Shown here piece by piece: positions 1-64,000 of a stretch of DNA of 64,000 nucleotides. The notes beneath the pieces are model-generated. The model was not told where the DNA came from and ran no database searches. It saw nothing but the letters and a program-made list of their open reading frames with translations. Numbering within the stretch: position 1 is the stretch's first letter; the number at the start of each line of letters is the position of its first letter. Position numbers and translations under genes: made by a program. The stretch is from NCBI RefSeq assembly GCF_009689585.1, contig NZ_AP018694.1, forward strand, positions 4,641,501 to 4,705,500, given 5' to 3'. Source of the DNA: Aquipluma nitroreducens (GTDB taxonomy: Bacteria > Bacteroidota > Bacteroidia > Bacteroidales > Prolixibacteraceae).

Positions 1-204
1 AAAAAGAGGTTGGAATATCACAACCAAGGGCTATCTGCATACACATCAAAGAAGATTCCATGGAAACTTGTTTATATTGAGATTTTTCAGACTAAAAAAG
101 AGGCAACCCAACGTGAATTATTTTTAAAACGGCAACGCAACCATTCTTTCTATGAACGATTGATTTCTAGTGAATCTAATAAAATTCATCAAATGGATAA
201 TTAA
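1..204 (+). CDS. GIY-YIG nuclease family protein, 3' part only
   Basis: The reading frame is open from the first base, so the gene starts outside the window and only the C-terminal two thirds are present. What remains (H-N-x-G, then Y-T-S-K, P-W-x-L-V-Y-x-E, and a basic K-x-E-A...R-E-x-x-L-K-R tail) matches the second half of small stand-alone GIY-YIG/UvrC-N-like proteins of about 80-95 residues; the GIY and YIG motifs themselves would lie upstream. A TTG at position 10 could be read as a start but would cut the domain. These proteins are thought to be single-domain nucleases of unknown cellular role. A tRNA-Asp-like fragment and a terminator follow directly. Confidence 0.72.
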   Translation, partial: KKRLEYHNQGLSAYTSKKIPWKLVYIEIFQTKKEATQRELFLKRQRNHSFYERLISSESNKIHQMDN

Positions 205-207
205 TAT

Positions 208-262
208 CGGCCTGTCACGCCGAGGGTCGCGGGTTTCCCGAAGGCTCGGGATCCGCACCGCA
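208..262 (+). pseudogene. Degenerate 3' half of a tRNA-Asp-like sequence
   Basis: Positions 208-222 form a perfect anticodon arm: stem CGGC/GCCG around the loop CTGTCAC with a GTC anticodon in the correct place. The next bases resemble the variable loop and T arm of tRNA-Asp (AGGGTCGCGGGTT) and the end resembles an acceptor 3' strand (CCGCACCGCA). The T loop is broken and the 5' half (acceptor, D arm) is absent because coding sequence occupies it, so this is not a working tRNA. It may be a scar of tRNA-targeted insertion. Confidence 0.42.
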
Positions 263-291
263 AAAAAGCTTCAAGAAATTGAGGCTTTTTT
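262..291 (+). terminator. Intrinsic terminator after the GIY-YIG gene
   Basis: A 13-bp stem (AAAAAAGCTTCAA / TTGAGGCTTTTTT, with one T-G wobble) closed by a GAAA loop ends in a T run. Almost the same hairpin recurs at 10246-10275. The A-run on the 5' side makes it potentially bidirectional. Confidence 0.8.
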
Positions 292-310
292 CGTTTTATC
301 ACTATCGAAT

Positions 311-430
311 GTTTTATATTGAATTTGTTCAATATAAAACTCTGATTAACGGATAGCGAAAATTCAAAATAGATTTAAAATTTCAGCACGCCATGACATA
401 ACGCAAACTATCCGCAATCAGAGTTTATAT
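311..430. repeat. Nested inverted repeats between convergent genes
   Basis: A perfect 13-bp inverted repeat (311-323 with 328-340, loop TTTG) overlaps a second, imperfect and longer one: 332-356 pairs with 408-430. The two structures share 332-340, so they exclude each other. The rest of the 205-514 gap holds only the tRNA-like remnant and a terminator; I see no gene here. Confidence 0.6.
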
Positions 431-514
431 CTTTTTCTTTCGACTGTTTTTGCTAGTCTTGGTATATAAACAACTACATCACGGACTTGTTTTAAGGGCG
501 TAAAAATTGATAGG

Positions 515-1900
515 TTATTTGTTTGCGGGAAGTGAAAAATAAAATGTAGAGCCGATCCCAAACTTTGATTCAGCCCAAATCTGACCTCCATTCAATTCGA
601 CAAACTCCTTGCAAATTTGCAATCCAAGGCCTGTCCCTTTTTCATTTTGAGTTCCATTGGTCGTAAATTCAGAGCCTGACTTAAAGAGTTTTTCTAAAAC
701 TTTAGGTTCCATTCCAATTCCATTGTCCTGAATTGCTATAATAATCTTGTCTTCATAAGCGGTGGCATTTATAGAAATATTTCCTTCCTCCTTTGTGAAT
801 TTAATGCTGTTAATAATCAAATTCTTTATCACAGATTCCATCATTGAAGAGTCAGTACAGATATCAATGTCCTCAGCGATATTGTTCGCTAACGCTATCC
901 TTTTTTGATTACACAGAGTTCTTATGGGTAAGATTGAGTTCTCAACCAATTGATTTAAATTTGTTGTTTTTAAAACTGGAACAAGTTTTTTTCGTTGTGT
1001 TTTTGTCCAAAGTAGGAGGTTGTTAAGCGATTCAAAAGTTAGTTCGGTTTCCTTATTAAGCGAAATCATAATTTTTTTGATTTCTTCCGGACTCATAATA
1101 TCGAAATCTTCAGAAACTAATTTGGTTACATTTATCAGTGAAGCAAGGGGACTTCTCAGATCATGAGCTATTATCGAAATCAATTTATCTTTAGTCGTAT
1201 CGCTTTCTTTTAGTTCTTCGGAGTAAAATTTTAGTTTGTTTAAGTTTTCAATCAACTCATTTTTCTGTTTCTCGATGAGTTTATGTTGTTTTATGCGGGT
1301 TAAATTCATTTTCCAGAAAATAAGCGACAGACACAAACCCAAACCGGAAAGCGTTAGTCCGTTCACATTGTTCGAGATTAAAACATCAGGATTTGCTTGT
1401 GCATAATTCATTAATAGATAGAAAATTATAAAGCTAAATGAATAATACAGGATTGAATAAACTGGCCGGATTAGAAGAATAATCGAGCTAATTATTGTTG
1501 TTGCAATAAATGGGTTTATTGCGGTCGTTATCTTTTGATCAACTGCCGATATGGCTGCTCCTCCAAACAAAAGAGATAAAGCAACTGCTACGATGCAGAT
1601 TTCTGCAAGCCGAATATTACTCCTCTTTTTTATAAACGCGAAGTAGATCGTTAGGCTTATAATGCTGAGTAAAATGATTATCGATGTGTGTATTGTTATA
1701 ATGGAAACCCGCCATTCATATTCAATTCCAACACTAGATTTCAGGTGAGAAATAAATAAAATAACATGTAGTAAACTAATTGGAATACCAATTACCGAAA
1801 GATAGAATACGCGTCTAACGTTTTCATTCAGAATGTTGGTTTTTATTATTTTCCGATCTTCTTCTGATATTTTGAAAAAGTCAATAAGTTTATTTAACAT
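515..1900 (-). CDS. Membrane-bound sensor histidine kinase
   Basis: A 461-residue sensor kinase. About six hydrophobic segments fill residues 32-200 with no large periplasmic loop, so the sensor is membrane-embedded. A short coiled region leads into HisKA with the phospho-acceptor H246 (I-I-A-H-D-L-R-S-P), then HATPase_c with N box (N-L-I-I-N-S-I-K-F), G1 (D-N-G-I-G-M), F box and G2 (G-T-G-L-G-L). It is the last gene of a minus-strand run Ppx/GppA - NtrC-like regulator - kinase with gaps of only 34 and 24 bp, so the regulator next to it is the natural partner, although a sigma-54 regulator with a kinase of this type is an inference from position. The stimulus cannot be read from the sequence. 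Somewhat more AT-rich than the genes that follow. Confidence 0.9.
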   Translation of the reverse strand: MLNKLIDFFKISEEDRKIIKTNILNENVRRVFYLSVIGIPISLLHVILFISHLKSSVGIEYEWRVSIITIHTSIIILLSIISLTIYFAFIKKRSNIRLAEICIVAVALSLLFGGAAISAVDQKITTAINPFIATTIISSIILLIRPVYSILYYSFSFIIFYLLMNYAQANPDVLISNNVNGLTLSGLGLCLSLIFWKMNLTRIKQHKLIEKQKNELIENLNKLKFYSEELKESDTTKDKLISIIAHDLRSPLASLINVTKLVSEDFDIMSPEEIKKIMISLNKETELTFESLNNLLLWTKTQRKKLVPVLKTTNLNQLVENSILPIRTLCNQKRIALANNIAEDIDICTDSSMMESVIKNLIINSIKFTKEEGNISINATAYEDKIIIAIQDNGIGMEPKVLEKLFKSGSEFTTNGTQNEKGTGLGLQICKEFVELNGGQIWAESKFGIGSTFYFSLPANK

Positions 1901-1924
1901 CGCTATTTTAAGCTAAAAATTATT

Positions 1925-3088
1925 CTAGTAACGCGGAACAGCATAATTTAAAACATCTTCGCGGGTAATTGTTTTATCACATAGAATAATCAATCGTTCA
2001 ACCACATTCCTAAATTCACGGATGTTACCCGTCCACCGCATTTTTTGCAGCTCGCTAATCGCATCAGATTCAATTGATTTTTGAGGTACGCCATATTCAG
2101 TGCAAATCAGGTCGATAAAGTATTCACACAATACAGGAATGTCTTCAATCCGGTCGTTCAGGTCCGGAACGTGGATCAGAATAACACTCAGGCGATGGTA
2201 TAAATCTTCTCGAAAATTATTCACTTCAATTTCGTGGGCAAGGTTTTTATTGGTGGCAGCTATGACCCGAACATCGACTTTAATTTGGGCATCGCCTCCT
2301 ACACGGGTAATGATGCTTTCTTGCAAAGCCCTTAAAACCTTGGCTTGTGCCGGAAGACTCATATCGCCAATTTCGTCGAGAAAGATGGTTCCTCCGGTTG
2401 CCTGTTCAAATTTTCCTTTTCGCTGTTTAATTGCTGAAGTGAATGCTCCTTTTTCATGGCCAAATAATTCACTTTCAATTAATTCTGACGGAATAGCTGC
2501 GCAGTTTACTTCAATAAACGGACCTTCAACACGGTTACTTTTTTCGTGCAACTGGCGGGCAACCAATTCTTTTCCGGTGCCGTTCGATCCGGTAATTAAA
2601 ACACGAGCATCGGTAGCGGCAACGCGGTTGACCATGTCTTTAACTTTTTGGATGGAAGCCGAGTTCCCTACAATGTCAAATCGTTTGTTGACCTTTTTTC
2701 TCAGTACTTTGGTTTCGGTAATGAGCGTCGATTTATCCATTGCATTGCGCAAAGTAATCAGCAATCGGTTCAGATCGAGTGGTTTTTCAATAAAGTCGAA
2801 AGCACCTTTTTTGATCGATTCCACTGCTGTATCAATGTTTCCATGACCCGAAATCATTACAACTGGAATGTCAGGTTTGATTTCTTCAACCTTCTGCAAT
2901 ACTTCAATACCATCCATTCCCGGCATTTTGATGTCACATAAAATCACATCAAAATCTTTGGTCTGTAGCAATTCCAAAGCTTTAAACCCATCTTCGGCCA
3001 GTTCAACCGTATATTTTTCGAATTCTAAAATGTCTTTTAAGGTGTTGCGAATGCTGCGTTCGTCATCAATGACTAATATTCTTGACAT
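1925..3088 (-). CDS. NtrC-type response regulator lacking a DNA-binding domain
   Basis: 387 residues: receiver domain with phospho-acceptor D52 (I-L-C-D-I-K-M-P-G), then a sigma-54 AAA+ domain with Walker A G-S-N-G-T-G-K (about 166-172), the sigma-contact loop G-A-F-T-S-A (214-219; family consensus G-A-F-T-G-A) and Walker B G-G-T-I-F-L-D-E (232-239). Usual NtrC proteins are about 450-480 residues and end in a Fis-type helix-turn-helix; this one stops just after the AAA+ C-terminal subdomain. It would activate RNA polymerase-sigma54 from solution or through a partner, as known for a few short members of the family. The start places the receiver directly at the N-terminus. Tightly linked to the kinase downstream and the phosphatase upstream. 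Confidence 0.9.
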   Translation of the reverse strand: MSRILVIDDERSIRNTLKDILEFEKYTVELAEDGFKALELLQTKDFDVILCDIKMPGMDGIEVLQKVEEIKPDIPVVMISGHGNIDTAVESIKKGAFDFIEKPLDLNRLLITLRNAMDKSTLITETKVLRKKVNKRFDIVGNSASIQKVKDMVNRVAATDARVLITGSNGTGKELVARQLHEKSNRVEGPFIEVNCAAIPSELIESELFGHEKGAFTSAIKQRKGKFEQATGGTIFLDEIGDMSLPAQAKVLRALQESIITRVGGDAQIKVDVRVIAATNKNLAHEIEVNNFREDLYHRLSVILIHVPDLNDRIEDIPVLCEYFIDLICTEYGVPQKSIESDAISELQKMRWTGNIREFRNVVERLIILCDKTITREDVLNYAVPRY

Positions 3089-3122
3089 GTTTCTTTTTTT
3101 TACTGAAAATTATTGCCCGAAT

Positions 3123-4043
3123 TTAGTTGAAAATACGGTCGTATAAAATACCTTCCCGCAAGGCATAGTCGGTTTGGTATATTTTTTTGATATTTAGACG
3201 ATCAATAACCAGTTTGATAAACAAAACCGAAGGAACAATCATCTCGATGCGAATGGATTCCATGCCTTTCATTTCGGTTCTTTCGGCAGTTGTTGACTTG
3301 ATTAGAGTTTCATATACCCGCGTAAAGTCATCTGTTGCAATTTCTTGTTTAATCCTTGTTTTTGTTCCTGGATTGGTTTGGTCGATTAAATCTGCCAACG
3401 TATCGAAAGCACCCGAACAGCCGATCAATAAGGGAATTTGAATATTATTTAACTGTTGCCAAAGTGGCTCCAACCGGCTGTCAAACCAGTCGTTGATTTG
3501 CTCAATCTCTTCCGGTGTAATGGGATTGGAGGGTGGTATTTGTTCGATGATGCGGGCCATTCCCAACGGAAAACTTTGTTTCCAGATGGGTTCGTTGTTT
3601 CGCGTCAGGATAAATTCATTGCTTCCGCCGCCAATGTCAAGAATAAGCGAATGGTCTTCTATTTCATCAAAAGCCAGTTTCACTCCGTCAAATATCAGTT
3701 GAGCTTCTTTTTCTCCGGAAATAATCTGCAAGTCAAGACCCGTATTCGCCTTGATTTGTTGCTGAAACCAATCCTGGTTGGTTGCATCACGAATAGCAGA
3801 AGTGGCGATTATTACTACTTCAGAAACACTGAATTGACTAATTCGTTCCAGATGTTTCCGGATAGCCAGAATGGCACGTTCCAATCCATCTTCGGTCAAC
3901 CTGTTTTTGTCGATGCCGTTTTTGCCAAGTTTAACAACCTCTTTTCCCTGATATAGAATTTGATAGGATTTGTCCTGGTACTCTGCAATTAGTAAGTTGC
4001 AGGTATTGGTTCCGAGGTCGATAACAGCAATTTGTCTCTTCAT
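3123..4043 (-). CDS. ppx: Ppx/GppA family phosphatase
   Basis: A 306-residue member of the exopolyphosphatase/guanosine-pentaphosphatase family (ASKHA fold). The N-terminal phosphate-binding loop is I-D-L-G-T-N-T-C-N-L-L-I, and the second glycine motif is I-L-D-I-G-G-G-S-N-E-F. The length fits the short form with the two ASKHA lobes and without the C-terminal HD-like extension of E. coli Ppx. It degrades polyphosphate or converts pppGpp to ppGpp in the cytoplasm; which of the two cannot be told. First gene of a probable operon with the two-component genes (34 bp to the regulator), hinting at a phosphate- or stringency-linked circuit. Confidence 0.88.
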   Translation of the reverse strand: MKRQIAVIDLGTNTCNLLIAEYQDKSYQILYQGKEVVKLGKNGIDKNRLTEDGLERAILAIRKHLERISQFSVSEVVIIATSAIRDATNQDWFQQQIKANTGLDLQIISGEKEAQLIFDGVKLAFDEIEDHSLILDIGGGSNEFILTRNNEPIWKQSFPLGMARIIEQIPPSNPITPEEIEQINDWFDSRLEPLWQQLNNIQIPLLIGCSGAFDTLADLIDQTNPGTKTRIKQEIATDDFTRVYETLIKSTTAERTEMKGMESIRIEMIVPSVLFIKLVIDRLNIKKIYQTDYALREGILYDRIFN

Positions 4044-4136
4044 TCTGAGTGGGGAATATTTTAGGCTAACGAAGTTAGCGTTTCATATTTAAAATGACCA
4101 GATTGAAATTGAATTTTCGGCATTTCATTACCAAAC

Positions 4137-4163
4137 AAAAAAGGCCGGTAAAACCAGCCTTTT
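4137..4163 (-). terminator. Intrinsic terminator of cysK
   Basis: On the minus strand an 8-bp GC-rich stem (AAGGCTGG / CCGGCCTT) is followed by a T run. It lies 25 bp past the cysK stop codon. Confidence 0.82.
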
Positions 4164-4186
4164 GTATTTTATAATTTGATTGAATA

Positions 4187-5098
4187 TTAAAACAATCCTT
4201 CAATCGATAAATAGCGTTCGCCAGTATCGTAAGCGAAAGTGAGTATTTTTGCTCCTACGGGCAGTTCGGCAATTTTCTTGGCAACAGCAGCCAGTGAAGC
4301 GCCTGACGAAATTCCAACGAACAAACCTTCTTCTTTAGCTGCACGACGGGCATAATCAAAAGCTTCATCTTTCGAAATCTGGATGGTTCCATCAATAGCT
4401 TGCGTATGCAGGTTTACCGGAATAAAACCAGCACCAATTCCCTGAATTGGGTGAGGACCAGGATTTCCACCACTAATTACAGGTGACAATTCTGGCTCAA
4501 CAGCAAAGGTTTTCAGATTTGGGAATTTCTGTTTCAACACTTCGCTTACTCCGGTAATGTGTCCGCCTGTTCCAACTCCGGTGATCAGGTAGTCAAATCC
4601 TTCCGGAAAATCAGCCAGGATTTCTTTCGCAGTATTTTGTTTGTGTGCTTCGATGTTGGATGAATTATCGAATTGAGAAGGAATCCAGGCATCGGGCGTT
4701 TCGGCGGCCAATTCGTTAGCTTTGGCAATAGCGCCTTTCATTCCCAATTCACGTGGTGTTAAAACCAGTTCTGCTCCATATGCAGTAAGGATTCTACGGC
4801 GTTCAATACTCATCGATTCAGGCATAACCAAAATCAGTTTATACTTTTTAACTGCGGCAACCAAGGCCAAACCAATTCCGGTATTTCCTGAAGTTGGTTC
4901 AATCAGAACGCTTCCATGTCTCAAGATTCCTTTTGCTTCGGCATCCTCAACCATCGAAAGAGCGATGCGGTCTTTGATACTGCCGCCCGGGTTGGTTTTT
5001 TCTACTTTTACATACACTTCGTATCCTTCAGGATACAGGTTGTTAATTCGTACCAAAGGACTGTTTCCGATGGTTTCCAAAATGTTGTTTACTTTCAT
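4187..5098 (-). CDS. cysK: Cysteine synthase (O-acetylserine sulfhydrylase)
   Basis: 303 residues, the usual CysK length. It makes L-cysteine from O-acetyl-L-serine and sulfide in the cytoplasm with PLP. Visible: I-G-N-S-P-L-V at the N-terminus, PLP-lysine K42 in N-P-G-G-S-I-K-D-R, the substrate loop T-S-G-N-T-G, the PLP-phosphate loop G-T-G-G-H, and the G-I-G-A-G-F segment. The gene stands alone between two hairpins: its own terminator at 4137-4163 and a terminator in its leader (5140-5169) preceded by a short ORF with three Cys codons in a row. That arrangement points to cysteine-responsive transcription attenuation. No Shine-Dalgarno is apparent, as usual in this phylum. Confidence 0.95.
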
Positions 5099-5139
5099 AT
5101 TATTGTATTTTAAGGTTCTTATCTTTCGTTTCTATTAAC

Positions 5140-5169
5140 AAAAAAAGCCTTCCGGTGTTCGGAAGGCTT
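5140..5169 (-). terminator. Leader terminator (candidate attenuator) upstream of cysK
   Basis: On the minus strand AAGCCTTCCG pairs perfectly with CGGAAGGCTT (10 bp, 5-nt loop) and runs into seven T. It lies after a short Cys-rich ORF and 41 bp before the cysK start, so it cannot terminate anything but the cysK leader or read-through from the ABC genes. The leader segment GAAGGT (5219-5214, minus) can pair with GCCTTC of the stem (5167-5162), a possible antiterminator. Confidence 0.78.
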
Positions 5170-5192
5170 CGATATTATCTCTTTTATGTCTT

Positions 5193-5273
5193 TCAAATGT
5201 TCGTTGAAAACATACCTTCTCCTGACCGTTTATAGCAGCAGCACATATACATGTATGAGAAATTTGCTTTCAT
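5193..5273 (-). CDS. Cysteine-codon leader peptide of cysK
   Basis: A 26-codon ORF not followed by any long frame. Its core reads Y-M-Y-M-C-C-C-Y-K with three consecutive TGC codons (5243-5235), then ends at a TGA 24 bp before the terminator hairpin. Cysteine codons are rare in these genomes, so a run of three directly ahead of the cysteine synthase gene is unlikely by chance. In established amino-acid attenuation (trp, his; Cys-rich upstream ORFs in mycobacteria) ribosome stalling at such codons prevents formation of the terminator. A -7-like box TATACTTG lies 24 bp upstream. The peptide itself probably has no function beyond its translation. Confidence 0.72.
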   Translation of the reverse strand: MKANFSYMYMCCCYKRSGEGMFSTNI

Positions 5274-5296
5274 TCTTTTCTTTAATCTTTGTATTG

Positions 5297-5304
5297 CAAG
5301 TATA
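5297..5304 (-). promoter_or_regulatory. Putative -7 box of the cysK leader
   Basis: TATACTTG on the minus strand fits TAnnTTTG in seven of eight positions and would start RNA some 15-20 nt before the leader-peptide ATG. I could not place a convincing -33 TTG at the usual spacing. Confidence 0.35.
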
Positions 5305-5342
5305 ACAAAAAAGTCAAACAAAATACATTTTTATCTTTTATT

Positions 5343-6689
5343 TTAATTTTTATAGAATAACCACTTAACAATTTCTTTAAGATTCACTTTTTTCCCATAC
5401 ATCAAAATGCCTGTCCGGTATATTTTTCCTGCGACCCAGATTGTTCCCAAAATAGTTGCCAGCAAAATGGACATTGAAAGAATGATCTGCCAGACCGGAA
5501 TCCCGAATGGAATACGTGCCATCATGGTTACCGGCGATGTAAAAGGAATCATAGAGGCCCAGAAAGCCAACGAACCTTCGGGATTTTTAGCAACCGACAT
5601 AACCATGATGATGGAAGCAATCAATGGTAAGGTTACAGGGAGCATCATTTGCTGGGCATCTTCATCGCTATCGACGGCAGAACCAATGGCTCCCATGAGT
5701 GATGCATACAAAATAAAGCCGCAAATGAAATAAAAGAACAGCGCAAAGATGATCAATGGAATGTTTAAGTTGCCTATTAAACCAATGATTTCAAGAACCT
5801 TGTTCTGGGCTTCGGGTGAGCTGGCTGCAAGTTGTTCCATTTGTGGGCCTGACATTACATTTTGCGCTTGAGTTGCAACTCCTGCTGATGCACGACCACT
5901 AAATGCCGCAGTTGCGCTTGTAATGGCAGTTCCAAGTATAATCCAGATGGCAATTTGAGTTAACCCAACCAATCCGATTCCGACAATTTTTCCAAAGAGC
6001 AGTTGAAAAGGCTTAACCGATGAAATGATGACTTCTACAATACGGTTGGTTTTTTCTTCCATAACTCCGCGCATAACCATAGTGCCATAGATAAAAACGA
6101 ACATGTAGATAATGAATCCGGCAGCTAACCCAATAATCATTGCAATTTCGCTTGAGCTTTTCACGGCTTTGCCTTCTTCTCCAATTTTAATGGTTTCAAC
6201 TGTGATGTTTGTTTTGGTGGCTGCCAGTTTTCTTTCCAGATCGGGAACTCCTATTTCATCTATAATCTGCTTTTTCTTTTCCGTTTCTATGATCTTTTCG
6301 ATCCGGTTTGAAACAAAGTACTTAACATCCATCGTGACCTGTTTATCCGAAATCATCTCGGCACGGTTGGTATTCAGGATGTTGGTTGGGATATTCAGAA
6401 CAGCATAGTATTTTCCTGATTTGAAATTCTTACTAAGCTCTTTAAATTCCTGTTCAGGTATATAATGAAACTTTGTAAATTCATTGCCTTCAATCCTGTT
6501 CAAAACGAGAGCGGTCGGATCATATACGGCAATAGTACGTTCTTCTTTGTCGTCCATCATGGCCAGATAGGTAGGCAAAATCATCAAGGCAGCCATCATC
6601 AGCGGCATTAAAAGAGTCATGATAATGAACGACTTTTTCTTTACCCTTGTCAGGTATTCGCGTCTTAAAATTAGGAATGACTTATTCAT
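5343..6689 (-). CDS. ABC-2 type permease (NatB-like)
   Basis: 448 residues. Cytoplasmic N-terminal R-R-E-Y-L-T-R-V-K-K-K-S-F, one membrane helix (about 22-45), a large extracytoplasmic domain (about 50-175), then five or six helices including the M-V-M-R-G-V-M-E-E-K-T-N-R-I-V-E-V-I-I-S-S motif typical of ABC2_membrane_3/NatB proteins. Together with the ATPase encoded upstream it forms an exporter; B. subtilis NatAB extrudes Na+, but the substrate here is unknown. The gene starts 131 bp after the ATPase gene; that gap contains a degenerate GC-rich repeat. No terminator is evident directly after it until the cysK leader hairpin. Confidence 0.87.
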   Translation of the reverse strand: MNKSFLILRREYLTRVKKKSFIIMTLLMPLMMAALMILPTYLAMMDDKEERTIAVYDPTALVLNRIEGNEFTKFHYIPEQEFKELSKNFKSGKYYAVLNIPTNILNTNRAEMISDKQVTMDVKYFVSNRIEKIIETEKKKQIIDEIGVPDLERKLAATKTNITVETIKIGEEGKAVKSSSEIAMIIGLAAGFIIYMFVFIYGTMVMRGVMEEKTNRIVEVIISSVKPFQLLFGKIVGIGLVGLTQIAIWIILGTAITSATAAFSGRASAGVATQAQNVMSGPQMEQLAASSPEAQNKVLEIIGLIGNLNIPLIIFALFFYFICGFILYASLMGAIGSAVDSDEDAQQMMLPVTLPLIASIIMVMSVAKNPEGSLAFWASMIPFTSPVTMMARIPFGIPVWQIILSMSILLATILGTIWVAGKIYRTGILMYGKKVNLKEIVKWLFYKN

Positions 6690-6755
6690 ATAGGTTTTGT
6701 TAAATTTTCATTTTCGCTTAAAAAGTGTTAGTCTGCAATTAAGGATGTATTTCAA

Positions 6756-6815
6756 GTTGCGGGATGCGTGTTTCGGGTTCGGTTGTCGCGTAACTCGTAA
6801 CCCGTTTCCCGTAAC
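6756..6815. repeat. Degenerate GTTGCGGG/CCCGTAAC repeat between ABC genes
   Basis: Several variants of GTTRCGGG and its complement CCCGYAAC crowd this stretch and can fold (CGGGTT at 6774 with AACCCG at 6799). It looks like an intergenic repeat element rather than a regulator. Confidence 0.4.
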
Positions 6816-6820
6816 AATTC

Positions 6821-7765
6821 CTACGATTGCGATTGAGCACTTGTTTCGCGGTTATTTTTTTCTACAACATGGATAAACACATCGTTCATGCTTGGGATAA
6901 TTTCTTTGAATGACACGATTTCAAATTGATTCATGAGTATTTTGATTAACTCATTGTTGGAATTGCCGTTCAGGAACTGAACTTTCATTTGTTTCAGGAA
7001 CTTGCTGTCGTCTTGCTCAAGAACATTGAATTGAGCACCTAACCGATGTTGAAAATCCGGAGTTTCACCTTTGTAGGCTATCTCGAAAGTATTGCTTTTG
7101 AATTTTTCTTTCACTTCGTCAATTTGCCCGTCCAGAATCTTTTTCGACTGGTTGATCAATGCAATATGGTCGCAAATTTCTTCTACGGAAGACATATTGT
7201 GTGTTGAGAAAATGATGGTGGTTCCCTGCTTTTTCAGTTCAAGAATTTCATTTTTCATCAAATTGGTGTTGATGGGGTCGAATCCGCTGAACGGTTCGTC
7301 GAAAATAAGCAAGCGGGGTTTGTGAATTACTGTGGTGATAAATTGTACCTTTTGAGCCATTCCTTTCGAGAGTTCCTCTACTTTTTTGCCCCACCAGGCC
7401 TGAATTTCAAACTTTTCGAACCAGTACTTCAGGCTCTTGAGGGCATCTTTTTTCGACATGCCTTTCAACTGAGCCAGATAGAGCGCCTGTTCACCAACTT
7501 TCATTTTCTTATACAGTCCCCGTTCTTCGGGTAAATAGCCAATCTGATAAATATCCTCAGCTTTCATTGGCCTACCCTCGAAAAACAACTCGCCGCTATC
7601 GGGAGCTGTAATTTGGTTGATGATCCGGATCAAGGTTGTTTTACCCGCGCCATTGGGCCCCAATAGACCAAAAATAGACGCTTCCCTAACCGAAATGCTG
7701 ACCGAACTCAATGCGACATGACCAGCATATTCCTTAACAATGTTATTTGCCTGAAATATTTCCAT
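6821..7765 (-). CDS. ABC transporter ATP-binding protein (NatA-like)
   Basis: 314 residues. Walker A G-P-N-G-A-G-K-T (36-43), Q loop region, signature motif L-S-K-G-M (variant of LSGGQ, common in this subfamily), Walker B L-L-I-F-D-E-P-F, D loop and H switch S-T-H-N-M. The C-terminal 90 residues correspond to the DUF4162-type extension seen in ATPases of ABC-2 exporters. It energises the NatB-like permease encoded next. Preceded by rsmD on the same strand with a 124-bp gap that contains only a CCCC-TCTT-GGGG hairpin remnant at 7870-7881. Confidence 0.92.
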   Translation of the reverse strand: MEIFQANNIVKEYAGHVALSSVSISVREASIFGLLGPNGAGKTTLIRIINQITAPDSGELFFEGRPMKAEDIYQIGYLPEERGLYKKMKVGEQALYLAQLKGMSKKDALKSLKYWFEKFEIQAWWGKKVEELSKGMAQKVQFITTVIHKPRLLIFDEPFSGFDPINTNLMKNEILELKKQGTTIIFSTHNMSSVEEICDHIALINQSKKILDGQIDEVKEKFKSNTFEIAYKGETPDFQHRLGAQFNVLEQDDSKFLKQMKVQFLNGNSNNELIKILMNQFEIVSFKEIIPSMNDVFIHVVEKNNRETSAQSQS

Positions 7766-7888
7766 GGTAATTTAGTTGTTGTATATTTTGTTAGTTTGTT
7801 GTTTGCACAAAAAGTTACAAAAGGACAAAAACTTATTTGAGAACTGGTGCAACTATGGACGTTTTTAGTCCCCTCTTGGGGTGGGGAT

Positions 7889-8431
7889 TTAGGAGAGGTC
7901 ACTTTCAAAAATGCTGAAATGTACACTACCATAGCGGCGTAATTCCTTGAAGTTTGGATGCCTGGCATAGTCGAACTGTGCTGAATGTTCAAGGATAAAG
8001 ATACCGCCAGGTTTCAGAAGATTATTGTTGAAAATCAAATCGGCAACCTCTGCAAATTGAGGATGATCGTATGGCGGATCGGCAAAAATCAGGTCGAATT
8101 GCTCTTTAATCCGTTTTGCAAATACAAAGGCATTCGATTTCACGATCCGAATATTTTTTTCGCCCAACCTTTCAATTACTTCTTTGATGAACTGAATGTG
8201 TGCCGGATTAATTTCTACGGCAGTTACATTGTCGCTCCCGCGCGAGGCCAGTTCATAACTGATACTTCCGGTTCCGGAGAACAGGTCGAGTGTTTTTGTA
8301 CCTTCCAGATCGATGTAATTCTGAAGTACATTGAACAGACTTTCTTTAGCCATGTCGGTTGTCGGCCGGGCTTTGAATGTTTTTCCGGGAGTAAAAACCC
8401 GGCCTCTGTATTTTCCGCCAACTATACGCAT
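7889..8431 (-). CDS. rsmD: 16S rRNA (guanine-966 N2)-methyltransferase RsmD
   Basis: 180 residues, normal size. Typical N-terminus M-R-I-V-G-G-K-Y-R-G-R, the R-P-T-T-D loop, SAM-binding D-L-F-S-G-T-G-S (49-56) and the catalytic D-P-P-Y at 118-121. Methylates G966 of 16S rRNA during 30S assembly. Its first codons overlap the end of the DUF3822 gene by 10 bp, so the two are translationally coupled. Confidence 0.95.
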   Translation of the reverse strand: MRIVGGKYRGRVFTPGKTFKARPTTDMAKESLFNVLQNYIDLEGTKTLDLFSGTGSISYELASRGSDNVTAVEINPAHIQFIKEVIERLGEKNIRIVKSNAFVFAKRIKEQFDLIFADPPYDHPQFAEVADLIFNNNLLKPGGIFILEHSAQFDYARHPNFKELRRYGSVHFSIFESDLS

Positions 8432-9267
8432 GGATAAGTATTTAACAAGCTTACGAACTGATGTTTCTGTATTTTTTCGAAGGTATTTCCGTAGTTGAAA
8501 TCCGCTGATGGTTTCAAAAACCGGACATTACTGATGTATTTCTTTAACTGGCGGATGTAAGCTGAATCGTCGGCCACATAGCCACCGATCAGTATTTCAT
8601 CGCGTTCCGGGTCAAATTGAATGCTTTGCCACGTGTTGAGCGCATAATAAAGAAAATCGGATTCGTTTTTGAAATAGAAACTGTTGTAGAGTTCGATTTG
8701 CATGTCTTTCAGTGCAATCATGCGGATGTATTTCTTTTCAAAATTAATCACCAGAGTATTTTTTTTCTCTGTTCGTTGGTCGACTGCTGATGCAATAAGA
8801 GCAATCGATTTATGCCGAAAACTGAAATCGACATATTTCCGGTGCAGCAAAGTCATCAGTTCTTTTGGATAACTGTAAATCAACTGATAATTGAAGCCGG
8901 GGATTTCGTTTGCACTAATTTCTTCATTTCGGCTAACCTCGCTGTTAACCGAAGCTATTTTCAGAAAACTGGCCGATCCTGAGTATTCCTTTGGAAGCAG
9001 TGTTGCTTTGTTAGTTGAGTATGTGATTGATACGCTTTTAAACGACGCATTTAATTTTTCTTCCTGATCGAAAATAGTTTCAATTTTTCGTGATAGGAAT
9101 TGGAGTTTGCCCACAATTAAAGGAACATGCTCAAAGACAACATATTTATTTCGGCGTGTATCCAATATACAAAAAGAAAATCCATCAAGACCAATCTGGA
9201 TGGAAATATGATATTCTGAAGCGAGCCTGATATCGAAAGAATCGTCAATCCAATTTATTTCGTGCAT
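8422..9267 (-). CDS. DUF3822 family protein
   Basis: 281 residues, no signal peptide or membrane segments. The pattern (early D-x-S-F-D-I-R-L-A, then S-I-Q-I-G-x-D-G-F-S-F-C-I-L-D, and G-G-Y-V-A-D near the end) suggests an ASKHA-like two-lobed fold and matches what I know of DUF3822, a Bacteroidota family nearly always encoded beside rsmD. Function unknown; coupling to rsmD suggests a ribosome-assembly or coenzyme-related role, which is inference from context only. Confidence 0.78.
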   Translation of the reverse strand: MHEINWIDDSFDIRLASEYHISIQIGLDGFSFCILDTRRNKYVVFEHVPLIVGKLQFLSRKIETIFDQEEKLNASFKSVSITYSTNKATLLPKEYSGSASFLKIASVNSEVSRNEEISANEIPGFNYQLIYSYPKELMTLLHRKYVDFSFRHKSIALIASAVDQRTEKKNTLVINFEKKYIRMIALKDMQIELYNSFYFKNESDFLYYALNTWQSIQFDPERDEILIGGYVADDSAYIRQLKKYISNVRFLKPSADFNYGNTFEKIQKHQFVSLLNTYPCV

Positions 9268-9428
9268 ATGGAAAATTTGTTCCCGTTTTACCTGATCTGC
9301 AAATGTATAAAAAGTAACTAAGTTATTTAGGTAATTACGGTCCCGAACTAAATTCAGTTGCCTTTTGTCACAATATCACCATCATGAGATCGTTTTGTTA
9401 ATAGCACAAATTTTAAAAACATGAAGCT

Positions 9429-10196
9429 ATGAGAAGAGAGAGATTATTAACATTTGTATGTGTTGCATTAACCATTGGGTTCTTTGCATGTCAGAAAGAT
9501 CAGAACAATTCATCTACAGGTGATTCCAATTTGGGAATTAAACTTCAGGCCTTAAATAGAAGCTTTACCTTGCCTGTTTCATCTGTTGGGCTAAAATCAG
9601 CGTCAGTTTCAACTTCGTCAGTGGCCTGGGATACAGCACATATGGTCGTTTCAGGAATCACCTATGAGGCTAAACTGAAGAGTTTGATTACTCATCATGA
9701 CTCTATCGAGATTAGTTACAAATGGAAAGGTCCTCAGGAAATCAATCTGTTGGATACTACCATAACGCTTGGTAACTTTACCCTGACACCTGGTTTTTAC
9801 GATGAAATTGAACTTAGGGTCGATGGTTCAAAAAAAACAGCCGGATTAAAACCTGTTTTTTATTTGCACGGAGTTTATACGAAAACCGATGCTACAACAA
9901 TACCGGTGAAGGTTATTGTAAATGAAGATGTTTCGTTTAAAACTGAAAAAGACAGCGTGACGGTTACTTCTATTGACAATACTGATTTTGCAAGTGTAAT
10001 TCAAATTTACCTCGATCAGTTAATGGTTGATATTTTGCCCACAGTCCTTGACAACGCAACTCTCACCAATGGAACTTTAGTTATTTCGGCAGACAAAAAC
10101 CGGGAACTTTACTGGATTCTCGTAAGAAATTTGATTAAAAATCATCATTGCAGACATTACCATCATGCACAAGGTTTTCACATGGGAGGACATTAA
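9429..10196 (+). CDS. Lipoprotein of unknown function with His-rich tail
   Basis: 255 residues. Lipobox G-F-F-A-C puts the lipidated cysteine at residue 21. The body is beta-rich with a central Y-K-W-K-G-P-Q and L-x-P-G-F-Y-D-E-I segment, reminiscent of DUF4382-like surface lipoproteins but I cannot assign it. The last 17 residues are strikingly histidine-rich (H-H-C-R-H-Y-H-H...H-M-G-G-H), suggestive of metal binding. Single gene, closed by a strong terminator. No related neighbour. Confidence 0.7.
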   Translation: MRRERLLTFVCVALTIGFFACQKDQNNSSTGDSNLGIKLQALNRSFTLPVSSVGLKSASVSTSSVAWDTAHMVVSGITYEAKLKSLITHHDSIEISYKWKGPQEINLLDTTITLGNFTLTPGFYDEIELRVDGSKKTAGLKPVFYLHGVYTKTDATTIPVKVIVNEDVSFKTEKDSVTVTSIDNTDFASVIQIYLDQLMVDILPTVLDNATLTNGTLVISADKNRELYWILVRNLIKNHHCRHYHHAQGFHMGGH

Positions 10197-10245
10197 TTGA
10201 AATGAATCAGTTGAAAAAAATCCGGTTAACGGAGATTAATAAACA

Positions 10246-10275
10246 AAAAAGCTTCAGGAAACTGAGGCTTTTTTA
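10246..10275 (+). terminator. Intrinsic terminator
   Basis: Thirteen-pair stem AAAAAAGCTTCAG / CTGAGGCTTTTTT around a GAAA loop, nearly identical to the hairpin at 262-291. Confidence 0.85.
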
Positions 10276-10432
10276 TTTGAGAAAACCTCATTGATAAGTT
10301 CCCCTGATTTTCGATAAAGCAATCAGACAATCACTTAGAAATATTCAGGTCGTAAACTTTATGGGAAAACTGGTGTTAATGATTGCATGATTGTATTTGA
10401 AATTCACTAATTAATCAATAAATACAGTAACC

Positions 10433-11488
10433 ATGAAATTCAACAAATTATTTTTATTCGTACTCATTGCACTAGGCTTCAGTGCATGTAATTCAAAATC
10501 GGCAAAGAATGCGGCCGACAGCAATGTGAAATATTACCGGAATATCCAGTTCAGTGAAACTCCCTGGGATACTGAACGCGGATCGTACGAACTTACTCCG
10601 GAAGAAGCCAAGACAATCAACAATTACAAATTTACCTTTAATGAAAAGGGGCAATTGGCTTCGGTTGAATACAACCGCAACAATGTTTTACTCGATTATT
10701 CATCGATTGGTGCCGCAAAAGTGACTTATACCTATGAAGGCGACAAGCAGGTTAAACGTTTTTTCAATGAGAAAAATGAGGCTATTAAAAATGGTGGGGC
10801 ATCGGTTTCTGAATACACGCTCAACGAATCGGGAATGCGTATTGCCATGCGTTTTTTGGATGAAAATGGTACACCTATCGAAAACCGGAATAAAATCAAC
10901 AATTACAAGTGGACTAAAATGCCGGACGGACTGATTCAGGAAATTCGATACAATTTGGCGGGTGAAGACGTTGTTATGAACGAGTTCTGTCCGTTTCATG
11001 AACTGCGTTTTACCTACGATGCCAATGGTTTTGTGACACGCGTGGCTAATTATTCGGCTGATACGCTTACGAATTGTACTGCCGAGAACTGTGGCGATAT
11101 TGGTGTTTCCTATTTTCAATTGGAGAACAATGAAAAGGGCGATGTACTTACTTTTTCGGTACATAACACCGTTGGACAGTTGTCTAATTTATACTGGGGC
11201 TGGGCAAAGCGTACGAGCGTAGTTGATCAGAACGGCTATGTTTTGGAATCGGCTCAATTCGATCAGGATAATGAATACCTGGGAGGCAAAAATGTACCGG
11301 TAACCAAAATGGAATACGACGAGCATGGCGCTTTGGTTAAGCAGATTTCGATGGACAAAGACAAGAATGTTGTAAATAACCCCGGCAATGGAGTTGCAAT
11401 CACAGTTTATAAATACGATGAGCAGGGACGTCGGACTGAAACCCTGAAATTCGATAAAGATGAAGTCCCAGTCGCAGCGAAAAGCTAA
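10433..11488 (+). CDS. Repeat-containing lipoprotein, function unknown
   Basis: 351 residues with a lipobox L-G-F-S-A-C (C19). The mature part consists of loosely repeated beta-hairpin units of the kind Y-x-Y-(D/E)-x-x-G-x-(V/R)-x-x-x-x-x-(F/Y)-(D/N)-x-x, related to YD/RHS-like or MORN-like repeats, e.g. F-T-Y-D-A-N-G-F-V-T-R and Y-K-Y-D-E-Q-G-R-R-T-E. Likely anchored in the outer membrane or periplasm. Only 11 bp separate it from the rhodanese lipoprotein downstream, so they are probably cotranscribed. No enzyme motif seen. Confidence 0.72.
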   Translation: MKFNKLFLFVLIALGFSACNSKSAKNAADSNVKYYRNIQFSETPWDTERGSYELTPEEAKTINNYKFTFNEKGQLASVEYNRNNVLLDYSSIGAAKVTYTYEGDKQVKRFFNEKNEAIKNGGASVSEYTLNESGMRIAMRFLDENGTPIENRNKINNYKWTKMPDGLIQEIRYNLAGEDVVMNEFCPFHELRFTYDANGFVTRVANYSADTLTNCTAENCGDIGVSYFQLENNEKGDVLTFSVHNTVGQLSNLYWGWAKRTSVVDQNGYVLESAQFDQDNEYLGGKNVPVTKMEYDEHGALVKQISMDKDKNVVNNPGNGVAITVYKYDEQGRRTETLKFDKDEVPVAAKS

Positions 11489-11499
11489 TTTTTAATAGT

Positions 11500-12540
11500 A
11501 TGAGAACGATCAATAAAATCACAGCCGTTGTTTTGCTGTTCTTTCTGGCAGCTTGTTCCGGAGGAGGAAATAAAACCAAACAGGTAGAGTCTGCGGCTTC
11601 AACAGAGGTTAAATCGGCTCCTGTTGCAGTAAACGATGAGTCTCAGAAGTTGCTGAAATATCTGGAAGAATCAGGCGATTATGTGAATGGACGAAATTTC
11701 CCTTCCTTAATTAAAGCTTCGGCGGTGAATGCCGAACTGGGTGGAAAGATTAAAATTATCGACCTGCGAAGTCCCGAAGCATTTGCAAAAGGTCATATCA
11801 AAGGAGCGGTGAATGTTGATTTCACAAAAATACCTGACTATTTCACAAACGTTATCAAGCCTTTCGAGTACGATAAGATTGTGATGGTTTGCTATGCCGG
11901 GCAAATAGCCAGTTACGCTACTTCGCTGCTGCGTTTAATGGGCTACGGAAACGTTTACGCCTTGCGCTGGGGAATGAGTAGCTGGAACAAGGATTTCGCT
12001 GCCGATTCGTGGCTGAAGGCTGTTTCTGACAAGTATGAAAGTAAATTGGAAATGACTGAAAACAACCGACCTGCCTTGACTGACTTTCCTCAACTGAATT
12101 CAGGAAAGTCAACAGGTGAGGAAATTATGGCAGCACGCTTCAATCGTTTGTTTGCAGATGGGTATGCCGATGCTTTTATAACTGCTGATCAGGTTTTTGA
12201 GCAACCTCAAAACTTCTATACCGTTAATTTTGAACGGAAAGATAAATATGATTCAGGACACATTCCGGGTGCTGTGCGCTATAAAACCAGCGGAACATTG
12301 GGAATTGTTCCTGAAATGGAATCGATACCAACCGATAAAGATGTTGTAGTTTATTGCGGAACCGGGCACAACTCCGGATTTGTAACTGCCTATCTGCGTT
12401 TGTTTGGCTACAAAGCAAAAACATTGATGTATGGTAACAATGCTTTTATGCATAGCAAAATGCTGAAGGATAAAAGTTTGCTTTCGTGGCTTCCTTTTAC
12501 CGAGGCCGAAGTTGGTAATTTCCCGTATGTGAAGAATTAA
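11500..12540 (+). CDS. Lipoprotein with two rhodanese domains
   Basis: 346 residues. Signal peptide and lipobox F-L-A-A-C (C19). First rhodanese domain about 70-160 with D-L-R-S-P-E-A-F-x-x-G-H-I-K-G-A and active-site loop C131-Y-A-G-Q-I-A-S; second about 222-335 with D-S-G-H-I-P-G-A and C286-G-T-G-H-N-S-G. Both loops keep the catalytic cysteine, so both halves could carry persulfide sulfur, in contrast to the two minus-strand rhodanese-like proteins next door. Probably a periplasmic, lipid-anchored sulfurtransferase or thiosulfate-handling protein. Convergent with the sulfur-channel operon at 12627-15002. Confidence 0.88.
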   Translation: MRTINKITAVVLLFFLAACSGGGNKTKQVESAASTEVKSAPVAVNDESQKLLKYLEESGDYVNGRNFPSLIKASAVNAELGGKIKIIDLRSPEAFAKGHIKGAVNVDFTKIPDYFTNVIKPFEYDKIVMVCYAGQIASYATSLLRLMGYGNVYALRWGMSSWNKDFAADSWLKAVSDKYESKLEMTENNRPALTDFPQLNSGKSTGEEIMAARFNRLFADGYADAFITADQVFEQPQNFYTVNFERKDKYDSGHIPGAVRYKTSGTLGIVPEMESIPTDKDVVVYCGTGHNSGFVTAYLRLFGYKAKTLMYGNNAFMHSKMLKDKSLLSWLPFTEAEVGNFPYVKN

Positions 12541-12552
12541 GATTAAAGAGAC

Positions 12553-12626
12553 AAAGTACCAGATCACCAAAGTTCCTAAGCAATAAAAACTTTGGTACTT
12601 AGTGACTCAGGTACTTAGGTACTTCA
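12553..12626. repeat. Convergent-gene hairpin with GGTACTT repeats
   Basis: CCAAAG (12567) pairs with CTTTGG (12590), and AAAGTACC (12553) can pair with any of three downstream GGTACTT copies. Located between the ends of two convergent genes; probably a repeat-derived bidirectional terminator. Confidence 0.45.
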
Positions 12627-13103
12627 TTAGATCGAATCCTGTTCCAGCCTGGCGGTAGTGTCGGGCTGGAATTTGTATTTTAGCTCCTCCGGATTTCCTC
12701 CGGAATTCAGAATAAAGACATTTTTAAAACCCATTTGATTCAGGATAACCCAGGCTTTTGAAGCTGTTGCCACATCTCCCGAATACAGAATAAGGTTACC
12801 ATCAACTCCTTCCAGAATTTTCCGGTTCGTTTGATCCAACAGATTTTCAAAAGGAATTTTTATCGAATGTTCAACATGAATCGAATCGGGCAAGTCGCTG
12901 GTTCCGATGTTAACCACCATCCACGATTCTTTCAGTTCATGAAGTTGATCGGGTGAAAGCAGGTTGTTGTTATTTTTAGTCGCTTCAATGGCACTTTTTA
13001 TATCCTGTTTAAATAAGTTCTGATCCGAATTTCGGATGATAACTAAAATCAAAATCACAACGATGATCAGGATGACAAACTTTAAATTTTTGAGTTGTTG
13101 CAT
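12627..13103 (-). CDS. Membrane-anchored rhodanese-like protein without catalytic Cys
   Basis: 158 residues: one N-terminal membrane helix (about 8-23) then a rhodanese fold. The loop that should start with cysteine reads L-Y-S-G-D-V-A-T-A-S, so the catalytic residue is absent and sulfurtransferase activity is unlikely. Last gene of the operon YeeE-half, YeeE-half, rhodanese-like, rhodanese-like; 18 bp after the previous gene. It may act as a docking or regulatory protein for sulfur compounds outside the inner membrane. Confidence 0.75.
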   Translation of the reverse strand: MQQLKNLKFVILIIVVILILVIIRNSDQNLFKQDIKSAIEATKNNNNLLSPDQLHELKESWMVVNIGTSDLPDSIHVEHSIKIPFENLLDQTNRKILEGVDGNLILYSGDVATASKAWVILNQMGFKNVFILNSGGNPEELKYKFQPDTTARLEQDSI

Positions 13104-13121
13104 AATTTCTGATTTTAGAAT

Positions 13122-13733
13122 TTAGTTGCAGCCTCCGTCGAGTTTCGATTGGTTAAGCCTTTTGGCATTGAAAAACTTTGTTTTCAGGCTGTCGGGTAAA
13201 CTGTTAATTTGCGTGAATGCTTTACGGGCATTCAGCCGGTTTTCGAAGCGGGCATTTTCGGCTGGCGTAATTTTTTCTCCTGAATATTGGCTGAGCATCA
13301 CCGTATGGAACCATTCGTTGAGGCCACCTTTCATCACATAGTTGTTTGGATAACCCAGTCCGGTAACAATCGTCCATGCATAATTAGCCGTTTGATCGCC
13401 ATTCCCATAAAATATGTTTTTTACCTTTTTCTGATTTAAAGTTGCTTCCCACAGCGGATTTTGGAGATCATCAAACGGAATGTTGATGGAACTGGGTATG
13501 TTGCATTCCCGGAATTGTGCAGCACTACGAACATCAATAATTTGAATGGTACTGTCTTCGCTGTTAACCGCGCGGGCTACCTGATCAACCGAAAAGTACA
13601 TGTTGTCGGAAGCCGAGCGGGTAAGTAATTCGTTCGACTTCAGTTGAAACGTTTGAGCCGCGTCGAAAGGCAGAAAAGCAAGGATAATTCCAACTCCGAC
13701 CAGCAATACTGAATATTTTATTCGTGCATCCAT
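13122..13733 (-). CDS. Rhodanese-like protein without catalytic Cys
   Basis: 203 residues with an N-terminal membrane segment (about 8-25). Rhodanese domain about 45-150 with D-V-R-S-A-A-Q-F and I-P-S-S-I-N-I-P-F, but the active-site loop is F-Y-G-N-G-D-Q-T-A, again lacking cysteine. A C-terminal G-G-C-N tail holds the only cysteine besides C at about 84. It follows the second YeeE-type half channel by 11 bp. Probably a periplasmic partner of the sulfur transporter; the loss of cysteine in both operon rhodaneses suggests a shared non-enzymatic role. Confidence 0.78.
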   Translation of the reverse strand: MDARIKYSVLLVGVGIILAFLPFDAAQTFQLKSNELLTRSASDNMYFSVDQVARAVNSEDSTIQIIDVRSAAQFRECNIPSSINIPFDDLQNPLWEATLNQKKVKNIFYGNGDQTANYAWTIVTGLGYPNNYVMKGGLNEWFHTVMLSQYSGEKITPAENARFENRLNARKAFTQINSLPDSLKTKFFNAKRLNQSKLDGGCN

Positions 13734-13744
13734 CTTTTTCTTGT

Positions 13745-14347
13745 TTATAGCTCATTCGTAATATCAGCCTGGCTAAATTTTTTCTCGGCAAGCTCAGCAA
13801 GCCAGAATAAGGCAACGGCTGCCACAATCAATATCAGGGTAAAAACTCCAGGTGAAACGCCCATCCATTCGTCAATTCGCATGGCACCTTTGAAATTGTC
13901 CAGAAATAGAGTTTCGATGAATGGATAGGTTTCGGCGAACAAAAATGCCCCAACCATTCCACCAGCAAGGAAAATCATTGCGTCAATTTTTCCGATCGAA
14001 AGGGCGCTGATTCCGGTTCCGGGGCAATAGCCGCCCATGATAAATCCGGCTCCCATGATCACTCCGCCAACGATTGCCGAGTTGATGTAATACGGATTCA
14101 CGTAAACCAGTTTTAGGTTTAAAAGGCCAAAGAAACTGAGCAACTGCGATCCAACCAAAGCAACAATGGCTGCCGTGAAAAATACTTTGAGCACAGTGGT
14201 GTCGTAGCCGTAAAACATTCCGGCCAGTTTGCGGCTCGATGAAAATCCGGCTTGTTCTAAAGCAAACCCAAAACCGATTCCGATCAAAAAGGCGATCAGA
14301 AGGTTAAGCCATTCCGGAAATCCGGATATTATTGAAAGTGGTCCCAT
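13745..14347 (-). CDS. YeeE/YedE family half-channel (sulfur transport)
   Basis: 200 residues with about five membrane helices. The hallmark G-G-Y-C-P-G-T-G motif of the YeeE/YedE (TsuA-like) family is present; in TsuA such conserved cysteines pass thiosulfate through the membrane by transient hydrogen bonding. Full-size TsuA is one chain with two pseudo-symmetric halves; here the halves are separate genes, this being the C-P-G-T-G half. C-terminal extra helix and acidic tail. Likely imports thiosulfate or another reduced sulfur species, supplying the rhodaneses and, ultimately, cysteine synthesis. Confidence 0.85.
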   Translation of the reverse strand: MGPLSIISGFPEWLNLLIAFLIGIGFGFALEQAGFSSSRKLAGMFYGYDTTVLKVFFTAAIVALVGSQLLSFFGLLNLKLVYVNPYYINSAIVGGVIMGAGFIMGGYCPGTGISALSIGKIDAMIFLAGGMVGAFLFAETYPFIETLFLDNFKGAMRIDEWMGVSPGVFTLILIVAAVALFWLAELAEKKFSQADITNEL

Positions 14348-14386
14348 AGTTTGAAGGATTGATTTATTGAATTACTGAAATTTATC

Positions 14387-14472
14387 CCGTCATTGCGAAG
14401 TAGCGGAGCGAATGAAGTAATCTGTTGATTAGGTGAGATTGCCGCACTCCCTTTGGTAATTCGCGATGAGGC
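14387..14472. repeat. Dispersed palindromic repeat (TCATTGCGAA...TTCGCGATGA)
   Basis: A short element with near-perfect terminal inverted repeats TCATTGCGAA (14390) and TTCGCGATGA (14460) lies between the two half-channel genes. The words CATTGCGAA, GGAGCGAATGAAG and GATTGCCGC recall the dispersed 'cattgcgag...gaagcaatct' intergenic repeats seen in many bacterial genomes. It interrupts an otherwise tightly spaced operon. Confidence 0.55.
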
Positions 14473-14489
14473 TGTAAAAATTTGATCTC

Positions 14490-15002
14490 TCATATCCATA
14501 GTTTCCGGAAAAACCAGGCGAAGAGATAGGCCGAACCGAATATGGCGATCATGGTTACAAAACCGGCAACCGAAAACACGGCCATGCCCGAAAGCGCTGC
14601 GCCACTGGTGCACCCACGTGCCAACTGTGCTCCGTAAACAAAAAATACACCCCCCAGAAATGCAAAAAACAATCGTTTGTTATTCGATATTTGAGGCGAT
14701 TTCTCGACCTTGAATTTTAAACGGTGGGAGAGTGCCCCTGAAATAAAACCACCCAACACCATTCCAAAGACTTCTAATGCCAGCCAGTTTTTTAACGGAC
14801 TTTCGCCATTCTCGAAATACTTGCTGTAATAGGGTGTTTCCATGGCATGTTGATGATCGACAGCGCCTACAATTGCCACTACGGCATATTTAATGCCACC
14901 GCTGGCGCCAAGGCCACGTCCTGAAAAAAACATGGCCGACAAAAGAACCAACCCAAGCAGCATTCCTGCCAGGTACGGATTCATGTATTTTCGTTTTTCC
15001 AT
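14490..15002 (-). CDS. YeeE/YedE family half-channel (sulfur transport)
   Basis: 170 residues, four to five membrane helices. Conserved F-F-S-G-R-G-L-G and A-R-G-C-T-S-G-A-A-L-S-G motifs with the family cysteine. Complementary half to the next gene; together they should build the pseudo-dimeric channel. First gene of the sulfur operon. The 142-bp gap to the second half is filled by a dispersed repeat, which probably inserted later. Confidence 0.85.
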   Translation of the reverse strand: MEKRKYMNPYLAGMLLGLVLLSAMFFSGRGLGASGGIKYAVVAIVGAVDHQHAMETPYYSKYFENGESPLKNWLALEVFGMVLGGFISGALSHRLKFKVEKSPQISNNKRLFFAFLGGVFFVYGAQLARGCTSGAALSGMAVFSVAGFVTMIAIFGSAYLFAWFFRKLWI

Positions 15003-15026
15003 ATGTGTAAACTAGTTTGATTCCGA

Positions 15027-15227
15027 CTAGTAAGACAAATTAAGCCGAAGTATTGTTTTGGCGAAGTTTCTGTAACGTTCAAAACCACTCAGAATCTCAA
15101 AAATTTCATTCTGTGGGCGGCCTTGATCTACTTCTTCAAATCGTTCAACATCAGTGCATAAAATGTTTGTAAGTATTATGAATTGTTGACATAAAATGAG
15201 ACGAAAGTAGTGTATATTTGGTTGTAA
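15027..15227 (-). pseudogene. Orphan C-terminal coding fragment
   Basis: On the minus strand a frame without a start codon is open for 66 codons and ends in TAG at 15027. Its last 40 residues look strongly protein-like and helical (E-R-F-E-E-V-D-Q-G-R-P-Q-N-E-I-F-E-I-L, then F-E-R-Y-R-N-F-A-K-T-I-L-R-L-N). I do not recognise the family; a small regulator ahead of the sulfur operon would fit the position. The frame is cut near 15180, about 100 bp before an AT-rich, foreign-looking gene, so an insertion or deletion there may have removed the 5' part. Chance openness cannot be excluded. Confidence 0.4.
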
Positions 15228-15275
15228 TTAATAGTTGGCGGTAATGTTATGGAGCCTGCATAAATCAAAATTAAT

Positions 15276-16217
15276 ATGAAAATTGACAATGAATTAGGTA
15301 TAGTAGAAATCGGGGAAAACTCTTTTGAGTTTGAGGAATATGATGGAAGCTTGCATTGCGAAATAGACTTACCTGTTTTAAGTAATTTGCATTTTAAGCT
15401 TGACGAGATAGATGAAGGCATTTGTTTTAGAACCCATAGTGTTGATGGTTTTGGAAGCTACCTATTTAATGACCTTGAGTTCGCGAAGTCAACAGATATA
15501 GTTGTATTTGCTTTTATTTGTCATCAACCGAATAAATACTGGGAAGGACAATGGGGTTTATCAACGATGTTAGCTACTCTAGCTGATGTTATTAAAGATT
15601 CGATTGATTTAGATGTTCAATACGAATCGTTAAATATTGAAGATGATTGGAAATATTTAGAAGTTACTTTTTCAATTGATGCAGATTTTAATTTTAGTGA
15701 GCTACTTGAGAAATACTCAACTATTTTAAAAGAGGCAATAAAGCGAACTGAGTTAATATTGTCTGGGGCTATTTGGAAAAAAGATTATGAAGAAAATGAG
15801 AAACTTTTTTGCACTGAAATTATATTTCCTTTATTAAGAAAAATGGATTTTATTGACGTTCGTTTTAATCATGGAATTCGGGAATATGGCAAAGATTTTA
15901 CATTTTCCGAGGTTACTAAATTTGGAAATCTTAGACACTTTGCGATTCAAGTAAAAGCGGGAAACCTAAGAGGTAACGTTAATTCGGACATTGATGAAAT
16001 ATTAGGACAGCTTAATGATGCTTTTACTATGCCCTACTATGAAGTGAGTGCAAATGAATCTAGAAATATTTCAATATTTATTATTGCTATAAGTGGTCAT
16101 TTTACAGAAAATGCGAAAGATAAATTGATTCAAAAAATACCTCAACACTTTAAGGGTTGTGTCTATCTACTTGACAGAGACAAGATTTTAGAATTAATAG
16201 AAAGATATTGGAAATAG
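15276..16217 (+). CDS. Unknown protein with nuclease-like C-terminal domain
   Basis: 313 residues, no signal or membrane segment. The first 150 residues are unrecognised and acidic. The C-terminal half carries a pattern typical of PD-(D/E)xK nuclease folds: an acidic residue in a helix (E-N-E-K-L-F), then Y-G-K-D-F-T-F...G-N-L-R-H-F-A-I-Q-V-K-A-G, i.e. G-K-D followed by Q-V-K at the spacing seen in Mrr-like and DUF-type restriction endonuclease cores. The gene is visibly more AT-rich than its neighbours (15601-15660 has 16 G+C in 60). Alone on its strand, flanked by a gene fragment and a structured repeat. Possibly a horizontally acquired defence or DNA-processing gene; this is inference. Confidence 0.6.
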   Translation: MKIDNELGIVEIGENSFEFEEYDGSLHCEIDLPVLSNLHFKLDEIDEGICFRTHSVDGFGSYLFNDLEFAKSTDIVVFAFICHQPNKYWEGQWGLSTMLATLADVIKDSIDLDVQYESLNIEDDWKYLEVTFSIDADFNFSELLEKYSTILKEAIKRTELILSGAIWKKDYEENEKLFCTEIIFPLLRKMDFIDVRFNHGIREYGKDFTFSEVTKFGNLRHFAIQVKAGNLRGNVNSDIDEILGQLNDAFTMPYYEVSANESRNISIFIIAISGHFTENAKDKLIQKIPQHFKGCVYLLDRDKILELIERYWK

Positions 16218-16230
16218 AACAGTAATAACC

Positions 16231-16333
16231 ACTTCCGACAACATCAGCTACCTGTCAAGCCGGATTTCGGTGCTTCGTTGACAGGAAATTAGTATTTTGA
16301 AAGGCAGCTCTTCGTGGACAATTTATCGGAAGT
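16231..16333. repeat. Structured intergenic element A (nested inverted repeats)
   Basis: ACTTCCGACAA (16231) pairs with TTATCGGAAGT (16323) apart from one position. Inside, CCTGTCAA (16251) pairs with TTGACAGG (16278) around CCGGATTTCGG. The core 16245-16285 resembles element B at 17330-17370. The rest of the 16218-16490 gap shows no gene. Confidence 0.55.
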
Positions 16334-16490
16334 CCCGGCCTGTGTGTAGCTTCCTACGTTAAGGCTATTTTTAGTACGCTTTGAGGAAGGGTTTTAACTT
16401 CTTCTATAAAATGAGATTAAGATTAGGAGACGATGGATGTCCGGAAGGATAGGCTACCTTGGAAAACAAAACTAACTGTATCTATGAATC

Positions 16491-17312
16491 ATGAAAAGAA
16501 CCGTTTTACTAACATTTTCGATTGCAATTTTATCAGTGCTGGCTTGTTCAAAAAAAACAGATTCCGGACAGCCTAATGCTAATTATAAAAACCTGGAAAA
16601 AGATTTTATTACCTGGTGGACATATCACGAAAATAACATCATATTATCTTCCAATTTTATTGCCATCGATAATTTGTCGAACCGAATAAGTAAAGAAGAT
16701 TTCTTTGAGAAACTGACTTCGGGTGATTATATTCCTTTAAAACTAAACTCGAAAGATAGTCTTGTCTATTACAAGCTTTTCAAATTGGATGAAGGCTCGA
16801 ATAGCGAAATAAGACAGCAAATTAAAAGAAGTTCCACAGCTAACTATATTCACTTTAAAGCGGAAGGTAAGCCTTTTCCGAAATTTCAGTTTTTTGATTT
16901 AAACGGAACTGAATACAATAATGAAAATACGAAAGGTAAAATTGTTATTCTCAAATGCTGGTTTATTGGCTGCCATGCTTGCGTTGCCGAATTTCCAGAA
17001 TTGAATAAACTAGTGAACAATTATCGAAATCGGAAAGATGTTGTCTTTATAAGTTTAGCAACTGATTCGAAAGAAAAATTAAACCAATTTTTAGCTCAAA
17101 AAAAGTTCAACTATGCTGTTGTAGCCGACCAGACGAAATTTATAACCAAAGAATTAAATGTGAGTTCGTACCCAACACATCTAATCATTGACTCAAATGG
17201 TATAATCCGAAAAGTGGTAAATAAAGCAGATGAAATGATTCTGGCATTAAATGATAAGGAATTTCTGAAGACATCTCTGGCTTCAATTCCTTCTCTACCG
17301 GCTTCAAATTAA
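16491..17312 (+). CDS. Thioredoxin-like (TlpA/AhpC-TSA) lipoprotein
   Basis: 273 residues. Lipobox S-V-L-A-C (C19). A 100-residue helical N-terminal region is followed by a thioredoxin fold (about 125-262) with the redox motif C161-H-A-C164 in W-F-I-G-C-H-A-C and the cis-proline S-Y-P-T-H. Lipid-anchored periplasmic thiol-disulfide oxidoreductases of this type reduce cytochrome c or other secreted proteins. Flanked on both sides by related structured repeats, so the gene may have moved as a unit. No cytochrome genes nearby. Confidence 0.85.
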   Translation: MKRTVLLTFSIAILSVLACSKKTDSGQPNANYKNLEKDFITWWTYHENNIILSSNFIAIDNLSNRISKEDFFEKLTSGDYIPLKLNSKDSLVYYKLFKLDEGSNSEIRQQIKRSSTANYIHFKAEGKPFPKFQFFDLNGTEYNNENTKGKIVILKCWFIGCHACVAEFPELNKLVNNYRNRKDVVFISLATDSKEKLNQFLAQKKFNYAVVADQTKFITKELNVSSYPTHLIIDSNGIIRKVVNKADEMILALNDKEFLKTSLASIPSLPASN

Positions 17313-17329
17313 AACCGCTACTCAGCAGC

Positions 17330-17370
17330 AAGCTACCCGCAAAGTCGGGTTTCCCGCCACCGCGGACAGG
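17330..17370. repeat. Structured intergenic element B
   Basis: Shares the frame AGCTACC...AAAG(T)CGG(G)TTTC(C)...GACAGG with element A. The inner hairpin is CGGG-TTT-CCCG here and CCG-GATTT-CGG in A, and outer arms also covary, so the fold rather than the sequence is conserved. Downstream, TTTAACCGG (17380) and CCGGTTAAA (17445) form a further 9-bp inverted repeat. 17371-17520 is also open in one plus frame without a start. Confidence 0.5.
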
Positions 17371-17531
17371 TTGTACTTCTTTAACCGGAACTTAGATCAC
17401 GATTTTCATTGGGATGATGAAAACAGCACTTTGCAGGAGGTTCACCGGTTAAATTCTACTCAGCGTGTATTTTTGGAACATTTTTGGACCTCCAGAAGTT
17501 GTATTACTAAACAACTTTAAAAAATTGGGTT

Positions 17532-18401
17532 ATGGTTTCAGGTATTCAAAAAGAAAAAGCTGAATTGTTCCTGAAATATCATCAGGACAAAGAAATTTTG
17601 GTTCTGTTAAACTCATGGGACCCCGGAAGTTCCAAATTAATAGAAGCTTGTGGCTACAAAGCAATCGCAACAACAAGTATGGGAATTGCTGCCTCTTTAG
17701 GTTATCCTGACTGCGAGGTCATCCAATTATCGGAAATGATTCACGTGATAATGGGCATTGTAAATGCAGTTCAGGTTCCTGTAACGGTAGATATTGAAGC
17801 CGGATATGGAAACAATGTAAATGAAATAATTGAATCGGTTACAAAGATCATTGCTACCGGAATTGTTGGAATAAACATTGAAGACAGCATTGAATTAAGT
17901 GCGGAATTAATCGACGAAAATGAATTTTGTGAACGGATATCAGCTATTCGAGCACTGTCTGATTCATTGGGCTTTCATTTAGTCATTAATGCAAGGACTG
18001 ATTCGTTCTATACTTCGTCAGGTTCGACACGCGAAAAATTAGCTGAATCGATCAAACGTGGCAATAAATACCGGGAGGCTGGTGCCGACTGCATTTTTGT
18101 ACAACCTGTGTGGGAAAAGGAAACGATTTCGACATTGGTTAAGGAAATTAATGCACCAATTAATATTCTTTCAAACCCTACAATTGGAGGAGGATTACCT
18201 CTATCCGTTCGGGAATTGCAGGATTTGGGTGTTGCCCGTTTAAGTTTGGGTTCAGGTTTGATGAAAGCAACTTTAGCTTTAATTAAAAAAGTTGCCAATG
18301 AACTTTCAGAGAAAGGTACTTACAACATCTTGCTGGATGGGTTGTCGCCGGTTAGCGAAACTGCATTGGCTTATAAAATGGCAATTGGGTTAAATAAATG
18401 A
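17532..18401 (+). CDS. Isocitrate lyase/PEP mutase superfamily enzyme
   Basis: 289 residues, cytoplasmic. The fold markers are L-L-N-S-W-D-P-G-S near the N-terminus, T-T-S-M-G-I-A, the metal-binding V-T-V-D-I-E-A-G-Y-G and I-N-I-E-D-S, and I-N-A-R-T-D. The isocitrate lyase signature K-K-C-G-H is absent, so it belongs to the broad PEP phosphonomutase-like/2-methylisocitrate-lyase-like branch that includes oxaloacetate decarboxylases and carboxy-PEP mutases. It should cleave or form a C-C or C-P bond next to a carboxylate; the substrate is unknown. Stand-alone gene with its own upstream gap. Confidence 0.85.
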   Translation: MVSGIQKEKAELFLKYHQDKEILVLLNSWDPGSSKLIEACGYKAIATTSMGIAASLGYPDCEVIQLSEMIHVIMGIVNAVQVPVTVDIEAGYGNNVNEIIESVTKIIATGIVGINIEDSIELSAELIDENEFCERISAIRALSDSLGFHLVINARTDSFYTSSGSTREKLAESIKRGNKYREAGADCIFVQPVWEKETISTLVKEINAPINILSNPTIGGGLPLSVRELQDLGVARLSLGSGLMKATLALIKKVANELSEKGTYNILLDGLSPVSETALAYKMAIGLNK

Positions 18402-18488
18402 TGAACAGCTACTAATTGCAATCTTTATGGCTCTGTTTTTTTAAACCGGAAAGGTTAAGGAAATCTGCTTCGCTGCGTTGGAAGCTAT

Positions 18489-18496
18489 TATATTTG
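18489..18496 (+). promoter_or_regulatory. -7 box for the MFS gene
   Basis: TATATTTG matches the Bacteroidota TAnnTTTG box exactly and lies 32 bp before the MFS start codon. Confidence 0.5.
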
Positions 18497-18528
18497 CAAC
18501 AGTTTTTTCACACAAATGACTAGCCCCA

Positions 18529-19788
18529 ATGAATTTTAGCACGTTCGCGTCTCTTAAAAATCGAAACTACCGATTGTTTTTTATGGGGCAGTCGGTTTCG
18601 TTATTGGGAACCTGGATGCAGAAAACTGCTGTAAGTTGGGTTGTTTATTCCCTGACACAGTCAAAATTTATGTTGGGCGTATCGGTGTTCGCAACTCTTT
18701 TTCCTACAGCATTGGTTTCATTGTATGGTGGCATCGTAGCCGACAGATATAACCGTTATAAAATTTTGTTGTCAACACAGGTTGTGTCTTTACTGCAAGC
18801 TGTTTTATTAACGCTGGCCATCGTATTTTTCAAACAACATGTTGTCTGGGAAATTATTGTTTTGGGTGCAGTATTGGGTGTTATCAACGGATTTGATATG
18901 CCAGCACGCCAATCATTGGTCAGAGAATTGGTTGGTCGTAAAGAAGATTTGCCTAATGCCCTGGCTTTAAATTCTTCAATGGTTAACTTGTCGAAACTGA
19001 TAGGGCCTGCTATCGCTGGTTTTATTTTGGAGAGATTTGGTGATGCAATTTGTTTTGGCATTAATGCCATCAGCTTTATTCCGGTGATTCTTTCGTTGCT
19101 CCTGATGAAATTACCAAAGCCAGAACCCAAGCCGAAAGCCGACAAGAACCTTAAATACGAATTTTTAGAGGCTTTTGTTTATATCAAAAATACACCTGTG
19201 GTTAGTTCAGTCATTATTTTTGTTGGCATTATGGGTTTGTTGGTTTTGCCGTTTAGCACATTAACTCCTGTATTCGCGAAAGACATTTTTAACGGCTCAG
19301 CTTTTACATTAGGAATTATTGACGGAGTGATTGGATTTGGCGCTTTCCTGGGCGCTTTGTTTTTAGCTTCGTTACGGCAGGGATCGAATTTAAGTAAGGT
19401 ATTAGCTATAAATACATTGGTGTTTGGAATTGGACTTATCTTATTTTCGCAAATAACAGTTTTGTCACTCGCACTTCTGTTTATTGCCATTGGTTCATTT
19501 GGAATGATGTCGGTACGAACGATTAGTAATACCATTGTTCAAATTCATGTTCCAAACCAATTTCGTGGGCGAGTCATAAGCATTTATTTGATGGTATTAA
19601 CGGCGACGATACCTATTGGAAGTTTGATCGTAGGCGCGGTTTCTCATTATATTGGCGTTGAAACCACCGTTTTGATCGAAGGATTTCTGGCTTTGATTGT
19701 TGCCATTTTCTATGTTCGGTATCTGAAAAATGAAAAGCTCAAAGATGAAGGACAATCTCTTTTGGAGCAACAACCTCAGGAAGCGTGA
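18529..19788 (+). CDS. MFS transporter (MFS_3/EntS-like exporter)
   Basis: 419 residues, about 12 membrane helices. Motif A-like loop G-G-I-V-A-D-R-Y-N-R-Y between helices 2 and 3 and P-A-R-Q-S-L-V-R-E-L-V after helix 4, a segment typical of the MFS_3 (EntS-related) group. These proteins export siderophores, macrolides or other small molecules by proton antiport. Monocistronic; preceded by a perfect TAnnTTTG box. Short acidic, Gln-rich C-terminal tail. Substrate not deducible. Confidence 0.88.
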   Translation: MNFSTFASLKNRNYRLFFMGQSVSLLGTWMQKTAVSWVVYSLTQSKFMLGVSVFATLFPTALVSLYGGIVADRYNRYKILLSTQVVSLLQAVLLTLAIVFFKQHVVWEIIVLGAVLGVINGFDMPARQSLVRELVGRKEDLPNALALNSSMVNLSKLIGPAIAGFILERFGDAICFGINAISFIPVILSLLLMKLPKPEPKPKADKNLKYEFLEAFVYIKNTPVVSSVIIFVGIMGLLVLPFSTLTPVFAKDIFNGSAFTLGIIDGVIGFGAFLGALFLASLRQGSNLSKVLAINTLVFGIGLILFSQITVLSLALLFIAIGSFGMMSVRTISNTIVQIHVPNQFRGRVISIYLMVLTATIPIGSLIVGAVSHYIGVETTVLIEGFLALIVAIFYVRYLKNEKLKDEGQSLLEQQPQEA

Positions 19789-19882
19789 ACAAAAGCTATG
19801 ATCTATCAGGGTAAGCGCATCAGCAAATGATCGAATTTGTATCATTTGTATTAATTTAGTGCAACCTTAAAATCTAAATCAA

Positions 19883-20650
19883 ATGACAAAACATTCTCGA
19901 AGGCAATTTTTTCAAAATGCGATACCTGTTACCATTGGAACTACCATCGGACTATCAAATGTTAGTGCCATGGGCAATAGCGCTTCAACTTCAATCGAAA
20001 AGAAAATGAAAATTGTAGTTGTCGGGGCTCATCCTGATGATCCGGAAACCATATGCGGTGGGTTGATGGCTATGTATTCGGGTTTAGGTCATGAGGTTGT
20101 ATCGGTCTATTTAACACGGGGCGAAGCTGGTATTGAAGGGAAAACACACGAGGAATCTGCAAAAATTCGCACGGCCGAGGCACTAACTGCATGTGCTATT
20201 TTAAAGGTCCGTCCTGAGTTTATTGGTCAAATCGATGGAAATTGTGAAATTACCAGTGAGAGATACGCTCCACTTTTAGACTTATTCAAAAAAGAGAAAC
20301 CTGATATTGTTCTTACCCATTGGCCAATCGATTCGCATCGCGATCACCGTATTTGTTCCATTTTAGTTTACGATGCATGGTTAAACACGGGACGTAAATC
20401 TGCGCTTTACTATTGCGAAGCGATGAGTGGGGTTCAATCGCAAAATTTTGCGCCCACCGATTATGTCGATATTACCGGAGTTGTCGAGCAAAAGCACAAA
20501 GCTTGTTTTGCACATGTGAGCCAGGAAATAGAACAGACATACAGCGAACATCACGGGAAAATGGAGAAGTTTCGCGGAATGGAATTTGGTTGCGATTATG
20601 CCGAGGCATTTGTCAGGCATGTTAAAAGCCCCGGAATTTACTTGAAGTAG
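19883..20650 (+). CDS. PIG-L/LmbE family deacetylase with Tat signal
   Basis: 255 residues. N-terminal S-R-R-Q-F-F twin-arginine motif and hydrophobic stretch point to export by Tat. Zinc-binding A-H-P-D-D (residues 49-53) and H-R-D-H further on are the signature of N-acetylglucosaminyl deacetylases (PIG-L, MshB, BshB, LmbE). It would remove acetyl from a GlcNAc-type substrate in the periplasm, which fits the amino-sugar salvage genes that follow. It is convergent with murQ and shares a terminator region with it, so co-regulation is not shown. Confidence 0.87.
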   Translation: MTKHSRRQFFQNAIPVTIGTTIGLSNVSAMGNSASTSIEKKMKIVVVGAHPDDPETICGGLMAMYSGLGHEVVSVYLTRGEAGIEGKTHEESAKIRTAEALTACAILKVRPEFIGQIDGNCEITSERYAPLLDLFKKEKPDIVLTHWPIDSHRDHRICSILVYDAWLNTGRKSALYYCEAMSGVQSQNFAPTDYVDITGVVEQKHKACFAHVSQEIEQTYSEHHGKMEKFRGMEFGCDYAEAFVRHVKSPGIYLK

Positions 20651-20734
20651 TTTAACTTCTTCAGGAGAGAATTGAAGCCTCAACGTATTGTTTACTAAAC
20701 TGGACAAGACTTCACATCAATGAATCAGACTTAA

Positions 20735-20764
20735 AAGCCGGTTGAACTTTAGTGCTTCCGGCTT
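20735..20764. terminator. Terminator between convergent deacetylase and murQ genes
   Basis: AAGCCGG (20735) pairs with CCGGCTT (20758), followed by a T-rich stretch on the plus strand. Confidence 0.6.
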
Positions 20765-20794
20765 CTTTCTATTTTTAAATGAAGCGATTGATCC

Positions 20795-21625
20795 TTATTT
20801 CTCTTCTTTTTCTGCCATCAAAACTGCATTTACCGAGCCATGCAGCAGCAATAGTCGTTTGGCTTTTACTTCGTCGTAACCCAGTTCGGTCATAATCATC
20901 CGGGTGCCGCGATTAATCAGTTTTTGATTCGTCAATTGCATGTTCACCATTTTATTCCCTTTTACACGTCCGAGTTTAATCATCAGCGAAGTGGTGATCA
21001 TGTTCAGGATCAGCTTTTGTGAAGTGCCCGATTTCATCCGGGTGCTGCCGGTTAAAAATTCAGGGCCAACAATGGCTTCAATCGGAATGTCAACATTTTG
21101 TGCCAAAACACTATCCTTATTATTTACGATGCAACCAGTCAGAATGCCTTCTGTTCGGGCTCTTTTAACTGCTCCAATCACATAGGGAGTCCGCCCCGAA
21201 GCAGCAATGCCAACAATAGAATCCAGTTTGCTGAGCTCGTATTTCTCCATATCTTTCCAGGCCTGCTCTTCGTCGTCTTCGGCCATTTCAACTGCTTTAC
21301 GAATGGCACGGTCGCCGCCGGCAATCAGTCCAATAACCAAATCGTGACCAACTCCGAAGGTGGGTGGAATTTCCGAAGCATCTAAAATGCCCAAACGCCC
21401 ACTGGTGCCTGCACCCAAGTAGAATAATCGTCCGCCCTTTTTCATGCGCTGATAAACTTCTTCCACCAGTTTTTCAATTTGGGGAATAGCGTTGTGTACG
21501 GCTGGTAAAACTTTTTTGTCTTCTTCGTGAATACTTAACAAGAGTTCTTTTACCGATTTTTTTTCCAAATCGTTATACAGCGAATCGGCTTCGGTGGTAC
21601 TTGTTGTTGTAGTTGTGGTGGTCAT
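20795..21625 (-). CDS. murQ: N-acetylmuramic acid 6-phosphate etherase
   Basis: 276 residues, SIS fold. It splits the lactyl ether of MurNAc-6-phosphate to give GlcNAc-6-phosphate and D-lactate in the cytoplasm. Clear family motifs: L-G-A-G-T-S-G-R-L-G-I-L-D-A-S-E-I-P-P-T-F-G, G-L-I-A-G-G, and the T-G-S-T-R-M-K-S-G-T-S-Q-K sugar-phosphate site. The N-terminus starts with a run of eight threonines, an oddity that shortens the usual first helix. Eight bp after the kinase gene, forming a kinase-etherase pair that turns MurNAc into GlcNAc-6-P. Operator-like motif in the upstream region of the pair. Confidence 0.95.
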   Translation of the reverse strand: MTTTTTTTSTTEADSLYNDLEKKSVKELLLSIHEEDKKVLPAVHNAIPQIEKLVEEVYQRMKKGGRLFYLGAGTSGRLGILDASEIPPTFGVGHDLVIGLIAGGDRAIRKAVEMAEDDEEQAWKDMEKYELSKLDSIVGIAASGRTPYVIGAVKRARTEGILTGCIVNNKDSVLAQNVDIPIEAIVGPEFLTGSTRMKSGTSQKLILNMITTSLMIKLGRVKGNKMVNMQLTNQKLINRGTRMIMTELGYDEVKAKRLLLLHGSVNAVLMAEKEEK

Positions 21626-21633
21626 TTTTACGT

Positions 21634-22473
21634 TTACTTTATGCTGTAATATTTCTCTAGCCCGTCAATGGGCTCTTTAATAATCGTTGTTTCTTCGAAC
21701 CCGAAATAGCTGGCAGTATTGTTCAATATCTGGCTAAAATAGAATGCAACAGAACCAATAAAACCGATTGGATATTGGGTATAATCCGGCAATTTACTTA
21801 CGTTACGTTCAAAGAATTCCATGAAATTATGCTGCACAAACTCCTGACAATATGCTGAATTGCTATTTTCCGACAAAAAAGGTACAAATTGTGCCAGAAA
21901 TTGGTTGGGTTTTTCGGTACGGTAAACCCTGTTTAGGGCTTCTTCGCGGGTAATACCGAACTGCTTACCAAATTCGTCGCGTAACCGGCTAGGCATAACA
22001 TCCTTAAAATAGTCGCCAAGCAATTTTCGTCCCATAACTGAGCCGCTGCCTTCATCGCCTAAAATAAAACCTAGCGGAGAAATCCCATGTGCAATTTGCT
22101 TGCCATCATACAAACAAGCATTCGAGCCTGTGCCCAAAATGCAGGCAATCCCGGCCTGATCTCCAAATAAAGCACGGGCTGCTCCCAACACATCGCTGTG
22201 AGTTTCCACAATGGCTTCAGGATAAATGCGATTTAAAGCTCTGCGGATGATGTCGCCCTTTTCTGCATTTACAATTCCAGCCCCATAAAAATAAATTTCC
22301 TGAATTCCGGTACCAGTTTCCGGGAAGAGCACCTTTTCAACTTCCTGAATAATACTTTCCTCTGGCTGTGAGTAGGGGTTGAGCCCTGATGTTTTAATGT
22401 TTTTAATATGACCTGAACCATCAATCAGTTTCCATGATGTTTTAGTCGATCCACTGTCGGCAATAAGTTTCAT
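21634..22473 (-). CDS. murK: MurNAc/GlcNAc kinase (BadF/BadG/NagK-like)
   Basis: 279 residues of the BadF/BadG/BcrA/BcrD ATPase family. Phosphate-1 loop A-D-S-G-S-T-K-T-S-W-K, phosphate-2 loop I-L-G-T-G-S-N-A, and adenosine-side L-G-D-E-G-S-G-S-V-M-G-R-K-L. In Bacteroidota a kinase of this type next to murQ phosphorylates MurNAc (Tannerella murTKQ, Clostridium MurK) at O6, feeding the etherase. Position and family support MurNAc as substrate, but GlcNAc or both are possible. Leading gene of the minus-strand pair; ATTGGTAATACAT lies about 80 bp ahead. Confidence 0.85.
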   Translation of the reverse strand: MKLIADSGSTKTSWKLIDGSGHIKNIKTSGLNPYSQPEESIIQEVEKVLFPETGTGIQEIYFYGAGIVNAEKGDIIRRALNRIYPEAIVETHSDVLGAARALFGDQAGIACILGTGSNACLYDGKQIAHGISPLGFILGDEGSGSVMGRKLLGDYFKDVMPSRLRDEFGKQFGITREEALNRVYRTEKPNQFLAQFVPFLSENSNSAYCQEFVQHNFMEFFERNVSKLPDYTQYPIGFIGSVAFYFSQILNNTASYFGFEETTIIKEPIDGLEKYYSIK

Positions 22474-22552
22474 TTATTATTTGAAATTGGTGATCTTTTG
22501 TTTGCGGTGTAAAGATAACGTTTTTGGTGAAAAATGAAATGTATCATATAAC

Positions 22553-22565
22553 ATGTATTACCAAT
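22553..22565 (-). promoter_or_regulatory. Operator-like site ATTGGTAATACAT before murK
   Basis: Read on the minus strand this differs by one base from the sites before both susC genes. Its TTG lies 18 nt ahead of TACATTTC, a seven-of-eight match to TAnnTTTG, so it overlaps the probable -33 element of the murK-murQ promoter. It also lies in the common region with the plus-strand GH9 gene and could serve both. Half-site TTGGTA/TACCAA fits FCD-type GntR operators. Confidence 0.5.
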
Positions 22566-22732
22566 ATTTGCATGATTCATTAATTCCACTAATTTTGATC
22601 CATTATTTCGCGTGAAACCTGAGCCTAAATAATTCCAGACAGAACAGTCTATGTTCAATTGATTTGTATCTTTATGAAATGTAAGCTGTTTTCCCGAAAT
22701 ATTGATTTCTAAACATAAAGACCACGGAAGCT

Positions 22733-25192
22733 ATGAGAACTCTTTTCTTGATCAGTGTGATTTTTCTTATTTCGTTGAAGGTTAGCGCTTCATCGATAAT
22801 TCGTATCAATCAAATGGGTTATTTGCCTCAATCGGTTAAGGTGGCAGTTTTTCTTTCCGATCAGGATGAGGAACTTTCTAGGTTTCAGTTGTTCGAATCA
22901 CTTTCAGGAAAATTGGTTTTTGAAGGCACACCAGAACTTGCCGATGCCAGCATTTGGGGCAAACAGAAAGCCTACCGACTTAACTTTACGGCTTTTCATG
23001 AAATGGGTGGTTTTATCCTGAAGGCTGGCAACTCTGTATCTCCGTCGTTTCGTATCTCGCCTGATGTTTATAATGGTACTGCCGATTTCATTCTTAATTA
23101 TATGCGTCAACAGCGTTGTGGGTTCAATCCGTACCTGAATGATTCGTGTCACACGCATGATGGAATTATTGTCGATCATCCTACCAAAACCGGGCAGCAC
23201 ATCGATGTGATTGGGGGGTGGCACGATGCTTCTGATTATTTGCAATACACTACAACTTCTGCAAATGCCATTTATCAGCTACTGTTTGCCTATCAGCAGA
23301 ACCCATCGGTTTATGGTGATAAGTTTGCCGCCAATGGCAAGCCGGGAGCCAACGGAATCCCGGATATCCTGGACGAAGCCCGCTGGGGTTTGGAATGGCT
23401 CCTGAAAATGAATCCGGCGAAAAATGAAATGTACAACCAGATTGCTGATGACCGCGATCACGCCGGATTTCGGATTCCTACCTTGGATACGTTGGGTGGT
23501 TATGGATTGGGAGTGTACCGACCGGTTTATTTTGTGACCGGGAAATCGCAGGGATTGGGTAAATATAAAAATCGCTCGACAGGCGTTTCGTCAACGGCAG
23601 CAAAGTTCAGTTCGTCGTTTGCTTTAGGCGCTTCAGTCTTTAAACATATTGATCCAACGTTTGCTGAGCAAATGCTCCGGAAATCGCGCGACGCTTGGGA
23701 TTTTGCCAAATCCGATCTGGGCAATTTTCAGACGGCTTGCATGGTTTCGCCATATTTTTACGAAGAAGACAATTGGGTTGACGACATGGAACTGGCAGCT
23801 GCGACCTTAATTCCGACAGAAAAGCAGATCGATTTTCAGAAAGAAGCCAAATACTGGGGCGAGTTGGAACCGGTAACGCCCTGGATGGAACTGAACCGTG
23901 CCCGGCATTACCAGTATTATCCGTTTGTGAATTTGGGACATGCTTTATTGGCTCAGTCATCCGATCCGTTGATTGCCAAGCAGTTTGCCGCTTTGATGAA
24001 ACAGGGACTCGATCAAATCCGGAAATATGCAGCCAACGATCCGTTCCGGATTGGCGTTCCATTTGTTTGGTGCTCCAATAATTTTGTGGCAGCAGCCATC
24101 ACTCAGGCTAAATTATACCGAAAAATTACCGGCGATAATACTTACGAAGAAATGGAAGCCGCTTTAACTGATTGGCTGTTTGGTTGTAATCCATGGGGAA
24201 CATCAATGATATGTGGACTTCCGGCTGGGGGCGATTATCCTGAAAAACCACATTCGGCGATTACGCTTTACCTGAATCAAACCACAACCGGCGGTTTGGT
24301 TGATGGTCCGGTTTATACCAGCATTTATAAGAGTTTGCTCGGAATTCATTTATTAAGAGCAGATCAGTACCCTGAATTTCAGGATGGCAAGGCGGTTTAC
24401 CACGATGATATTGGTGATTATTCGACCAACGAACCAACGATGGACGGAACGGCCAGTCTGAGCTACCTGCTTTCGTCGCTCGAAGTTGAAGGTCATACTT
24501 CGGGAGATGTTTTGGACAATCAGGGTGCTTTGGTACGGAAAAATCCGGCTGAAAAGAAAGTGTACCTGATTTTTTCGGCTCACGAATTAGGCGAAGGAGG
24601 ACAACTAATTGCTCAAACTTTGAAAAAATACAAAGCCAAAGGTTCATTTTTCCTGACAGGGACTTTCTATAACAATCCGGAAAATAAATCACTCATCAAC
24701 GAATTGATTGCTGATGGTCATTATCTGGGAGCGCACTCCGATGGCCATTTGTTGTATGCCGACTGGACGAAGCGCGATTCGACTCTGGTTACTCAAAAGC
24801 AGTTCTCCGATGATTTGAAATTGAATTACAAAAAGATGGAAGCATTTGGTTTGACTCCCGAAAAAGCTTCGGTATTTTTACCTCCGTACGAATGGTACAA
24901 TGCTGAAAGTGTTGACTGGAGTAGGCAGATGGGTTTGAAAGTGATCAATTTTACGCCTGGAATCCGCTCAAATGCCGATTACACCACACCGGATATGACT
25001 GGTTATCGCTCTTCGGAAACGATTTTGAACGACATTCAGACTTTTGAGAAGAATGACCCGAATGGACTGAACGGCTGCATCATGCTGATTCATATGGGAA
25101 CAGAACCTTCGCGTACTGATAAGTTTTACAATCGGTTGGGCGAACTTCTCTCGTGGCTGAAGAAAAATGGATATTCAACGGATCGGTTTTAA
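22733..25192 (+). CDS. GH9 glycosidase fused to a polysaccharide-deacetylase-like domain
   Basis: 819 residues. Signal peptide (1-18), CelD_N-type Ig domain (about 20-105), then a GH9 (alpha/alpha)6 domain with the base motif G-G-W-H-D-A-S-D-Y, the W-L-F-G-C-N-P-W-G-T-S segment and the acid region T-N-E-P-T-M-D-G-T-A. From about residue 605 a NodB-like domain follows: H-S-D-G-H keeps the metal-binding HSxxH, but the usual T-F-D-D-G is replaced by I-F-S-A-H-E-L-G-E-G-G, so the first metal site is altered. GH9 includes cellulases and exo-glucosaminidases; among MurQ, NamZ and amidase genes an amino-sugar glycan such as peptidoglycan or chitin fragments is the likelier target. Probable first gene of the long plus-strand operon. 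Confidence 0.85.
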   Translation: MRTLFLISVIFLISLKVSASSIIRINQMGYLPQSVKVAVFLSDQDEELSRFQLFESLSGKLVFEGTPELADASIWGKQKAYRLNFTAFHEMGGFILKAGNSVSPSFRISPDVYNGTADFILNYMRQQRCGFNPYLNDSCHTHDGIIVDHPTKTGQHIDVIGGWHDASDYLQYTTTSANAIYQLLFAYQQNPSVYGDKFAANGKPGANGIPDILDEARWGLEWLLKMNPAKNEMYNQIADDRDHAGFRIPTLDTLGGYGLGVYRPVYFVTGKSQGLGKYKNRSTGVSSTAAKFSSSFALGASVFKHIDPTFAEQMLRKSRDAWDFAKSDLGNFQTACMVSPYFYEEDNWVDDMELAAATLIPTEKQIDFQKEAKYWGELEPVTPWMELNRARHYQYYPFVNLGHALLAQSSDPLIAKQFAALMKQGLDQIRKYAANDPFRIGVPFVWCSNNFVAAAITQAKLYRKITGDNTYEEMEAALTDWLFGCNPWGTSMICGLPAGGDYPEKPHSAITLYLNQTTTGGLVDGPVYTSIYKSLLGIHLLRADQYPEFQDGKAVYHDDIGDYSTNEPTMDGTASLSYLLSSLEVEGHTSGDVLDNQGALVRKNPAEKKVYLIFSAHELGEGGQLIAQTLKKYKAKGSFFLTGTFYNNPENKSLINELIADGHYLGAHSDGHLLYADWTKRDSTLVTQKQFSDDLKLNYKKMEAFGLTPEKASVFLPPYEWYNAESVDWSRQMGLKVINFTPGIRSNADYTTPDMTGYRSSETILNDIQTFEKNDPNGLNGCIMLIHMGTEPSRTDKFYNRLGELLSWLKKNGYSTDRF

Positions 25193-25219
25193 TTGTGAGT
25201 TCTATGAGATACAAATGCG

Positions 25220-25273
25220 AACCACATAGACCACATAGGAATAAAAAATGAAAAGCTATGTGATCTATGTGGT
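25220..25273. repeat. Intergenic hairpin (AACCACATAG...CTATGTGGTT)
   Basis: A 19-bp inverted repeat with one wobble (25220-25238 / 25255-25273), each arm itself an imperfect direct repeat of CCACATAG. It contains the more upstream ATG (25267) of the next frame, which is therefore unlikely to be the start. Confidence 0.65.
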
Positions 25274-25287
25274 TTAAAAACAAGTAT

Positions 25288-26745
25288 ATGAAATATAAAA
25301 TTTTCCAATCGCCGAAGATTATCAAAAACCTGCTGTTTGTCGGAGTCTTTTTTGTTGCCTGCACTCCTGCGCCTAAGACCCCGGTTAATCTGACCAGTGT
25401 TGAGCAACTTGTAGCTTCAGGAGAACTGAAAAAGGCAGAAATGATGGCCGATTCGTTAAAAGCAACAGGCACTTTGGGAGCGGCTGATTTGTATAAAATG
25501 GATTCTATCGTTGATATTGGCCGCCGCATTCGGCTCGATTTTCGGTTAACTGAGACCGATGTGAAAAGTCAGCTTTCAAAATATTTTCCGGCATTGGATA
25601 CTGCACTTTTCAGAAATTGGGAAAACTCACTGAAACTTGAGATGCACCTGATTGACGGTGAGAAACGCTATTTCAAAAATGCTGTTGCCAACTTGTTTCG
25701 GCTCGACGATGAGGCGCGGAAATTCAAAGAAAAAGTTGATGGCATTCAGGTCGATTCGCTTGATTTATTTTGTTTACAGCATACCGCAAAAGTAATTTCA
25801 GCAACTAAAACTTCAGGAGAACCGGTTTTGCCCGTTCATATGATTTTAACCTACACGGTGAAAGCCAAGCCCAATGCGGTTCCTGATGGCCAGATCATTC
25901 GTTGCTGGATGCCGTTTCCGAGGGAAGGACATGCAAGGCAAAAGAACATCAATCTGCTGAAATCTGATCCTGAAAAAGCGATGGGTGCTCCCGAAAGCGA
26001 CCTTCAGCACGCGGTTTATCTGGAAAAGAAAGCGGTGAAAGATCAGCCAACCGTTTTTCAGATTGAATTTGAGGTTGAAACCGCTGCCCAATACTTTGAT
26101 CTGGAGCCGGCGAAAATTAAACCTTACAATACCGAAAGTGCTGTTTATAAAGAAAATACGGTAGAACGGCTTCCGCAGATCGTATTCACACCCAAAATAA
26201 AGCAACTTGCTAACCGGATATTGGGAGGCGAAACCAATCCATTGTTAAAAGTTCAGAAAATATACAACTGGATCAACGATTCGGTTCGCTGGGCCAGTGC
26301 GCTCGAATACAGCACTATGTCGGATATTCCGGGATATGTGATGAAAACTCACTATGGCGATTGTGGGATGCAAACCTTGCTGTTTATGACATTGGCGCGT
26401 TCGCAGGGCATTCCGGTGAAATGGCAAAGTGGCTGGATGCTTCACCCGCATGAAGTTAATCTGCACGACTGGTGCGAAGTGTATTACGAAGGCATTGGTT
26501 GGGTTCCGCTCGACCAGTCGTTTGGTTTGCAGGACAGTTCGGATTCGAAAATTCGTAATTTTTATCGTTCAGGAATTGACGCGTACCGCTTGATTGTGAA
26601 TGATGATTACAGCCGGGAATTAACTCCGGAGAAGAAATTTCCGCGCAGCGAACCGTACGATTTTCAGCGTGGCGAACTGGAATGGGAGGGTGGTAACCTC
26701 TATTTTAACCAATGGAATTGGGACATGGAAGTAAAATATCTTTAA
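25288..26745 (+). CDS. Transglutaminase-like lipoprotein
   Basis: 485 residues from the ATG at 25288; the ATG at 25267 lies in a hairpin arm and would put charged residues before the signal. Lipobox F-F-V-A-C. The C-terminal part carries the transglutaminase/protease triad: Y-G-D-C-G-M-Q-T (Cys), L-H-D-W-C-E-V-Y-Y (His) and P-L-D-Q-S-F (Asp). The N-terminal 250 residues form a helical plus beta module as in bacterial cysteine-peptidase-like transglutaminase proteins. In this neighbourhood a peptidase acting on muropeptide stems is a reasonable guess. Ten bp before the DJ-1 gene, hence the same operon. Confidence 0.82.
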   Translation: MKYKIFQSPKIIKNLLFVGVFFVACTPAPKTPVNLTSVEQLVASGELKKAEMMADSLKATGTLGAADLYKMDSIVDIGRRIRLDFRLTETDVKSQLSKYFPALDTALFRNWENSLKLEMHLIDGEKRYFKNAVANLFRLDDEARKFKEKVDGIQVDSLDLFCLQHTAKVISATKTSGEPVLPVHMILTYTVKAKPNAVPDGQIIRCWMPFPREGHARQKNINLLKSDPEKAMGAPESDLQHAVYLEKKAVKDQPTVFQIEFEVETAAQYFDLEPAKIKPYNTESAVYKENTVERLPQIVFTPKIKQLANRILGGETNPLLKVQKIYNWINDSVRWASALEYSTMSDIPGYVMKTHYGDCGMQTLLFMTLARSQGIPVKWQSGWMLHPHEVNLHDWCEVYYEGIGWVPLDQSFGLQDSSDSKIRNFYRSGIDAYRLIVNDDYSRELTPEKKFPRSEPYDFQRGELEWEGGNLYFNQWNWDMEVKYL

Positions 26746-26754
26746 TACCCGAAA

Positions 26755-27336
26755 ATGAAACGAGTTTTATTGTTGTTGGCCGATGGTTTTGAAACGTTTG
26801 AAGCAAGTGTTTTCATTGATGTAATTGGATGGAATCTTTTAGATGGCGATCATTCAACGGAACTATTTACTGGTGGATTGAGAAAGGAAATACGAAGTTC
26901 ATTCAATCAGAGATTCATTGTTGATTACCCGATCGGCGAAATTGACGTTGATTCGTTTGACGCTTTGGCTATTCCCGGTGGATTTGAGGAGTATGATTTT
27001 TACAAAGATGCTTACGATGAGAAGTTTCTGGACTTGATCCGGACATTTAAAGCGAAAGACAAGATTGTTGCATCCATTTGTGTTGCAGCTTTGCCGGTTG
27101 GCAAGAGTGGCATCCTGAAGGATAAAAAAGGTACGACCTATAAAAATCCGGTTCGACGTGATGCCTTGAAAAGTTTTGGCGTTGAGGTTATGAATCAACC
27201 GATTGTGATTGACGACTACATTATAACATCATGGAATCCTTCCACCGCGGTTGATGTAGCGCTATTGTTGCTGGAGTTACTGACTTCAAAAACAAATGCT
27301 GATTATATCCGGTCGATTATGGGTTTCGAAAAATAA
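26755..27336 (+). CDS. DJ-1/PfpI family protein
   Basis: 193 residues, cytoplasmic. Fold markers: V-L-L-L-L-A-D-G-F-E-T-F-E at the N-terminus with the conserved glutamate, A-I-P-G-G-F, and nucleophile C109 in A-S-I-C-V-A-A-L-P-V-G. The family includes deglycases, glyoxalases, chaperones and amidases; the member ThiJ/YajL-like group has the same C-V-A or C-x-G elbow. Role in the locus unknown; detoxifying sugar-derived aldehydes is possible. Follows the transglutaminase gene at 10 bp. Confidence 0.86.
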   Translation: MKRVLLLLADGFETFEASVFIDVIGWNLLDGDHSTELFTGGLRKEIRSSFNQRFIVDYPIGEIDVDSFDALAIPGGFEEYDFYKDAYDEKFLDLIRTFKAKDKIVASICVAALPVGKSGILKDKKGTTYKNPVRRDALKSFGVEVMNQPIVIDDYIITSWNPSTAVDVALLLLELLTSKTNADYIRSIMGFEK

Positions 27337-27495
27337 AAAATGAATGTCTGATATTTTACCTGAAATGAAAGTGGTTTTTGTTGGCGGCGACTGGCAAAGC
27401 CACTCTGATAAAAGCAGTAAGGTAAGTACCCGGAGATTCGTAACATAGAATTATTAGCGAGATCCGAGTTTATTTTGATCATTGAAACGAATTAA

Positions 27496-28971
27496 ATGAG
27501 TACAACCATTTTATTTATTGTTCTGGTTTGTTTTTTTGGACTGCTGTTTGGCATTTCATATTTAACCTCGAAGAATGTAAACAACGAAACATTTTTCACC
27601 GGAAACCGAAAATCCAAATGGTACATGGTGGCTTTTGCCATGATTGGAACCACGATTTCAGGAGTAACCTTTATTTCAGTTCCGGGCGAGGTTGGCCGTT
27701 CTGGCTGGACTTACCTGCAATTTCTGCTGGGTAATTTTGCCGGTTACTGGGTAGTTGCTTTGGTACTTATCCCACTTTACTACAAACTGCAACTCATTTC
27801 AATTTATACTTATCTCGATCAGCGATTTGGTGTGCGGTCATATAAAACAGGCTCATTCTTTTTCCTTGTTTCTCGTACTATTGGTGCGGCTTTTCGCATG
27901 TATCTGGTGGCGGGAGTGCTGCAACTTGCTTTTTTCGACGCACTTGGAATTCCTTTCGCATTAACTGTTGCCATTGCTATTTTTATGATTTTGGCTTATA
28001 CCTTTCGTGCCGGAATTAAAACCATCATCTGGACCGACTCGCTTCAAACTACTTTTTTGCTGGCCTCTTTGGTATTAACGATTTTCATCATATCGAAACA
28101 ACTTGATTTGAGTGCGTTCAAGATGGTTAAAGTCATCGACGAGCACCCCTTCAGTAAAATTTTCGACTGGGATTGGCGTTCGAAAACTAATTTCTTCAAG
28201 CAATTTCTGTCCGGACTTGGTATTGTAATTGTGATGAATGGTCTGGATCAGGACATCATGCAGAAGAGTTTAACGTGTAAGAATAAGCACGATGCCCAGA
28301 AAAACCTGTTTTGGTTTAGTCTGGCGTTTATCGTTGTCAATGTTTTATTCCTGAGTCTTGGTGTTTTGCTTTATGTTTTTGCCCAACAACAGGGAATTGC
28401 CATTCCGGAGAAAACCGACGATTTTTTCCCGCTTTTAGCCTTGAATTATTTTGGAACTTTTGCTGGAATATTGTTTTTACTGGGCATTGTTTCAGTCACG
28501 TATTCAAGCTCCGACTCTGCATTGACAGCTCTCACAACTTCATTCTGCATCGACTTTTTGAATCTGGATACGAAAAAGCCAGAGAGCAAATTTACCCGGA
28601 TCAAAGTTCATGTTGGTTTTTCAATACTGATGTTTTTGGTGATTGTGCTTTTCAGGATCATCAACGACGAAAGCGTGGTTACCGCAGTTTTCAAAGTCGC
28701 CGGGTACACGTACGGCCCCTTGCTTGGCCTTTTTGCTTTCGGAATACTGACGAAGAAAAAGGTGAATGACCGCTACGTTCCGCTGGTCGGATTGCTGTCG
28801 CCAGTGATAACCTACATCATCAACGCCAATTCCGAAGCCTGGTTGGGCGGGTATAAATTTGGCTTCGAATTGTTGCTCCTGAATGGGCTGATCATGTTTG
28901 TGGGTTTGCTGCTACTAACAAAAAAACAAGATATACCGAATGAAGACAACGCAACGTTACCTCGCTCTTGA
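27496..28971 (+). CDS. Sodium:solute symporter (SSS family)
   Basis: 491 residues with about 13 membrane helices. The N-terminal half shows the SSS pattern (F-F-T-G-N-R-K-S-K-W-Y-M-V-A-F-A-M-I-G-T-T-I-S-G-V-T-F-style helix 1-2 region) and helix 8 has S-V-T-Y-S-S-S-D-S-A-L-T-A-L, the serine-rich Na2 site. Takes up a sugar or acid with Na+ across the inner membrane; in this locus MurNAc, GlcNAc, anhydro-muropeptides or a sialic-acid-like substrate are candidates. Its last 32 bp overlap the DUF5009 gene, so the two are coupled. The 159-bp gap upstream holds no clear gene. Confidence 0.9.
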   Translation: MSTTILFIVLVCFFGLLFGISYLTSKNVNNETFFTGNRKSKWYMVAFAMIGTTISGVTFISVPGEVGRSGWTYLQFLLGNFAGYWVVALVLIPLYYKLQLISIYTYLDQRFGVRSYKTGSFFFLVSRTIGAAFRMYLVAGVLQLAFFDALGIPFALTVAIAIFMILAYTFRAGIKTIIWTDSLQTTFLLASLVLTIFIISKQLDLSAFKMVKVIDEHPFSKIFDWDWRSKTNFFKQFLSGLGIVIVMNGLDQDIMQKSLTCKNKHDAQKNLFWFSLAFIVVNVLFLSLGVLLYVFAQQQGIAIPEKTDDFFPLLALNYFGTFAGILFLLGIVSVTYSSSDSALTALTTSFCIDFLNLDTKKPESKFTRIKVHVGFSILMFLVIVLFRIINDESVVTAVFKVAGYTYGPLLGLFAFGILTKKKVNDRYVPLVGLLSPVITYIINANSEAWLGGYKFGFELLLLNGLIMFVGLLLLTKKQDIPNEDNATLPRS

Positions 28972-30049
28972 TGTTCTGCGCGGCATGACCGTCGCTTTGA
29001 TGATCCTGGTGAATAATCCCGGAAGCTGGGCTCATATTTATGCGCCTTTGGAACATGCCAAATGGAACGGATGTACGCCAACCGATTTGGTTTTTCCGTT
29101 CTTTCTCTTTGTGGTCGGGGTTTCCATGTTCTTCTCTTTCTCGAAATACGGAAATACGTTGAATAAAGAATCGCTCCTGAAAATAGGTAAACGGACACTC
29201 CTGATTTTTGCCATTGGCCTGTTTCTGAATTCATTTCCACAATGGGCAACCGATTATTCGAAATTGCGCATTATGGGCGTTTTGCAGCGAATCGCGCTGG
29301 CTTATGGAATTGGGGCAGTAATCGTTCTGGCCTCTCCACGAAAATATTTGCCTTACATTGGTTTTGCAATTCTGCTTTTTTATTGGGGCTTGATGTATAT
29401 TCTGGGCGGTTCCGATCCTTTTTCGCTTCAGGGAAATGCTACTATTCCATTTGATTCTGCGGTGCTCGGAGTTACCCATTTATACAAAGGATTTGGAATC
29501 CCGTTTGATCCGGAAGGGCTGCTAAGCACGATACCGGCAGTGGTGACGGTAATTCTGGGTTACCTTGTTGGCGCATTAGTTAAAGAAGCCGAAAAGACTT
29601 CGGTACCGAAAAAATTATTACTTGTTGGTATTGTTGCGGTTGCTTCTGGCTTGCTTTGGGGCTTTTTCTTCCCGATTAATAAAGCAATCTGGAGCAGTTC
29701 GTATGTTCTTTATACAGCAGGATGGGCGTGTTCTGTTTTGGCTCTTTTGATCTGGGTCATCGACTTGAAAGGCTATTCCAGGTGGACTTCGTTTTTTGTG
29801 GTATTTGGGATGAACCCACTGTTCATCTTCGCACTTTCCGGATTGTGGGCTAAAACATTGGGACGCTTGGTTCAGATTTCCGGAACTGATGGTTCCAGTC
29901 TGAGTGGTTCAGGATGGCTGTATTCAAAGGTTTTTGAACCATTGGCAGGAGACATTAATGGTTCTTTGCTTTACGCCATTGCGCATGTTGTATTCTTTTG
30001 GATGATTGGATATGTGCTGTATAAAAGGAAGATATTTATAAAAGTATAA
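28940..30049 (+). CDS. DUF5009/HGSNAT-like membrane protein (possible MurNAc transporter)
   Basis: 369 residues with about ten membrane helices. The start overlaps the symporter gene by 32 bp. The N-terminal R-Y-L-A-L-D-V-L-R-G-M-T-V-A-L-M-I-L-V-N-N-P-G and P-T-D-L-V-F-P-F-F-L-F-V-V-G-V-S-M are diagnostic of the COG4299/DUF5009 acyltransferase-like family, which includes human heparan-alpha-glucosaminide N-acetyltransferase. In Tannerella the protein MurT, encoded with a kinase and MurQ, takes up MurNAc; as I recall it is of this family, which should be checked. Here it could acetylate or transport an amino sugar. Strong contextual link to murK-murQ. Confidence 0.82.
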   Translation: MKTTQRYLALDVLRGMTVALMILVNNPGSWAHIYAPLEHAKWNGCTPTDLVFPFFLFVVGVSMFFSFSKYGNTLNKESLLKIGKRTLLIFAIGLFLNSFPQWATDYSKLRIMGVLQRIALAYGIGAVIVLASPRKYLPYIGFAILLFYWGLMYILGGSDPFSLQGNATIPFDSAVLGVTHLYKGFGIPFDPEGLLSTIPAVVTVILGYLVGALVKEAEKTSVPKKLLLVGIVAVASGLLWGFFFPINKAIWSSSYVLYTAGWACSVLALLIWVIDLKGYSRWTSFFVVFGMNPLFIFALSGLWAKTLGRLVQISGTDGSSLSGSGWLYSKVFEPLAGDINGSLLYAIAHVVFFWMIGYVLYKRKIFIKV

Positions 30050-30070
30050 CTAGCCGATAACCTCAATTTA

Positions 30071-30120
30071 CAGTTTGCATGTAAACTGAGTTATCCTTTG
30101 CCGTTGGCTTTAGCCAACGG
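30071..30120. repeat. Two hairpins before the amidase gene
   Basis: CAGTTT/AAACTG (30071-30088) and the perfect 8-bp stem CCGTTGGC-TTTA-GCCAACGG (30101-30120). The second closely resembles 33441-33461, including the preceding TATCCTTTG or similar, so both are copies of one dispersed palindrome. Confidence 0.55.
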
Positions 30121-30146
30121 ATAGTTCAATAAAAAGGAAATTAAAA

Positions 30147-33100
30147 ATGAAAAATTATTTTTCGTTGAAAATAGGAATTGCTTTATTATTCTTTTGCCTG
30201 ATAACAGGAACAACAAAAGCCGATAAATCCAGTCGTTTTCTGAAAAAAGCGAATAAGGCAGCTACTGCTTTCGCAAAGAAGGCTTCAGTCGGAACCGATT
30301 ATACGTTTAAGATCGATACGGTTTTAGTCGATGTTCAGTCGAAAAAAGTGAAACTGGGAATGAAAGAGACATTTGCCTATATCCCTTTCAGGCTTGAAAA
30401 TACCACAGAATTTTACAATTGGTATGAAGATTTGCTTGGACGAAGATTTCGCAACTATTCGGTTTCCATCGAAAGTATGGGCAAGGAAATTCACGAATTA
30501 ATTCCAAACATTTATCGGAATCAATCGGTTGCCATCGATGCCAAACGTTTGAGCCAATCTGTAAATACGAAACTGCCGGTTGTTCGGAACATCTCGGCAA
30601 ACTCCAACTTTCCGGAGGGATTGAGCAACAGAAACATCGCGCTGTGGCACAGTCATGGCTGGTATTACGAAAACACGCTCGATCGCTGGGAATGGCAACG
30701 CGCCCGTGTTTTCCTGACTGTTGAAGACATTTGGACCATGAGTTTTGTGGTTCCGTACATTACGCCAATGCTCGAAAATGCGGGGGCAGAGGTTTTCCTT
30801 CCGCGCGAAAGAGATACCCAGAAGCATGAAGTCATCATTGATGCTGATGGCTCAACCAAAGGTTGCACGTATCAGGAATTGGGTGAAGCACTTCAGTCTG
30901 GTAAAGAAGTTGGATTCGGACTGAAAGTGCCATTTCTGCTTGAAGGCGAAAATCCATTCCAGATGGGCGGAACACGACAAATGATGGCCAATAAAAATAC
31001 CACCTCACAAGTTGTTTATACGTCTGAAATTCCTGAATCAGGAAAATATGCAGTGTACATTTCGTATGTACGGAATGATGAAAATATTACCGATGCGCAT
31101 TACACGGTTTTTCATTCAGGAGGAAAGACTGAGTTTCTGGTGAACCAGACCATCGGCGGCGGAACCTGGATTTACCTGGGAACATTTCAGTTCGAAAAAG
31201 GAATGAACGGCAAAATTGAATTGAGCAATCAGTCGAATGAAACCGGCAAACTTGTTTCTGTTGATGCGGTTCGATTGGGTGGCGGAATGGGAAATGTGGT
31301 TCGTGGAAGATCCGGTGATATGGATCAGTTACTGAAACTACGCGATGCTCAGGGGTTTGCTCTGGATTGGTCGAAATGGTTGCCATTCGCTAGCCAGCGC
31401 CCAAGGTATCAGGAAGGTGCGCGCTATTATTTGCAATATGCAGGCATGCCCGATACACTGGTTTATATCCTGAACAAAGTGAAGGTTGATTATTCGAATC
31501 GTGGAAAAGATGCCGCTGCTTTTGCCAAACGCGAAGCCGGAAAAAATGATTACAAAGACGATTATCAGAGTCGTGGCGAATGGGTGAATTACCTGTTAGG
31601 TGCTCCAAACGGACCAACTGCAAATCCTGAAGTGAAAGGTTTGGGAATTCCGGTTGACATGGCTTTGGCGTTTCATACCGATGCCGGAACTACGCCGGAT
31701 AGCACCATTATCGGGACATTAATGATTTATGATACTACCAATGGACCTGACTCGTTTAAGAATGGACAGTCGAGATGGGCGAGCCGTGATTTGGCCGATA
31801 TTGTGCAATCGCAGGTGGTTGGCGACCTTCAGAAATTGTATTTCCCGCAGTGGACTCGCCGTGGAATGTGGAACAAACAATATTCGGAAGCCGCCCGCCC
31901 AAAAGTTCCGACAGTTCTTTCCGAATTATTGTCGCACCAAAATTTTGCAGATATGGCGCTGGCTTACGACCCACGTTTTAAGTTCGATGTGAGCCGGGCT
32001 TATTACAAGGGAATCCTGAAGTTTTTAGCTTTTCAGAACGGGCAAAAATATGTGGTACAACCGCTGCCTGTCAATTATTTCCAGATGAAAATGGAAGGAC
32101 GGAATGTGCGTTTGTCGTGGGCTCCGGTGGCCGATGAACTTGAGCCAACAGCAGTTTCCAAATCGTATAAAATATATACCCGGATTGAAAATGGTGGATT
32201 CGATAATGGCATTGAAGTGAACGAACCAACCTATTTATGTCGCGATTTAAAACCGGGTGAGATTTACAGTTTCAAGGTGACGGCTATGAACGAAGGCGGG
32301 GAAAGTTTTCCATCAGAAATACTGGCCTGTAGCTTGCCAGCCGATGACAAGAAACCTGTTTTGATTGTGAATGCCTTCGACCGCATTTGCGGACCAGAAA
32401 CATATGACAATGGAAAGGAAGCCGGATTCCGGATGGGCGAAGATGAAGGTGTTGCCGACAAAACGGATCTTGCATTTATTGGCGAACAATACGATTTTAA
32501 TCGAAATTCGCAATGGAGAGACGACGATGATTCGGGCTTTGGTTCGTGTCATTCCGATCAGGAAACACGCATTGTTCAGGGAAATTCATTTGATTATCCG
32601 CTGGTTCATGGTCTGGCATTCCGAAACAATGGACTGGGATTTATTTCGATGAGCGACGAAGCATTCGAACAGAAAAACTGGAGTGCAACCGATTTTTCGG
32701 CACTCGACATCATTTTCGGTGAAGAAAAAACAACCAAACCGCTTTACGGACTTCAGAAAAAAGATTTTTCACTTTTTACTCCTAAAATGCGTCAGGCTAT
32801 TTCCGGGTTCACTTCCGTCGAAAATGCAAAGCTATTTTTGTCGGGAACTTACATTGGAACCGACCTGGAACTTTGCGGCGATACACTTGCAAAACATTTT
32901 GCGGCCGATGTACTACACTTTAAGCAGATGACCAATCACGCCAGCAGAAGTGGTTGCTTGTATCCGGTGAATGCAGTGAAAGCTGATTTTCCTTCCGAAA
33001 TCCATTTTGTTCAGGAATACAACCCGAAGATTTATAAGGTTGAATCGCCCGATGCCATTGAGCCGAAGGGCGAAAATGCCAAAGTGCTTTTCAGGTACAA

Positions 33101-33242
33101 AGGCAACAACAAAACTGCCGGCGTTTGTTTTGACGGAAATTATCACACAGTCGTTATCGGATTTCCTTTTGAAACCATAACAACGGATGATGAACGGACG
33201 CAGATGATTGGAGAGATTCTGAAATATTGGGGAATGAAGTGA
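30147..33242 (+). CDS. N-acetylmuramoyl-L-alanine amidase with inserted golvesin-like domain
   Basis: 1031 residues. Signal peptide (1-25), an unassigned N-terminal region, then a split Amidase_3 domain: first part about 155-235 with L-W-H-S-H-G-W (H170 as first zinc ligand), an insertion at about 285-380 resembling the golvesin/xanthan-lyase C-terminal beta-sandwich, and the second part about 475-630 with A-F-H-T-D-A-G (H510) and L-S-E-L-L-S-H-Q-N (catalytic E593). A fibronectin-III-like domain (about 647-735) and a 290-residue unassigned C-terminus follow. It should cleave the MurNAc-L-Ala amide in the periplasm or at the surface, releasing stem peptides. Operon gap of 97 bp from the DUF5009 gene. 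Confidence 0.82.
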   Translation: MKNYFSLKIGIALLFFCLITGTTKADKSSRFLKKANKAATAFAKKASVGTDYTFKIDTVLVDVQSKKVKLGMKETFAYIPFRLENTTEFYNWYEDLLGRRFRNYSVSIESMGKEIHELIPNIYRNQSVAIDAKRLSQSVNTKLPVVRNISANSNFPEGLSNRNIALWHSHGWYYENTLDRWEWQRARVFLTVEDIWTMSFVVPYITPMLENAGAEVFLPRERDTQKHEVIIDADGSTKGCTYQELGEALQSGKEVGFGLKVPFLLEGENPFQMGGTRQMMANKNTTSQVVYTSEIPESGKYAVYISYVRNDENITDAHYTVFHSGGKTEFLVNQTIGGGTWIYLGTFQFEKGMNGKIELSNQSNETGKLVSVDAVRLGGGMGNVVRGRSGDMDQLLKLRDAQGFALDWSKWLPFASQRPRYQEGARYYLQYAGMPDTLVYILNKVKVDYSNRGKDAAAFAKREAGKNDYKDDYQSRGEWVNYLLGAPNGPTANPEVKGLGIPVDMALAFHTDAGTTPDSTIIGTLMIYDTTNGPDSFKNGQSRWASRDLADIVQSQVVGDLQKLYFPQWTRRGMWNKQYSEAARPKVPTVLSELLSHQNFADMALAYDPRFKFDVSRAYYKGILKFLAFQNGQKYVVQPLPVNYFQMKMEGRNVRLSWAPVADELEPTAVSKSYKIYTRIENGGFDNGIEVNEPTYLCRDLKPGEIYSFKVTAMNEGGESFPSEILACSLPADDKKPVLIVNAFDRICGPETYDNGKEAGFRMGEDEGVADKTDLAFIGEQYDFNRNSQWRDDDDSGFGSCHSDQETRIVQGNSFDYPLVHGLAFRNNGLGFISMSDEAFEQKNWSATDFSALDIIFGEEKTTKPLYGLQKKDFSLFTPKMRQAISGFTSVENAKLFLSGTYIGTDLELCGDTLAKHFAADVLHFKQMTNHASRSGCLYPVNAVKADFPSEIHFVQEYNPKIYKVESPDAIEPKGENAKVLFRYKGNNKTAGVCFDGNYHTVVIGFPFETITTDDERTQMIGEILKYWGMK

Positions 33243-33440
33243 TCAGTGTTCAGTCGCAGTGATCAGATGAACTGAAAAAATAAACCGTGTAGCGGTAAAA
33301 GTATGGTCGTTTAAAGTTGGTCATTCAAATTTCGTCCGCGGAAAAGCGTTTAGTAAATCGAAACAGAAATTTCGGACGGAAAAGATTGATAGTTTGTAAG
33401 TGAAAAATGTTAAAATTGATTAAAGAGGCAATATCCTTTG

Positions 33441-33506
33441 CCGTTTGCCTTCAGGCAACGGACATATAATTTGTTTTTATTATTCATGTCTGTTCGCTTA
33501 AGCGAA
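33441..33506. repeat. Palindromes upstream of the glycosyltransferase gene
   Basis: CCGTTTGCC-TTCA-type hairpin at 33441-33461 (one bulged T), sister of 30101-30120, and a perfect 14-bp palindrome TTCGCTTAAGCGAA at 33493-33506. The 33243-33546 gap otherwise shows an imperfect inverted pair around TTTCGTCCG/CGGACG and no gene. Confidence 0.5.
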
Positions 33507-33546
33507 ACTGAAAAGGGTAAAGTCATTATATCGAATTTAAAGTCAA

Positions 33547-35016
33547 ATGATTATAGAAATGAAAAAAATTACCTGTTTTATTCCGTTCGGAACGCAAGCC
33601 GAAACACTTGCAACGGTTCTCGAATTAAAAAAGTCGGAGCTGGTTTCGAATATTATTGTGGTTAAAAATCCGGAACAAACTTGTTCGATAGAAGGTGTTG
33701 AAGTATTGGATTCGGGTTCGATGACAAGCGGTAAATTCGTTCAACAAATGGCTTCCAGAAGCAATACTTCCTATACACTGATTTATACCCGCCAGAGCTC
33801 GCTTCAGTTGGGGCAGTTGGCTCTCGAGCGGTTTGTGCAAATAGCCGATGACACGCAGAGTGGGATGGTGTATTCGAATTATCTGGCCGTGAAAAATGGC
33901 AAAGTGGAGAACCAGCCGGTGATTGATTATCAGGAAGGAAGTTTGCGCGACGATTTTAACTTTGGTTCAGTCATGCTTTACCGCACCGAGATCCTGAAAA
34001 AAGCTGCCGAAGGTATTTCCGCAGAATTTGCTTTTGCCGGATTGTATGCACTTCGTCTGGGTGTGTCGCAATACGCCGAATTGTTCCGCATTCCGGAGTA
34101 TTTATACACCGAGCATGAATCGGATCTTCGGAAATCGGGCGAAAAAATATTCGATTATGTCGATCCGAAAAACCGGGCGGTGCAAATTGAAATGGAAGAA
34201 GCTTGTACCAAACACCTGAAGAATGTAGGCGCTTACCTTGAACCTGTTTTTACGCCAATTCAGTTCGACGAGCAGGATTTCGAGGTGGAAGCATCGGTTA
34301 TCATTCCGGTGCGAAACCGTGTGCGAACCATTGAGGATGCCATCAAATCTGTGTTGTCCCAAAAGACCAATTTCAAATTTAACCTGATTATTGCTGATAA
34401 TTTTTCGAATGATGGAACATCTGAAATCATTCAGAAGTACGCAGCTACCGACGGGCGTTTGATTCATGTTATTCCTGATCGTACTGATTTGGGAATTGGC
34501 GGTTGCTGGAATTTGGCGGTGAGCCATCCAAAATGTGGAAAGTTTGCCATTCAGCTCGACAGCGATGATTTGTATTTGGATGAAACTACCGTACAGCAAG
34601 TGGTTGACGCATTTTATGCGCAAAATTGTGCCATGGTTGTTGGTACTTACCAAATGGTAAATTTCGCGTTGGAGGAAATTCCTCCCGGTATAATCGACCA
34701 TAAAGAATGGACGCCTGAAAATGGACGGAATAATGCACTCCGGATTAATGGACTCGGTGCGCCACGTGCATTTTACACACCGGTTTTGCGCCGGATACCG
34801 GTTCCCAATGTCAATTATGGTGAAGATTACGCACTTGGATTGGCCATTTCGCGCCGCTACCAGATTGGGCGAATTTATAATCCGATTTACCTTTGCCGTC
34901 GTTGGGACGACAATTCGGATGCCTCGCTCAGCATTGAGGTGATGAATGGTCACAATTTGTACAAAGATCGCATTCGCACCATCGAATTAAAAGCAAGGAA
35001 AAATTTAGGAAAATAG
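33547..35016 (+). CDS. Glycosyltransferase family 2 with tandem GT-A-like halves
   Basis: 489 residues; ATG at 33547, with a second possible start at 33559 (M-K-K-I-T-C-F). The N-terminal 230 residues look like a degenerate GT-A domain (no DxD seen), and the C-terminal half is a standard GT2 domain: A-S-V-I-I-P-V-R-N-R, D-N-F-S-N-D-G-T-S and the metal-binding D-S-D-D. No signal or membrane helices, so cytoplasmic. Odd inside a degradative locus: it might act in the synthesis of a cell-wall or surface sugar from salvaged precursors. Separated from DUF4922 by the transposase element. Confidence 0.85.
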   Translation: MIIEMKKITCFIPFGTQAETLATVLELKKSELVSNIIVVKNPEQTCSIEGVEVLDSGSMTSGKFVQQMASRSNTSYTLIYTRQSSLQLGQLALERFVQIADDTQSGMVYSNYLAVKNGKVENQPVIDYQEGSLRDDFNFGSVMLYRTEILKKAAEGISAEFAFAGLYALRLGVSQYAELFRIPEYLYTEHESDLRKSGEKIFDYVDPKNRAVQIEMEEACTKHLKNVGAYLEPVFTPIQFDEQDFEVEASVIIPVRNRVRTIEDAIKSVLSQKTNFKFNLIIADNFSNDGTSEIIQKYAATDGRLIHVIPDRTDLGIGGCWNLAVSHPKCGKFAIQLDSDDLYLDETTVQQVVDAFYAQNCAMVVGTYQMVNFALEEIPPGIIDHKEWTPENGRNNALRINGLGAPRAFYTPVLRRIPVPNVNYGEDYALGLAISRRYQIGRIYNPIYLCRRWDDNSDASLSIEVMNGHNLYKDRIRTIELKARKNLGK

Positions 35017-35034
35017 ACTGTTTAACTTGTTGCG

Positions 35035-35257
35035 TTTTCGCCATGAAGTGGCAGTATTACCTAGCCCAAGGCAATGTCTTGGGGTGATAAGTGGAATATC
35101 AAAAATTCGTTTGAAAGAAAATGGAATTGAATACGATGAGGAATATTTGTGGACATAAATTTTATGTTGTCCCTTCAGGGCGAACAATCTTTTGGATCAT
35201 ATAAACCCAAGGCGTTGCCATTGGGTTAGGATATAATAGGCTTTCAGCCCGAAAAAG
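35035..35257 (+). mobile_element. Internally deleted copy of the IS200-like/REP element
   Basis: Carries the same left end (hairpins at 35040-35052 and 35065-35083) and the same right end (CCCTTCAGGG, then CCCAAGGCG...TTGGG, then GGCTTTCAGCC) as the intact element at 35327-35990, but only 65 bp of transposase sequence remain. It is a MITE-like derivative in direct tandem with the parent. Confidence 0.75.
35094..35158 (+). pseudogene. C-terminal remnant of an IS200-like transposase
   Basis: The last 15 codons (K-E-N-G-I-E-Y-D-E-E-Y-L-W-T) differ at one residue from the intact transposase at 35440-35892; a 2-bp insertion just before them shifts the frame. Confidence 0.85.
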
Positions 35258-35326
35258 TTAGCCGATGAAGATGGCTGTGGTTCAATATATGAGTAACAAA
35301 GAAAATAAACCGAACTGTCAATGTGT

Positions 35327-35990
35327 GTTTTCGCCACGAAGTGGCAGAATAATCTAGCCCAAGGCAACGCCTTGGGGAAAATGAGAAAGATAACAAGTCG
35401 TCCTGAAAGGACAATATGTAAAATTATAAATTTAATGATATGTCACAATCATTATCGAAATTGTATATCCATTGTATCTTTCATGTAAAAAATAACACGT
35501 GTTTAATAAGACCGGAAGATGAAAATGAATTGTATGCCTATATTGGTGGTGTCCTAAAATTATCAAAATCAATTCCGGTTCAAATTAATGGAACGGGAGA
35601 TCATATTCATGTGCTATGTATTATGTCCAAAAATATTTCGTTAGCAAATTTATTGGAAGACATAAAACGAAACAGTAGCCGGTGGATAAAGACAAAAGAC
35701 AATTATTATCTGAATTTTGCATGGCAAGGGGGTTATTCTGGATATTCAGTAAGTCAATCAAAAGTTGAGGTGGTTAATAGGTACATTGAAAATCAAAAGG
35801 AACATCATAAACATCAAACTTTTAAAGAAGAATATCTCCAATTTCTGAAGGAAAATGGAATCGAATACAATGAAGAATACTTATGGACTTAAATTTATGT
35901 TGCCCTTTCAGGGCGATAATCTGATTGGTAATTTAGAACCCAAGGCGTCGCCGTTGGGCTAGGATATAATGGGCTTTCAGCCCGAAATAG
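35327..35990 (+). mobile_element. Intact IS200-like/RAYT element with palindromic ends
   Basis: Left end: GCCAC-GAA-GTGGC (35333), CCCAAGGC-AAC-GCCTTGGG (35358) and GTCCT-GAA-AGGAC (35400). Right end: GCCCT-TTC-AGGGC (35902), CCCAAGGCG...GTTGGG (35939) and GGGCT-TTC-AGCCC (35971). The palindromes bracket a single transposase gene, as in REP/RAYT systems and IS200 elements, which recognise terminal hairpins rather than inverted repeats. It lies between the glycosyltransferase and DUF4922 genes and ends 8 bp before the latter. Confidence 0.75.
35440..35892 (+). CDS. IS200-like / REP-associated tyrosine transposase
   Basis: 150 residues of the Y1_Tnp (HUH) family. HUH motif G-D-H-I-H (H55, H57), and the probable catalytic tyrosine Y115 in V-N-R-Y-I-E-N-Q-K-E-H-H. 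Such enzymes nick single-stranded DNA next to hairpins and move by a peel-and-paste route. The reading frame is intact and the palindromes around it are well formed, so it may be active. A second, deleted copy sits just upstream. It interrupts what looks like a continuous operon without reading-frame damage to neighbours. Confidence 0.92.
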   Translation: MSQSLSKLYIHCIFHVKNNTCLIRPEDENELYAYIGGVLKLSKSIPVQINGTGDHIHVLCIMSKNISLANLLEDIKRNSSRWIKTKDNYYLNFAWQGGYSGYSVSQSKVEVVNRYIENQKEHHKHQTFKEEYLQFLKENGIEYNEEYLWT

Positions 35991-35997
35991 TAAAAAT

Positions 35998-36987
35998 ATG
36001 GATCAATTGCTTGATATCATTAAAAAAACGAATAAATCTGTAACTCAGGTTCTTCAGGAGTTTGTTGAGGCTGAAAAGTTAATGTGGCCTTTGGCTGCTG
36101 CAAACTATAAAGGATTGGAAAAGGTTGAAGAGAAAAGTTTTCAGTTCGATGGGTTTCAGGTCATGGCGCAATTTAATCCAGAGCGGATGCGGTCTTCGGT
36201 GGCAGAGGTTGATAAACAGTCGATTGCTGCACGCAAGTGCTTTTTGTGTTCCGAAAACCGACCTTCGGAGCAGGATGCCATTGCTTTTGGTGATGATTTC
36301 CTGATTTTGGTTAATCCGTTCCCGATATTTAAAAACCATTTCACCATTTCCTGTAACCGGCACATCGATCAGCGATTTATCCCCAACGTAAAAACATTGC
36401 TCGAACTGGCGAAAGCAATGGAACGTTTTACTGTATTTTACAATGGCCCGGAATGCGGAGCTTCTGCCCCTGACCACTTGCATTTTCAGGCTGGTGAAAG
36501 CGGTTTTATGCCAATTTCTGAAGATTTCGGACGACTGAAACACACGGCCCGAAAGCTATATTCGAATGACCAAACGGAAGTATGGGCGTTCGATAACTAT
36601 CTCCGGAAGATGATTTCGATTGAAACCAATTCGATGGAAGAAGCTTTGAAGGTAATTGATATTTACTATAAGCATTTTGCTGCCATGCAAACGGACAAGG
36701 TTGAACCGATGATGAATGTGCTTTGTTCTTTTTCTGATGGCAAATGGACGATTCATCTTTTTCCACGGAAAGCGCACCGGCCAACTCATTTTTACGAGGA
36801 GGGCGAAAAGCAGATATTGATAAGTCCCGGATCTGTTGATTTTGGCGGGGTTTTTATTCTGCCACGCCGAGAAGATTTTGACAAGATCAGCAAAGAAAAT
36901 ATCGTTGATATTTTGGCTCAGGTCTGTGTTAATCAGGATGTGTTTCTGGAATTGACTGAGAAAATCAGAAATGACCTAAACTCATAA
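35998..36987 (+). CDS. DUF4922 family protein, HIT-like nucleotidyltransferase fold
   Basis: 329 residues, cytoplasmic. The C-F-L-C pair (81-84) followed by N-R-P-x-E-Q, then N-P-F-P-I-F-K-N-H-F-T-I and the histidine motif P-D-H-L-H-F-Q (H160, H162), correspond to HIT-superfamily proteins such as GDP-L-galactose phosphorylase or ATP adenylyltransferase. DUF4922 occurs in Bacteroidota, often near peptidoglycan-processing genes (from memory). It may phosphorolyse or activate a nucleotide sugar derived from salvaged amino sugars; no direct evidence. Four bp before the next small membrane protein gene. Confidence 0.78.
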   Translation: MDQLLDIIKKTNKSVTQVLQEFVEAEKLMWPLAAANYKGLEKVEEKSFQFDGFQVMAQFNPERMRSSVAEVDKQSIAARKCFLCSENRPSEQDAIAFGDDFLILVNPFPIFKNHFTISCNRHIDQRFIPNVKTLLELAKAMERFTVFYNGPECGASAPDHLHFQAGESGFMPISEDFGRLKHTARKLYSNDQTEVWAFDNYLRKMISIETNSMEEALKVIDIYYKHFAAMQTDKVEPMMNVLCSFSDGKWTIHLFPRKAHRPTHFYEEGEKQILISPGSVDFGGVFILPRREDFDKISKENIVDILAQVCVNQDVFLELTEKIRNDLNS

Positions 36988-36991
36988 TAAA

Positions 36992-37456
36992 ATGATTATC
37001 ACGAACAAACTTGATAAATCGTTTGGGCCGGTAGGATCTTTCTCCGGAATTATTGTGTTTGTAGCTGGTTTGGCAACCGTCTATTTTTCATTATTCGCGT
37101 TAATTTTAGTTTTGACCGGAGCATTTGTGGGGTTCACTTATTCCAGTGCAGAAATTGATTTTACCGGGAAAAGGGTTCGGTTTTTGAATAATCTTTTCGG
37201 AATTATAAAAACAGGATATTGGGTGAATGTAAAACCCGATATGAAGATTAGGATCGCGAAATGCAGAAAAACATGGAGAAGTTACAGCGGCGGCAATCGT
37301 GAATTGGGCATCACAAATGAAGATTACAGGTTGATCCTCTGTAATTCATCAGGAAGAAAGTTGATGCCGATTAAAAAAACTGAAAATCTGGTTTCTGCAA
37401 AAGCAGAACTTGAAGCAATTTGCAGCCAATTGGAAATTAAATCTATTGAAAAATGA
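36992..37456 (+). CDS. Small membrane protein of unknown function
   Basis: 154 residues. Two adjacent hydrophobic segments (about 15-55) and a cytoplasmic beta-rich remainder with W-R-S-Y-S-G-G-N-R-E-L. Shape resembles PH-like membrane proteins, but I cannot assign a family. Its stop codon overlaps the start of the serine hydrolase gene (ATGA, 4 bp), so the two are translationally coupled. Confidence 0.75.
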   Translation: MIITNKLDKSFGPVGSFSGIIVFVAGLATVYFSLFALILVLTGAFVGFTYSSAEIDFTGKRVRFLNNLFGIIKTGYWVNVKPDMKIRIAKCRKTWRSYSGGNRELGITNEDYRLILCNSSGRKLMPIKKTENLVSAKAELEAICSQLEIKSIEK

Positions 37457-39402
37457 AGTCAATCACTATAAGATCAATTTCTCACCCAACTTATTCGCTT
37501 CGTATCGGATTAGTTCTTCTTTTCCTATCAGTTTTTCCCGTCTTCGGTGGCGCTTTGGCTTCATGCAACTGGGCTAAAAACCAATCAGATCCGGAAGCCG
37601 AACTGCAAAAAAGGCGACAGATTGAAGCTTCATTGACCTTGCTCGAAAACAGAAATAACCTCATTCCGTTTGACCGGCTTGATACACTTACTATTGCAGC
37701 GCTTTCAGTGGGTGATAGTATTCCAACCGAATTTCAGCACATGCTGGCCAATTACATGAAGGTTGATTTTTATAACCTTCCGAAGCAGTTCACCGCCAAA
37801 GATTTAACCGAACTGACAACCAATTTGAAAAAATATAACCTGGTGATTGCTGGAATTCACTCTATTCAAAAAAGTGAATTGAAGGGTGCCGACGATAGTT
37901 GGAATGGGTTTGAGCAACTGAACGACTATTTAATTCGCGAAAAAACTTCGGTCGTTTGCTATTTCTGCGATCCGAAATTAGCCAGTGAAGTGAAGTCGTT
38001 TGGTAAACCTGCTGGTTTAATTATGGCTTTTCAAAATGACAGCCTGACCCAGTCGCTTGCTGCTCAAATGATATTCGGAGGTACAGGCGCAAAAGGTAAA
38101 CTTCAATTTGACGTTTGGAAAGATTATCATACAGGAGATGGCATTTTGATTGAAAAGGCCGTGAGATTAAAATATACGATACCCGAAGAAGTAGGAATAA
38201 AAACATCAGAGTTGCAAAATCCAATTGATTCGATTGTAAACGATGCTTTGGATAAAAAAGCATTTCCGGGTTGTAATGTTTTGGTGGCTAAAGATGGTGA
38301 GATAATCTTCCGCAAAGCGTATGGCTACGAGACTTTTGAAAGGCAAATGCCGGCTCATCCCGACGATATTTACGATTTGGCTTCGGTAACTAAAATCAGC
38401 GGCGGACTGCCCGGAATCCTGAAATTGTACGACGAAAGAAAGATTGAATTGGACAAGCCTGTTGCCAACTATTACCCCGATTGGAAAAGCAGTTCGTCAC
38501 ACAAATCAGATAAATCGAATGTGACCGTTCGTGAATTATATACTCATCAATCGGGGTTGGTTCCATTTATCAGTTTTTATAAAACGACGATAAAAGATGG
38601 AAAACCATCGCCGGAATGGTACACAACAACCGCCGACGAACAACATCCGCTTTGTGTGGCTCAGGGAATGTATCTCGATAAAAAGTTCCTGAGATTGGTA
38701 ACCGATACCATCCGAAAAGTGCCCCTGAAAACCCGTGGCAAATATGTGTATAGCGATCTCCCGTTGGTAATTACGCCACAGATTGTGAAAAATATTTCCG
38801 GAATTGATTTCCGGGAGTTTGTTGAAAGTAATTTTTACAGACCATTGGGCGCTTCAGAATTAACTTATTTGCCTTTGCAGAAATTCTCGCGCGATCGGAT
38901 TGTTCCTACTGAGAATGATCAGTATTACCGTTTTCAGTTGTTACAAGGGACTGTTCACGATGAATCGGCTGCTGTTTTGGGCGGAATTTCGGGTAATGCC
39001 GGATTGTTTGCATCGGCCAACGATTTGGCAAAACTGATGGAGATGTACCTCCAGCTGGGATTGTACGGCGGAAAGCAATATGTGAGTGAAGCCACAATGA
39101 AAGAATTTACCCGGGTTCAGTTCCCCAAGAGTGATAACCGTCGTGGACTGATTTTCGATAAGCCAGCACTCGACAATAAAAGGGTGAAAACTAAAGATGC
39201 TTACCCTTGCGCGGAAGCGAGTGACGAAAGTTTTGGGCATTCTGGCTATACCGGAACCTTTGTTTGGATGGATCCCAAATACAATTTGTTGTATATTTTC
39301 CTTTCAAATAGGGTTTGTCCAACCCGCGAAAACACTCTGATCAGCGACCTAAATGTGCGCACTAAAATATTATCAGCTATTTATAAGAGTTTTGGAAAGT
39401 AA
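37453..39402 (+). CDS. Serine hydrolase (beta-lactamase fold) with GH3-C-like N-terminus
   Basis: 649 residues. N-terminal signal with a possible lipobox L-A-S-C (C38). Residues about 55-225 resemble the C-terminal domain of GH3 enzymes (A-S-L-T-L-L-E-N-R-N-N-L-I-P, then I-F-G-G-T-G-A-K-G-K-L-Q-F-D-V), while the GH3 TIM barrel that would precede it is absent. Residues about 245-645 are a class-C beta-lactamase/esterase-like domain with S311-V-T-K314 and Y-S-D. In this phylum NagZ-type GH3 proteins fused to such a serine hydrolase are known; this one seems to have kept only the accessory GH3 part. A DD- or LD-acting peptidase or esterase on peptidoglycan is likely. Confidence 0.83.
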   Translation: MKSITIRSISHPTYSLRIGLVLLFLSVFPVFGGALASCNWAKNQSDPEAELQKRRQIEASLTLLENRNNLIPFDRLDTLTIAALSVGDSIPTEFQHMLANYMKVDFYNLPKQFTAKDLTELTTNLKKYNLVIAGIHSIQKSELKGADDSWNGFEQLNDYLIREKTSVVCYFCDPKLASEVKSFGKPAGLIMAFQNDSLTQSLAAQMIFGGTGAKGKLQFDVWKDYHTGDGILIEKAVRLKYTIPEEVGIKTSELQNPIDSIVNDALDKKAFPGCNVLVAKDGEIIFRKAYGYETFERQMPAHPDDIYDLASVTKISGGLPGILKLYDERKIELDKPVANYYPDWKSSSSHKSDKSNVTVRELYTHQSGLVPFISFYKTTIKDGKPSPEWYTTTADEQHPLCVAQGMYLDKKFLRLVTDTIRKVPLKTRGKYVYSDLPLVITPQIVKNISGIDFREFVESNFYRPLGASELTYLPLQKFSRDRIVPTENDQYYRFQLLQGTVHDESAAVLGGISGNAGLFASANDLAKLMEMYLQLGLYGGKQYVSEATMKEFTRVQFPKSDNRRGLIFDKPALDNKRVKTKDAYPCAEASDESFGHSGYTGTFVWMDPKYNLLYIFLSNRVCPTRENTLISDLNVRTKILSAIYKSFGK

Positions 39403-39425
39403 TTAGTCACTTTTTGAGTATTACC

Positions 39426-40661
39426 ATGAAGAACAAAGTCGTTTTCTTGTTTGCTATATTTCTATTCCTGACAACTTTCGCTTTTGGAGCATCAAATGTG
39501 AAAACAGGCATTGAGGTACTTCGCGAAAGTGGTTTTAAAATATTACAGGGGAAACGTGTTGGCTTAATTACCAACCCAACTGGCGTTGATTCACAATTAA
39601 AGTCAACTGTTGATATCCTGAATGAAGCTTCCGGAGTGAAGTTGGTTGCCCTTTATGGCCCGGAACATGGTGTTCGTGGCGATGTTTATGCTGGCGACAA
39701 GGTAGAGACGACAATTGACCGACAGACTGGAGTGCCTGTTTATTCTCTCTACGGAAAAACTAGGAAGCCGACTGCCGAAATGTTGAAAGATGTTGACGTG
39801 CTGGTTTACGACATTCAGGATATAGGTTGCCGTTCGTACACGTTCATCAGCACAATGGGGCTGGCCATGGAAGCTGCCGCCGAAAATAACATTGAACTGG
39901 TTGTTCTCGATCGCCCCAATCCCATTGGCGGACTGAAAGTGGAAGGAAATATCACCGAAGATAAATTTGTTTCGTTTGTTAGCCAATTTAAAATTCCATA
40001 CCTCTACGGGCTTACTTGCGGCGAATTGGCAAAAATGCTGAACGGAGAAAAAATGCTTGATAAACAGTGTAAATTGACCGTTGTGCCCATGAAAGGCTGG
40101 AAGCGAAACATGACTTTTGATCAGACCAAATTGCCTTGGGTTTTGACATCACCGCATGTTCCGCACGCAACATCGGCTTATTATTATGCTGCATCGGGCA
40201 TTTTAGGCGAGTTCAGTTTTATGTCGATAGGAGTGGGCTACACGCTTCCTTTTCAGATTTTCGCCAAAGATTCGATTGATGGATCAGCACTATCGAAACG
40301 ATTGAACGACTTGCATTTGCCGGGCGTTTTGTTTCGTCCCATATTCCTGAAACCATATTATGCCGTTGGGCAAGGTAAAAACTATTCAGGAGTACAATTT
40401 TACCTGACCGATTATAAAAAGGTACGGTTGACCGAAATCCAGTTTTACGTGATGCAAGAAATGGCTAACCTGTATCCTGATAAAAAATGTTTTGGTGCGG
40501 CAACCGAGAATCGTTTCGACATGTTTGACAAAGTTTGCGGATCAGATCAAATCAGGTTACTGATGTCGAAAAATATGAAGGTGGATGACATGCTCGCTTA
40601 TTGGCGTAAGGACGAAACCGCATTTCGGAAGCTTTCGATGAAATATTGGTTGTACAAATAA
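39426..40661 (+). CDS. namZ: Exo-beta-N-acetylmuramidase NamZ (GH171), first copy
   Basis: 411 residues from the ATG at 39426; an upstream TTG at 39414 is less likely. Signal peptide M-K-N-K-V-V-F-L-F-A...F-A-F-G-A. DUF1343/NamZ motifs: G-L-I-T-N-P-T-G-V-D, L-Y-G-P-E-H-G-V-R-G, Y-S-L-Y-G, V-Y-D-I-Q-D-I-G-C-R-S-Y-T and L-D-R-P-N-P-I-G-G. B. subtilis NamZ removes MurNAc from the non-reducing end of peptidoglycan chains, the first enzyme of this specificity. Located 23 bp after the serine hydrolase gene and followed by a second copy, so MurNAc release in the periplasm feeds murK/murQ. Confidence 0.93.
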   Translation: MKNKVVFLFAIFLFLTTFAFGASNVKTGIEVLRESGFKILQGKRVGLITNPTGVDSQLKSTVDILNEASGVKLVALYGPEHGVRGDVYAGDKVETTIDRQTGVPVYSLYGKTRKPTAEMLKDVDVLVYDIQDIGCRSYTFISTMGLAMEAAAENNIELVVLDRPNPIGGLKVEGNITEDKFVSFVSQFKIPYLYGLTCGELAKMLNGEKMLDKQCKLTVVPMKGWKRNMTFDQTKLPWVLTSPHVPHATSAYYYAASGILGEFSFMSIGVGYTLPFQIFAKDSIDGSALSKRLNDLHLPGVLFRPIFLKPYYAVGQGKNYSGVQFYLTDYKKVRLTEIQFYVMQEMANLYPDKKCFGAATENRFDMFDKVCGSDQIRLLMSKNMKVDDMLAYWRKDETAFRKLSMKYWLYK

Positions 40662-40683
40662 ATGTATATTAAAAGCTGTGGTT

Positions 40684-41880
40684 ATGAAATTACTTCGATC
40701 ATCCATTTGTGTTTTCGTACTTGTGCTAGTTGTAGTTGCTGCATCGGCACAAACCGGAATTAAAACTGGAGCTGAACAAACCGAAAAATACCTTCCCTTG
40801 CTGAAAGGCAAACGGGTTGCCATTGTTGCCAATCAGACTTCAGTTATTGGGAAAACATTGGTGGTTGATAGTTTAAAATCGTTGAAAATAAATATTGTAA
40901 AGATTTTTGGTCCTGAACATGGATTTCGCGGGACAGCTAGCGCTGGCGCTGTTGTTGCTGATAGCGTGGATGCCAAAACCGGAATTCGGGAAATTTCGCT
41001 TTACGGTAAAAAGAACAAACCCTCGAAAGCCGATCTGGCCGACGTCGATCTGGTAATTTTTGATATTCAGGATGTAGGTGCTAGATTTTACACATACATC
41101 AACCTTTTGGCAAAGGTGATGGAATCGTGTGCCGAAAACAGCAAGGAGTTGCTCATTCTGGATCGGCCAAATCCAAATGGGTTCAGCGTTGACGGCCCGA
41201 TTTTGGATATGAAGTTGAAATCAGGAATCGGTATGTTTCCGATTCCGATAACACATGGAATGACCATTGGTGAATTGGCTCAAATGTATAATGGCGAAGG
41301 TTGGCTGGCGAATCGTGAGAAATGTAAGATTAAAGTGATCCGGGTAGCCAATTATTCGCACGATATGGAATATGTATTACCAATTGCGCCTTCTCCAAAT
41401 TTGAATAGCCAACAATCGATACTCTTGTATCCATCGTTGTGTTTGTTCGAAGGTACGATAATCAGTCAGGGTAGGGGAACTCATTTCCCTTTTACCGTGC
41501 TTGGCAATCCTGATTTGAAAGGGAAATACGAATTTTCCTTCACACCGGTCAGCATTAAAGGAATGAGTGAAACACCGTTACATCAGAATAAAGTCTGTTA
41601 TGGCATTGATTTAAGGAAATATGACACTGTCGAGCTTCGTAAGACCGGTCAAATAAATCTTTCGTGGATTATCGATATGTATCAGGCATACCCGTTTAAA
41701 GAAAAATTCTTCGATTATAAACAGAGCAACCAAATGGGAAATTTCGATAAACTCGCCGGGGTTACAGCCTTGAAAGAGCTGATTATTGCCGGGAAATCTG
41801 AAAAGGAAATCCGAAATTCCTGGAAACCGGAATTAGCCGAGTTCAAAATACTTCGCAAAAAGTACTTGTTATACAAGTAG
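40684..41880 (+). CDS. namZ: Exo-beta-N-acetylmuramidase NamZ (GH171), second copy
   Basis: 398 residues from the ATG at 40684 (a GTG lies 6 bp upstream). Sec signal ending A-A-S-A-Q. Same motif set as the preceding gene (A-I-V-A-N-Q-T-S-V, F-G-P-E-H-G-F-R-G, L-Y-G-K, F-D-I-Q-D-V-G-A-R-F-Y-T, L-D-R-P-N-P-N-G) but clearly diverged, so an old duplication with possible split of specificity (for example lactyl-amidated versus free MurNAc ends). Twenty-two bp after the first copy. Last gene of the plus-strand operon before the susC promoter. Confidence 0.92.
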   Translation: MKLLRSSICVFVLVLVVVAASAQTGIKTGAEQTEKYLPLLKGKRVAIVANQTSVIGKTLVVDSLKSLKINIVKIFGPEHGFRGTASAGAVVADSVDAKTGIREISLYGKKNKPSKADLADVDLVIFDIQDVGARFYTYINLLAKVMESCAENSKELLILDRPNPNGFSVDGPILDMKLKSGIGMFPIPITHGMTIGELAQMYNGEGWLANREKCKIKVIRVANYSHDMEYVLPIAPSPNLNSQQSILLYPSLCLFEGTIISQGRGTHFPFTVLGNPDLKGKYEFSFTPVSIKGMSETPLHQNKVCYGIDLRKYDTVELRKTGQINLSWIIDMYQAYPFKEKFFDYKQSNQMGNFDKLAGVTALKELIIAGKSEKEIRNSWKPELAEFKILRKKYLLYK

Positions 41881-41990
41881 CAATCAGTTTAGCAATTTAA
41901 ATATGTTTGAAAATATAATCTCATGTTTGTGAGGTTGTAAGTAGCATATAATCAGTAGTATGTGCGCTGTGTTTTTATTCATATCTTAAA

Positions 41991-42003
41991 ATTGGTATTA
42001 CAT
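41991..42003 (+). promoter_or_regulatory. Operator-like site and -33 region of the first susC
   Basis: ATTGGTATTACAT. The TTG is followed 21 nt later by TATATTTT, a -7-like box. The same 13 bases at almost the same distance from the start (about 210 nt) precede the second susC. The remaining 41881-42213 gap contains an AT-rich leader with no gene I can support. Confidence 0.5.
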
Positions 42004-42213
42004 GTGACAAAAACATATATTTTTTCGAAATTAATTTTTAATTTTATGTCGTTGTCAGTTAATTGCCTGATTCTATTTATGTATGCTGAATGTATAGGAT
42101 GTCTATTTTCTTGTTTGTGTAATATATGTATGACAAATGATGAGCTATAGACTTTATAAGATTTTTTTTAATACCTAATTTCTATTTCTAAATGTAATTT
42201 TAACCTGTTTGTT

Positions 42214-45200
42214 ATGAAAAAAACGGTAGTATTAATCTTTATTTTGTGTATGATTGTCCAGTTGACAATGGCACAAAAACGGTCAGTTTCCGGAGTAATT
42301 CGGGAAAAATCGACCAACGAAACGCTTCCTGGTGTTTCGGTTCTTGAGAAAGGAACTAAAAATGGAACCATTACTAATGTTGACGGCAAGTATGAAATTT
42401 CTGTTAACGAAGGAGCAACCTTGGTTGTTAGTTACATTGGTTTGAAGACTCAGGAAGTGAAAGTGGGCAATTCTTCTACAATTAATGTTAATCTTGAATC
42501 GTCGGTTGAACAAATTGATGAAATTGAGGTAAGAGTTGGTTATGGAAGCCAAAAGAAAGCAAATCTTACTGGTGCTGTGGCTAATGTCGATACAAAGGAG
42601 CTGGAAGCCAGGCCTATCGCCGACGTTGGTCGTGGTCTTCAGGGTATGACCCCCGGACTAAGTGTAGTAATTCCAAGTGGTGAAATTGGATCAGACCCAA
42701 TCATGAAGATTCGCGGTCAGTTCGGTTCTCTAAAGGGAGGAGCTTCTCCATTGATTCTGTTGGATAACGTCGAAATTCCATCCATTCAGATGGTTAATCC
42801 TGATGATATTGAATCAATTTCGGTATTGAAAGATGCTGCATCTTCATCTATTTACGGAGCAAAAGCGGCATTTGGTGTAATCCTGATTACCTCTAAAAAA
42901 GGAGCTAAAACTGAAAGTGTAAATGTTTCATATTCAGGAAACCTTTCTTTTCAAAACATTTCCAAGAAAATGGAAATGGGCGGAATTGATGCTTTGGAAT
43001 ATTCTGTAAGCGCTTTCGAGCGTGTTGGTGGTACTGTGGCTGGTGCATTTTGGCAAGTTACACGCGAAGGTTATGAAAAGGCAAAAGTGTGGCAGCAGAA
43101 ATATGCAGGTGTTGTAAAACCTAACGATCCGATGTTATATGGACGCGACTGGTATGTTGATGCAAATGGTCGTAAGATTGGCTTGAGAACCTATGATCCT
43201 TATGATTATATGATTAAGGAATGGACCCCAACTCAGACTCATAACCTTTCGGTAAACGGTAGAAGTGGAAAGACTGATTATAACATTGGGTTTGGATATT
43301 TGGATCAAACTGGTATGATTAAACCAGCAAAGAAGGATGATTTTAAACGTTATAATGGATCGATTCGTGTTGGTACCGACGTGACGAACTGGTTACGTGT
43401 TACTGCTGGTGCGATGTATTCGAAACGTAATAAGCAATATGCATATGCTACGAGCTCAACTACCGCTGATCCATGGTTGTATTTATATCGTTGGTCGGCA
43501 CTCTATCCAATGACGACCGAAGACGGTGATCCACTCAGAAGTCCTGCATTTGAGATGGCTGCAGCCAATACTGCATTTCAGGAAACAAACTATACTAGTC
43601 TGAATGGTGGAGTGGTTATTACTCCTTTGAAAGACTGGAAAATCAATTTTGATTATACACATGCTAATCAGGAGTACATTACCAAGAGACCTGGAACACG
43701 TTTTACAGCCCGCGATACATGGTCTTCAGCAATTGCTAAAAATGATGCCAATGGTAACCGAATTTATATGAATGATGCTGGCGAAGTGGTTAATTCAACT
43801 GATCCAGGAGCAATGGCTGCTTACCAGTTAGCTATGTCAACTTATACCGGAATTGGCGCAAATCCTGATCACGTATATCGTTACGCAAAAAATGATCAGT
43901 GGAATACGACTAACCTGAATACCACCTATGATTTGACAGTGAATGATTTTCATAAATTCAAATTTATGGCCGGTATGAATAGTGTGAGTTGGGTAAATGC
44001 TTACAATTGGACACAGACTACTCAATTGGTTGATTACACAAACCCACAATTCGACCTTGCTTATGGGACGCAAACTGGTAGTGGTGGTGAATATTGGGAA
44101 TCTCAATTGGGTTTCTTTGGTCGTGTAAACTATAGCTATAAGGAAAAATACCTATTGGAAGGTAACTTGAGGTACGATGGGACTTCCAAATTTCCGACTG
44201 CAATGAAGTGGCGTTATTTCCCTTCATTCTCATTGGGATGGCGTATAAATGAAGAAACCTGGATGGAATGGTCTAAATCGTTTTTAAGTGCATTGAAAGC
44301 CCGTGGATCATGGGGAACTATTGGTGACCAATCGGTTCCTGGATCTCTTTATGTTCCAACAATGACTGGAGCGACTAACAACTGGTTAGTTGGAGGTGCG
44401 AGAGTTTATCAATTTGGTACACCAGGTGCTGTTTCTTCTTCAGTTACCTGGCAGGATATTACTACTCTTGATTTAGGACTTGACGCCCGCATGTTTAACA
44501 GTGAACTTGGCGCTTCGTTCGACTGGTACAGACGTGACACAGAAAACATGATTGTGCCTTTGGAAGGTATTCCTGTCACTTATGGCACCGGCGCTCCACA
44601 GAGCAACTACGGTTCATTGAGAACAAATGGTATTGAGGTTCAGTTAGATTACAATCACCGTTTCAAAAATGGTATTGGTATTAATTTGGTCGCCACTTTG
44701 GCCGATTCGAAAACAACAATTACAAAATATGGTACAACCAATAGCATCGACAATTGGTATGTTGGTAAAACTTACGGAGAAATCTGGGGATATGAAACCG
44801 ACAGGTTGTATCAAAAAAGTGATTTTTCATACGATAGCGCTGGTAAATTAATTAAAGTAACCTCTAAAGACGGTTATAAGGTAAATCAATTGGCAGATGC
44901 TAATTCAGCTACTCAGGGAAGACTTCAGGCTGGTAATTTTGTATTTGGCCCTGGCGATGTTAAGTTCAAAGATTTAAATGGCGATGGTGTTATTAATCCA
45001 GGTAATCGGTTGATCAAAAATGCAAATGGCGATCCTGATTATGGCGATTTAAAAGTAATTGGAAACAATACTCCACGTTATGAATACAGTTTCCGTGCTG
45101 GCATGGATTATAAAGGATTTGATGCTTCAATCTTTATTCAGGGCGTTGGGAAACGCGATGTTTGGGGCGATGGATTCCTTGCCATTCCTGGCTATAATTC

Positions 45201-45606
45201 TTCTGATGGCGCCATGCCACAAGCTATTGCAGGCGATTTCTGGAGAGAAGACCGTACTGACGCTTTTTATCCGGCTCCTTATAATCAAGCAGGAAGTGGT
45301 ACAACTTTAAATATGCAGGTTCAGTCAAGATATTTGCTTAACATGGCTTATCTGCGTATCAAGAATATTACAGTAGGTTACAGCTTACCTTCAAGTATGC
45401 TGAAGAAAATTTATGTTTCGAAATTGCGTGTTTATGCAGCTTTGGAAAATTTCTTCACATTTGATCATCTTCGAAATCTTCCAATAGATCCTGAAGCAAT
45501 TAATGGATATTCATTATGGAATACGGATAACTATAATCTGGGTCGCACTGGAGTTGGCGTTCCTACATTTAAGAGTGCGTCAGTAGGTCTTCAATTGAAC
45601 TTCTAA
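42214..45606 (+). CDS. susC: SusC/RagA family TonB-dependent outer-membrane transporter
   Basis: 1130 residues. Signal peptide ending T-M-A-Q, CarboxypepD_reg-like domain (about 24-100: V-S-G-V-I-R-E-K...L-P-G-V-S-V...V-S-Y-I-G), plug with I-E-S-I-S-V-L-K-D-A-A-S-S-S-I-Y-G-A-K-A-A-F-style motif, and a long beta-barrel ending in L-Q-L-N-F with the terminal phenylalanine. Imports oligomers across the outer membrane with the SusD lipoprotein encoded 12 bp downstream. No STN domain, so no direct anti-sigma signalling. Its first 45 residues and upstream DNA are very similar to those of the second susC, pointing to duplication. Likely cargo: muropeptides or glycan strands. Confidence 0.95.
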   Translation: MKKTVVLIFILCMIVQLTMAQKRSVSGVIREKSTNETLPGVSVLEKGTKNGTITNVDGKYEISVNEGATLVVSYIGLKTQEVKVGNSSTINVNLESSVEQIDEIEVRVGYGSQKKANLTGAVANVDTKELEARPIADVGRGLQGMTPGLSVVIPSGEIGSDPIMKIRGQFGSLKGGASPLILLDNVEIPSIQMVNPDDIESISVLKDAASSSIYGAKAAFGVILITSKKGAKTESVNVSYSGNLSFQNISKKMEMGGIDALEYSVSAFERVGGTVAGAFWQVTREGYEKAKVWQQKYAGVVKPNDPMLYGRDWYVDANGRKIGLRTYDPYDYMIKEWTPTQTHNLSVNGRSGKTDYNIGFGYLDQTGMIKPAKKDDFKRYNGSIRVGTDVTNWLRVTAGAMYSKRNKQYAYATSSTTADPWLYLYRWSALYPMTTEDGDPLRSPAFEMAAANTAFQETNYTSLNGGVVITPLKDWKINFDYTHANQEYITKRPGTRFTARDTWSSAIAKNDANGNRIYMNDAGEVVNSTDPGAMAAYQLAMSTYTGIGANPDHVYRYAKNDQWNTTNLNTTYDLTVNDFHKFKFMAGMNSVSWVNAYNWTQTTQLVDYTNPQFDLAYGTQTGSGGEYWESQLGFFGRVNYSYKEKYLLEGNLRYDGTSKFPTAMKWRYFPSFSLGWRINEETWMEWSKSFLSALKARGSWGTIGDQSVPGSLYVPTMTGATNNWLVGGARVYQFGTPGAVSSSVTWQDITTLDLGLDARMFNSELGASFDWYRRDTENMIVPLEGIPVTYGTGAPQSNYGSLRTNGIEVQLDYNHRFKNGIGINLVATLADSKTTITKYGTTNSIDNWYVGKTYGEIWGYETDRLYQKSDFSYDSAGKLIKVTSKDGYKVNQLADANSATQGRLQAGNFVFGPGDVKFKDLNGDGVINPGNRLIKNANGDPDYGDLKVIGNNTPRYEYSFRAGMDYKGFDASIFIQGVGKRDVWGDGFLAIPGYNSSDGAMPQAIAGDFWREDRTDAFYPAPYNQAGSGTTLNMQVQSRYLLNMAYLRIKNITVGYSLPSSMLKKIYVSKLRVYAALENFFTFDHLRNLPIDPEAINGYSLWNTDNYNLGRTGVGVPTFKSASVGLQLNF

Positions 45607-45618
45607 AAATTAAGAATC

Positions 45619-47460
45619 ATGAAAAAGTATATATTCATTTTATTAGCAGTAGTTTCCCTCGTTTTTAGCAGTTGTGATGATTACCTCGACAAACCATCAT
45701 TAACAACTATGAATGATGCTAACTACTGGACAAACGAGAATAACCTTCGTTTATTTGCGAACGGTTTTTACACCAACTACTTTGTTGGTTATAATTCAGG
45801 TTTCACGGTTGACTATGCGCCTCTCCGTGGCTATTATTTTGCCGATGATTTTGCGACTTCAGGAAAACAGATCAATTTTGAAACCCAGGCTCCTGAATCA
45901 CGTTATCCAACAACAACAAATCAGGAATTAGCTGAATGGTTGGTTACCTATGCCGGCCCAACCTGGAATTTTTCATGGGTTCGGAAATCCAACCTGTTCC
46001 TCGAAAGGATCGAAGCAATGAAAGATAAACAGATTACGACCAGCGTTTATCAGCATTGGAGCGCCGTTGCACGTTTTTTTAGGGGATTTGAATACAGTCG
46101 TTTGGTTAGTGTATTTGGCGATGTGCCTTATTTCGATAAGGTGATTGGCGATTCGGAACTTGATTTGATGTTCAAAGACCGGGACAGCAGAACTGTGGTT
46201 ATGGACAAGGTGTACGACGATTTTGCATATGTTTTGGATAATATGCGACTTTCTGACGGAAATGCTCAGTATTTAAATAAATACATTGCTGCAGGCTTTA
46301 TTTCACGGTTTATGTTGTTTGAGGGAACCTGGCAAAAGTATCATTTGAATAATACCGAAAAGGCAAAAAAATATCTTGATCTGGCTGTAAAAGCTGCCGA
46401 TCTGGTCATGAAATCAGGCAAATATTCTTTTACCAGCGATTTCCGTTCACTTTTCGGATCTCAGGATTTAGCTAACAACAAGGAAGTGATTCTTTACAGA
46501 GCTTATGATGCAGCTGTATCGCCGGCTGTAACACACGCTATCGCTTCTTACTCCAATTTATATGAAAGCCAGAGTACAGCGCCAAACTTAAAATTAGCTA
46601 AATCATTTGTTTGTACCGATGGTAAACCATACAAATTATCAGACGTCGCAAATGCCGATAAATTGGACATCAAAAATATGGTTGCTACCCGTGATCCTCG
46701 TTTTGAAGCAACATTCTGGGATGCACCTAAAAAAGAGTCAGGTACATTGTTGTATGCTTGTAAATTCATTGATCGTGAGGGTGTGAAGCAATATCCAGGG
46801 CCTTATACACCAATGTATGGTTCGAGTACAAATACGAACGACGCACCTGTAATGCGTTTGGCTGAAGTGGTTTTAAACTGGATTGAAGCTAAAGCTGAAT
46901 TGGCTACTATGGGTGGTGGTGCTGTTGTTCAGGCCGATATTGATGCTTCGATTAATGCAATTCGCAGTCGTCCGCTTGATGCCACTGCAATCGCAAAAGG
47001 TATTAAAAAAACAGCTGCTTTATCATTGGCCAGTCTTCCTGATGATCCTGATCGTGACTCTGATGTTCCAGCACTGATTTGGGAAATCCGCCGCGAACGT
47101 CGCATGGAGTTTGTTTTCGAGCACACTCGTCTGATGGATATTAAACGTTGGAAGAAGATCGATTACATGAAAAATACAGATCCTGACAACCTTCTGGGTT
47201 TATGGATTAATTTTCAGACTGAATTTCCTGAATTCCTTGTAGCTTCGAAAAAAGATAAATTAAAGGTAAAAAAGACTGATGGTACTGTTGTCACATACGA
47301 TGGAACCAATGGTGCTGATATGGTGGGTTATTACGTTCCTGAAAATGTTTCGAACAGGGATGCATTTACCGATAGGGTTTATTTGGCTCCGGTTGGAAAT
47401 ACCCAGATAAGCGAATACAAGATTAAGGGTTATACATTAACTCAAACTCCGGGTTGGTAG
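45619..47460 (+). CDS. susD: SusD/RagB family surface glycan-binding lipoprotein
   Basis: 613 residues. Lipobox V-F-S-S-C (C19), then the typical D-D-Y-L-D-K-P-S and N-D-A-N-Y-W-T-N-E-N-N-L start, TPR-like helices, and a C-terminal R-R-E-R-R-M-E-F-V-F-E-H-T-R-L-M-D-I-K-R-W signature of RagB/SusD. It forms the lid of the SusC barrel at the cell surface and selects the cargo. Ends 25 bp before a strong terminator. Confidence 0.95.
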   Translation: MKKYIFILLAVVSLVFSSCDDYLDKPSLTTMNDANYWTNENNLRLFANGFYTNYFVGYNSGFTVDYAPLRGYYFADDFATSGKQINFETQAPESRYPTTTNQELAEWLVTYAGPTWNFSWVRKSNLFLERIEAMKDKQITTSVYQHWSAVARFFRGFEYSRLVSVFGDVPYFDKVIGDSELDLMFKDRDSRTVVMDKVYDDFAYVLDNMRLSDGNAQYLNKYIAAGFISRFMLFEGTWQKYHLNNTEKAKKYLDLAVKAADLVMKSGKYSFTSDFRSLFGSQDLANNKEVILYRAYDAAVSPAVTHAIASYSNLYESQSTAPNLKLAKSFVCTDGKPYKLSDVANADKLDIKNMVATRDPRFEATFWDAPKKESGTLLYACKFIDREGVKQYPGPYTPMYGSSTNTNDAPVMRLAEVVLNWIEAKAELATMGGGAVVQADIDASINAIRSRPLDATAIAKGIKKTAALSLASLPDDPDRDSDVPALIWEIRRERRMEFVFEHTRLMDIKRWKKIDYMKNTDPDNLLGLWINFQTEFPEFLVASKKDKLKVKKTDGTVVTYDGTNGADMVGYYVPENVSNRDAFTDRVYLAPVGNTQISEYKIKGYTLTQTPGW

Positions 47461-47484
47461 GGAGTTTTAAGTCATAGAATAGTT

Positions 47485-47524
47485 ATTCACCGGGTGATTT
47501 TTAATCATCCGGTGAATTTTTTTT
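47485..47524 (+). terminator. Terminator after the first susCD pair
   Basis: A 15-bp stem with one mismatch (ATTCACCGGGTGATT with AATCATCCGGTGAAT) followed by eight T. The next gene starts only 15 bp later. Confidence 0.85.
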
Positions 47525-47538
47525 AACGCTTTGCAAAC

Positions 47539-49386
47539 ATGGATTTTATGAGACACTTATTCCTGTTTTTTCTTTGCTTTTTCCTGATTCAGGCACAGGC
47601 TCAAACATTTCGTTTTGCCCATGTTACCGATACACACGTAGGAGGAAGCACTGGCGCTGAAGACCTTATCAGAACTGTTGATGACATTAATGGGCAAAAT
47701 GATCTCGATTTTGTGATTTTGTCGGGCGATGTGACTGAATTTGGCTCAGAGAAAGAACTTCTCGAAGCCAAATCCATTCTTAGTAAGCTCAACAAACCGT
47801 ACTATGTTACACCGGGAAATCACGATTCGAAATGGTCGGAAAGTGGAAACAACGATTTTGTCCGCATTTTTGGTGCTGAAAGTTTTTCATTCGAAAAAAA
47901 CGGATTTTTATTTATTGGTACAGCCAGTGGTCCCAATATGCGGATGGCTCCGGGGCTTGTTCCACGGGAGCAAATTGTTTTTCTGGAATCGATTCTGAAG
48001 AACATGAAAGATCAGAAACAGCCCATCATTTTTATCAATCACTATCCGCTCGATGAGTCCTTGTCGAATTGGTATGAGGTGATTGATTTGCTCAAAACCC
48101 GAAATGTCCAGGTGAGTTTACTTGGGCATGGGCACACTAACAAGTTGTTCGATTTTGAGGGAATTCCTGGAATAATGGGACGTTCTAATCTTCGGGCAAA
48201 AAATGAAATTGGTGGCTATAGCATCGTTACAGTCACTCCAGATACGATGTATTATGCAGAACGCACTCCTGGCGTAAAAACCTTACCAAATTGGTGCAAG
48301 GTACCATTTAGTTTGAAAGAGTATCAGCAAGAACAACGGAAATGGCCTCGTCCTGATTTCTCGGTGAATGAGAAATACCCACAGGTAAAGGTAAAATGGC
48401 AATTTCAGGAAAGTAGCGATATCGGAACCGGTATTTCTGTTTCGGGTAAACTAGCTGTTTATGCCAATACCAAAGGCGAAATAGTGGTAGTAAGTCAAAA
48501 GTCTGGAAAACTCCTCTGGCGCTTCTCAACTTCAGGGAAAATATATTCTATACCGGCAATAAACAATGGTCTGGTAGTTTGTGCATCAACTGATAATACT
48601 ATTTACTGTCTGAACCTAAAAACAGGCAAGCTGCAGTGGAAATTCAAAACAGGAAAACCTATTGTTGGCTCGCCTGCTATCGATAGCGAAACTGTTTTTA
48701 TTGGTTCCTCTGAAGGAATTTTTCGGGCAATCGATCTGAAAACAGGGAAGCTAAAGTGGCAATTTGTTCAGGTAAAGAATTTTGTTGAATCAAAACCACT
48801 GATTTATGAGAATGCCGTTTATTTCGGTTCGTGGGGAAACGTGTTTTATGCGTTAGATCAGCAAACCGGAAAACTTCTTTGGAAACGTGAGAAATACACT
48901 AACCGGATGCTTTCGCCAGCAGCTGTTTGGCCGGTTGCTGCCAATGGAAAAATATTCATTGTTGCTCCCGATCGTCATATGACCGCTCTGGATGCCAAAA
49001 CCGGAACTGAAATATGGGATTCAGAGAAATACTCTTGCCGCGAGTCAATTGGGATTTCTGTCGATGGCAATCTGGTTTATATCAAAAATATGACTGAGGG
49101 AAATGTGATGGCCTTCGAAACGGCTGCTTCTGAACAGAAATTAGCATGGAGCTGCCATGCCGATTTGGGATACGAAATTGGCCCGTCACCAATTGTCGAA
49201 AATGGAAATTTAATTTTTGTTCCGACCTGCAATGGGGTAGTGGTGGCTATTAGCAAAGTAACACATGAAGTAGTATGGAGATACAAATTATCGAATGCCT
49301 TGATCAATATGGTTACTCCTGTAGCGGCAAATGAAATTTTGGTAACATCGCTCGATGGCCAGGTGGCTTGTCTTCAATACGAATAA
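47539..49386 (+). CDS. Calcineurin-like phosphoesterase fused to a PQQ-type beta-propeller
   Basis: 615 residues. Signal peptide (a second ATG at 47548 gives M-R-H-L-F-L-F-F). Phosphoesterase domain about 20-250: D-T-H-V-G-G, G-D-V-T-E-F-G, T-P-G-N-H-D and G-H-G-H-T-N. From about 290 a seven-ish bladed PQQ-like propeller with repeats of the type G-K-L-x-W-x-F-x-T-G-K and V-Y-x-x-N-x-x-G-x-V. Secreted, dimetal phosphoesterase; may strip phosphate from cell-wall polymers or lipid-linked sugars, or cleave a nucleotide. Between two susCD pairs and just after a terminator, so probably separate or read-through transcription. Confidence 0.85.
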   Translation: MDFMRHLFLFFLCFFLIQAQAQTFRFAHVTDTHVGGSTGAEDLIRTVDDINGQNDLDFVILSGDVTEFGSEKELLEAKSILSKLNKPYYVTPGNHDSKWSESGNNDFVRIFGAESFSFEKNGFLFIGTASGPNMRMAPGLVPREQIVFLESILKNMKDQKQPIIFINHYPLDESLSNWYEVIDLLKTRNVQVSLLGHGHTNKLFDFEGIPGIMGRSNLRAKNEIGGYSIVTVTPDTMYYAERTPGVKTLPNWCKVPFSLKEYQQEQRKWPRPDFSVNEKYPQVKVKWQFQESSDIGTGISVSGKLAVYANTKGEIVVVSQKSGKLLWRFSTSGKIYSIPAINNGLVVCASTDNTIYCLNLKTGKLQWKFKTGKPIVGSPAIDSETVFIGSSEGIFRAIDLKTGKLKWQFVQVKNFVESKPLIYENAVYFGSWGNVFYALDQQTGKLLWKREKYTNRMLSPAAVWPVAANGKIFIVAPDRHMTALDAKTGTEIWDSEKYSCRESIGISVDGNLVYIKNMTEGNVMAFETAASEQKLAWSCHADLGYEIGPSPIVENGNLIFVPTCNGVVVAISKVTHEVVWRYKLSNALINMVTPVAANEILVTSLDGQVACLQYE

Positions 49387-49440
49387 ACTTTAGTCGGATC
49401 TATTGTGCAAATATGCTGCATTATCGTTCGAATAACTCAA

Positions 49441-49480
49441 AAAAAAGATGCCCGATAAATTCTTATCGGGCATCTTTTTT
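49441..49480 (+). terminator. Strong intrinsic terminator
   Basis: A perfect 18-bp inverted repeat (AAAAAAGATGCCCGATAA and its complement) around the loop ATTC, ending in a T run; symmetrical enough to work in both directions. Confidence 0.9.
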
Positions 49481-49844
49481 AGGTTTTTCACTTCATTCGA
49501 AATGAGAATCATTGAGTTATTATTGGAGTCGGGGATTGATTTGTCACAAACCAACCCTGGACTCAACTATTTACTTGCAAATGGCTGTTTTCCTTGTCGA
49601 AGCGAAGAATACCATTTTCTTAACGGGCAATAATGAAACGAAAAGCCTTCCTTTATTTACACATTCATCGCCATAAATGCATATAATCGCTTTGGTGTTT
49701 GGTGCGTTCTGCGCCGTCTTCAGATAGGCGTGAATTAATTTTAAATGGTATTTTGCGGCTCGGGATTGGTGAGCTATTTTTATGATTGCTTTAATTAATT
49801 GATATTCAATTGTTAAAATTCGTTAAAAATTAAATATTTAATAA
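49481..49844. other. Long non-coding gap before the second susC
   Basis: No convincing gene, RNA or repeat. One small frame (49448-49633) has no family features and overlaps the terminator; I regard it as chance. The 3' part turns AT-rich towards the susC promoter. Confidence 0.5.
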
Positions 49845-49857
49845 ATTGGTATTACAT
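49845..49857 (+). promoter_or_regulatory. Operator-like site and -33 region of the second susC
   Basis: ATTGGTATTACAT, identical to the site at 41991; the following 40 bases (ACAAAAACAT, then an AT-rich run ending TTTTTAATTTTA) are also conserved between the two leaders, and TTG to the -7-like TCTGTTTT is again 21 nt. Distance to the start codon is about 207 nt. Confidence 0.5.
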
Positions 49858-50064
49858 ATTACAAAAACATCTGTTTTTAAAATTATATTTTTAATTTTAG
49901 TCCCACAATTAAGTGCTATTCGATCGGTATATTTTAGATTTTTGCTGCGGTAGGGTCGATTTTGAATGCACTGCTCCCCCTTTTTGTGTGTGAAATAATG
50001 GTTTAGTTAATAAATTCATTCATACATATAATTCATTTCGAAGTTTAAATTTAACCAGTTTGTT

Positions 50065-53000
50065 ATGAAAAAAACGGTATCATTAATCTTTATTTTGTGC
50101 CTGATTGTCCAAATGGCATTGGCGCAAAAACGATCTGTCTCGGGAGTCGTTCGGGATAAGGTGACCAATGACCTTCTTCCTGGTGTAACAATTGTTGAAA
50201 AAGGTACTACCAATGGAACTGCCAGTAACTCCAAAGGTGAGTTTCAATTATCAGTAAATAACAATGCAACATTATCCGTAAGTTACATTGGAATGTCAAC
50301 CCAAGAAGTTAAAATTGGAGCAAGTTCAACCATCGAAGTTTTTTTGGAATCGGCTTCTGAAAAAGTTGATGAAGTTGTTGTTACAGCAATGGGCATCATG
50401 AGACAAACGAAAGCGCTGGGTTACTCTGTTCAGGATGTGAAAGGAGAGGAGTTGGTCCGCGTTAAGGAAGCTAATTTGGTGAATTCGCTAAACGGTAAAA
50501 TCGCCGGGGTAAATATCACCAATTCGGGCGGTGCTCCGGGATCTTCATCGCAGATTATCATTCGTGGAGGAACCTCGTTGTTGGGCGATAATCAGCCTTT
50601 ATTTGTGATTGACGGTGTCCCAATTGACAACTCAACCTCTTCGGGTAACTCCGGAACTGACAGGGTTACTGCTACTTCTACTTCGAGCGGTAACAGGGCA
50701 ATGGACTTAAACTCTGCTGACATCGAATCGATTTCGGTATTGAAAGGACCTGCAGCCGCAGCACTATATGGATTAAAAGCCGCTGCAGGTGCGGTTGTTA
50801 TTACGACCAAAAAGGGAAAACAAGGAGTGCCACAAATCTCAGTTAGTTCGAAAATGAAGCTTGATGCAGTTAGTCGGCTTCCGGAACAACAAGGGTTATA
50901 TGGACAAGGAAGTGGTGGCACTTTTAATGCTGATACAGGCGAGTCATGGGGAGAGAAAGTAACTTCTGGTCAGCCGTTCTATAACAACATGAAAGACTTT
51001 TTTCAGCAAGCATGGGCTTATGACGTGAATGGAAGTATTTCAGGAGGAACTGAGAATGCTAACTATTTTATGTCGGTTCAGCGTTTAGACCAAAAAGGTA
51101 TTGTACCAACTACCGATTATGTGAAGAATTCGTTCCGTTTTAACGGAGAACAGAAACGCGGTTGGTTTACAATTGGAATGAACACCAATTATATATACTC
51201 TACTACAACTAAAACGCTTACCGGCGATGGATTGTATGGAACTGGTGGTACTGGCTATATGCTGAGTATCATTAACTGGCCAAGAACTGACAACATGGCT
51301 AACTGGTCTGAAAATGGCGTTAAAAGAAGATTGTTACCTGGAGTTGCTCTGCAAGACGATATTGACAATCCAAATTGGTTGGTACGTAATAATCCGGTGA
51401 CTGAAGAATTGCATCGTTTTATTGGATCAGGTTATGTGAAGGTTTCACCGGTTAAATGGCTTGATGTAGTATATCGTGCCGGTGTCGATCATTATAATTC
51501 ATTTAATCAGAGTATTACCAGTCCGGGTGCAGCAATGATTACACCATATGATAAAGGTGCTGTATCAGAAAAACTTCGTCAAAACGATTTGTTGTCTTCA
51601 ACGTTGACGGCTTCGGCAAATCAAAAAATAAATAGTTTCGACCTGAACCTTCTGGTTGGTCATAACTATGAGCAAACAACGTATTCGAACAATACTCAAA
51701 CTGCTGTTGGAATGTTAAGCCCTGATTTTATCAGCATTAACAATGCCGCCGCTGCAAATAAAGCATTTGACAGTTATAAATCGCAAAAACGGCTGACAAG
51801 TGTATTTGGAGAATTTCGTGTGGATTATAAAAACATAGCCTTCCTTGGGGTAACTGGCCGTAACGACTGGTCATCAACTTTATCTCCTGAAAACCGTTCG
51901 TTCTTCTACCCATCATTCAACGGAAGTTTCGTGTTCACCGAGCTTCTCAATGAACGATTCAGAAATGTACTTAGTTTTGGTAAACTACGTGCATCGTGGT
52001 CGCAGGTAGGTAAAGATGCCCCTGTTTATCAAACAGCTACTTATTTAAATTCTCCTGTTACTACAATTGGTGGAGGATATAACGATAGTTGGACGGGTGG
52101 TAATCCCGATTTGAAACCTGAAACGACAACTGCTCAGGAATATGGTGTCGATTTGCGTTTCCTGAAAGGTCGATTGGGAGTTGATTTAACTTATTATACA
52201 ACAACCAGTGATGATCAGATTATTCAGCCACGTGTGAGTAACGCGATTGGTTATATTTTCAAATATGTGAATTGGGGAACTGTAGAAAATAAGGGTTATG
52301 AAATTACCGTTAATGCTGTTCCAATTCAAACTCAAAATCTGAAATGGGATTTAAACCTTAATATTTCTCACAACGATGGCAAGGTGTACAACCTTCCAAC
52401 CGGATTAGAATTGCTTTACGTTACCGATGTGCAAATTGGGCCTGCAAAACCTGCATCAGTTAATAACGGAGACTTTCTTGGTCTTACCGGTCAGAAATGG
52501 CAAAGAACAACTGATGGTCAGTTAATTTTGGATCCAAATACAGGTTACCCACTCACATCAACCGATGCAACCAAGTTGGTAGGCAACCGTGAACCCGATA
52601 TTATTCTGGGATTAAATAACAACATTGCTTACAAAAACTGGAATCTTTCATTCCTGATTGACATCCGAAAAGGTGGGGCTGTATATAATGCTACTGAATG
52701 GGCGATGATTAAAACGGGTTTAAGTAAAGAAACTGAAAAACGTGGCGAAAACTATACATTCGAGGGAGTAACACTTAATTCAACCACCGGGGCATACGAA
52801 CCCAAATCAAGTACGGTGGTATTAAACGAAAATTACTACAAGAATATTTATAGTGCTGAAGCGTCAAATTTCATTACCGATGTAAACTGGTTCAGATTAA
52901 GGACTGCTTCTCTCGGATATAAATTGCCCGATTATGTGTGCAAAAAAATCGGTTTTGTAAAGAGCATTGATGTCTCCATTATGGCAACCAATCTTTTTAT

Positions 53001-53139
53001 AATTACGAATTACAAAGGAATGGATCCTGAAGTAAGTGCAGGAGGAGCAGGAGTTGTAGGAGCAGGATCTTCAGGGATTGATTATGCCGGAGTTCCAGCA
53101 ACCCGCAGTTATTCGTTAGGTTTTAATCTTAAATTTTAA
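50065..53139 (+). CDS. susC: SusC/RagA family TonB-dependent outer-membrane transporter
   Basis: 1024 residues. Signal peptide ending M-A-L-A-Q, carboxypeptidase-regulatory-like domain, plug with N-S-A-D-I-E-S-I-S-V-L-K-G-P-A-A-A-A-L-Y-G motif, barrel ending in F-N-L-K-F. The first 45 residues nearly match the other SusC (K-R-S-V-S-G-V), whereas the barrels differ strongly, so the signal and leader were shared or copied while the cargo-binding part diverged. Acts with the SusD-like protein 11 bp downstream. Probably imports a different muropeptide or glycan class from the first pair. Confidence 0.95.
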   Translation: MKKTVSLIFILCLIVQMALAQKRSVSGVVRDKVTNDLLPGVTIVEKGTTNGTASNSKGEFQLSVNNNATLSVSYIGMSTQEVKIGASSTIEVFLESASEKVDEVVVTAMGIMRQTKALGYSVQDVKGEELVRVKEANLVNSLNGKIAGVNITNSGGAPGSSSQIIIRGGTSLLGDNQPLFVIDGVPIDNSTSSGNSGTDRVTATSTSSGNRAMDLNSADIESISVLKGPAAAALYGLKAAAGAVVITTKKGKQGVPQISVSSKMKLDAVSRLPEQQGLYGQGSGGTFNADTGESWGEKVTSGQPFYNNMKDFFQQAWAYDVNGSISGGTENANYFMSVQRLDQKGIVPTTDYVKNSFRFNGEQKRGWFTIGMNTNYIYSTTTKTLTGDGLYGTGGTGYMLSIINWPRTDNMANWSENGVKRRLLPGVALQDDIDNPNWLVRNNPVTEELHRFIGSGYVKVSPVKWLDVVYRAGVDHYNSFNQSITSPGAAMITPYDKGAVSEKLRQNDLLSSTLTASANQKINSFDLNLLVGHNYEQTTYSNNTQTAVGMLSPDFISINNAAAANKAFDSYKSQKRLTSVFGEFRVDYKNIAFLGVTGRNDWSSTLSPENRSFFYPSFNGSFVFTELLNERFRNVLSFGKLRASWSQVGKDAPVYQTATYLNSPVTTIGGGYNDSWTGGNPDLKPETTTAQEYGVDLRFLKGRLGVDLTYYTTTSDDQIIQPRVSNAIGYIFKYVNWGTVENKGYEITVNAVPIQTQNLKWDLNLNISHNDGKVYNLPTGLELLYVTDVQIGPAKPASVNNGDFLGLTGQKWQRTTDGQLILDPNTGYPLTSTDATKLVGNREPDIILGLNNNIAYKNWNLSFLIDIRKGGAVYNATEWAMIKTGLSKETEKRGENYTFEGVTLNSTTGAYEPKSSTVVLNENYYKNIYSAEASNFITDVNWFRLRTASLGYKLPDYVCKKIGFVKSIDVSIMATNLFIITNYKGMDPEVSAGGAGVVGAGSSGIDYAGVPATRSYSLGFNLKF

Positions 53140-53150
53140 GAAATAAGCAT

Positions 53151-54725
53151 ATGAGAAAGTTAACACTAATATTTCTGGTAACGATAGGTTTAATTGTCAC
53201 TTCGTGTGATTATAATCTGGATATAAATACATCACCCAATACACCCCAAACGGCTTCGCCAGACTTACGCCTTCCCAGTATTCTGAGCTATACCATGGAT
53301 ATTTATGGAAGCCACGGCATCCGGACTGCCATGCTGTGCCAACAAATGGGATACATTTACAGTGCCAACGCAAGATACTACGAATTACAGAATTGGCATT
53401 TCCTGAATAACGCGGATACCTATGTATGGCAATCGTGGTACATCTATAGCTGGATTAATATTTCAAAAATGATAACTGATGCCGAAGCTGCTGAAGCCTG
53501 GCATTATGTTGGCGTAGGTAAAATTATGCAGGCTTTTGGTTGTGGGTTTGTAGTTGATGCATACGGTATTATGGCTTATCAGCAAGGCTTATCCGATGCA
53601 ACTTTTCTGCCTGATTACGATGATGCGGAATATGTTTACAGCCAGATTCTTCCGTTGTGTGACGAAGCTATTGCCGATCTTCAAAAGACTCAGGCTGCTA
53701 CTGCTCCTTTGTTAAGCGCTGGTGATATTATTTACAAGGGAGATACTCAAAAATGGATCAAATTTGCCTATGGTGTTAAAGCCAGATTGATGAGCCATTT
53801 GTCTAAAAAGACGAAAGGAACAGACTTATTGCAATACAACCCGGATGCAATTTTGAGCTTGTTGTCAAAATCTTTCGCATCCAATGCAGATGATGCCGAG
53901 TTAAAATATCTGGTTAGTACTGTTTCGAATCAGAATGCAATTCAGTATCAAAATACAACTGCAAGTGTTAAGCCTGGTAAACTTTGGACTCAATACTTAT
54001 TGAATACCTTACCAGGAACAGGTAATAGTTGGAATAGCGGAGTAGAAGATCCTCGTGCAAAAAAGCTGATTCCTAAGATCACTTCAGGAACAAATATTGG
54101 CAAATACAGTTACGGAGTTGATCTTACAACTACAGATGTAGATCCGAAATCGACCAACGCAAATTATGTGGGATTGAAATCGACGGACAGCAACAAGCTT
54201 TTTTATACCCAACAAGATTCGCCTTTCGATTACATGACTTATTCTGAAGCCAAGTTTATTGCGGCTGAGGTTTATTTCAGGAAGGGAAGTAAAACAGAAG
54301 CGCTTGCTGCTTATAAAGAAGCAATCAAAGCAAACATCGATAAGTTAGGCTGTACCCCTGCCGAAAGGGATGCATTTCTTTCAAGTGCCGCTGTAGCTCA
54401 AACTGCCGATGAATTAACGCTTAGCCACATCATGATTCAGAAATACATCACACTTACTTACAGTCCTGAAGTCTGGACCGACTTAAGAAGATGTGATTAT
54501 TGTACCGATGCATCAGGCGTTTATAATGAAACTACCGGGGTTTATAAAGGATTTGATCGTCCGAAATTTGCCTATGCCCTAAACTTCCCAACTTCAAAAG
54601 ATTATATACGCAGGTACCAGATGGCATACATGGAACGCGATTACAACGCGGAAAAAGTTCGCCCATTTGGTGTATTTGACACTGATTATATGACTAAACC
54701 CGTTTGGTGGGACATTGTAAAATAA
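53151..54725 (+). CDS. susD: SusD-like outer-membrane lipoprotein (SusD-like_2 type)
   Basis: 524 residues. Lipobox I-V-T-S-C (C19), then D-Y-N-L-D-I-N-T-S-P-N-T-P-Q-T-A, the characteristic start of the SusD-like_2 (SusD/RagB nutrient-binding) subfamily, and helical TPR-type core. Belongs to a different SusD branch from the first pair, again implying distinct cargo. The C-terminal V-W-W-D-I-V-K end and W-T-D-L-R-R-C-D-Y are family-like. Followed by a hairpin at 54747-54779. Confidence 0.92.
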   Translation: MRKLTLIFLVTIGLIVTSCDYNLDINTSPNTPQTASPDLRLPSILSYTMDIYGSHGIRTAMLCQQMGYIYSANARYYELQNWHFLNNADTYVWQSWYIYSWINISKMITDAEAAEAWHYVGVGKIMQAFGCGFVVDAYGIMAYQQGLSDATFLPDYDDAEYVYSQILPLCDEAIADLQKTQAATAPLLSAGDIIYKGDTQKWIKFAYGVKARLMSHLSKKTKGTDLLQYNPDAILSLLSKSFASNADDAELKYLVSTVSNQNAIQYQNTTASVKPGKLWTQYLLNTLPGTGNSWNSGVEDPRAKKLIPKITSGTNIGKYSYGVDLTTTDVDPKSTNANYVGLKSTDSNKLFYTQQDSPFDYMTYSEAKFIAAEVYFRKGSKTEALAAYKEAIKANIDKLGCTPAERDAFLSSAAVAQTADELTLSHIMIQKYITLTYSPEVWTDLRRCDYCTDASGVYNETTGVYKGFDRPKFAYALNFPTSKDYIRRYQMAYMERDYNAEKVRPFGVFDTDYMTKPVWWDIVK

Positions 54726-54746
54726 TAAATGTATAGAGTTAAGATC

Positions 54747-54779
54747 AGACCTGTTCCCAAAACAAAGGGGGCAGGTCTT
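54747..54779 (+). terminator. Probable terminator after the second susCD pair
   Basis: AGACCTG (54747) pairs with CAGGTCT (54772) and CCC with GGG inside; the T tract is interrupted. Confidence 0.55.
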
Positions 54780-54801
54780 CTTAAATTAGGTTTTGCTTTA
54801 G

Positions 54802-54823
54802 CCACTCAATTTAAATCGAGTGG
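54802..54823. repeat. Palindrome CCACTC...GAGTGG
   Basis: An 11+11 palindrome with one mismatched pair and ATTTAAAT at the centre. It lies after GCTTTAG, so it may be a REP-like remnant rather than an operator. Confidence 0.4.
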
Positions 54824-54883
54824 AGTTGCGCCTGATAATAAATAGTTGCAAATTGAAATATAAATGATCAATTGATTTGTTTT

Positions 54884-54892
54884 ATTACCAAT
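54884..54892 (-). promoter_or_regulatory. Operator half-site ATTGGTAAT before the NlpC/P60 gene
   Basis: Read on the minus strand ATTGGTAAT-AAAAC resembles the motif at 22553, 41991 and 49845, but only the left half is well kept. Confidence 0.35.
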
Positions 54893-54936
54893 TCAGATGA
54901 ACCTGTTCAATTCATAAGAATATCAATAAAAGAACG

Positions 54937-54944
54937 TATTTTTG
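54937..54944 (+). promoter_or_regulatory. -7 box of the NlpC/P60-epimerase operon
   Basis: TATTTTTG matches TAnnTTTG exactly, 31 bp before the start codon. An AGGAGG at 54948 is too far from the ATG to be a usual ribosome site. Confidence 0.45.
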
Positions 54945-54975
54945 TTTAGGAGGAAATAACAATTACGATAAGTAA

Positions 54976-56166
54976 ATGATGAAAAACATTTTTAGGAAAA
55001 TAGGTTTTGTAGTTCTGCTTGTTATATCCATAGGGCTCGAAGTTGATGCGCAAACAACATCTTTCAAATCTTTGAACGCTGAGATTCAACTGATTCAAAA
55101 ACAACTTGTTCCTGATAAACGGGTTGCAATTTTAAATGTTTTGCTGAAAGATACTTTGAAGCGGCCAATAACCGTGAAAGGCGAAACCAACCTTCCGGAA
55201 GGGAAAAAACAGGTTGCTCAATTACTAGCAGCCAAAGGAATTCAGTTTGTCGATTCTATCCGGGTTTTTCCTGAGGCATCTTTAGGAGACAAGGTTTGGG
55301 GGCTTGTAACACTTTCGGTTGTTAATATGCGCTTCGAGCCAAGAGAAGCAGCCGAAATGGCCACTCAGGTATTGATGGGTATGCCGGTTAAAATATTGGA
55401 GGAAAAGAACGGCTGGTATCGGATTCAATCGCCCGATCAGTATATTGGCTGGGCTGATGATGCCGGGATTACTCTGAAAACGGAGGCCGAAATGAAGGAA
55501 TGGAAACAAAGCAAACGGTTTGTTTTTAATGAAACTGTCGGTTATGCGCTTTCTGCACCTAAAAAAAATGCTTCTCATGTATCCGATTTGGTTCTCGATG
55601 ATCTATTCGAATCTATTTCCGAAACCAAAGGATTTTTACAAGTTCGGTTTCCAGATGGAAGAACGGCTTTTGTGAAAAAAAATGATTGCCTTTCTTTTCA
55701 GGAATGGACAAGCCGGACGATTGATGTTCAGTCTATTATATCGGTTGCAAAGCAATTAAATGGTGTTCCTTATTTGTGGGGCGGCACTTCATGCAAAGCT
55801 ACCGATTGTTCGGGCCTGACGAAAACATCCTATTATTCGCAGGGAATTATTTTGGCACGAGATGCTTCGCAACAAGTTCGTTACGGGCAACATCCCGATT
55901 TTACTGATTTCAGGAATCTGGTGTCTGGCGATCTTCTTTTCTTTGGAGGCAAACGAGTTACGCATGTTGCTTTATACATGGGCAATGGTCTTTACATTCA
56001 TTCATCAGGATTTGTTCATGTGAATAGCCTCGATCCTGCCGATCAATTGTATAACGATAAATTACATAAAATTCTGATTGGCTCAAGCCGGGTACTGCCT
56101 TCATTAGATACCGATGGAATTATTCAGGTTAAAAATCATCCATGGTATTCAATCATTCATCAATAA
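54976..56166 (+). CDS. SH3b-NlpC/P60 cell-wall endopeptidase
   Basis: 396 residues. Signal peptide 1-25. Two SH3b-like domains (about 110-168 and 185-240) precede an NlpC/P60 domain with C278 (T-D-C-S-G), H330 (T-H-V-A-L-Y) and H342 (Y-I-H-S-S-G). The order SH3b-SH3b-NlpC is that of the gamma-D-glutamyl-L-diamino acid endopeptidases (YkfC, dipeptidyl peptidase VI) that release L-Ala-gamma-D-Glu from free stem peptides. The epimerase gene 15 bp downstream acts on just that dipeptide, which strongly supports the assignment. Confidence 0.92.
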   Translation: MMKNIFRKIGFVVLLVISIGLEVDAQTTSFKSLNAEIQLIQKQLVPDKRVAILNVLLKDTLKRPITVKGETNLPEGKKQVAQLLAAKGIQFVDSIRVFPEASLGDKVWGLVTLSVVNMRFEPREAAEMATQVLMGMPVKILEEKNGWYRIQSPDQYIGWADDAGITLKTEAEMKEWKQSKRFVFNETVGYALSAPKKNASHVSDLVLDDLFESISETKGFLQVRFPDGRTAFVKKNDCLSFQEWTSRTIDVQSIISVAKQLNGVPYLWGGTSCKATDCSGLTKTSYYSQGIILARDASQQVRYGQHPDFTDFRNLVSGDLLFFGGKRVTHVALYMGNGLYIHSSGFVHVNSLDPADQLYNDKLHKILIGSSRVLPSLDTDGIIQVKNHPWYSIIHQ

Positions 56167-56181
56167 AAATCACTATTCAAA

Positions 56182-57330
56182 ATGACACATAGCCGACGTA
56201 ATTTTATACGAACCGCCAGTTTATCAACATTGGTAGGTGTTGCCGGATTTGAATCTGTTTTTGCAGGTACGAAAGACGCCAAAATGAAACATTCAGGAAA
56301 GGGGTTGAAGTTGAGTTTTTTGCCTCATGATTTAGCCTTGAAGCATACGTTTACGATTGCCAACAGTTCGCGGAAGACTACTCCGGATATGCTCACACGC
56401 ATTGAATTTGACGGCCTTGTCGGATATGGTGAAGCTTCTATGCCGCCATATCTGGGCGAAAGTGTAGATTCTGCAACCAAATTTCTTTCAGCGCTCGATT
56501 TGGGGCAGTTTAAAGATCTGTTTCAAATGGACGACATTCTGGCTTATGTCGATTCTGTAATGCCTGGCAATTGCGCTGCAAAGGCCTCGGTAGATATTGC
56601 TTTGCACGATCTGGTTGGCAAAATAATGGGTCAACCGTGGTATAAAATATGGGGTTTCGATCCGGCTGATACGCCAAATACTTCGTTCACCATTGGTATC
56701 GATACTCCGGAAGTGGTTCGGCAAAAAGTTGCCGAAGCGACTCCGTATAAAATCCTGAAAGTAAAGCTGGGTATGGCGACCGATAAGGAAATGATTGAAA
56801 CCATTCGCTCATCAACGAATGTTCCGCTTTGTGTGGATGTGAATCAGGGTTGGACTGACAAGAATAAAGCACTTGAAATGATTCACTGGCTCAAAGAAAA
56901 AGGAGTTGTATTTGTTGAGCAACCTATGCCTAAAACGGCTATCGACGATATGGCATGGCTTACCGAAAACAGTCCGTTACCTACCATTGGCGATGAATCT
57001 GTTCAGCGTTTACCTGATGTAATTAAGGCCAAGGGTGTTTACTCCGGAATAAATATCAAGCTGATGAAATGTACCGGAATGCGCGAAGCACATCAAATGC
57101 TGACATTGGCCCGGTCGCTGGATATGAAAGTGATGATTGGTTGTATGACCGAAACTTCGTGCGCTATTTCAGCAGCAGCACAGCTATCTCCAAAAACTGA
57201 TTGGGCCGATCTGGATGGAAACCTGTTGATTTCAAACGATCCATATTCCGGAGTTCAGGTTATTGATGGAAAAATTTCGTTGATTGATAAACCTGGTCTC
57301 GGGATCAGTAATTTAACGCCTGTTTTTTAA
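56182..57330 (+). CDS. Exported dipeptide (L-Ala-D/L-Glu) epimerase
   Basis: 382 residues of the enolase superfamily, muconate-lactonising subgroup. Catalytic K193-x-K195 (L-K-V-K-L-G), metal ligands D219 (V-D-V-N-Q-G), E246 (V-E-Q-P) and D271 (G-D-E-S), second base in N-I-K-L-M-K, and M-I-G-C-M-T-E-T-S of dipeptide epimerases. Converts L-Ala-D-Glu to L-Ala-L-Glu so that peptidases can use it. Unusual is the N-terminal H-S-R-R-N-F-I-R-T-A plus hydrophobic stretch, a twin-arginine signal; most such enzymes are cytoplasmic. Paired with the NlpC/P60 gene. Confidence 0.92.
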   Translation: MTHSRRNFIRTASLSTLVGVAGFESVFAGTKDAKMKHSGKGLKLSFLPHDLALKHTFTIANSSRKTTPDMLTRIEFDGLVGYGEASMPPYLGESVDSATKFLSALDLGQFKDLFQMDDILAYVDSVMPGNCAAKASVDIALHDLVGKIMGQPWYKIWGFDPADTPNTSFTIGIDTPEVVRQKVAEATPYKILKVKLGMATDKEMIETIRSSTNVPLCVDVNQGWTDKNKALEMIHWLKEKGVVFVEQPMPKTAIDDMAWLTENSPLPTIGDESVQRLPDVIKAKGVYSGINIKLMKCTGMREAHQMLTLARSLDMKVMIGCMTETSCAISAAAQLSPKTDWADLDGNLLISNDPYSGVQVIDGKISLIDKPGLGISNLTPVF

Positions 57331-57371
57331 TAAACTGTTTAAAATTTTAAAAGGTATCCAAAATCAAAAAA

Positions 57372-57445
57372 ATTACCCCTACCCTAAAGGGTGATTTTTT
57401 AGATTTTTCGGGCACCCTTCAGGGTTCGGGGTAATCCGAAAAATC
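57372..57445. repeat. Cloverleaf-like palindromic element
   Basis: Outer arms ATTACCCC (57372) and GGGGTAAT (57428) enclose ACCCTAAAGGGT (57381) and ACCCTTCAGGGT (57414); an alternative pairing is GATTTTTCGG (57402) with CCGAAAAATC (57436). Lies between two convergent genes; the C-T-T-C-A-G type loops recall the REP element at 35327-35990. Confidence 0.55.
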
Positions 57446-57507
57446 AAAATAAACTAAATTTAAACAGCTTTTAAGACTTTTGAGCTGTTGACTGAACTTG
57501 CCAGGTT

Positions 57508-58239
57508 TTACAAGTGCTTGAAAAACTTCTTGTAAACCTGCATGTTGCGATCCAGATGAGCTTGCATTTTTTCGTAGGCACGTTCAGCATCACGTTCGCG
57601 AATTGCATTCACTATTTCTTTGTGGTAGCCAAGCGTGATTTCTTTTTCTCCATCGACATTGGCATAAATAAAATTGCGCATTCGCGGCAGTAAATTATGC
57701 ACCGGTTCCATGGTAATAATTACAAAGGGATTTTCGGTGGCGCGTGCAACTGCCAGGTGAAAGCGATTGTCTATGTCTGATTCAAGTTGAGTGTTGTCTG
57801 GATTACATTTGGCAAATTCAATCAAATTAGCTTCCATGTTTTTCAAATCAAGATCGGTGCGGTTAATGGCTGCCATCTTTGCAATTTCGGGTTCGAAAGC
57901 CAGTCTTAACTCAATAATCTGGCCAATTAGATTATCGTCAAACTTTAAGTCGTAGTATAAGTTGAGCGAACTGATGGCATCTTTTAATTCAATTTTAGTG
58001 ACGACCATGCCGCTTCCTTTTTTGATCTCGATCAAACCACGGGCACTTAAACGTCTTAAGGCTTCGCGCAATGCGGTGCGGCTAACGGCAAACATTTCAC
58101 ACAGTTCGCGCTCGGAAGGTAATTTGGCTCCAATTGGCAATTTCTTTTCCCGGATTGCTTTTTCAATGTTTCTTTCAATTTTTTGACTCAAGGTTTGAGT
58201 TGTGCCAATTTTTTGAAATATGTCTTCCATGTTTTCCAT
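57508..58239 (-). CDS. GntR/FadR (FCD) family transcriptional regulator
   Basis: 243 residues. N-terminal winged helix with L-P-S-E-R-E-L-C-E-M-F-A-V-S-R-T-A-L-R-E-A-L-R-type recognition helix followed by G-x-G-M-V-V wing, then an all-helical FCD ligand domain (about 90-230) with the metal-ligand histidine/aspartate positions. FadR-type regulators bind TNGTnnnACNA-like palindromes. Several upstream regions in this window carry ATTGGTAWTACAT, so this protein is the obvious candidate repressor of the salvage genes, with a cell-wall sugar or derived acid as ligand. Divergent from the GH95 gene. Confidence 0.9.
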   Translation of the reverse strand: MENMEDIFQKIGTTQTLSQKIERNIEKAIREKKLPIGAKLPSERELCEMFAVSRTALREALRRLSARGLIEIKKGSGMVVTKIELKDAISSLNLYYDLKFDDNLIGQIIELRLAFEPEIAKMAAINRTDLDLKNMEANLIEFAKCNPDNTQLESDIDNRFHLAVARATENPFVIITMEPVHNLLPRMRNFIYANVDGEKEITLGYHKEIVNAIRERDAERAYEKMQAHLDRNMQVYKKFFKHL

Positions 58240-58303
58240 CTTGATTCCCTTTTTCGTTTAATTCACAACGCTTTATTACAAAGAAAATGAAAAAAAAGAA
58301 TTT

Positions 58304-58317
58304 GTATGCTATCATAC
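58304..58317. promoter_or_regulatory. Palindrome GTATG-CTAT-CATAC between gntR and GH95
   Basis: Two 5-bp half-sites with a 4-bp spacer inside a slightly larger dyad (TTTGTATG / CATACCGAA). Read on the minus strand, TCGGTAT resembles the half-site TTGGTAT; a possible autoregulatory operator. Confidence 0.35.
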
Positions 58318-58458
58318 CGAAAAATGATTCGATCAAACTCGAACCGTTTAAGTTTGAATGTTAGTTTGTTTTAAATTTTTAAATTAAAAATTTCTGGTCA
58401 TAAACCTGAAGTCCTCAAAAATCAGTTTCTTTGATAAGTAAACCCTAAGCCCGTTGAA

Positions 58459-60861
58459 ATGAAGAAATATTTAGTTGTTTTGGTTTTTCTGTCCATTCTT
58501 TTCCCGGATGATCTTTGTCTGGCACAATCAACAAATACGCTTTGGTACAAGCAACCTGCTCAATATTTTGAAGAAAGTTTGGTTCTTGGAAATGGCAAAG
58601 TTGGCGCTTCCGTTTTTGGTGGTGTTACCACTGACCAGATTTACCTGAATGATGCGACACTTTGGTCGGGCGAGCCGGTTGATGCCAATATGAATCCTGA
58701 AGCATACAAAAATATTCCGGCTATTCGCGAGGCGTTGAAAAACGAAGATTATAAGTTGGCCGATCAACTTCAGCGAAAGATTCAGGGTAAATTTTCCGAA
58801 TCGTATGCCCCGCTTGGTACGCTTTTCCTGGAGTTCGATCAGAAAGGAGACCCTCAGAATTACCGTCGCGAACTCAATATTTCAGAAGCCATATCGAGAG
58901 TCAGCTACGAACTAAATGGAGTTAAATACACCCGCGAATATTTTATCTCTTATCCCGATCAGATGATGGTTATTAAACTGACTTCGAGCAAAACGGGTGC
59001 GTTGAATTTTGGTGTCAAGTTTGAAAGTCAGTTGAGAAACAAAGTTTTAATTGTCGATAACGAGCTGAATGTAAATGGATATGCCCCGATGCATGCAGAA
59101 CCCAATTATCGGGGAAATGGGCCTAAGGCAGTAGTCTTTGATGAAAACAGAGGAACTCGTTTCTCAACTTTAGTCAGGATAAAAAGTGCCGATGGTATCC
59201 TTTCGGCAACCGATTCAGTTGTAAAACTCTCAGGAGGAACAGAAGCACTTGTTTTTGTTTCTATTGCAACAAGTTTTAATGGTTTCGATAAAAATCCGGC
59301 GACTGAAGGTTACAATGCTGAATTTCTGGCGAGCGAGCAGCTCCAAAAAGCCTTTCCTAAATCGTTCGATGCGTTAAAAAAAGCTCATCTCGATGATTAT
59401 CAGAAATATTTTGGTCGGGTTAGCTTGAATTTGGGGAAAACCACTGCGCCAAATTTGCCAACTGATGAGCGGCTTCGCAGATATGCCCTGGGTAAAGAAG
59501 ATAAAAATCTGGAAGTATTGTATTTTCAGTTTGGGCGGTATCTTTTGATCAGCAGCTCACGCACACCAGGTGTTCCTGCTAATTTGCAGGGAATCTGGAA
59601 TCCTCACATGCGTCCGCCATGGAGTAGCAATTATACCACAAACATTAACGCTGAAGAAAATTACTGGTTGGCCGAAAATACTAATCTTTCGGAATTTCAT
59701 ATGCCGTTGCTGGGTTTCATAAAGAATGCCGCAACAACCGGTAAAATAACGGCTAAAACGTTCTATGGAGTAAATGGCTGGACGGTTTGTCACAATTCGG
59801 ATATTTGGGCAATGAGTAATCCTGTTGGCGATTTTGGTTCGGGAGATCCGAACTGGGCCAACTGGAATATGGCTGGTGCGTGGCTGAGTACTCATTTATG
59901 GGAGCATTACCAATTTACCCGCGATACTAAATTTCTGAAGGATGATGCTTATGAACTGATGAAAGGAGCCGCTCAGTTTTGCCTGGAATGGTTAATTGAG
60001 GATCAGAAAGGCGAGCTAATTACATCACCATCTACATCTCCTGAGAACAAATTTATTACTCCTGATGGGTATCAAGGTTCTACTTTGTACGGTGGAACAG
60101 CCGACCTGGCTATGATTCGTGAATGTTTCATGCAGACGATTAAGGCTTCAGAAATTCTGAATGAAGATGTTAAATTCAGGAATAAATTGGAATTGGCGCT
60201 AAATAAATTACATCCTTACCAGATTGGTAAAAAGGGAAATCTTCAGGAATGGTATTACGACTGGGAAGATGCCGAGCCACAACACCGTCACCAGTCGCAT
60301 TTGTTTGGCCTTTTCCCCGGAAACCATATTACTCCATCAACAACTCCTGAATTGGCTGATGCTTGCCGGAAAACGCTCGAAATTAAGGGCGATGAAACAA
60401 CCGGTTGGTCGAAAGGATGGAGGATTAATCTGTGGGCCCGATTGCTCGATGGTAACCACGCCTATAAAATGTACCGCGAATTACTTAAATATGTAGAGCC
60501 TGATGGTGTAAAGACTGACTATGTGAGGGGAGGAGGAACTTATCCGAATTTATTCGATGCGCATCCGCCATTTCAGATTGATGGGAATTTTGGCGGAGCC
60601 GCTGCAATTGCAGAAATGTTAGTTCAATCTACCGAAGATGAAATTCACTTGTTGCCCGCTATCCCGGATGCATGGAATTCAGGCTCGGTTAAGGGAATCT
60701 GCGCACGTGGCGGTTTTGAAGTGTCAATGGTATGGAAAAATAAGTCAGTTAGAAAGCTTAGTATTTTGGCCAAAAGCAACGGAAAAACTACCCTGTATTT
60801 TGGTTCGGTGAAAAAGGAGATCGATTTGAAGAAAGGGCAGGTTTTCGAATTGAATTTGTAA
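58459..60861 (+). CDS. GH95 glycoside hydrolase (alpha-L-fucosidase/galactosidase type)
   Basis: 800 residues, the usual GH95 length. Signal peptide (1-22), N-terminal beta-sandwich opening L-W-Y-K-Q-P-A-Q-Y-F-E-E-S-L-V-L-G-N-G, alpha/alpha barrel with L-Q-G-I-W-N, N-I-N-A-E-E-N-Y-W, the S-P-S-T-S-P-E-N segment with the general-acid glutamate, H-R-H-Q-S-H-L-F-G-L-F-P-G and Q-I-D-G-N-F-G-G-A. Inverting enzymes of this family remove terminal alpha-1,2-fucose or alpha-L-galactose from host or plant glycans in the periplasm. Divergently placed to gntR; not obviously part of peptidoglycan salvage. Confidence 0.92.
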   Translation: MKKYLVVLVFLSILFPDDLCLAQSTNTLWYKQPAQYFEESLVLGNGKVGASVFGGVTTDQIYLNDATLWSGEPVDANMNPEAYKNIPAIREALKNEDYKLADQLQRKIQGKFSESYAPLGTLFLEFDQKGDPQNYRRELNISEAISRVSYELNGVKYTREYFISYPDQMMVIKLTSSKTGALNFGVKFESQLRNKVLIVDNELNVNGYAPMHAEPNYRGNGPKAVVFDENRGTRFSTLVRIKSADGILSATDSVVKLSGGTEALVFVSIATSFNGFDKNPATEGYNAEFLASEQLQKAFPKSFDALKKAHLDDYQKYFGRVSLNLGKTTAPNLPTDERLRRYALGKEDKNLEVLYFQFGRYLLISSSRTPGVPANLQGIWNPHMRPPWSSNYTTNINAEENYWLAENTNLSEFHMPLLGFIKNAATTGKITAKTFYGVNGWTVCHNSDIWAMSNPVGDFGSGDPNWANWNMAGAWLSTHLWEHYQFTRDTKFLKDDAYELMKGAAQFCLEWLIEDQKGELITSPSTSPENKFITPDGYQGSTLYGGTADLAMIRECFMQTIKASEILNEDVKFRNKLELALNKLHPYQIGKKGNLQEWYYDWEDAEPQHRHQSHLFGLFPGNHITPSTTPELADACRKTLEIKGDETTGWSKGWRINLWARLLDGNHAYKMYRELLKYVEPDGVKTDYVRGGGTYPNLFDAHPPFQIDGNFGGAAAIAEMLVQSTEDEIHLLPAIPDAWNSGSVKGICARGGFEVSMVWKNKSVRKLSILAKSNGKTTLYFGSVKKEIDLKKGQVFELNL

Positions 60862-60905
60862 CCCAACAAAGCTAACAATCAAATTGAACCTTCACTTTTA
60901 TTTAA

Positions 60906-61274
60906 TTACTGAATCTCTCTTCCAAACGGAGTCAGAGCCAGTGATACCAACTTGAAATGCTGTTTAGCCCATGGGATTCCGATGATGGTAATGCCCAGAA
61001 GGATTCCAAAGACTAAATGAGTTAAGGCAATCCAGATGCCACCAATAAGGAGCCAAATGAGGTTCATGATGGTTGACAGACATCCAGGAGCAGAAGGTTT
61101 GTATCCAATGGTTGCACCAAATGGCCACAAAGCCAAGGATGCCAATTTGAATGCCTGAATTCCAAACGGGATGCCGATTATGGTAAGGCAAAGCAAAAAA
61201 CCTGCAACCATGTACTCGATAAAGACTAAAAAACCACCAAAAATTAACCAGATCAGATTTCCAAGGAAGCTCAT
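60906..61274 (-). CDS. yccF: YccF domain membrane protein
   Basis: 122 residues built of two YccF repeats, each with a hydrophobic pair and the motif I-I-G-I-P-(F/W)-(G/A)-x-Q-x-F-K-L-(A/V)-S-L-A-L-x-P-F-G. Inner-membrane protein of unknown function, conserved widely. Convergent with the GH95 gene and divergent from the MFS gene. Confidence 0.9.
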   Translation of the reverse strand: MSFLGNLIWLIFGGFLVFIEYMVAGFLLCLTIIGIPFGIQAFKLASLALWPFGATIGYKPSAPGCLSTIMNLIWLLIGGIWIALTHLVFGILLGITIIGIPWAKQHFKLVSLALTPFGREIQ

Positions 61275-61363
61275 AGTGTGTTGTTTTAAATTCTGATTTT
61301 AAAGATACAAATTTGGCTTCATCATTTTGTCTGTTTCTCATTAGAATAGATCACTGAAAGTAT

Positions 61364-61392
61364 TTTACCGGTAAACAGAATATATATATTTG
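61364..61392 (+). promoter_or_regulatory. MFS promoter with TTTACCGGTAAA palindrome
   Basis: TATATTTG at 61385-61392 matches the -7 box exactly. The perfect 12-bp palindrome TTTACCGGTAAA (61364-61375) sits between the -33 and -7 positions, where a repressor would block polymerase. Confidence 0.5.
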
Positions 61393-61451
61393 CCACCGTC
61401 AAAAGATTTCTTTTCGGCAGTTGATCTGCAAGTTTATTTAATAAGGAACGG

Positions 61452-62717
61452 ATGAGTAAATTTTTCTCTAAAGAGGCTTTTGCGGTGATGCATATCCGCA
61501 ATTTTCGATTGTTTCTGGCCTATCGGTTTTTTATGACTTCGGCTACGTTGATGCAGGCTGTTATTGTAGGCTGGCAATTGTACGACATCACCAAAAATCC
61601 GCTTTCACTTGGAATGATTGGCCTCACAGAAGTAATTCCACAAGTAAGCATTGCGTTGTTTGCCGGTCATTTTGTTGATATTTGGGATCGGAAAATGATC
61701 ATGTCGCGAACCAGTCTTATCTTATTGGTAGGTTCGGGAATCTTATTGTTTTCGAGCATTAATCCGGATAAAATATATTTTTTGAGCCGAACGGCACCCA
61801 TTTTCATAACGGTATTTTTAGTTGGATTGACTCGTGGAATATTGATGCCTGCCCATACCGCTTTAATGGGGCAGTTGGTTCCGCGCGAATTGCTTACTGG
61901 CGCTGCAACCTGGGGAAGTACAGCCTGGCAGATTGCTGCCGTTACCGGCCCTGCATTGGGTGGTTTGATGTATGGCTTCTTTGGAATTGTTCCGGCTTAT
62001 ATTTTGGTGTTTTCATTCTTTCTGGTTTGTGTTATTATTCTGGTTTTTATTAAAAGCCCCGGAAAAGTTATTCAGGAAGAGAAACGTGACGATCACATCT
62101 TCACAAGTATAGGCGAAGGAATCAGATATGTGTTTAAAAATCAGGTGTTACTTGGAGCTTTTTCGCTTGATATGTTTGCTGTTTTATTTGGTGGGGCAGT
62201 GGCAATGCTTCCGGTTTTTGCTTCCGATATTCTTAAAGTTGGTCCTGAAGGTTTGGGCTTGCTTCGAGCCTGTCCGGCTATTGGAGCGATTTTAATGTCA
62301 GTATATTTAACCTTTTATCCGCCAGTTAAACATTCAGGCAAGTTGATGCTTTACAGCGTTGCAGGGTTCGGTCTGTGCATGATCGTATTTGCTATTTCGA
62401 AGAATTTTTACCTTTCAGCCGCTTGTCTGTTTTTAAGCGGATCGTTCGATTTTGTGAGTGTTGTTGTTCGTGGCAGCATCCTCCAATTATTTACTTCCAA
62501 CGAAATGAAAGGACGCGTATCTTCAGTCAACAGTATTTTTGTCGGTTCGTCAAATGAGCTGGGAGCATTCGAATCGGGGACGGCAGCCAGCCTTATAGGC
62601 TTGGTACCATCGGTCATATTTGGCGGAGTAATGACATTGATCGTGGTCTCCATTGCCGCGGTTTCTTCACCCAGGCTTCGAAATTTATCGCTCCGAGAAG
62701 TTGCAGAAAATCAATAG
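61452..62717 (+). CDS. MFS transporter (MFS_3/EntS-like exporter)
   Basis: 421 residues, about 12 helices. Motif A region F-A-G-H-F-V-D-I-W-D-R-K-M and the P-A-H-T-A-L-M-G-Q-L-V-P after helix 4, again the MFS_3 group and a distant paralogue of 18529-19788. Likely a proton-driven exporter of a small molecule. Promoter palindrome suggests induction by its substrate or a related signal. Ends 6 bp before a long bidirectional terminator. Confidence 0.88.
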   Translation: MSKFFSKEAFAVMHIRNFRLFLAYRFFMTSATLMQAVIVGWQLYDITKNPLSLGMIGLTEVIPQVSIALFAGHFVDIWDRKMIMSRTSLILLVGSGILLFSSINPDKIYFLSRTAPIFITVFLVGLTRGILMPAHTALMGQLVPRELLTGAATWGSTAWQIAAVTGPALGGLMYGFFGIVPAYILVFSFFLVCVIILVFIKSPGKVIQEEKRDDHIFTSIGEGIRYVFKNQVLLGAFSLDMFAVLFGGAVAMLPVFASDILKVGPEGLGLLRACPAIGAILMSVYLTFYPPVKHSGKLMLYSVAGFGLCMIVFAISKNFYLSAACLFLSGSFDFVSVVVRGSILQLFTSNEMKGRVSSVNSIFVGSSNELGAFESGTAASLIGLVPSVIFGGVMTLIVVSIAAVSSPRLRNLSLREVAENQ

Positions 62718-62723
62718 AAAATG

Positions 62724-62770
62724 GTCATTAGTCATTAGAAGAAATTTTTCTAATGACTAATGACTTTTTT
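62724..62770. terminator. Bidirectional terminator between convergent transporters
   Basis: A perfect 17-bp stem (62724-62740 with 62748-62764; internal repeat TCATTAG) with a T run on the plus strand and an A-rich partner on the other. Confidence 0.8.
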
Positions 62771-64000
62771 CTAAACTTTTACAGTCTTCCATTTTCCTTT
62801 TCTGAAGAAATACCAGGCAGTCAGTGTCAATGCGGTTTCGGCAGCCACAATTGCTATCGAAATACCATAAATTTTCAGGTCGAATACAATTGCCAGCAAA
62901 TAGGCGAGTGGTATTTCGAACAGCCAGAAACAGAAGAAATTGATTCGGGTTGGTGTCACGGTGTCGCCACTGCCATTAAAAGCTTGAGTCATGACCATTC
63001 CCATGGCGTACGAAACAAATCCGATGCTAATTATTCGCAAACTAACGGCTCCATTGCTTATAACATTCGGATCATTAATGAACAGTCGAATAAATGCTTC
63101 TGGAAAAATGATCAATACGATGCCGACCAACCCAAGTAAAATCATGTTGGCATACGCAGTGATCCAAACGGTTCGCTCAGCCCGATCGGGCTGTTTGGCA
63201 CCCAGATTTTGACCTACCAATGTAGAAGCGGCATTACTAAGTCCCCACGAAGGAAGCAGAACAAAAACCACAATACGGATTGAAATTGTATAACCAGCCA
63301 TAACTTCAGAACCTAAAATGGCAATAATCCGGTAAAGAGCTATCCAGCTTGAAGTTGCAATGATGTATTGTAAGATTCCTCCAGCGCCTAATTTGAAAAG
63401 TTGAAACATCACCTTCAATTTTATTTTCAGGTGATCCAGTTCGAGCCTGATTCGTTTGTGACCATTGAATAACAGGTAAAACTGATAGCAAACAGCAATT
63501 GCACGTCCGATAGTTGTTGCTACTGCCGCACCTTTTAAGCCTAATTCGGGAAACGGACCGATACCGAAAATCAACAGCGGATCGAGAACGATATTGATGA
63601 GATTTGCGACAATTAAGACCCGCATTGAAATGGCAGCATCTCCGGAACTCCGGAAAACAGCGTTGATAATGAACAAAAGCATAATGACTGCATTTCCGCC
63701 AAACATGATAGCCGGAAACAAATATCCGGTTTCGGCCATTTCTTCGGAAGCGCCCATTAGCAAAAGAAAATCTTTGGCATAAATGATTCCAGGAATGGCG
63801 ATTAGGATAGAAACAATGAATCCCGATAGAATTGCCTGAAACGCAATGATTCCAGCTTTTCCGGCTTTTTTCTCGCCAATACGCCGGGCAATCAGGGCGG
63901 TAGTGGCTGTGCTCAATCCCATGCCAATGGCATAAACTATCGTCATTGATGATTCGGTAATTCCTACTGTTGCTACTGCATCGGCGCCTAGTTTCGACAC
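62771..64000 (-). CDS. MATE family efflux transporter, N-terminus beyond the window
   Basis: 409 residues are visible without a proper start, since the frame runs off the window end; full proteins are about 440-460. About ten of the twelve helices are present. Family marks: A-T-V-G-I-T-E-S-S-M-T-I-V-Y-A-I-G-M-G-L-S-T-A, the L-G-L-K-G-A-A-V-A-T-type segment after helix 4 and its repeat in the second half, G-A-K-Q-P-D-R-A-E-R. Na+ or H+ driven export of drugs or metabolites. Confidence 0.92.
   Translation of the reverse strand: MSKLGADAVATVGITESSMTIVYAIGMGLSTATTALIARRIGEKKAGKAGIIAFQAILSGFIVSILIAIPGIIYAKDFLLLMGASEEMAETGYLFPAIMFGGNAVIMLLFIINAVFRSSGDAAISMRVLIVANLINIVLDPLLIFGIGPFPELGLKGAAVATTIGRAIAVCYQFYLLFNGHKRIRLELDHLKIKLKVMFQLFKLGAGGILQYIIATSSWIALYRIIAILGSEVMAGYTISIRIVVFVLLPSWGLSNAASTLVGQNLGAKQPDRAERTVWITAYANMILLGLVGIVLIIFPEAFIRLFINDPNVISNGAVSLRIISIGFVSYAMGMVMTQAFNGSGDTVTPTRINFFCFWLFEIPLAYLLAIVFDLKIYGISIAIVAAETALTLTAWYFFRKGKWKTVKV

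Follow-up and report, generated by a model that had tools for sequence, protein, structure and literature searches.

The cysK gene of Aquipluma nitroreducens is preceded by a leader ORF with a run of Cys codons and by an intrinsic terminator, which together would constitute a leader-peptide transcription attenuator sensing charged tRNA-Cys. On the evidence of sequence analysis and folding models, the probability of this reading is estimated at about 0.88, and the switch is most likely turned on when the cell is short of cysteine. The sequence-testable features of an attenuator appear to be present at the cysK leader, apart from the 1:2 hairpin outside the window (the window being the whole stretch of 64,000 nucleotides that was analyzed): a short ORF rich in codons for the pathway product lies ahead of a biosynthetic gene, and an intrinsic terminator is placed between the leader and the gene. 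The apparently new element is the Cys-codon version of an attenuator before a Bacteroidota cysK; leader attenuation and, outside this phylum, Cys leaders are already known.

The cysK leader in the window

The features of the locus are listed in Table 1. The coordinates given in the preliminary description for the ORF, the Cys codons, the hairpin and cysK all hold. The cysK protein scores 403.7 bits against TIGR01139 (NCBIfam cut-off 350.95), and the gene upstream of the leader encodes an ABC-2 permease. The terminator hairpin (5170-5144) consists of 10 Watson-Crick pairs and one G-U pair, 11 pairs in all; its stem starts 22 nt after the leader TGA, and the cysK ATG at 5098 lies 41 nt downstream of the T run. 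The RNA from 5290 to 5099 folds at -40.6 kcal/mol (z -4.2), a stability reached by 0/200 shuffles, and segments 1 and 2 are predicted to pair as a protector hairpin (5272-5257 with 5221-5205). An intrinsic-terminator-like hairpin is also observed 3' of cysK on the minus strand (4163-4139), and the cysK transcript is therefore probably monocistronic.

Table 1. Features of the cysK leader locus in the window and of the sulfite reductase locus elsewhere in the same genome
Feature	Position	Strand	Remarks
Promoter -7-like element TATACTTG	5297..5304	minus	putative; 23 nt upstream of leader ATG
Leader peptide ORF MKANFSYMYMCCCYKRSGEGMFSTNI	ATG 5273 to TGA 5195-5193	minus	26 codons; ORF reading
Segment 1	5257..5272	minus	partner of segment 2 in protector hairpin without a ribosome on the leader; folding
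Tandem Cys codons TGC TGC TGC	5243-5235	minus	proposed sensor; codons 11-13 of 26
Segment 2 GAGAAGGT...	5205..5221	minus	alternative partners: segment 1 or terminator 5' arm
Antiterminator core GAAGGT	5219-5214	minus	inside segment 2
Segment 3, terminator 5' arm GAAGCCTTCCG	5160..5170	minus	
Segment 4 CGGAAGGCTTT	5154-5144	minus	part of intrinsic terminator
U tract, seven T	5146-5140	minus	part of intrinsic terminator
cysK, cysteine synthase A	4187..5098	minus	303 aa; TIGR01139; gene proposed as regulated
L226, Met-Cys-Met-Cys leader MNSSLIMAHTMCMCMCMCFNSTFQKVVRI and terminator	G000:C1:21151-20991		
L306, sulfite reductase/siroheme genes behind L226 leader	G000:C1 about 20972-14280		

In the proposed mechanism, transcription would start just upstream of the leader ORF. 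When Cys-tRNA is ample, the ribosome would pass the three Cys codons and reach the leader stop, covering segment 2, upon which segment 3 would pair with segment 4 and RNA polymerase would halt at the U tract. When Cys-tRNA is scarce, the ribosome would stall on the Cys codons and push segment 1 aside; segment 2, now unpaired, could then engage segment 3 before segment 4 has been transcribed, so that the terminator would fail and cysK would be transcribed. If no ribosome is present, the sequence of the window would adopt the 1:2 pairing, and the terminator would prevail. The parts of the putative attenuator, their conservation and their covariation are apparent at the sequence level, and we infer the transcription start, the ribosome stalling and the read-out of the cysK switch.

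Conservation and covariation in Prolixibacteraceae

A cysK search covering 140 Prolixibacteraceae genomes yields 98 orthologues at E ≤ 2.8e-136 (at least 70% identity), and the upstream sequence was read for 96 of them, which leaves aside L015, where the sequence begins within the gene, and the partial G132. An automated rule, framed after leaders had been seen, required an ORF 10-45 codons long, two or more Cys codons in succession within it, and a terminator no more than 110 nt away; it is satisfied by 78/96 orthologous upstream regions (63 of them with at least three adjacent Cys codons) and by 0/960 dinucleotide shuffles. Removal of one spurious match (L021) and one doubtful match (L159), together with the addition by hand of four leaders that the rule had missed (L024, L116, L175 and L179), gives the set used below: 80/96 orthologues, each with a terminator hairpin downstream of a short ORF that contains a Cys cluster. 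At least two adjacent Cys codons are present in 78/80 leaders and at least three in 65/80. No credible leader is found in the remaining 16/96 orthologues, which include all eight of genus g8. Cys accounts for 14.9% of the in-frame codons of the 80 leaders versus 5.4% in the other two frames, a comparison that is partly circular because the leaders were selected for Cys. TGT and TGC interchange (192:97) while the Cys identity is retained. The leader-terminator arrangement in the window is not due to chance.

The antiterminator segment, which takes forms such as GAAGGT, GGGAAAGG and GCAGAAAGG, is located downstream of the Cys codons and ahead of the leader stop; it is complementary to whichever form of the terminator 5' arm (GCCTTC, GGCCTTTCC or GCCTTTCTG) accompanies it. 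Among 77 distinct leaders, segment 2 pairs with its own arm at -12.4 kcal/mol versus -10.7 kcal/mol with the arms of other loci (0/5000 permutations), and the 1:2 pairing is likewise stronger within loci (-14.9 versus -11.6 for swapped partners, 0/5000), these permutation counts ignoring relatedness among the leaders. As a control, segment 1 has no preference for its own arm (-3.1 versus -3.2 kcal/mol when swapped). In a MAFFT alignment, not fitted to structure, of 38 leaders selected below 78% identity, the 2:3 helix is 87.0% paired and has 20 cells with two-sided changes versus 5.4 in shuffles. Sliding the 2:3 partner lowers the pairing to 42-67%, although one-column slides still hold 17 and 14 two-sided cells. 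The terminator stem has two-sided changes at 6/9 pairs.

These results are those of a terminator-excluding antiterminator with covariation, two of the five measures in the 2:3 test being unexceptional: the number of pairs with two-sided change (4 versus 2.7, reached in 112/500 shuffles) and the number of further pair types (13 versus 11.5, reached in 98/500). The preliminary description had proposed a cysteine-sensing attenuator in which GAAGGT pairs with the terminator arm, and conservation in orthologous leaders had been set beforehand as its test. The covariation in the orthologues bears out this pairing, and the conserved and covarying Cys codons, terminator and antiterminator segment support the attenuator interpretation as far as sequence can.

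An element of the form TAn(1-4)TTG, called promoter-like on the basis of the Bacteroidota -7 box consensus, is present 4-40 nt upstream of the leader ATG in 77/80 loci versus 31% of mononucleotide shuffles, by a relaxed test devised after the sequences had been looked at. The TTG ends 4-9 nt upstream of the ATG in 39/80 (shuffles, 8.6% for 4-12 nt), and those leader transcripts may therefore be almost leaderless; the element in the window ends farther from the ATG, at 23 nt, which points to a short 5' UTR there. The strict -7 consensus TANNTTTG is only weakly enriched when one mismatch at most is allowed (62/80, or 77.5%, versus 65% in shuffles) and is matched exactly in 12/80 (15%) versus 5.6%; a -33 box to match the -7-like element of the window is ambiguous. 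The distance from the hairpin to cysK is at most 36 nt in 39/80 loci and at most 50 nt in 65/80, so that a separate cysK promoter would have little space. A cysK transcript starting downstream of 5140 is thus unlikely, given this short gap and the promoter-like element upstream.

These observations bear on an alternative in which the hairpin merely terminates transcription of the ABC permease gene upstream, the cysK promoter follows it and the ORF is accidental. The permease end motif is indeed found upstream of the leader in 67/80 loci, and in L016, L020 and L021 the hairpin comes straight after the permease stop and can therefore serve the permease gene. On this alternative, however, neither the retention of the Cys codons as an amino acid nor the covariation of the terminator arm with segment 2 would be expected, there is scant room for a promoter past the hairpin, and the leader is retained in the 13/80 loci where the permease motif is not seen (some of which have little upstream sequence). 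It is accordingly regarded as improbable. The three loci with the hairpin next to the permease stop are close relatives in which the promoter-leader stretch is absent, and they are apparent natural losses of the switch. The 80 leaders and these apparent losses provide a natural series for studying attenuator evolution.

It is also quite improbable that the Cys response acts through cysK translation or Rho with no intrinsic terminator, as for the mycobacterial polycysteine ORFs. Such a mechanism would suit the leaders of another type that precede a divergent cysK clade of the same family (L205, L206, L209, L210, L212 and L124), in which the Cys run coincides with the ORF end or adjoins it and a clear intrinsic terminator is lacking, whereas the window-type terminator is near-perfect and conserved, with a 5' arm that covaries with segment 2. 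Cys-rich upstream ORFs ahead of mycobacterial sulfur genes are reported to be cysteine-responsive (PMC4633059, accessible text), and translation attenuation is described for polycysteine leaderless short ORFs of mycobacteria (Canestrari 2020, as cited in the accessible text of PMC13236596). Many Prolixibacteraceae leaders resemble them in appearing near-leaderless, by the TTG position in 39/80. According to the accessible part of PMC1262725, the Cys codons of actinobacterial leaders cluster near the stop with no conserved terminator hairpin. The mycobacterial arrangement differs in both respects from the window leader, in which the Cys run lies mid-ORF and not at the C-terminus; a C-terminal run is found in the divergent clade (e.g., L205, L206 and L212).

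In the divergent clade, long Cys runs are found at or close to the end of the ORF, such as ...SNCCNACCCKCCCCC, ...CCCMCCCCC and ...RCCCCCCGL, each immediately followed by the stop. In L212, the Cys codons are able to pair with the cysK start region, a hint of translational control. Outside Prolixibacteraceae, CCC leaders ending in MEDIA or AEDIA and a GCCCTTC terminator are seen upstream of cysK in two Ignavibacteriales (L070 and L084), and in the myxobacterium Pyxidicoccus fallax (L051) the ORF MTLPLTTTGAQCCCCCRVACACCLAGPEHWESA begins 211 nt upstream of cysK. ORFs that recur upstream of cysK in Hymenobacter and Pontibacter were rejected as leaders; by DNA reading, they are the last part of a serine acetyltransferase-like gene immediately upstream of cysK.

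Predicted folding with and without a ribosome

Transcripts truncated before segment 4 were folded with a ribosome footprint blocked, the footprint being assumed to reach from 17 nt behind the A site to 13 nt ahead of it. The mean probability of the 2:3 pairing, P(2:3), over the 80 leaders is 0.52 without a ribosome, 0.74, 0.70 and 0.64 with a ribosome on the first, second and third codon of the cluster, and 0.16 (median 0.004) with a ribosome at the leader stop. In this model, a ribosome on the Cys codons would free the antiterminator and a ribosome at the leader stop would cover it. Opposite structures at the sensor codons and at the stop are predicted by folding for 68/80 leaders, in which the best stall exceeds the leader stop by more than 0.2 in P(2:3); the best stall exceeds the ribosome-free state by the same amount in only 32/80. 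In the window, P(2:3) is 0.11 without a ribosome, 0.56, 0.58 and 0.35 for the three stalls and 0.20 at the stop, values that are in line with the 1:2 protector hairpin there.

P(2:3) is above 0.4 without any ribosome in 50/80 leaders, and because 2:3 forms in this way in many members, the protector hairpin does not seem to be general. Even a ribosome at the stop leaves P(2:3) above 0.4 in 20/80 leaders, L007 and L013, both close relatives, among them. For a ribosome arrested close to the start codon, the mean P(2:3) is 0.71, about equal to that of a stall on the Cys codons, so the folding model alone fails to single out these codons. A ligand-binding riboswitch or T-box with an incidental ORF is extremely improbable: the formation of 2:3 without a ribosome in many members of the folding model would fit it, but no Rfam match in the window reaches the gathering threshold, the sole sub-threshold match on the leader is Phe_leader, which is a leader-peptide family (25.4 bits versus 55), and the conserved part is the coding Cys run.

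Known systems and related leaders in the phylum

Leader-peptide attenuation is classical, as in the trp- and his-type transcription attenuators of enterobacteria. The cysK leader resembles these in its run of product codons within a short leader ORF, in its mutually exclusive antiterminator and terminator and, in the window, in its 1:2 protector hairpin. It differs from them in the amino acid (cysteine), the target (cysK) and the host (Bacteroidota), and in that the protector hairpin cannot be made out in every relative. The uORFC-8-2 motif of Rhodobacterales, a predicted ribosome-mediated transcription attenuator, is likewise a Cys-codon attenuator with a terminal U run (PMC8632094, accessible text); its description sets it apart by two tandem Cys codons, an alphaproteobacterial host and a position upstream of cysS, the cysteinyl-tRNA synthetase gene, whereas the downstream gene in the window is cysK. 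In the same phylum as the window, "strong clues" that amino-acid biosynthesis operons are preceded by leader-peptide attenuators are reported in Flavobacterium psychrophilum (PMC9723704), although the accessible passages on its 5' regulatory RNAs name no Cys leader, and leader-peptide-like ORFs are mentioned for B. thetaiotaomicron (PMC7366714, accessible text). The earlier remark that no description exists in Bacteroidota is too strong because of the attenuation clues in the F. psychrophilum transcriptome paper, as far as its accessible text goes. A Cys leader ahead of cysK in Bacteroidota was not found in the open-licence literature, supplements aside.

A covariance model built from the 38 leaders gives the window a score of 102.6 bits and has 40 matches in the genome of A. 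nitroreducens at E ≤ 10, of which six besides cysK were examined. These include a His-His-His leader upstream of hisG (42.6 bits), an Ile/Val leader upstream of ilvD (29.9 bits) and the Met-Cys-Met-Cys leader L226 with its terminator (36.0 bits), in which the antiterminator pairing is CAGAAGG:CCTTCTG. L226 is followed by genes for a DUF2061 protein and a CysG N-terminal domain, cysJ, cysI, two ORFs and cobA. Across the phylum, 255/394 genomes have a match at E ≤ 0.1, plain terminators included. Seventy-five matched places were inspected (35, six of them in the A. nitroreducens genome, plus another 40), and 32 with a recognizable leader were kept; no credible leader is seen at some of the 75, for example L228, L254, L256, L261, L282, L284, L288, L290 and L296. 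In the 32 selected leaders, segment 2 pairs with its own arm at -11.5 versus -8.8 for swaps (0/5000), and the own arm ranks in the lower half for 6/32 (rank out of 32: the distant cysK leader L242, 23; L259, 26; L264, 32; L279, 24; L289, 20; L303, 32).

By reading, Cys or Met/Cys leaders occur at 15 of the 75 inspected places. They are located before cysK (L242), a peroxiredoxin gene with a cysteine-synthase fragment (L241), a uroporphyrinogen methyltransferase gene (L251), cysH (L258, L274 twice and L286), metY (L271 and L287), metN (L289), and genes for a rhodanese (L266), a carbonic anhydrase-like protein (L248), OsmC (L293) and a transporter ATPase (L303) that comes nearest to the taurine/nitrate kind while scoring under all the cut-offs shown, as well as before the cysJI operon of A. 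nitroreducens (L226). The protein families of these downstream genes were checked. A second sulfur leader stands in tandem at L241, L258, L271, L274 and L286; both leaders of L241 have a terminator, the second containing six adjacent Cys codons, and the second leader of L258 (MHTCMCNNCMCCC) has no clear terminator. At other inspected places, leaders of the Thr/Ile type are found upstream of aspartokinase genes, of the Ile/Val type upstream of ilvD and ilvE, of the Lys/Thr type upstream of asd, of the Lys type upstream of dapA and of the Asn type upstream of asnA. The identities of hisG, one ilvD, one aspartokinase gene, one asd and asnA were checked by protein family, and the other non-sulfur targets were assigned by reading.

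These leaders suggest repeated use of a single leader architecture in the phylum, with versions for Cys, Met, His, Thr, Ile/Val, Lys and Asn. To our knowledge, a general cysteine regulator like CysB or CymR has not been established for Bacteroidota. Tentatively, and at somewhat less than even odds, leader peptides with codon runs may largely control the sulfur amino-acid regulon of the phylum in place of such a protein; this regulon would comprise sulfite reductase, cysH, siroheme, cysK, metY and transporter genes, with some leaders combining Met and Cys and some in tandem. If so, the ribosome would read both sulfur amino acids. The putative cysK attenuator and its Met/Cys and tandem versions before other sulfur genes offer a specific explanation, cheap to test, of how Bacteroidota may sense cysteine.

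Additionally, leaders such as MKFNICN... are seen at L239, L243, L244, L257, L262, L268, L277 and L281. In the family search, the gene downstream of L257 has only an alpha/beta hydrolase match. Loci of this type mostly have a second leader, often ending in ...VC or ...IC, and some of the MKFNICN-type leaders lie 0.8-1.1 kb upstream of a gene that reads as homoserine O-acetyltransferase-like.

What the first reader, a model, noticed from the sequence alone, without database searches (positions are those of the whole stretch)
5099..5342. Candidate cysteine-sensing attenuator: Cys-Cys-Cys leader peptide and terminator ahead of cysK
Seen: on the minus strand, a 26-codon ORF with three successive TGC codons (5243-5235), a TGA 24 bp before a perfect 10-bp stem with a T run, then cysK 41 bp later. 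A leader segment GAAGGT (5219-5214) can pair with GCCTTC of the terminator arm, and lies just downstream of where a ribosome stalled on the Cys codons would sit. Known: amino-acid leader attenuation (trp, his) and Cys-rich upstream ORFs in mycobacteria. Inference: low Cys-tRNA lets cysK transcription proceed. I know of no description in Bacteroidota.
Basis: partly seen in the sequence, partly recalled or inferred. Interest (0 to 1): 0.85.

Follow-up and report, generated by a model that had tools for sequence, protein, structure and literature searches.

The report
Cysteine-codon attenuator before cysK
A short leader peptide with three cysteine codons, followed by RNA that can fold as a stop or a go hairpin, very probably lets these Bacteroidota bacteria switch on cysteine-making genes only when cysteine-loaded tRNA runs low.

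Summary
Of 80 cysK upstream regions (20 genus, 60 family), 68 parse as Cys-cluster leader plus intrinsic terminator, 58 of those with Cys-Cys-Cys in all eight TGC/TGT spellings. A segment 9-22 nt after the Cys codons complements the terminator's 5' arm and changes with it (0 of 20,000 partner swaps as good); a segment before the Cys codons matches it too, giving trp-type 1:2, 2:3, 3:4. The element occurs in all three frames. Promoter-like motifs precede the leader (59 of 68); none (0 of 68) follows the terminator. Similar leaders precede cysG/J/I genes in the own genome, osmC or cysK2 genes in relatives and cysE-like/cysK pairs in other families of the order; leaders found alongside carry Asn codons before asnA and Ile/Leu/Val codons before ilvD, ilvE, leuA. 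Ten literature searches listed no Bacteroidota cysteine attenuator; actinobacterial Cys leaders lack terminators, a rhodobacterial one precedes cysS. Response to Cys-tRNA is inferred; three of 20 genus regions lack the leader.

The parts
5296..5304 (-). promoter -7-like element TATACTTGC (Bacteroidota type; consensus TAnnTTTG is recalled)
   Evidence: sequence; TA-N2/3-TTG found 8-60 nt before the leader ATG in 59 of 68 upstream regions, 17.3 expected from shuffles, and in 0 of 68 between terminator and cysK
5193..5273 (-). leader ORF, 26 codons, MKANFSYMYMCCCYKRSGEGMFSTNI, stop TGA 5195-5193
   Evidence: conserved Cys-cluster leader in relatives
5257..5272 (-). region 1 (protector): 5272-5265 and 5262-5257 pair with region 2
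   Evidence: minimum-energy fold; 1:2 complementarity exceeds partner swaps in relatives
5235..5243 (-). control codons TGC TGC TGC (Cys-Cys-Cys)
   Evidence: CCC in 58 of 68 parsed relatives, TGC/TGT freely exchanged
5205..5221 (-). region 2 (antiterminator element, core GAAGGT 5219-5214)
   Evidence: complements region 3 in relatives with covariation
5160..5170 (-). region 3: 5' arm of the terminator, shared with the antiterminator
5144..5154 (-). region 4: 3' arm of the intrinsic terminator
5140..5146 (-). T run of the terminator (7 T)
4187..5098 (-). cysK, cysteine synthase A (303 aa)
   Evidence: Pfam PALP; NCBIfam TIGR01139 above its cut-off

Best explanation
It is a ribosome-mediated (trp-type) transcription attenuator specific for cysteine. 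Transcription starts just before the leader ORF. When Cys-tRNA is plentiful the ribosome passes the three Cys codons, the terminator 3:4 forms, and RNA polymerase stops before cysK. When Cys-tRNA is scarce the ribosome stalls on the Cys codons. It then covers part of region 1 and leaves region 2 free, region 2 pairs with region 3, the terminator cannot form, and cysK is transcribed. When the leader is not translated, 1:2 forms and termination is the default. Shown by sequence and comparison: the parts, their conservation, covariation in 2:3 and 3:4, and within-genome matching of 1:2. Inferred: that the leader is translated, that stalling occurs at low Cys-tRNA, the transcription start, and the direction of the response. 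Two such attenuators were found in the window's genome (cysK; cysG/J/I genes), and relatives add osmC/cysK2 and cysE-like/cysK units, so it probably works as a regulon.
For: Conservation: 68 of 80 upstream regions parse as Cys-cluster leader plus terminator, 58 of 68 with CCC in all eight synonymous TGC/TGT spellings. 2:3: own-genome pairing score 17.39 against 15.13 (sd 0.25) for swapped partners, 0 of 20,000 as high; on 35 representatives again 0 of 20,000. On alignment A5, fitted to the terminator and not to 2:3, 89.0% of cells pair, with 16 double changes against 5.3 in shuffles (0 of 500), and slid registers are worse. 3:4: 99.3% of cells, 23 double changes against 6.7 (this alignment was fitted to that helix). 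1:2: 14.36 against 12.75, 0 of 20,000 (35 representatives: 1 of 20,000); two control pairings show nothing. The element's core stands in frames 1, 0, 2 in 36, 22, 10 leaders. Folding the RNA free in a stalled state, before region 4 exists, gives at least 3 expected 2:3 pairs in 67 of 68. Promoter placement. Other leader classes with the same layout before sulfur genes. Codons track the product in related leaders: Asn-asnA, Ile/Leu/Val-ilvD, ilvE, leuA.
Against: No expression, ribosome-profiling or term-seq data. In the genus 3 of 20 regions (L091, L095, L096) have the terminator but neither leader nor its promoter region, so the hairpin can exist without the sensor. In the family 5 of 60 regions show neither by script (L141, L142, L162, L164, L169). 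In the window the contiguous 2:3 helix is short (6 pairs) and the stalled-state fold gives only 3.0 expected pairs against a mean of 7.5; the stop codon lies 18 nt beyond the GAAGGT core, so a terminating ribosome would not fully cover it. On A5 the number of 2:3 pairs with a change on both sides (3) does not exceed shuffles (269 of 500). In class 2 the 1:2 helix does not exceed swaps (4,278 of 20,000). In a phylum sample only 3 of 25 cysK regions outside the own genome have anything similar, one of them with two Cys codons only.
Confidence: 0.9

Rival explanations
1. The hairpin is simply the terminator of the upstream ABC transporter genes, and the Cys-rich ORF is a chance reading frame.
For: Three of 20 genus regions have the terminator directly after the upstream gene without any leader.
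Against: Cys codons conserved with synonymous exchange, promoter-like motif before the leader in 59 of 68, element-terminator covariation, and the same layout in other gene neighbourhoods.
Confidence: 0.03
2. The leader is a sensor, but the signal is not Cys-tRNA: for example stalling by the nascent peptide or by oxidised, metal-bound or sulfide-modified Cys residues.
For: A run of Cys residues could bind metal or react with redox compounds (general knowledge); the peptide before the Cys run is similar inside the genus.
Against: Peptide sequence around the Cys codons varies widely across the family; related leaders use Asn or Ile/Leu/Val codons before asnA and ilv/leu genes, which fits charged tRNA and not thiol chemistry.
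Confidence: 0.06
3. A riboswitch or protein-binding RNA controls the terminator and the ORF is incidental.
For: The leader is structured (z -4.36).
Against: No Rfam family reaches its gathering score over window 3500-7000; the match that covers the leader is Phe_leader at 25.4 bits against 55. The conserved columns of A1 are the control codons, the element and the terminator; no further aptamer-like block is seen.
Confidence: 0.01

Closest known systems
trp/his-type ribosome-mediated attenuators of Proteobacteria (recalled; mentioned in passages of PMC3766115)
   Same: leader peptide rich in the pathway's amino acid, mutually exclusive 1:2, 2:3, 3:4 helices, intrinsic terminator before the biosynthetic gene
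   Different: control codon is Cys; host is Bacteroidota; compact (first Cys codon to terminator stem 60-93 nt)
uORFC-8-2 motif of Rhodobacterales (PMC8632094, passages seen)
   Same: tandem Cys codons in a short upstream ORF plus intrinsic terminator; proposed there to sense Cys-tRNA
   Different: described as exclusively before cysS (tRNA synthetase) in alphaproteobacteria; here cysteine-synthesis and sulfite-reduction genes in Bacteroidota
Cys leader peptides of Actinobacteria (PMC1262725, passages seen; Canestrari et al. 2020, seen only as a citation)
   Same: runs of Cys codons upstream of cys operons; cysteine-responsive in mycobacteria by the title of the 2020 paper
   Different: PMC1262725 reports no conserved terminator hairpin there; the mycobacterial ORFs are leaderless by that title, whereas here the promoter-like element ends 22 nt before the ATG
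Leader-peptide attenuation reported in Flavobacterium psychrophilum (PMC9723704, section 19 read)
   Same: same phylum, leader peptides before amino-acid operons
   Different: cysteine is not mentioned in that section; conserved 5' elements named there are before pheA, hisG, alaS and others

Membership tests
ribosome-mediated transcription attenuator (trp type) | short ORF with tandem codons for the product of the downstream pathway | tested here: met
   CCC in 58 of 68 parsed cysK leaders; cysK confirmed
ribosome-mediated transcription attenuator (trp type) | intrinsic terminator between leader ORF and gene | tested here: met
ribosome-mediated transcription attenuator (trp type) | antiterminator that excludes the terminator | tested here: met
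   swap tests and pair counts
ribosome-mediated transcription attenuator (trp type) | protector pairing 1:2 that overlaps the leader ORF | tested here: met
   for cysK, for the osmC class; not distinguishable from swaps for the cysG/J class
ribosome-mediated transcription attenuator (trp type) | promoter upstream of the leader and no other before the gene | tested here: inconclusive
   motif evidence only, 59 of 68 before the leader, 0 of 68 after the terminator
ribosome-mediated transcription attenuator (trp type) | translation of the leader and response to charged tRNA | not testable with these tools
   needs experiment
uORFC-8-2 (Rhodobacterales cysS attenuator) | located before cysS in Rhodobacterales | tested here: not met
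   before cysK in a genome whose nearest named CysK relatives are Prolixibacteraceae or Bacteroidota MAGs and Sunxiuqinia
mycobacterial leaderless polycysteine ORFs | start codon at the transcript's 5' end | tested here: inconclusive
   predicted -7 element ends 22 nt before the ATG, so a short 5' UTR is expected; no mapped start site
T-box or other Rfam leader | match to an Rfam family at its gathering score | tested here: not met
   none in window 3500-7000; over the leader the best is Phe_leader, 25.4 of 55 bits

The most novel reading that the evidence does not exclude
Cys-tRNA attenuation is the main control of cysteine synthesis in much of this order. At least four transcription-unit types (cysK; cysG-J-I; osmC with cysK2 or a sulfhydrylase; cysE-like with cysK) carry sequence-distinct leaders with the same 1:2/2:3/3:4 logic, alongside parallel Asn and branched-chain leaders. 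This would imply tight transcription-translation coupling in a phylum that rarely uses Shine-Dalgarno sequences (recalled).
Probability: 0.5. Interest if true: 0.75.

Novelty: new variant of a known kind. Interest (0 to 1): 0.62.

Why it matters
I know of no described regulator of cysteine synthesis for these bacteria (recalled; the listings showed none, and not every listed paper was opened). These leaders give a ready, testable mechanism for several operons at once. Ribosome-mediated attenuation only works if ribosome and RNA polymerase run close together, so a cysteine reporter would also test transcription-translation coupling in Bacteroidota. Compared with the known Cys leaders that I could see, this one is complete: control codons, protector, antiterminator and terminator are all visible, and the two competing switch helices covary.

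Tried and rejected
Rfam search gave no family at threshold. Chance ORF plus unrelated terminator was rejected by conservation and swap tests. A promoter between terminator and cysK was rejected on motif evidence only. Conservation of the peptide instead of the RNA was rejected because the antiterminator core occurs in three reading frames (frames assigned by a simple pattern). The sulfite reductase-cysK paralogue genes of the own genome were checked: the 2.7 kb before them (L254) hold three short ORFs with neighbouring Cys codons but none with a terminator by script. The class-3 model found nothing in the own genome at E up to 1e-4. Matches with plain terminators only (L234; L243, L246, L251) and the L270 hit were discarded as false. 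The literature search 'cysteine attenuation' with 'leader peptide' found nothing.

Rows dropped before counts: of 80 regions, 12 were not used in the pairing tests. L096 was a spurious parse. L091 and L095 have a terminator but no leader. L141, L142, L162, L164, L169 have neither by script. L099 (Cys-Ser-Cys, with terminator), L153, L158 and L168 show a Cys-rich ORF by eye but failed the script. L090 and L102 are cut by contig ends and were not among the 80. Only 60 of 77 family orthologues outside the genus were fetched (the best-scoring ones). In class 2, L202 was misparsed and stayed in the swap test but was left out of A3; L220 was not parsed, and L214 and L288 were not put in. Some named loci (for example L001, L004, L005) are the same contigs as unnamed-genome loci, so one search is not independent of the 80 regions.

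Full report
What was checked. The finding lies on the minus strand of the window, which is part of a single 5.71-Mb contig (G000:C1:4641501-4705500). Its nearest named relatives in a scan with CysK are MAGs labelled Prolixibacteraceae or Bacteroidota, and Sunxiuqinia indica. The downstream gene passes the cut-off of the NCBIfam cysK model. The upstream neighbours are an ABC-2 membrane protein and an ABC ATPase.

Conservation. A search of the genus gave CysK in 22 of 23 genomes. Twenty upstream regions could be read, and 17 of them hold a Cys-cluster leader and the terminator; 15 of the 17 have Cys-Cys-Cys, L099 has Cys-Ser-Cys and L101 Cys-Cys. The other three (L091, L095, L096) have the terminator right after the upstream gene and no leader. 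In the family, 131 of 140 genomes have a CysK match. I fetched the upstream regions of the 60 best-scoring of 77 orthologues (70% identity or more) outside the genus. By script, 68 of the 80 regions (16 of 20 and 52 of 60) have both parts (one spurious parse removed); by eye, four more have a Cys-rich ORF. In the 68, the first Cys pair continues to CCC in 58, and all eight TGC/TGT spellings occur. The distance from the first Cys codon to the terminator stem is 60-93 nt.

The switch. In the 68 relatives, a segment 9-22 nt after the third codon of the Cys run complements the terminator's 5' arm. The arm varies (GCCTTCC, GCCTTTCC, GCTTTCC, CCTTCCTGA and others; 26 segment-arm combinations) and the leader segment varies with it. 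Pairing each leader segment with another genome's arm is worse: own mean 17.39, swapped 15.13 (sd 0.25), none of 20,000 permutations as good. With 35 representatives (less than 75% identical over 80 ungapped nt) the result is the same (17.87 against 15.65, 0 of 20,000). A count on A5 gives 89.0% paired cells and 16 double changes against 5.3 in shuffles (0 of 500), with the true register best. A5 holds 33 of the 35 representatives and was fitted to the terminator only. The measure 'pairs with a change on both sides' does not exceed shuffles there (269 of 500). The terminator itself has 99.3% paired cells and 23 double changes against 6.7, on an alignment fitted to it. The element's core lies in all three frames of the leader ORF (36, 22 and 10 leaders), so its sequence is kept as RNA and not as peptide.

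The third helix. The minimum-energy fold of the window's leader contains a 1:2 helix between the ORF's beginning and the antiterminator element. In relatives, the 42 nt before the Cys run match the element better than swapped partners (14.36 against 12.75, 0 of 20,000; representatives 1 of 20,000). Two control pairings gave 4,001 and 5,768 of 20,000. The matching segment often ends about 13 nt before the first Cys codon, where a ribosome stalled on those codons would cover its end, while the element starts beyond the ribosome's leading edge (footprint sizes recalled). Folding only the RNA free in a stalled state, before region 4 exists, pairs region 2 with region 3 by at least 3 expected pairs in 67 of 68, against 0 of 68 for the means of shuffled upstream halves. 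The window's own value is only just 3.0 (mean of all 7.5). The free leader pairs 1 with 2 by at least 3 expected pairs in 60 of 68. These are equilibrium folds of pieces, not kinetic simulations.

Transcription start. TA-N2/3-TTG, a loose form of the recalled Bacteroidota -7 element, occurs 8-60 nt before the leader ATG in 59 of 68 regions (17.3 expected) and in none of the 68 stretches between terminator and cysK (5.7 expected). The terminator stem ends 23-60 nt before cysK in 59 of 68 regions and at most 144 nt before it, which leaves little room for another promoter.

A regulon. A covariance model of the cysK leader (R1, built from 29 of these leaders) matched 129 of 140 family genomes at E up to 0.01; weak matches include plain terminators. 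I read 34 places that are not next to a listed orthologous CysK match. Three are cysK-type leaders near contig ends (L209, L224, L225), one is a plain terminator (L234), and the other 30 fall into two further classes with different sequences. Class 2 (11 places; leaders such as MNSSLIMAHTMCMCMCMCFNSTFQKVVRI, element CAGAAGG, arm CCTTCTG) lies 12-366 nt before a CysG-N-terminal-like gene followed by a CysJ-like gene, or in L212 and L216 directly before the CysJ-like gene; only the genes of the own genome were tested with profiles, the rest were recognised by eye. In the window's own genome it is at G000:C1:20990-21106. The genes after it are CysG-N-like (above the cut-off of TIGR01470), CysJ and CysI, both above their NCBIfam cut-offs, and HemD-like, NAD-binding and tetrapyrrole-methylase genes. 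Its model R3 matches 17 of 23 genus and 74 of 140 family genomes at E up to 1e-4, cross-matches to other classes included. Class 3 (19 places; leaders such as MIKSLSNSIMCMCCCMLFKRVEGGVMLC) precedes an OsmC-like gene in 16 of 19 and a cysK-like gene in 3; the next gene, where readable, is in several a cysK2 or an O-acetylhomoserine sulfhydrylase-like gene (one example of each gene tested with profiles). R2, the class-3 model, matches 57 of 140 genomes at E up to 1e-4 with cross-matches; places with E below 1e-9 lie in 21 of 140 genomes, and there is no match in the window's genome. Swap tests: class 3 (n 19) has 2:3 8 of 20,000 and 1:2 0 of 20,000; class 2 (n 23) has 2:3 54 of 20,000, while its 1:2 is not different from swaps (4,278 of 20,000). 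Both exceed shuffled sequence.

Breadth. R1 on 393 genomes of the order matched 38 at E up to 1e-4. I read 19 of the 37 listed matches outside the family, most of them the better-scoring ones. Seven are Cys leaders, six of them before a gene followed by a cysK-like gene and one (L253) before cysK itself. One of the six first genes (L238) was tested: it has SATase_N and Hexapep domains and its best NCBIfam matches are serine acetyltransferases, one above and one below the cut-off; a second (L236) gave no NCBIfam match at E 1e-50. Nine others carry a different codon set: Asn-rich leaders before asnA (3, all genes tested), Ile/Leu/Val-rich before ilvD (4; two leaders printed, one gene tested), Ile-rich before ilvE (1) and Ile/Leu-rich before leuA (1). 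Three look like plain terminators. That the codons follow the product is the best general argument that the sensor is charged tRNA. In 77 named cysK loci (500,793 bases, some of them the same contigs as above) a scan for three tandem Cys codons plus terminator gave 11 hits, all just before cysK or about 1 kb before it, and none in three passes of shuffled sequence; two are labelled Ignavibacteriales, one Flavobacterium zepuense. In a sample of 118 genomes of the phylum, 3 of 25 cysK regions outside the own genome had a similar leader, one with only two Cys codons. So it is near-universal for cysK in this family, recurrent in the order, and sporadic beyond.

Literature. Ten searches of the held open-access library listed no cysteine attenuator in Bacteroidota; most listed papers were seen as titles and abstract starts only, and subscription papers are mostly missing. 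Passages of PMC8632094 describe the rhodobacterial cysS attenuator. PMC1262725 passages describe actinobacterial Cys leaders without conserved terminators. PMC9723704 section 19 reports signs of leader-peptide attenuation in Flavobacterium psychrophilum without cysteine. PMC7366714 passages mention short ORFs reminiscent of leader peptides in Bacteroides thetaiotaomicron. PMC3766115 passages list Trp, His, Leu and Thr leaders; no Cys leader is among the passages shown. The mycobacterial paper of 2020 was not held.

Verdict. Translation of the leader and response to cysteine remain to be shown.

Noticed in passing
L239, L249, L250 (asnA); L237, L247, L248, L255 (ilvD); L241 (ilvE); L242 (leuA): Leaders of the same layout in other families of the order with Asn-rich codons before asnA (e.g. 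MTQLLNTNPNNNFNNNLLKWEGFGV) and Ile/Leu/Val-rich codons before ilvD, ilvE and leuA.
   Followed up: partly
L091, L095, L096 (G019, G017, G008), last 130 nt before cysK: Leader and its promoter region absent, terminator present directly after the upstream ABC gene; a TAAATTG motif ends just before the hairpin, so a start inside the hairpin might disarm it (speculative).
   Followed up: partly
L296 (G000:C1:9300-21300): Own-genome sulfite-reduction and siroheme gene run (CysG-N-like, CysJ, CysI, HemD-like, NAD-binding, tetrapyrrole methylase) preceded by a second Cys leader.
   Followed up: yes
L016, 211-109 nt before cysK: Pyxidicoccus fallax (myxobacterium) has a short ORF with five successive Cys codons before its cysK; not followed further.
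   Followed up: no
L035 and L049: Two loci labelled Ignavibacteriales have a CCC leader ending in ...EDIA with a terminator before cysK.
   Followed up: partly
window 4163-4139, minus strand: A second intrinsic-terminator-like hairpin just after cysK, so cysK may be a single-gene transcript.
   Followed up: no
L229 (G000:C1:4513500-4519700): Own-genome run of a NirA-like sulfite reductase with a TusA domain and two cysK paralogues, without a Cys leader plus terminator found by script in the 2.7 kb before it.
   Followed up: partly
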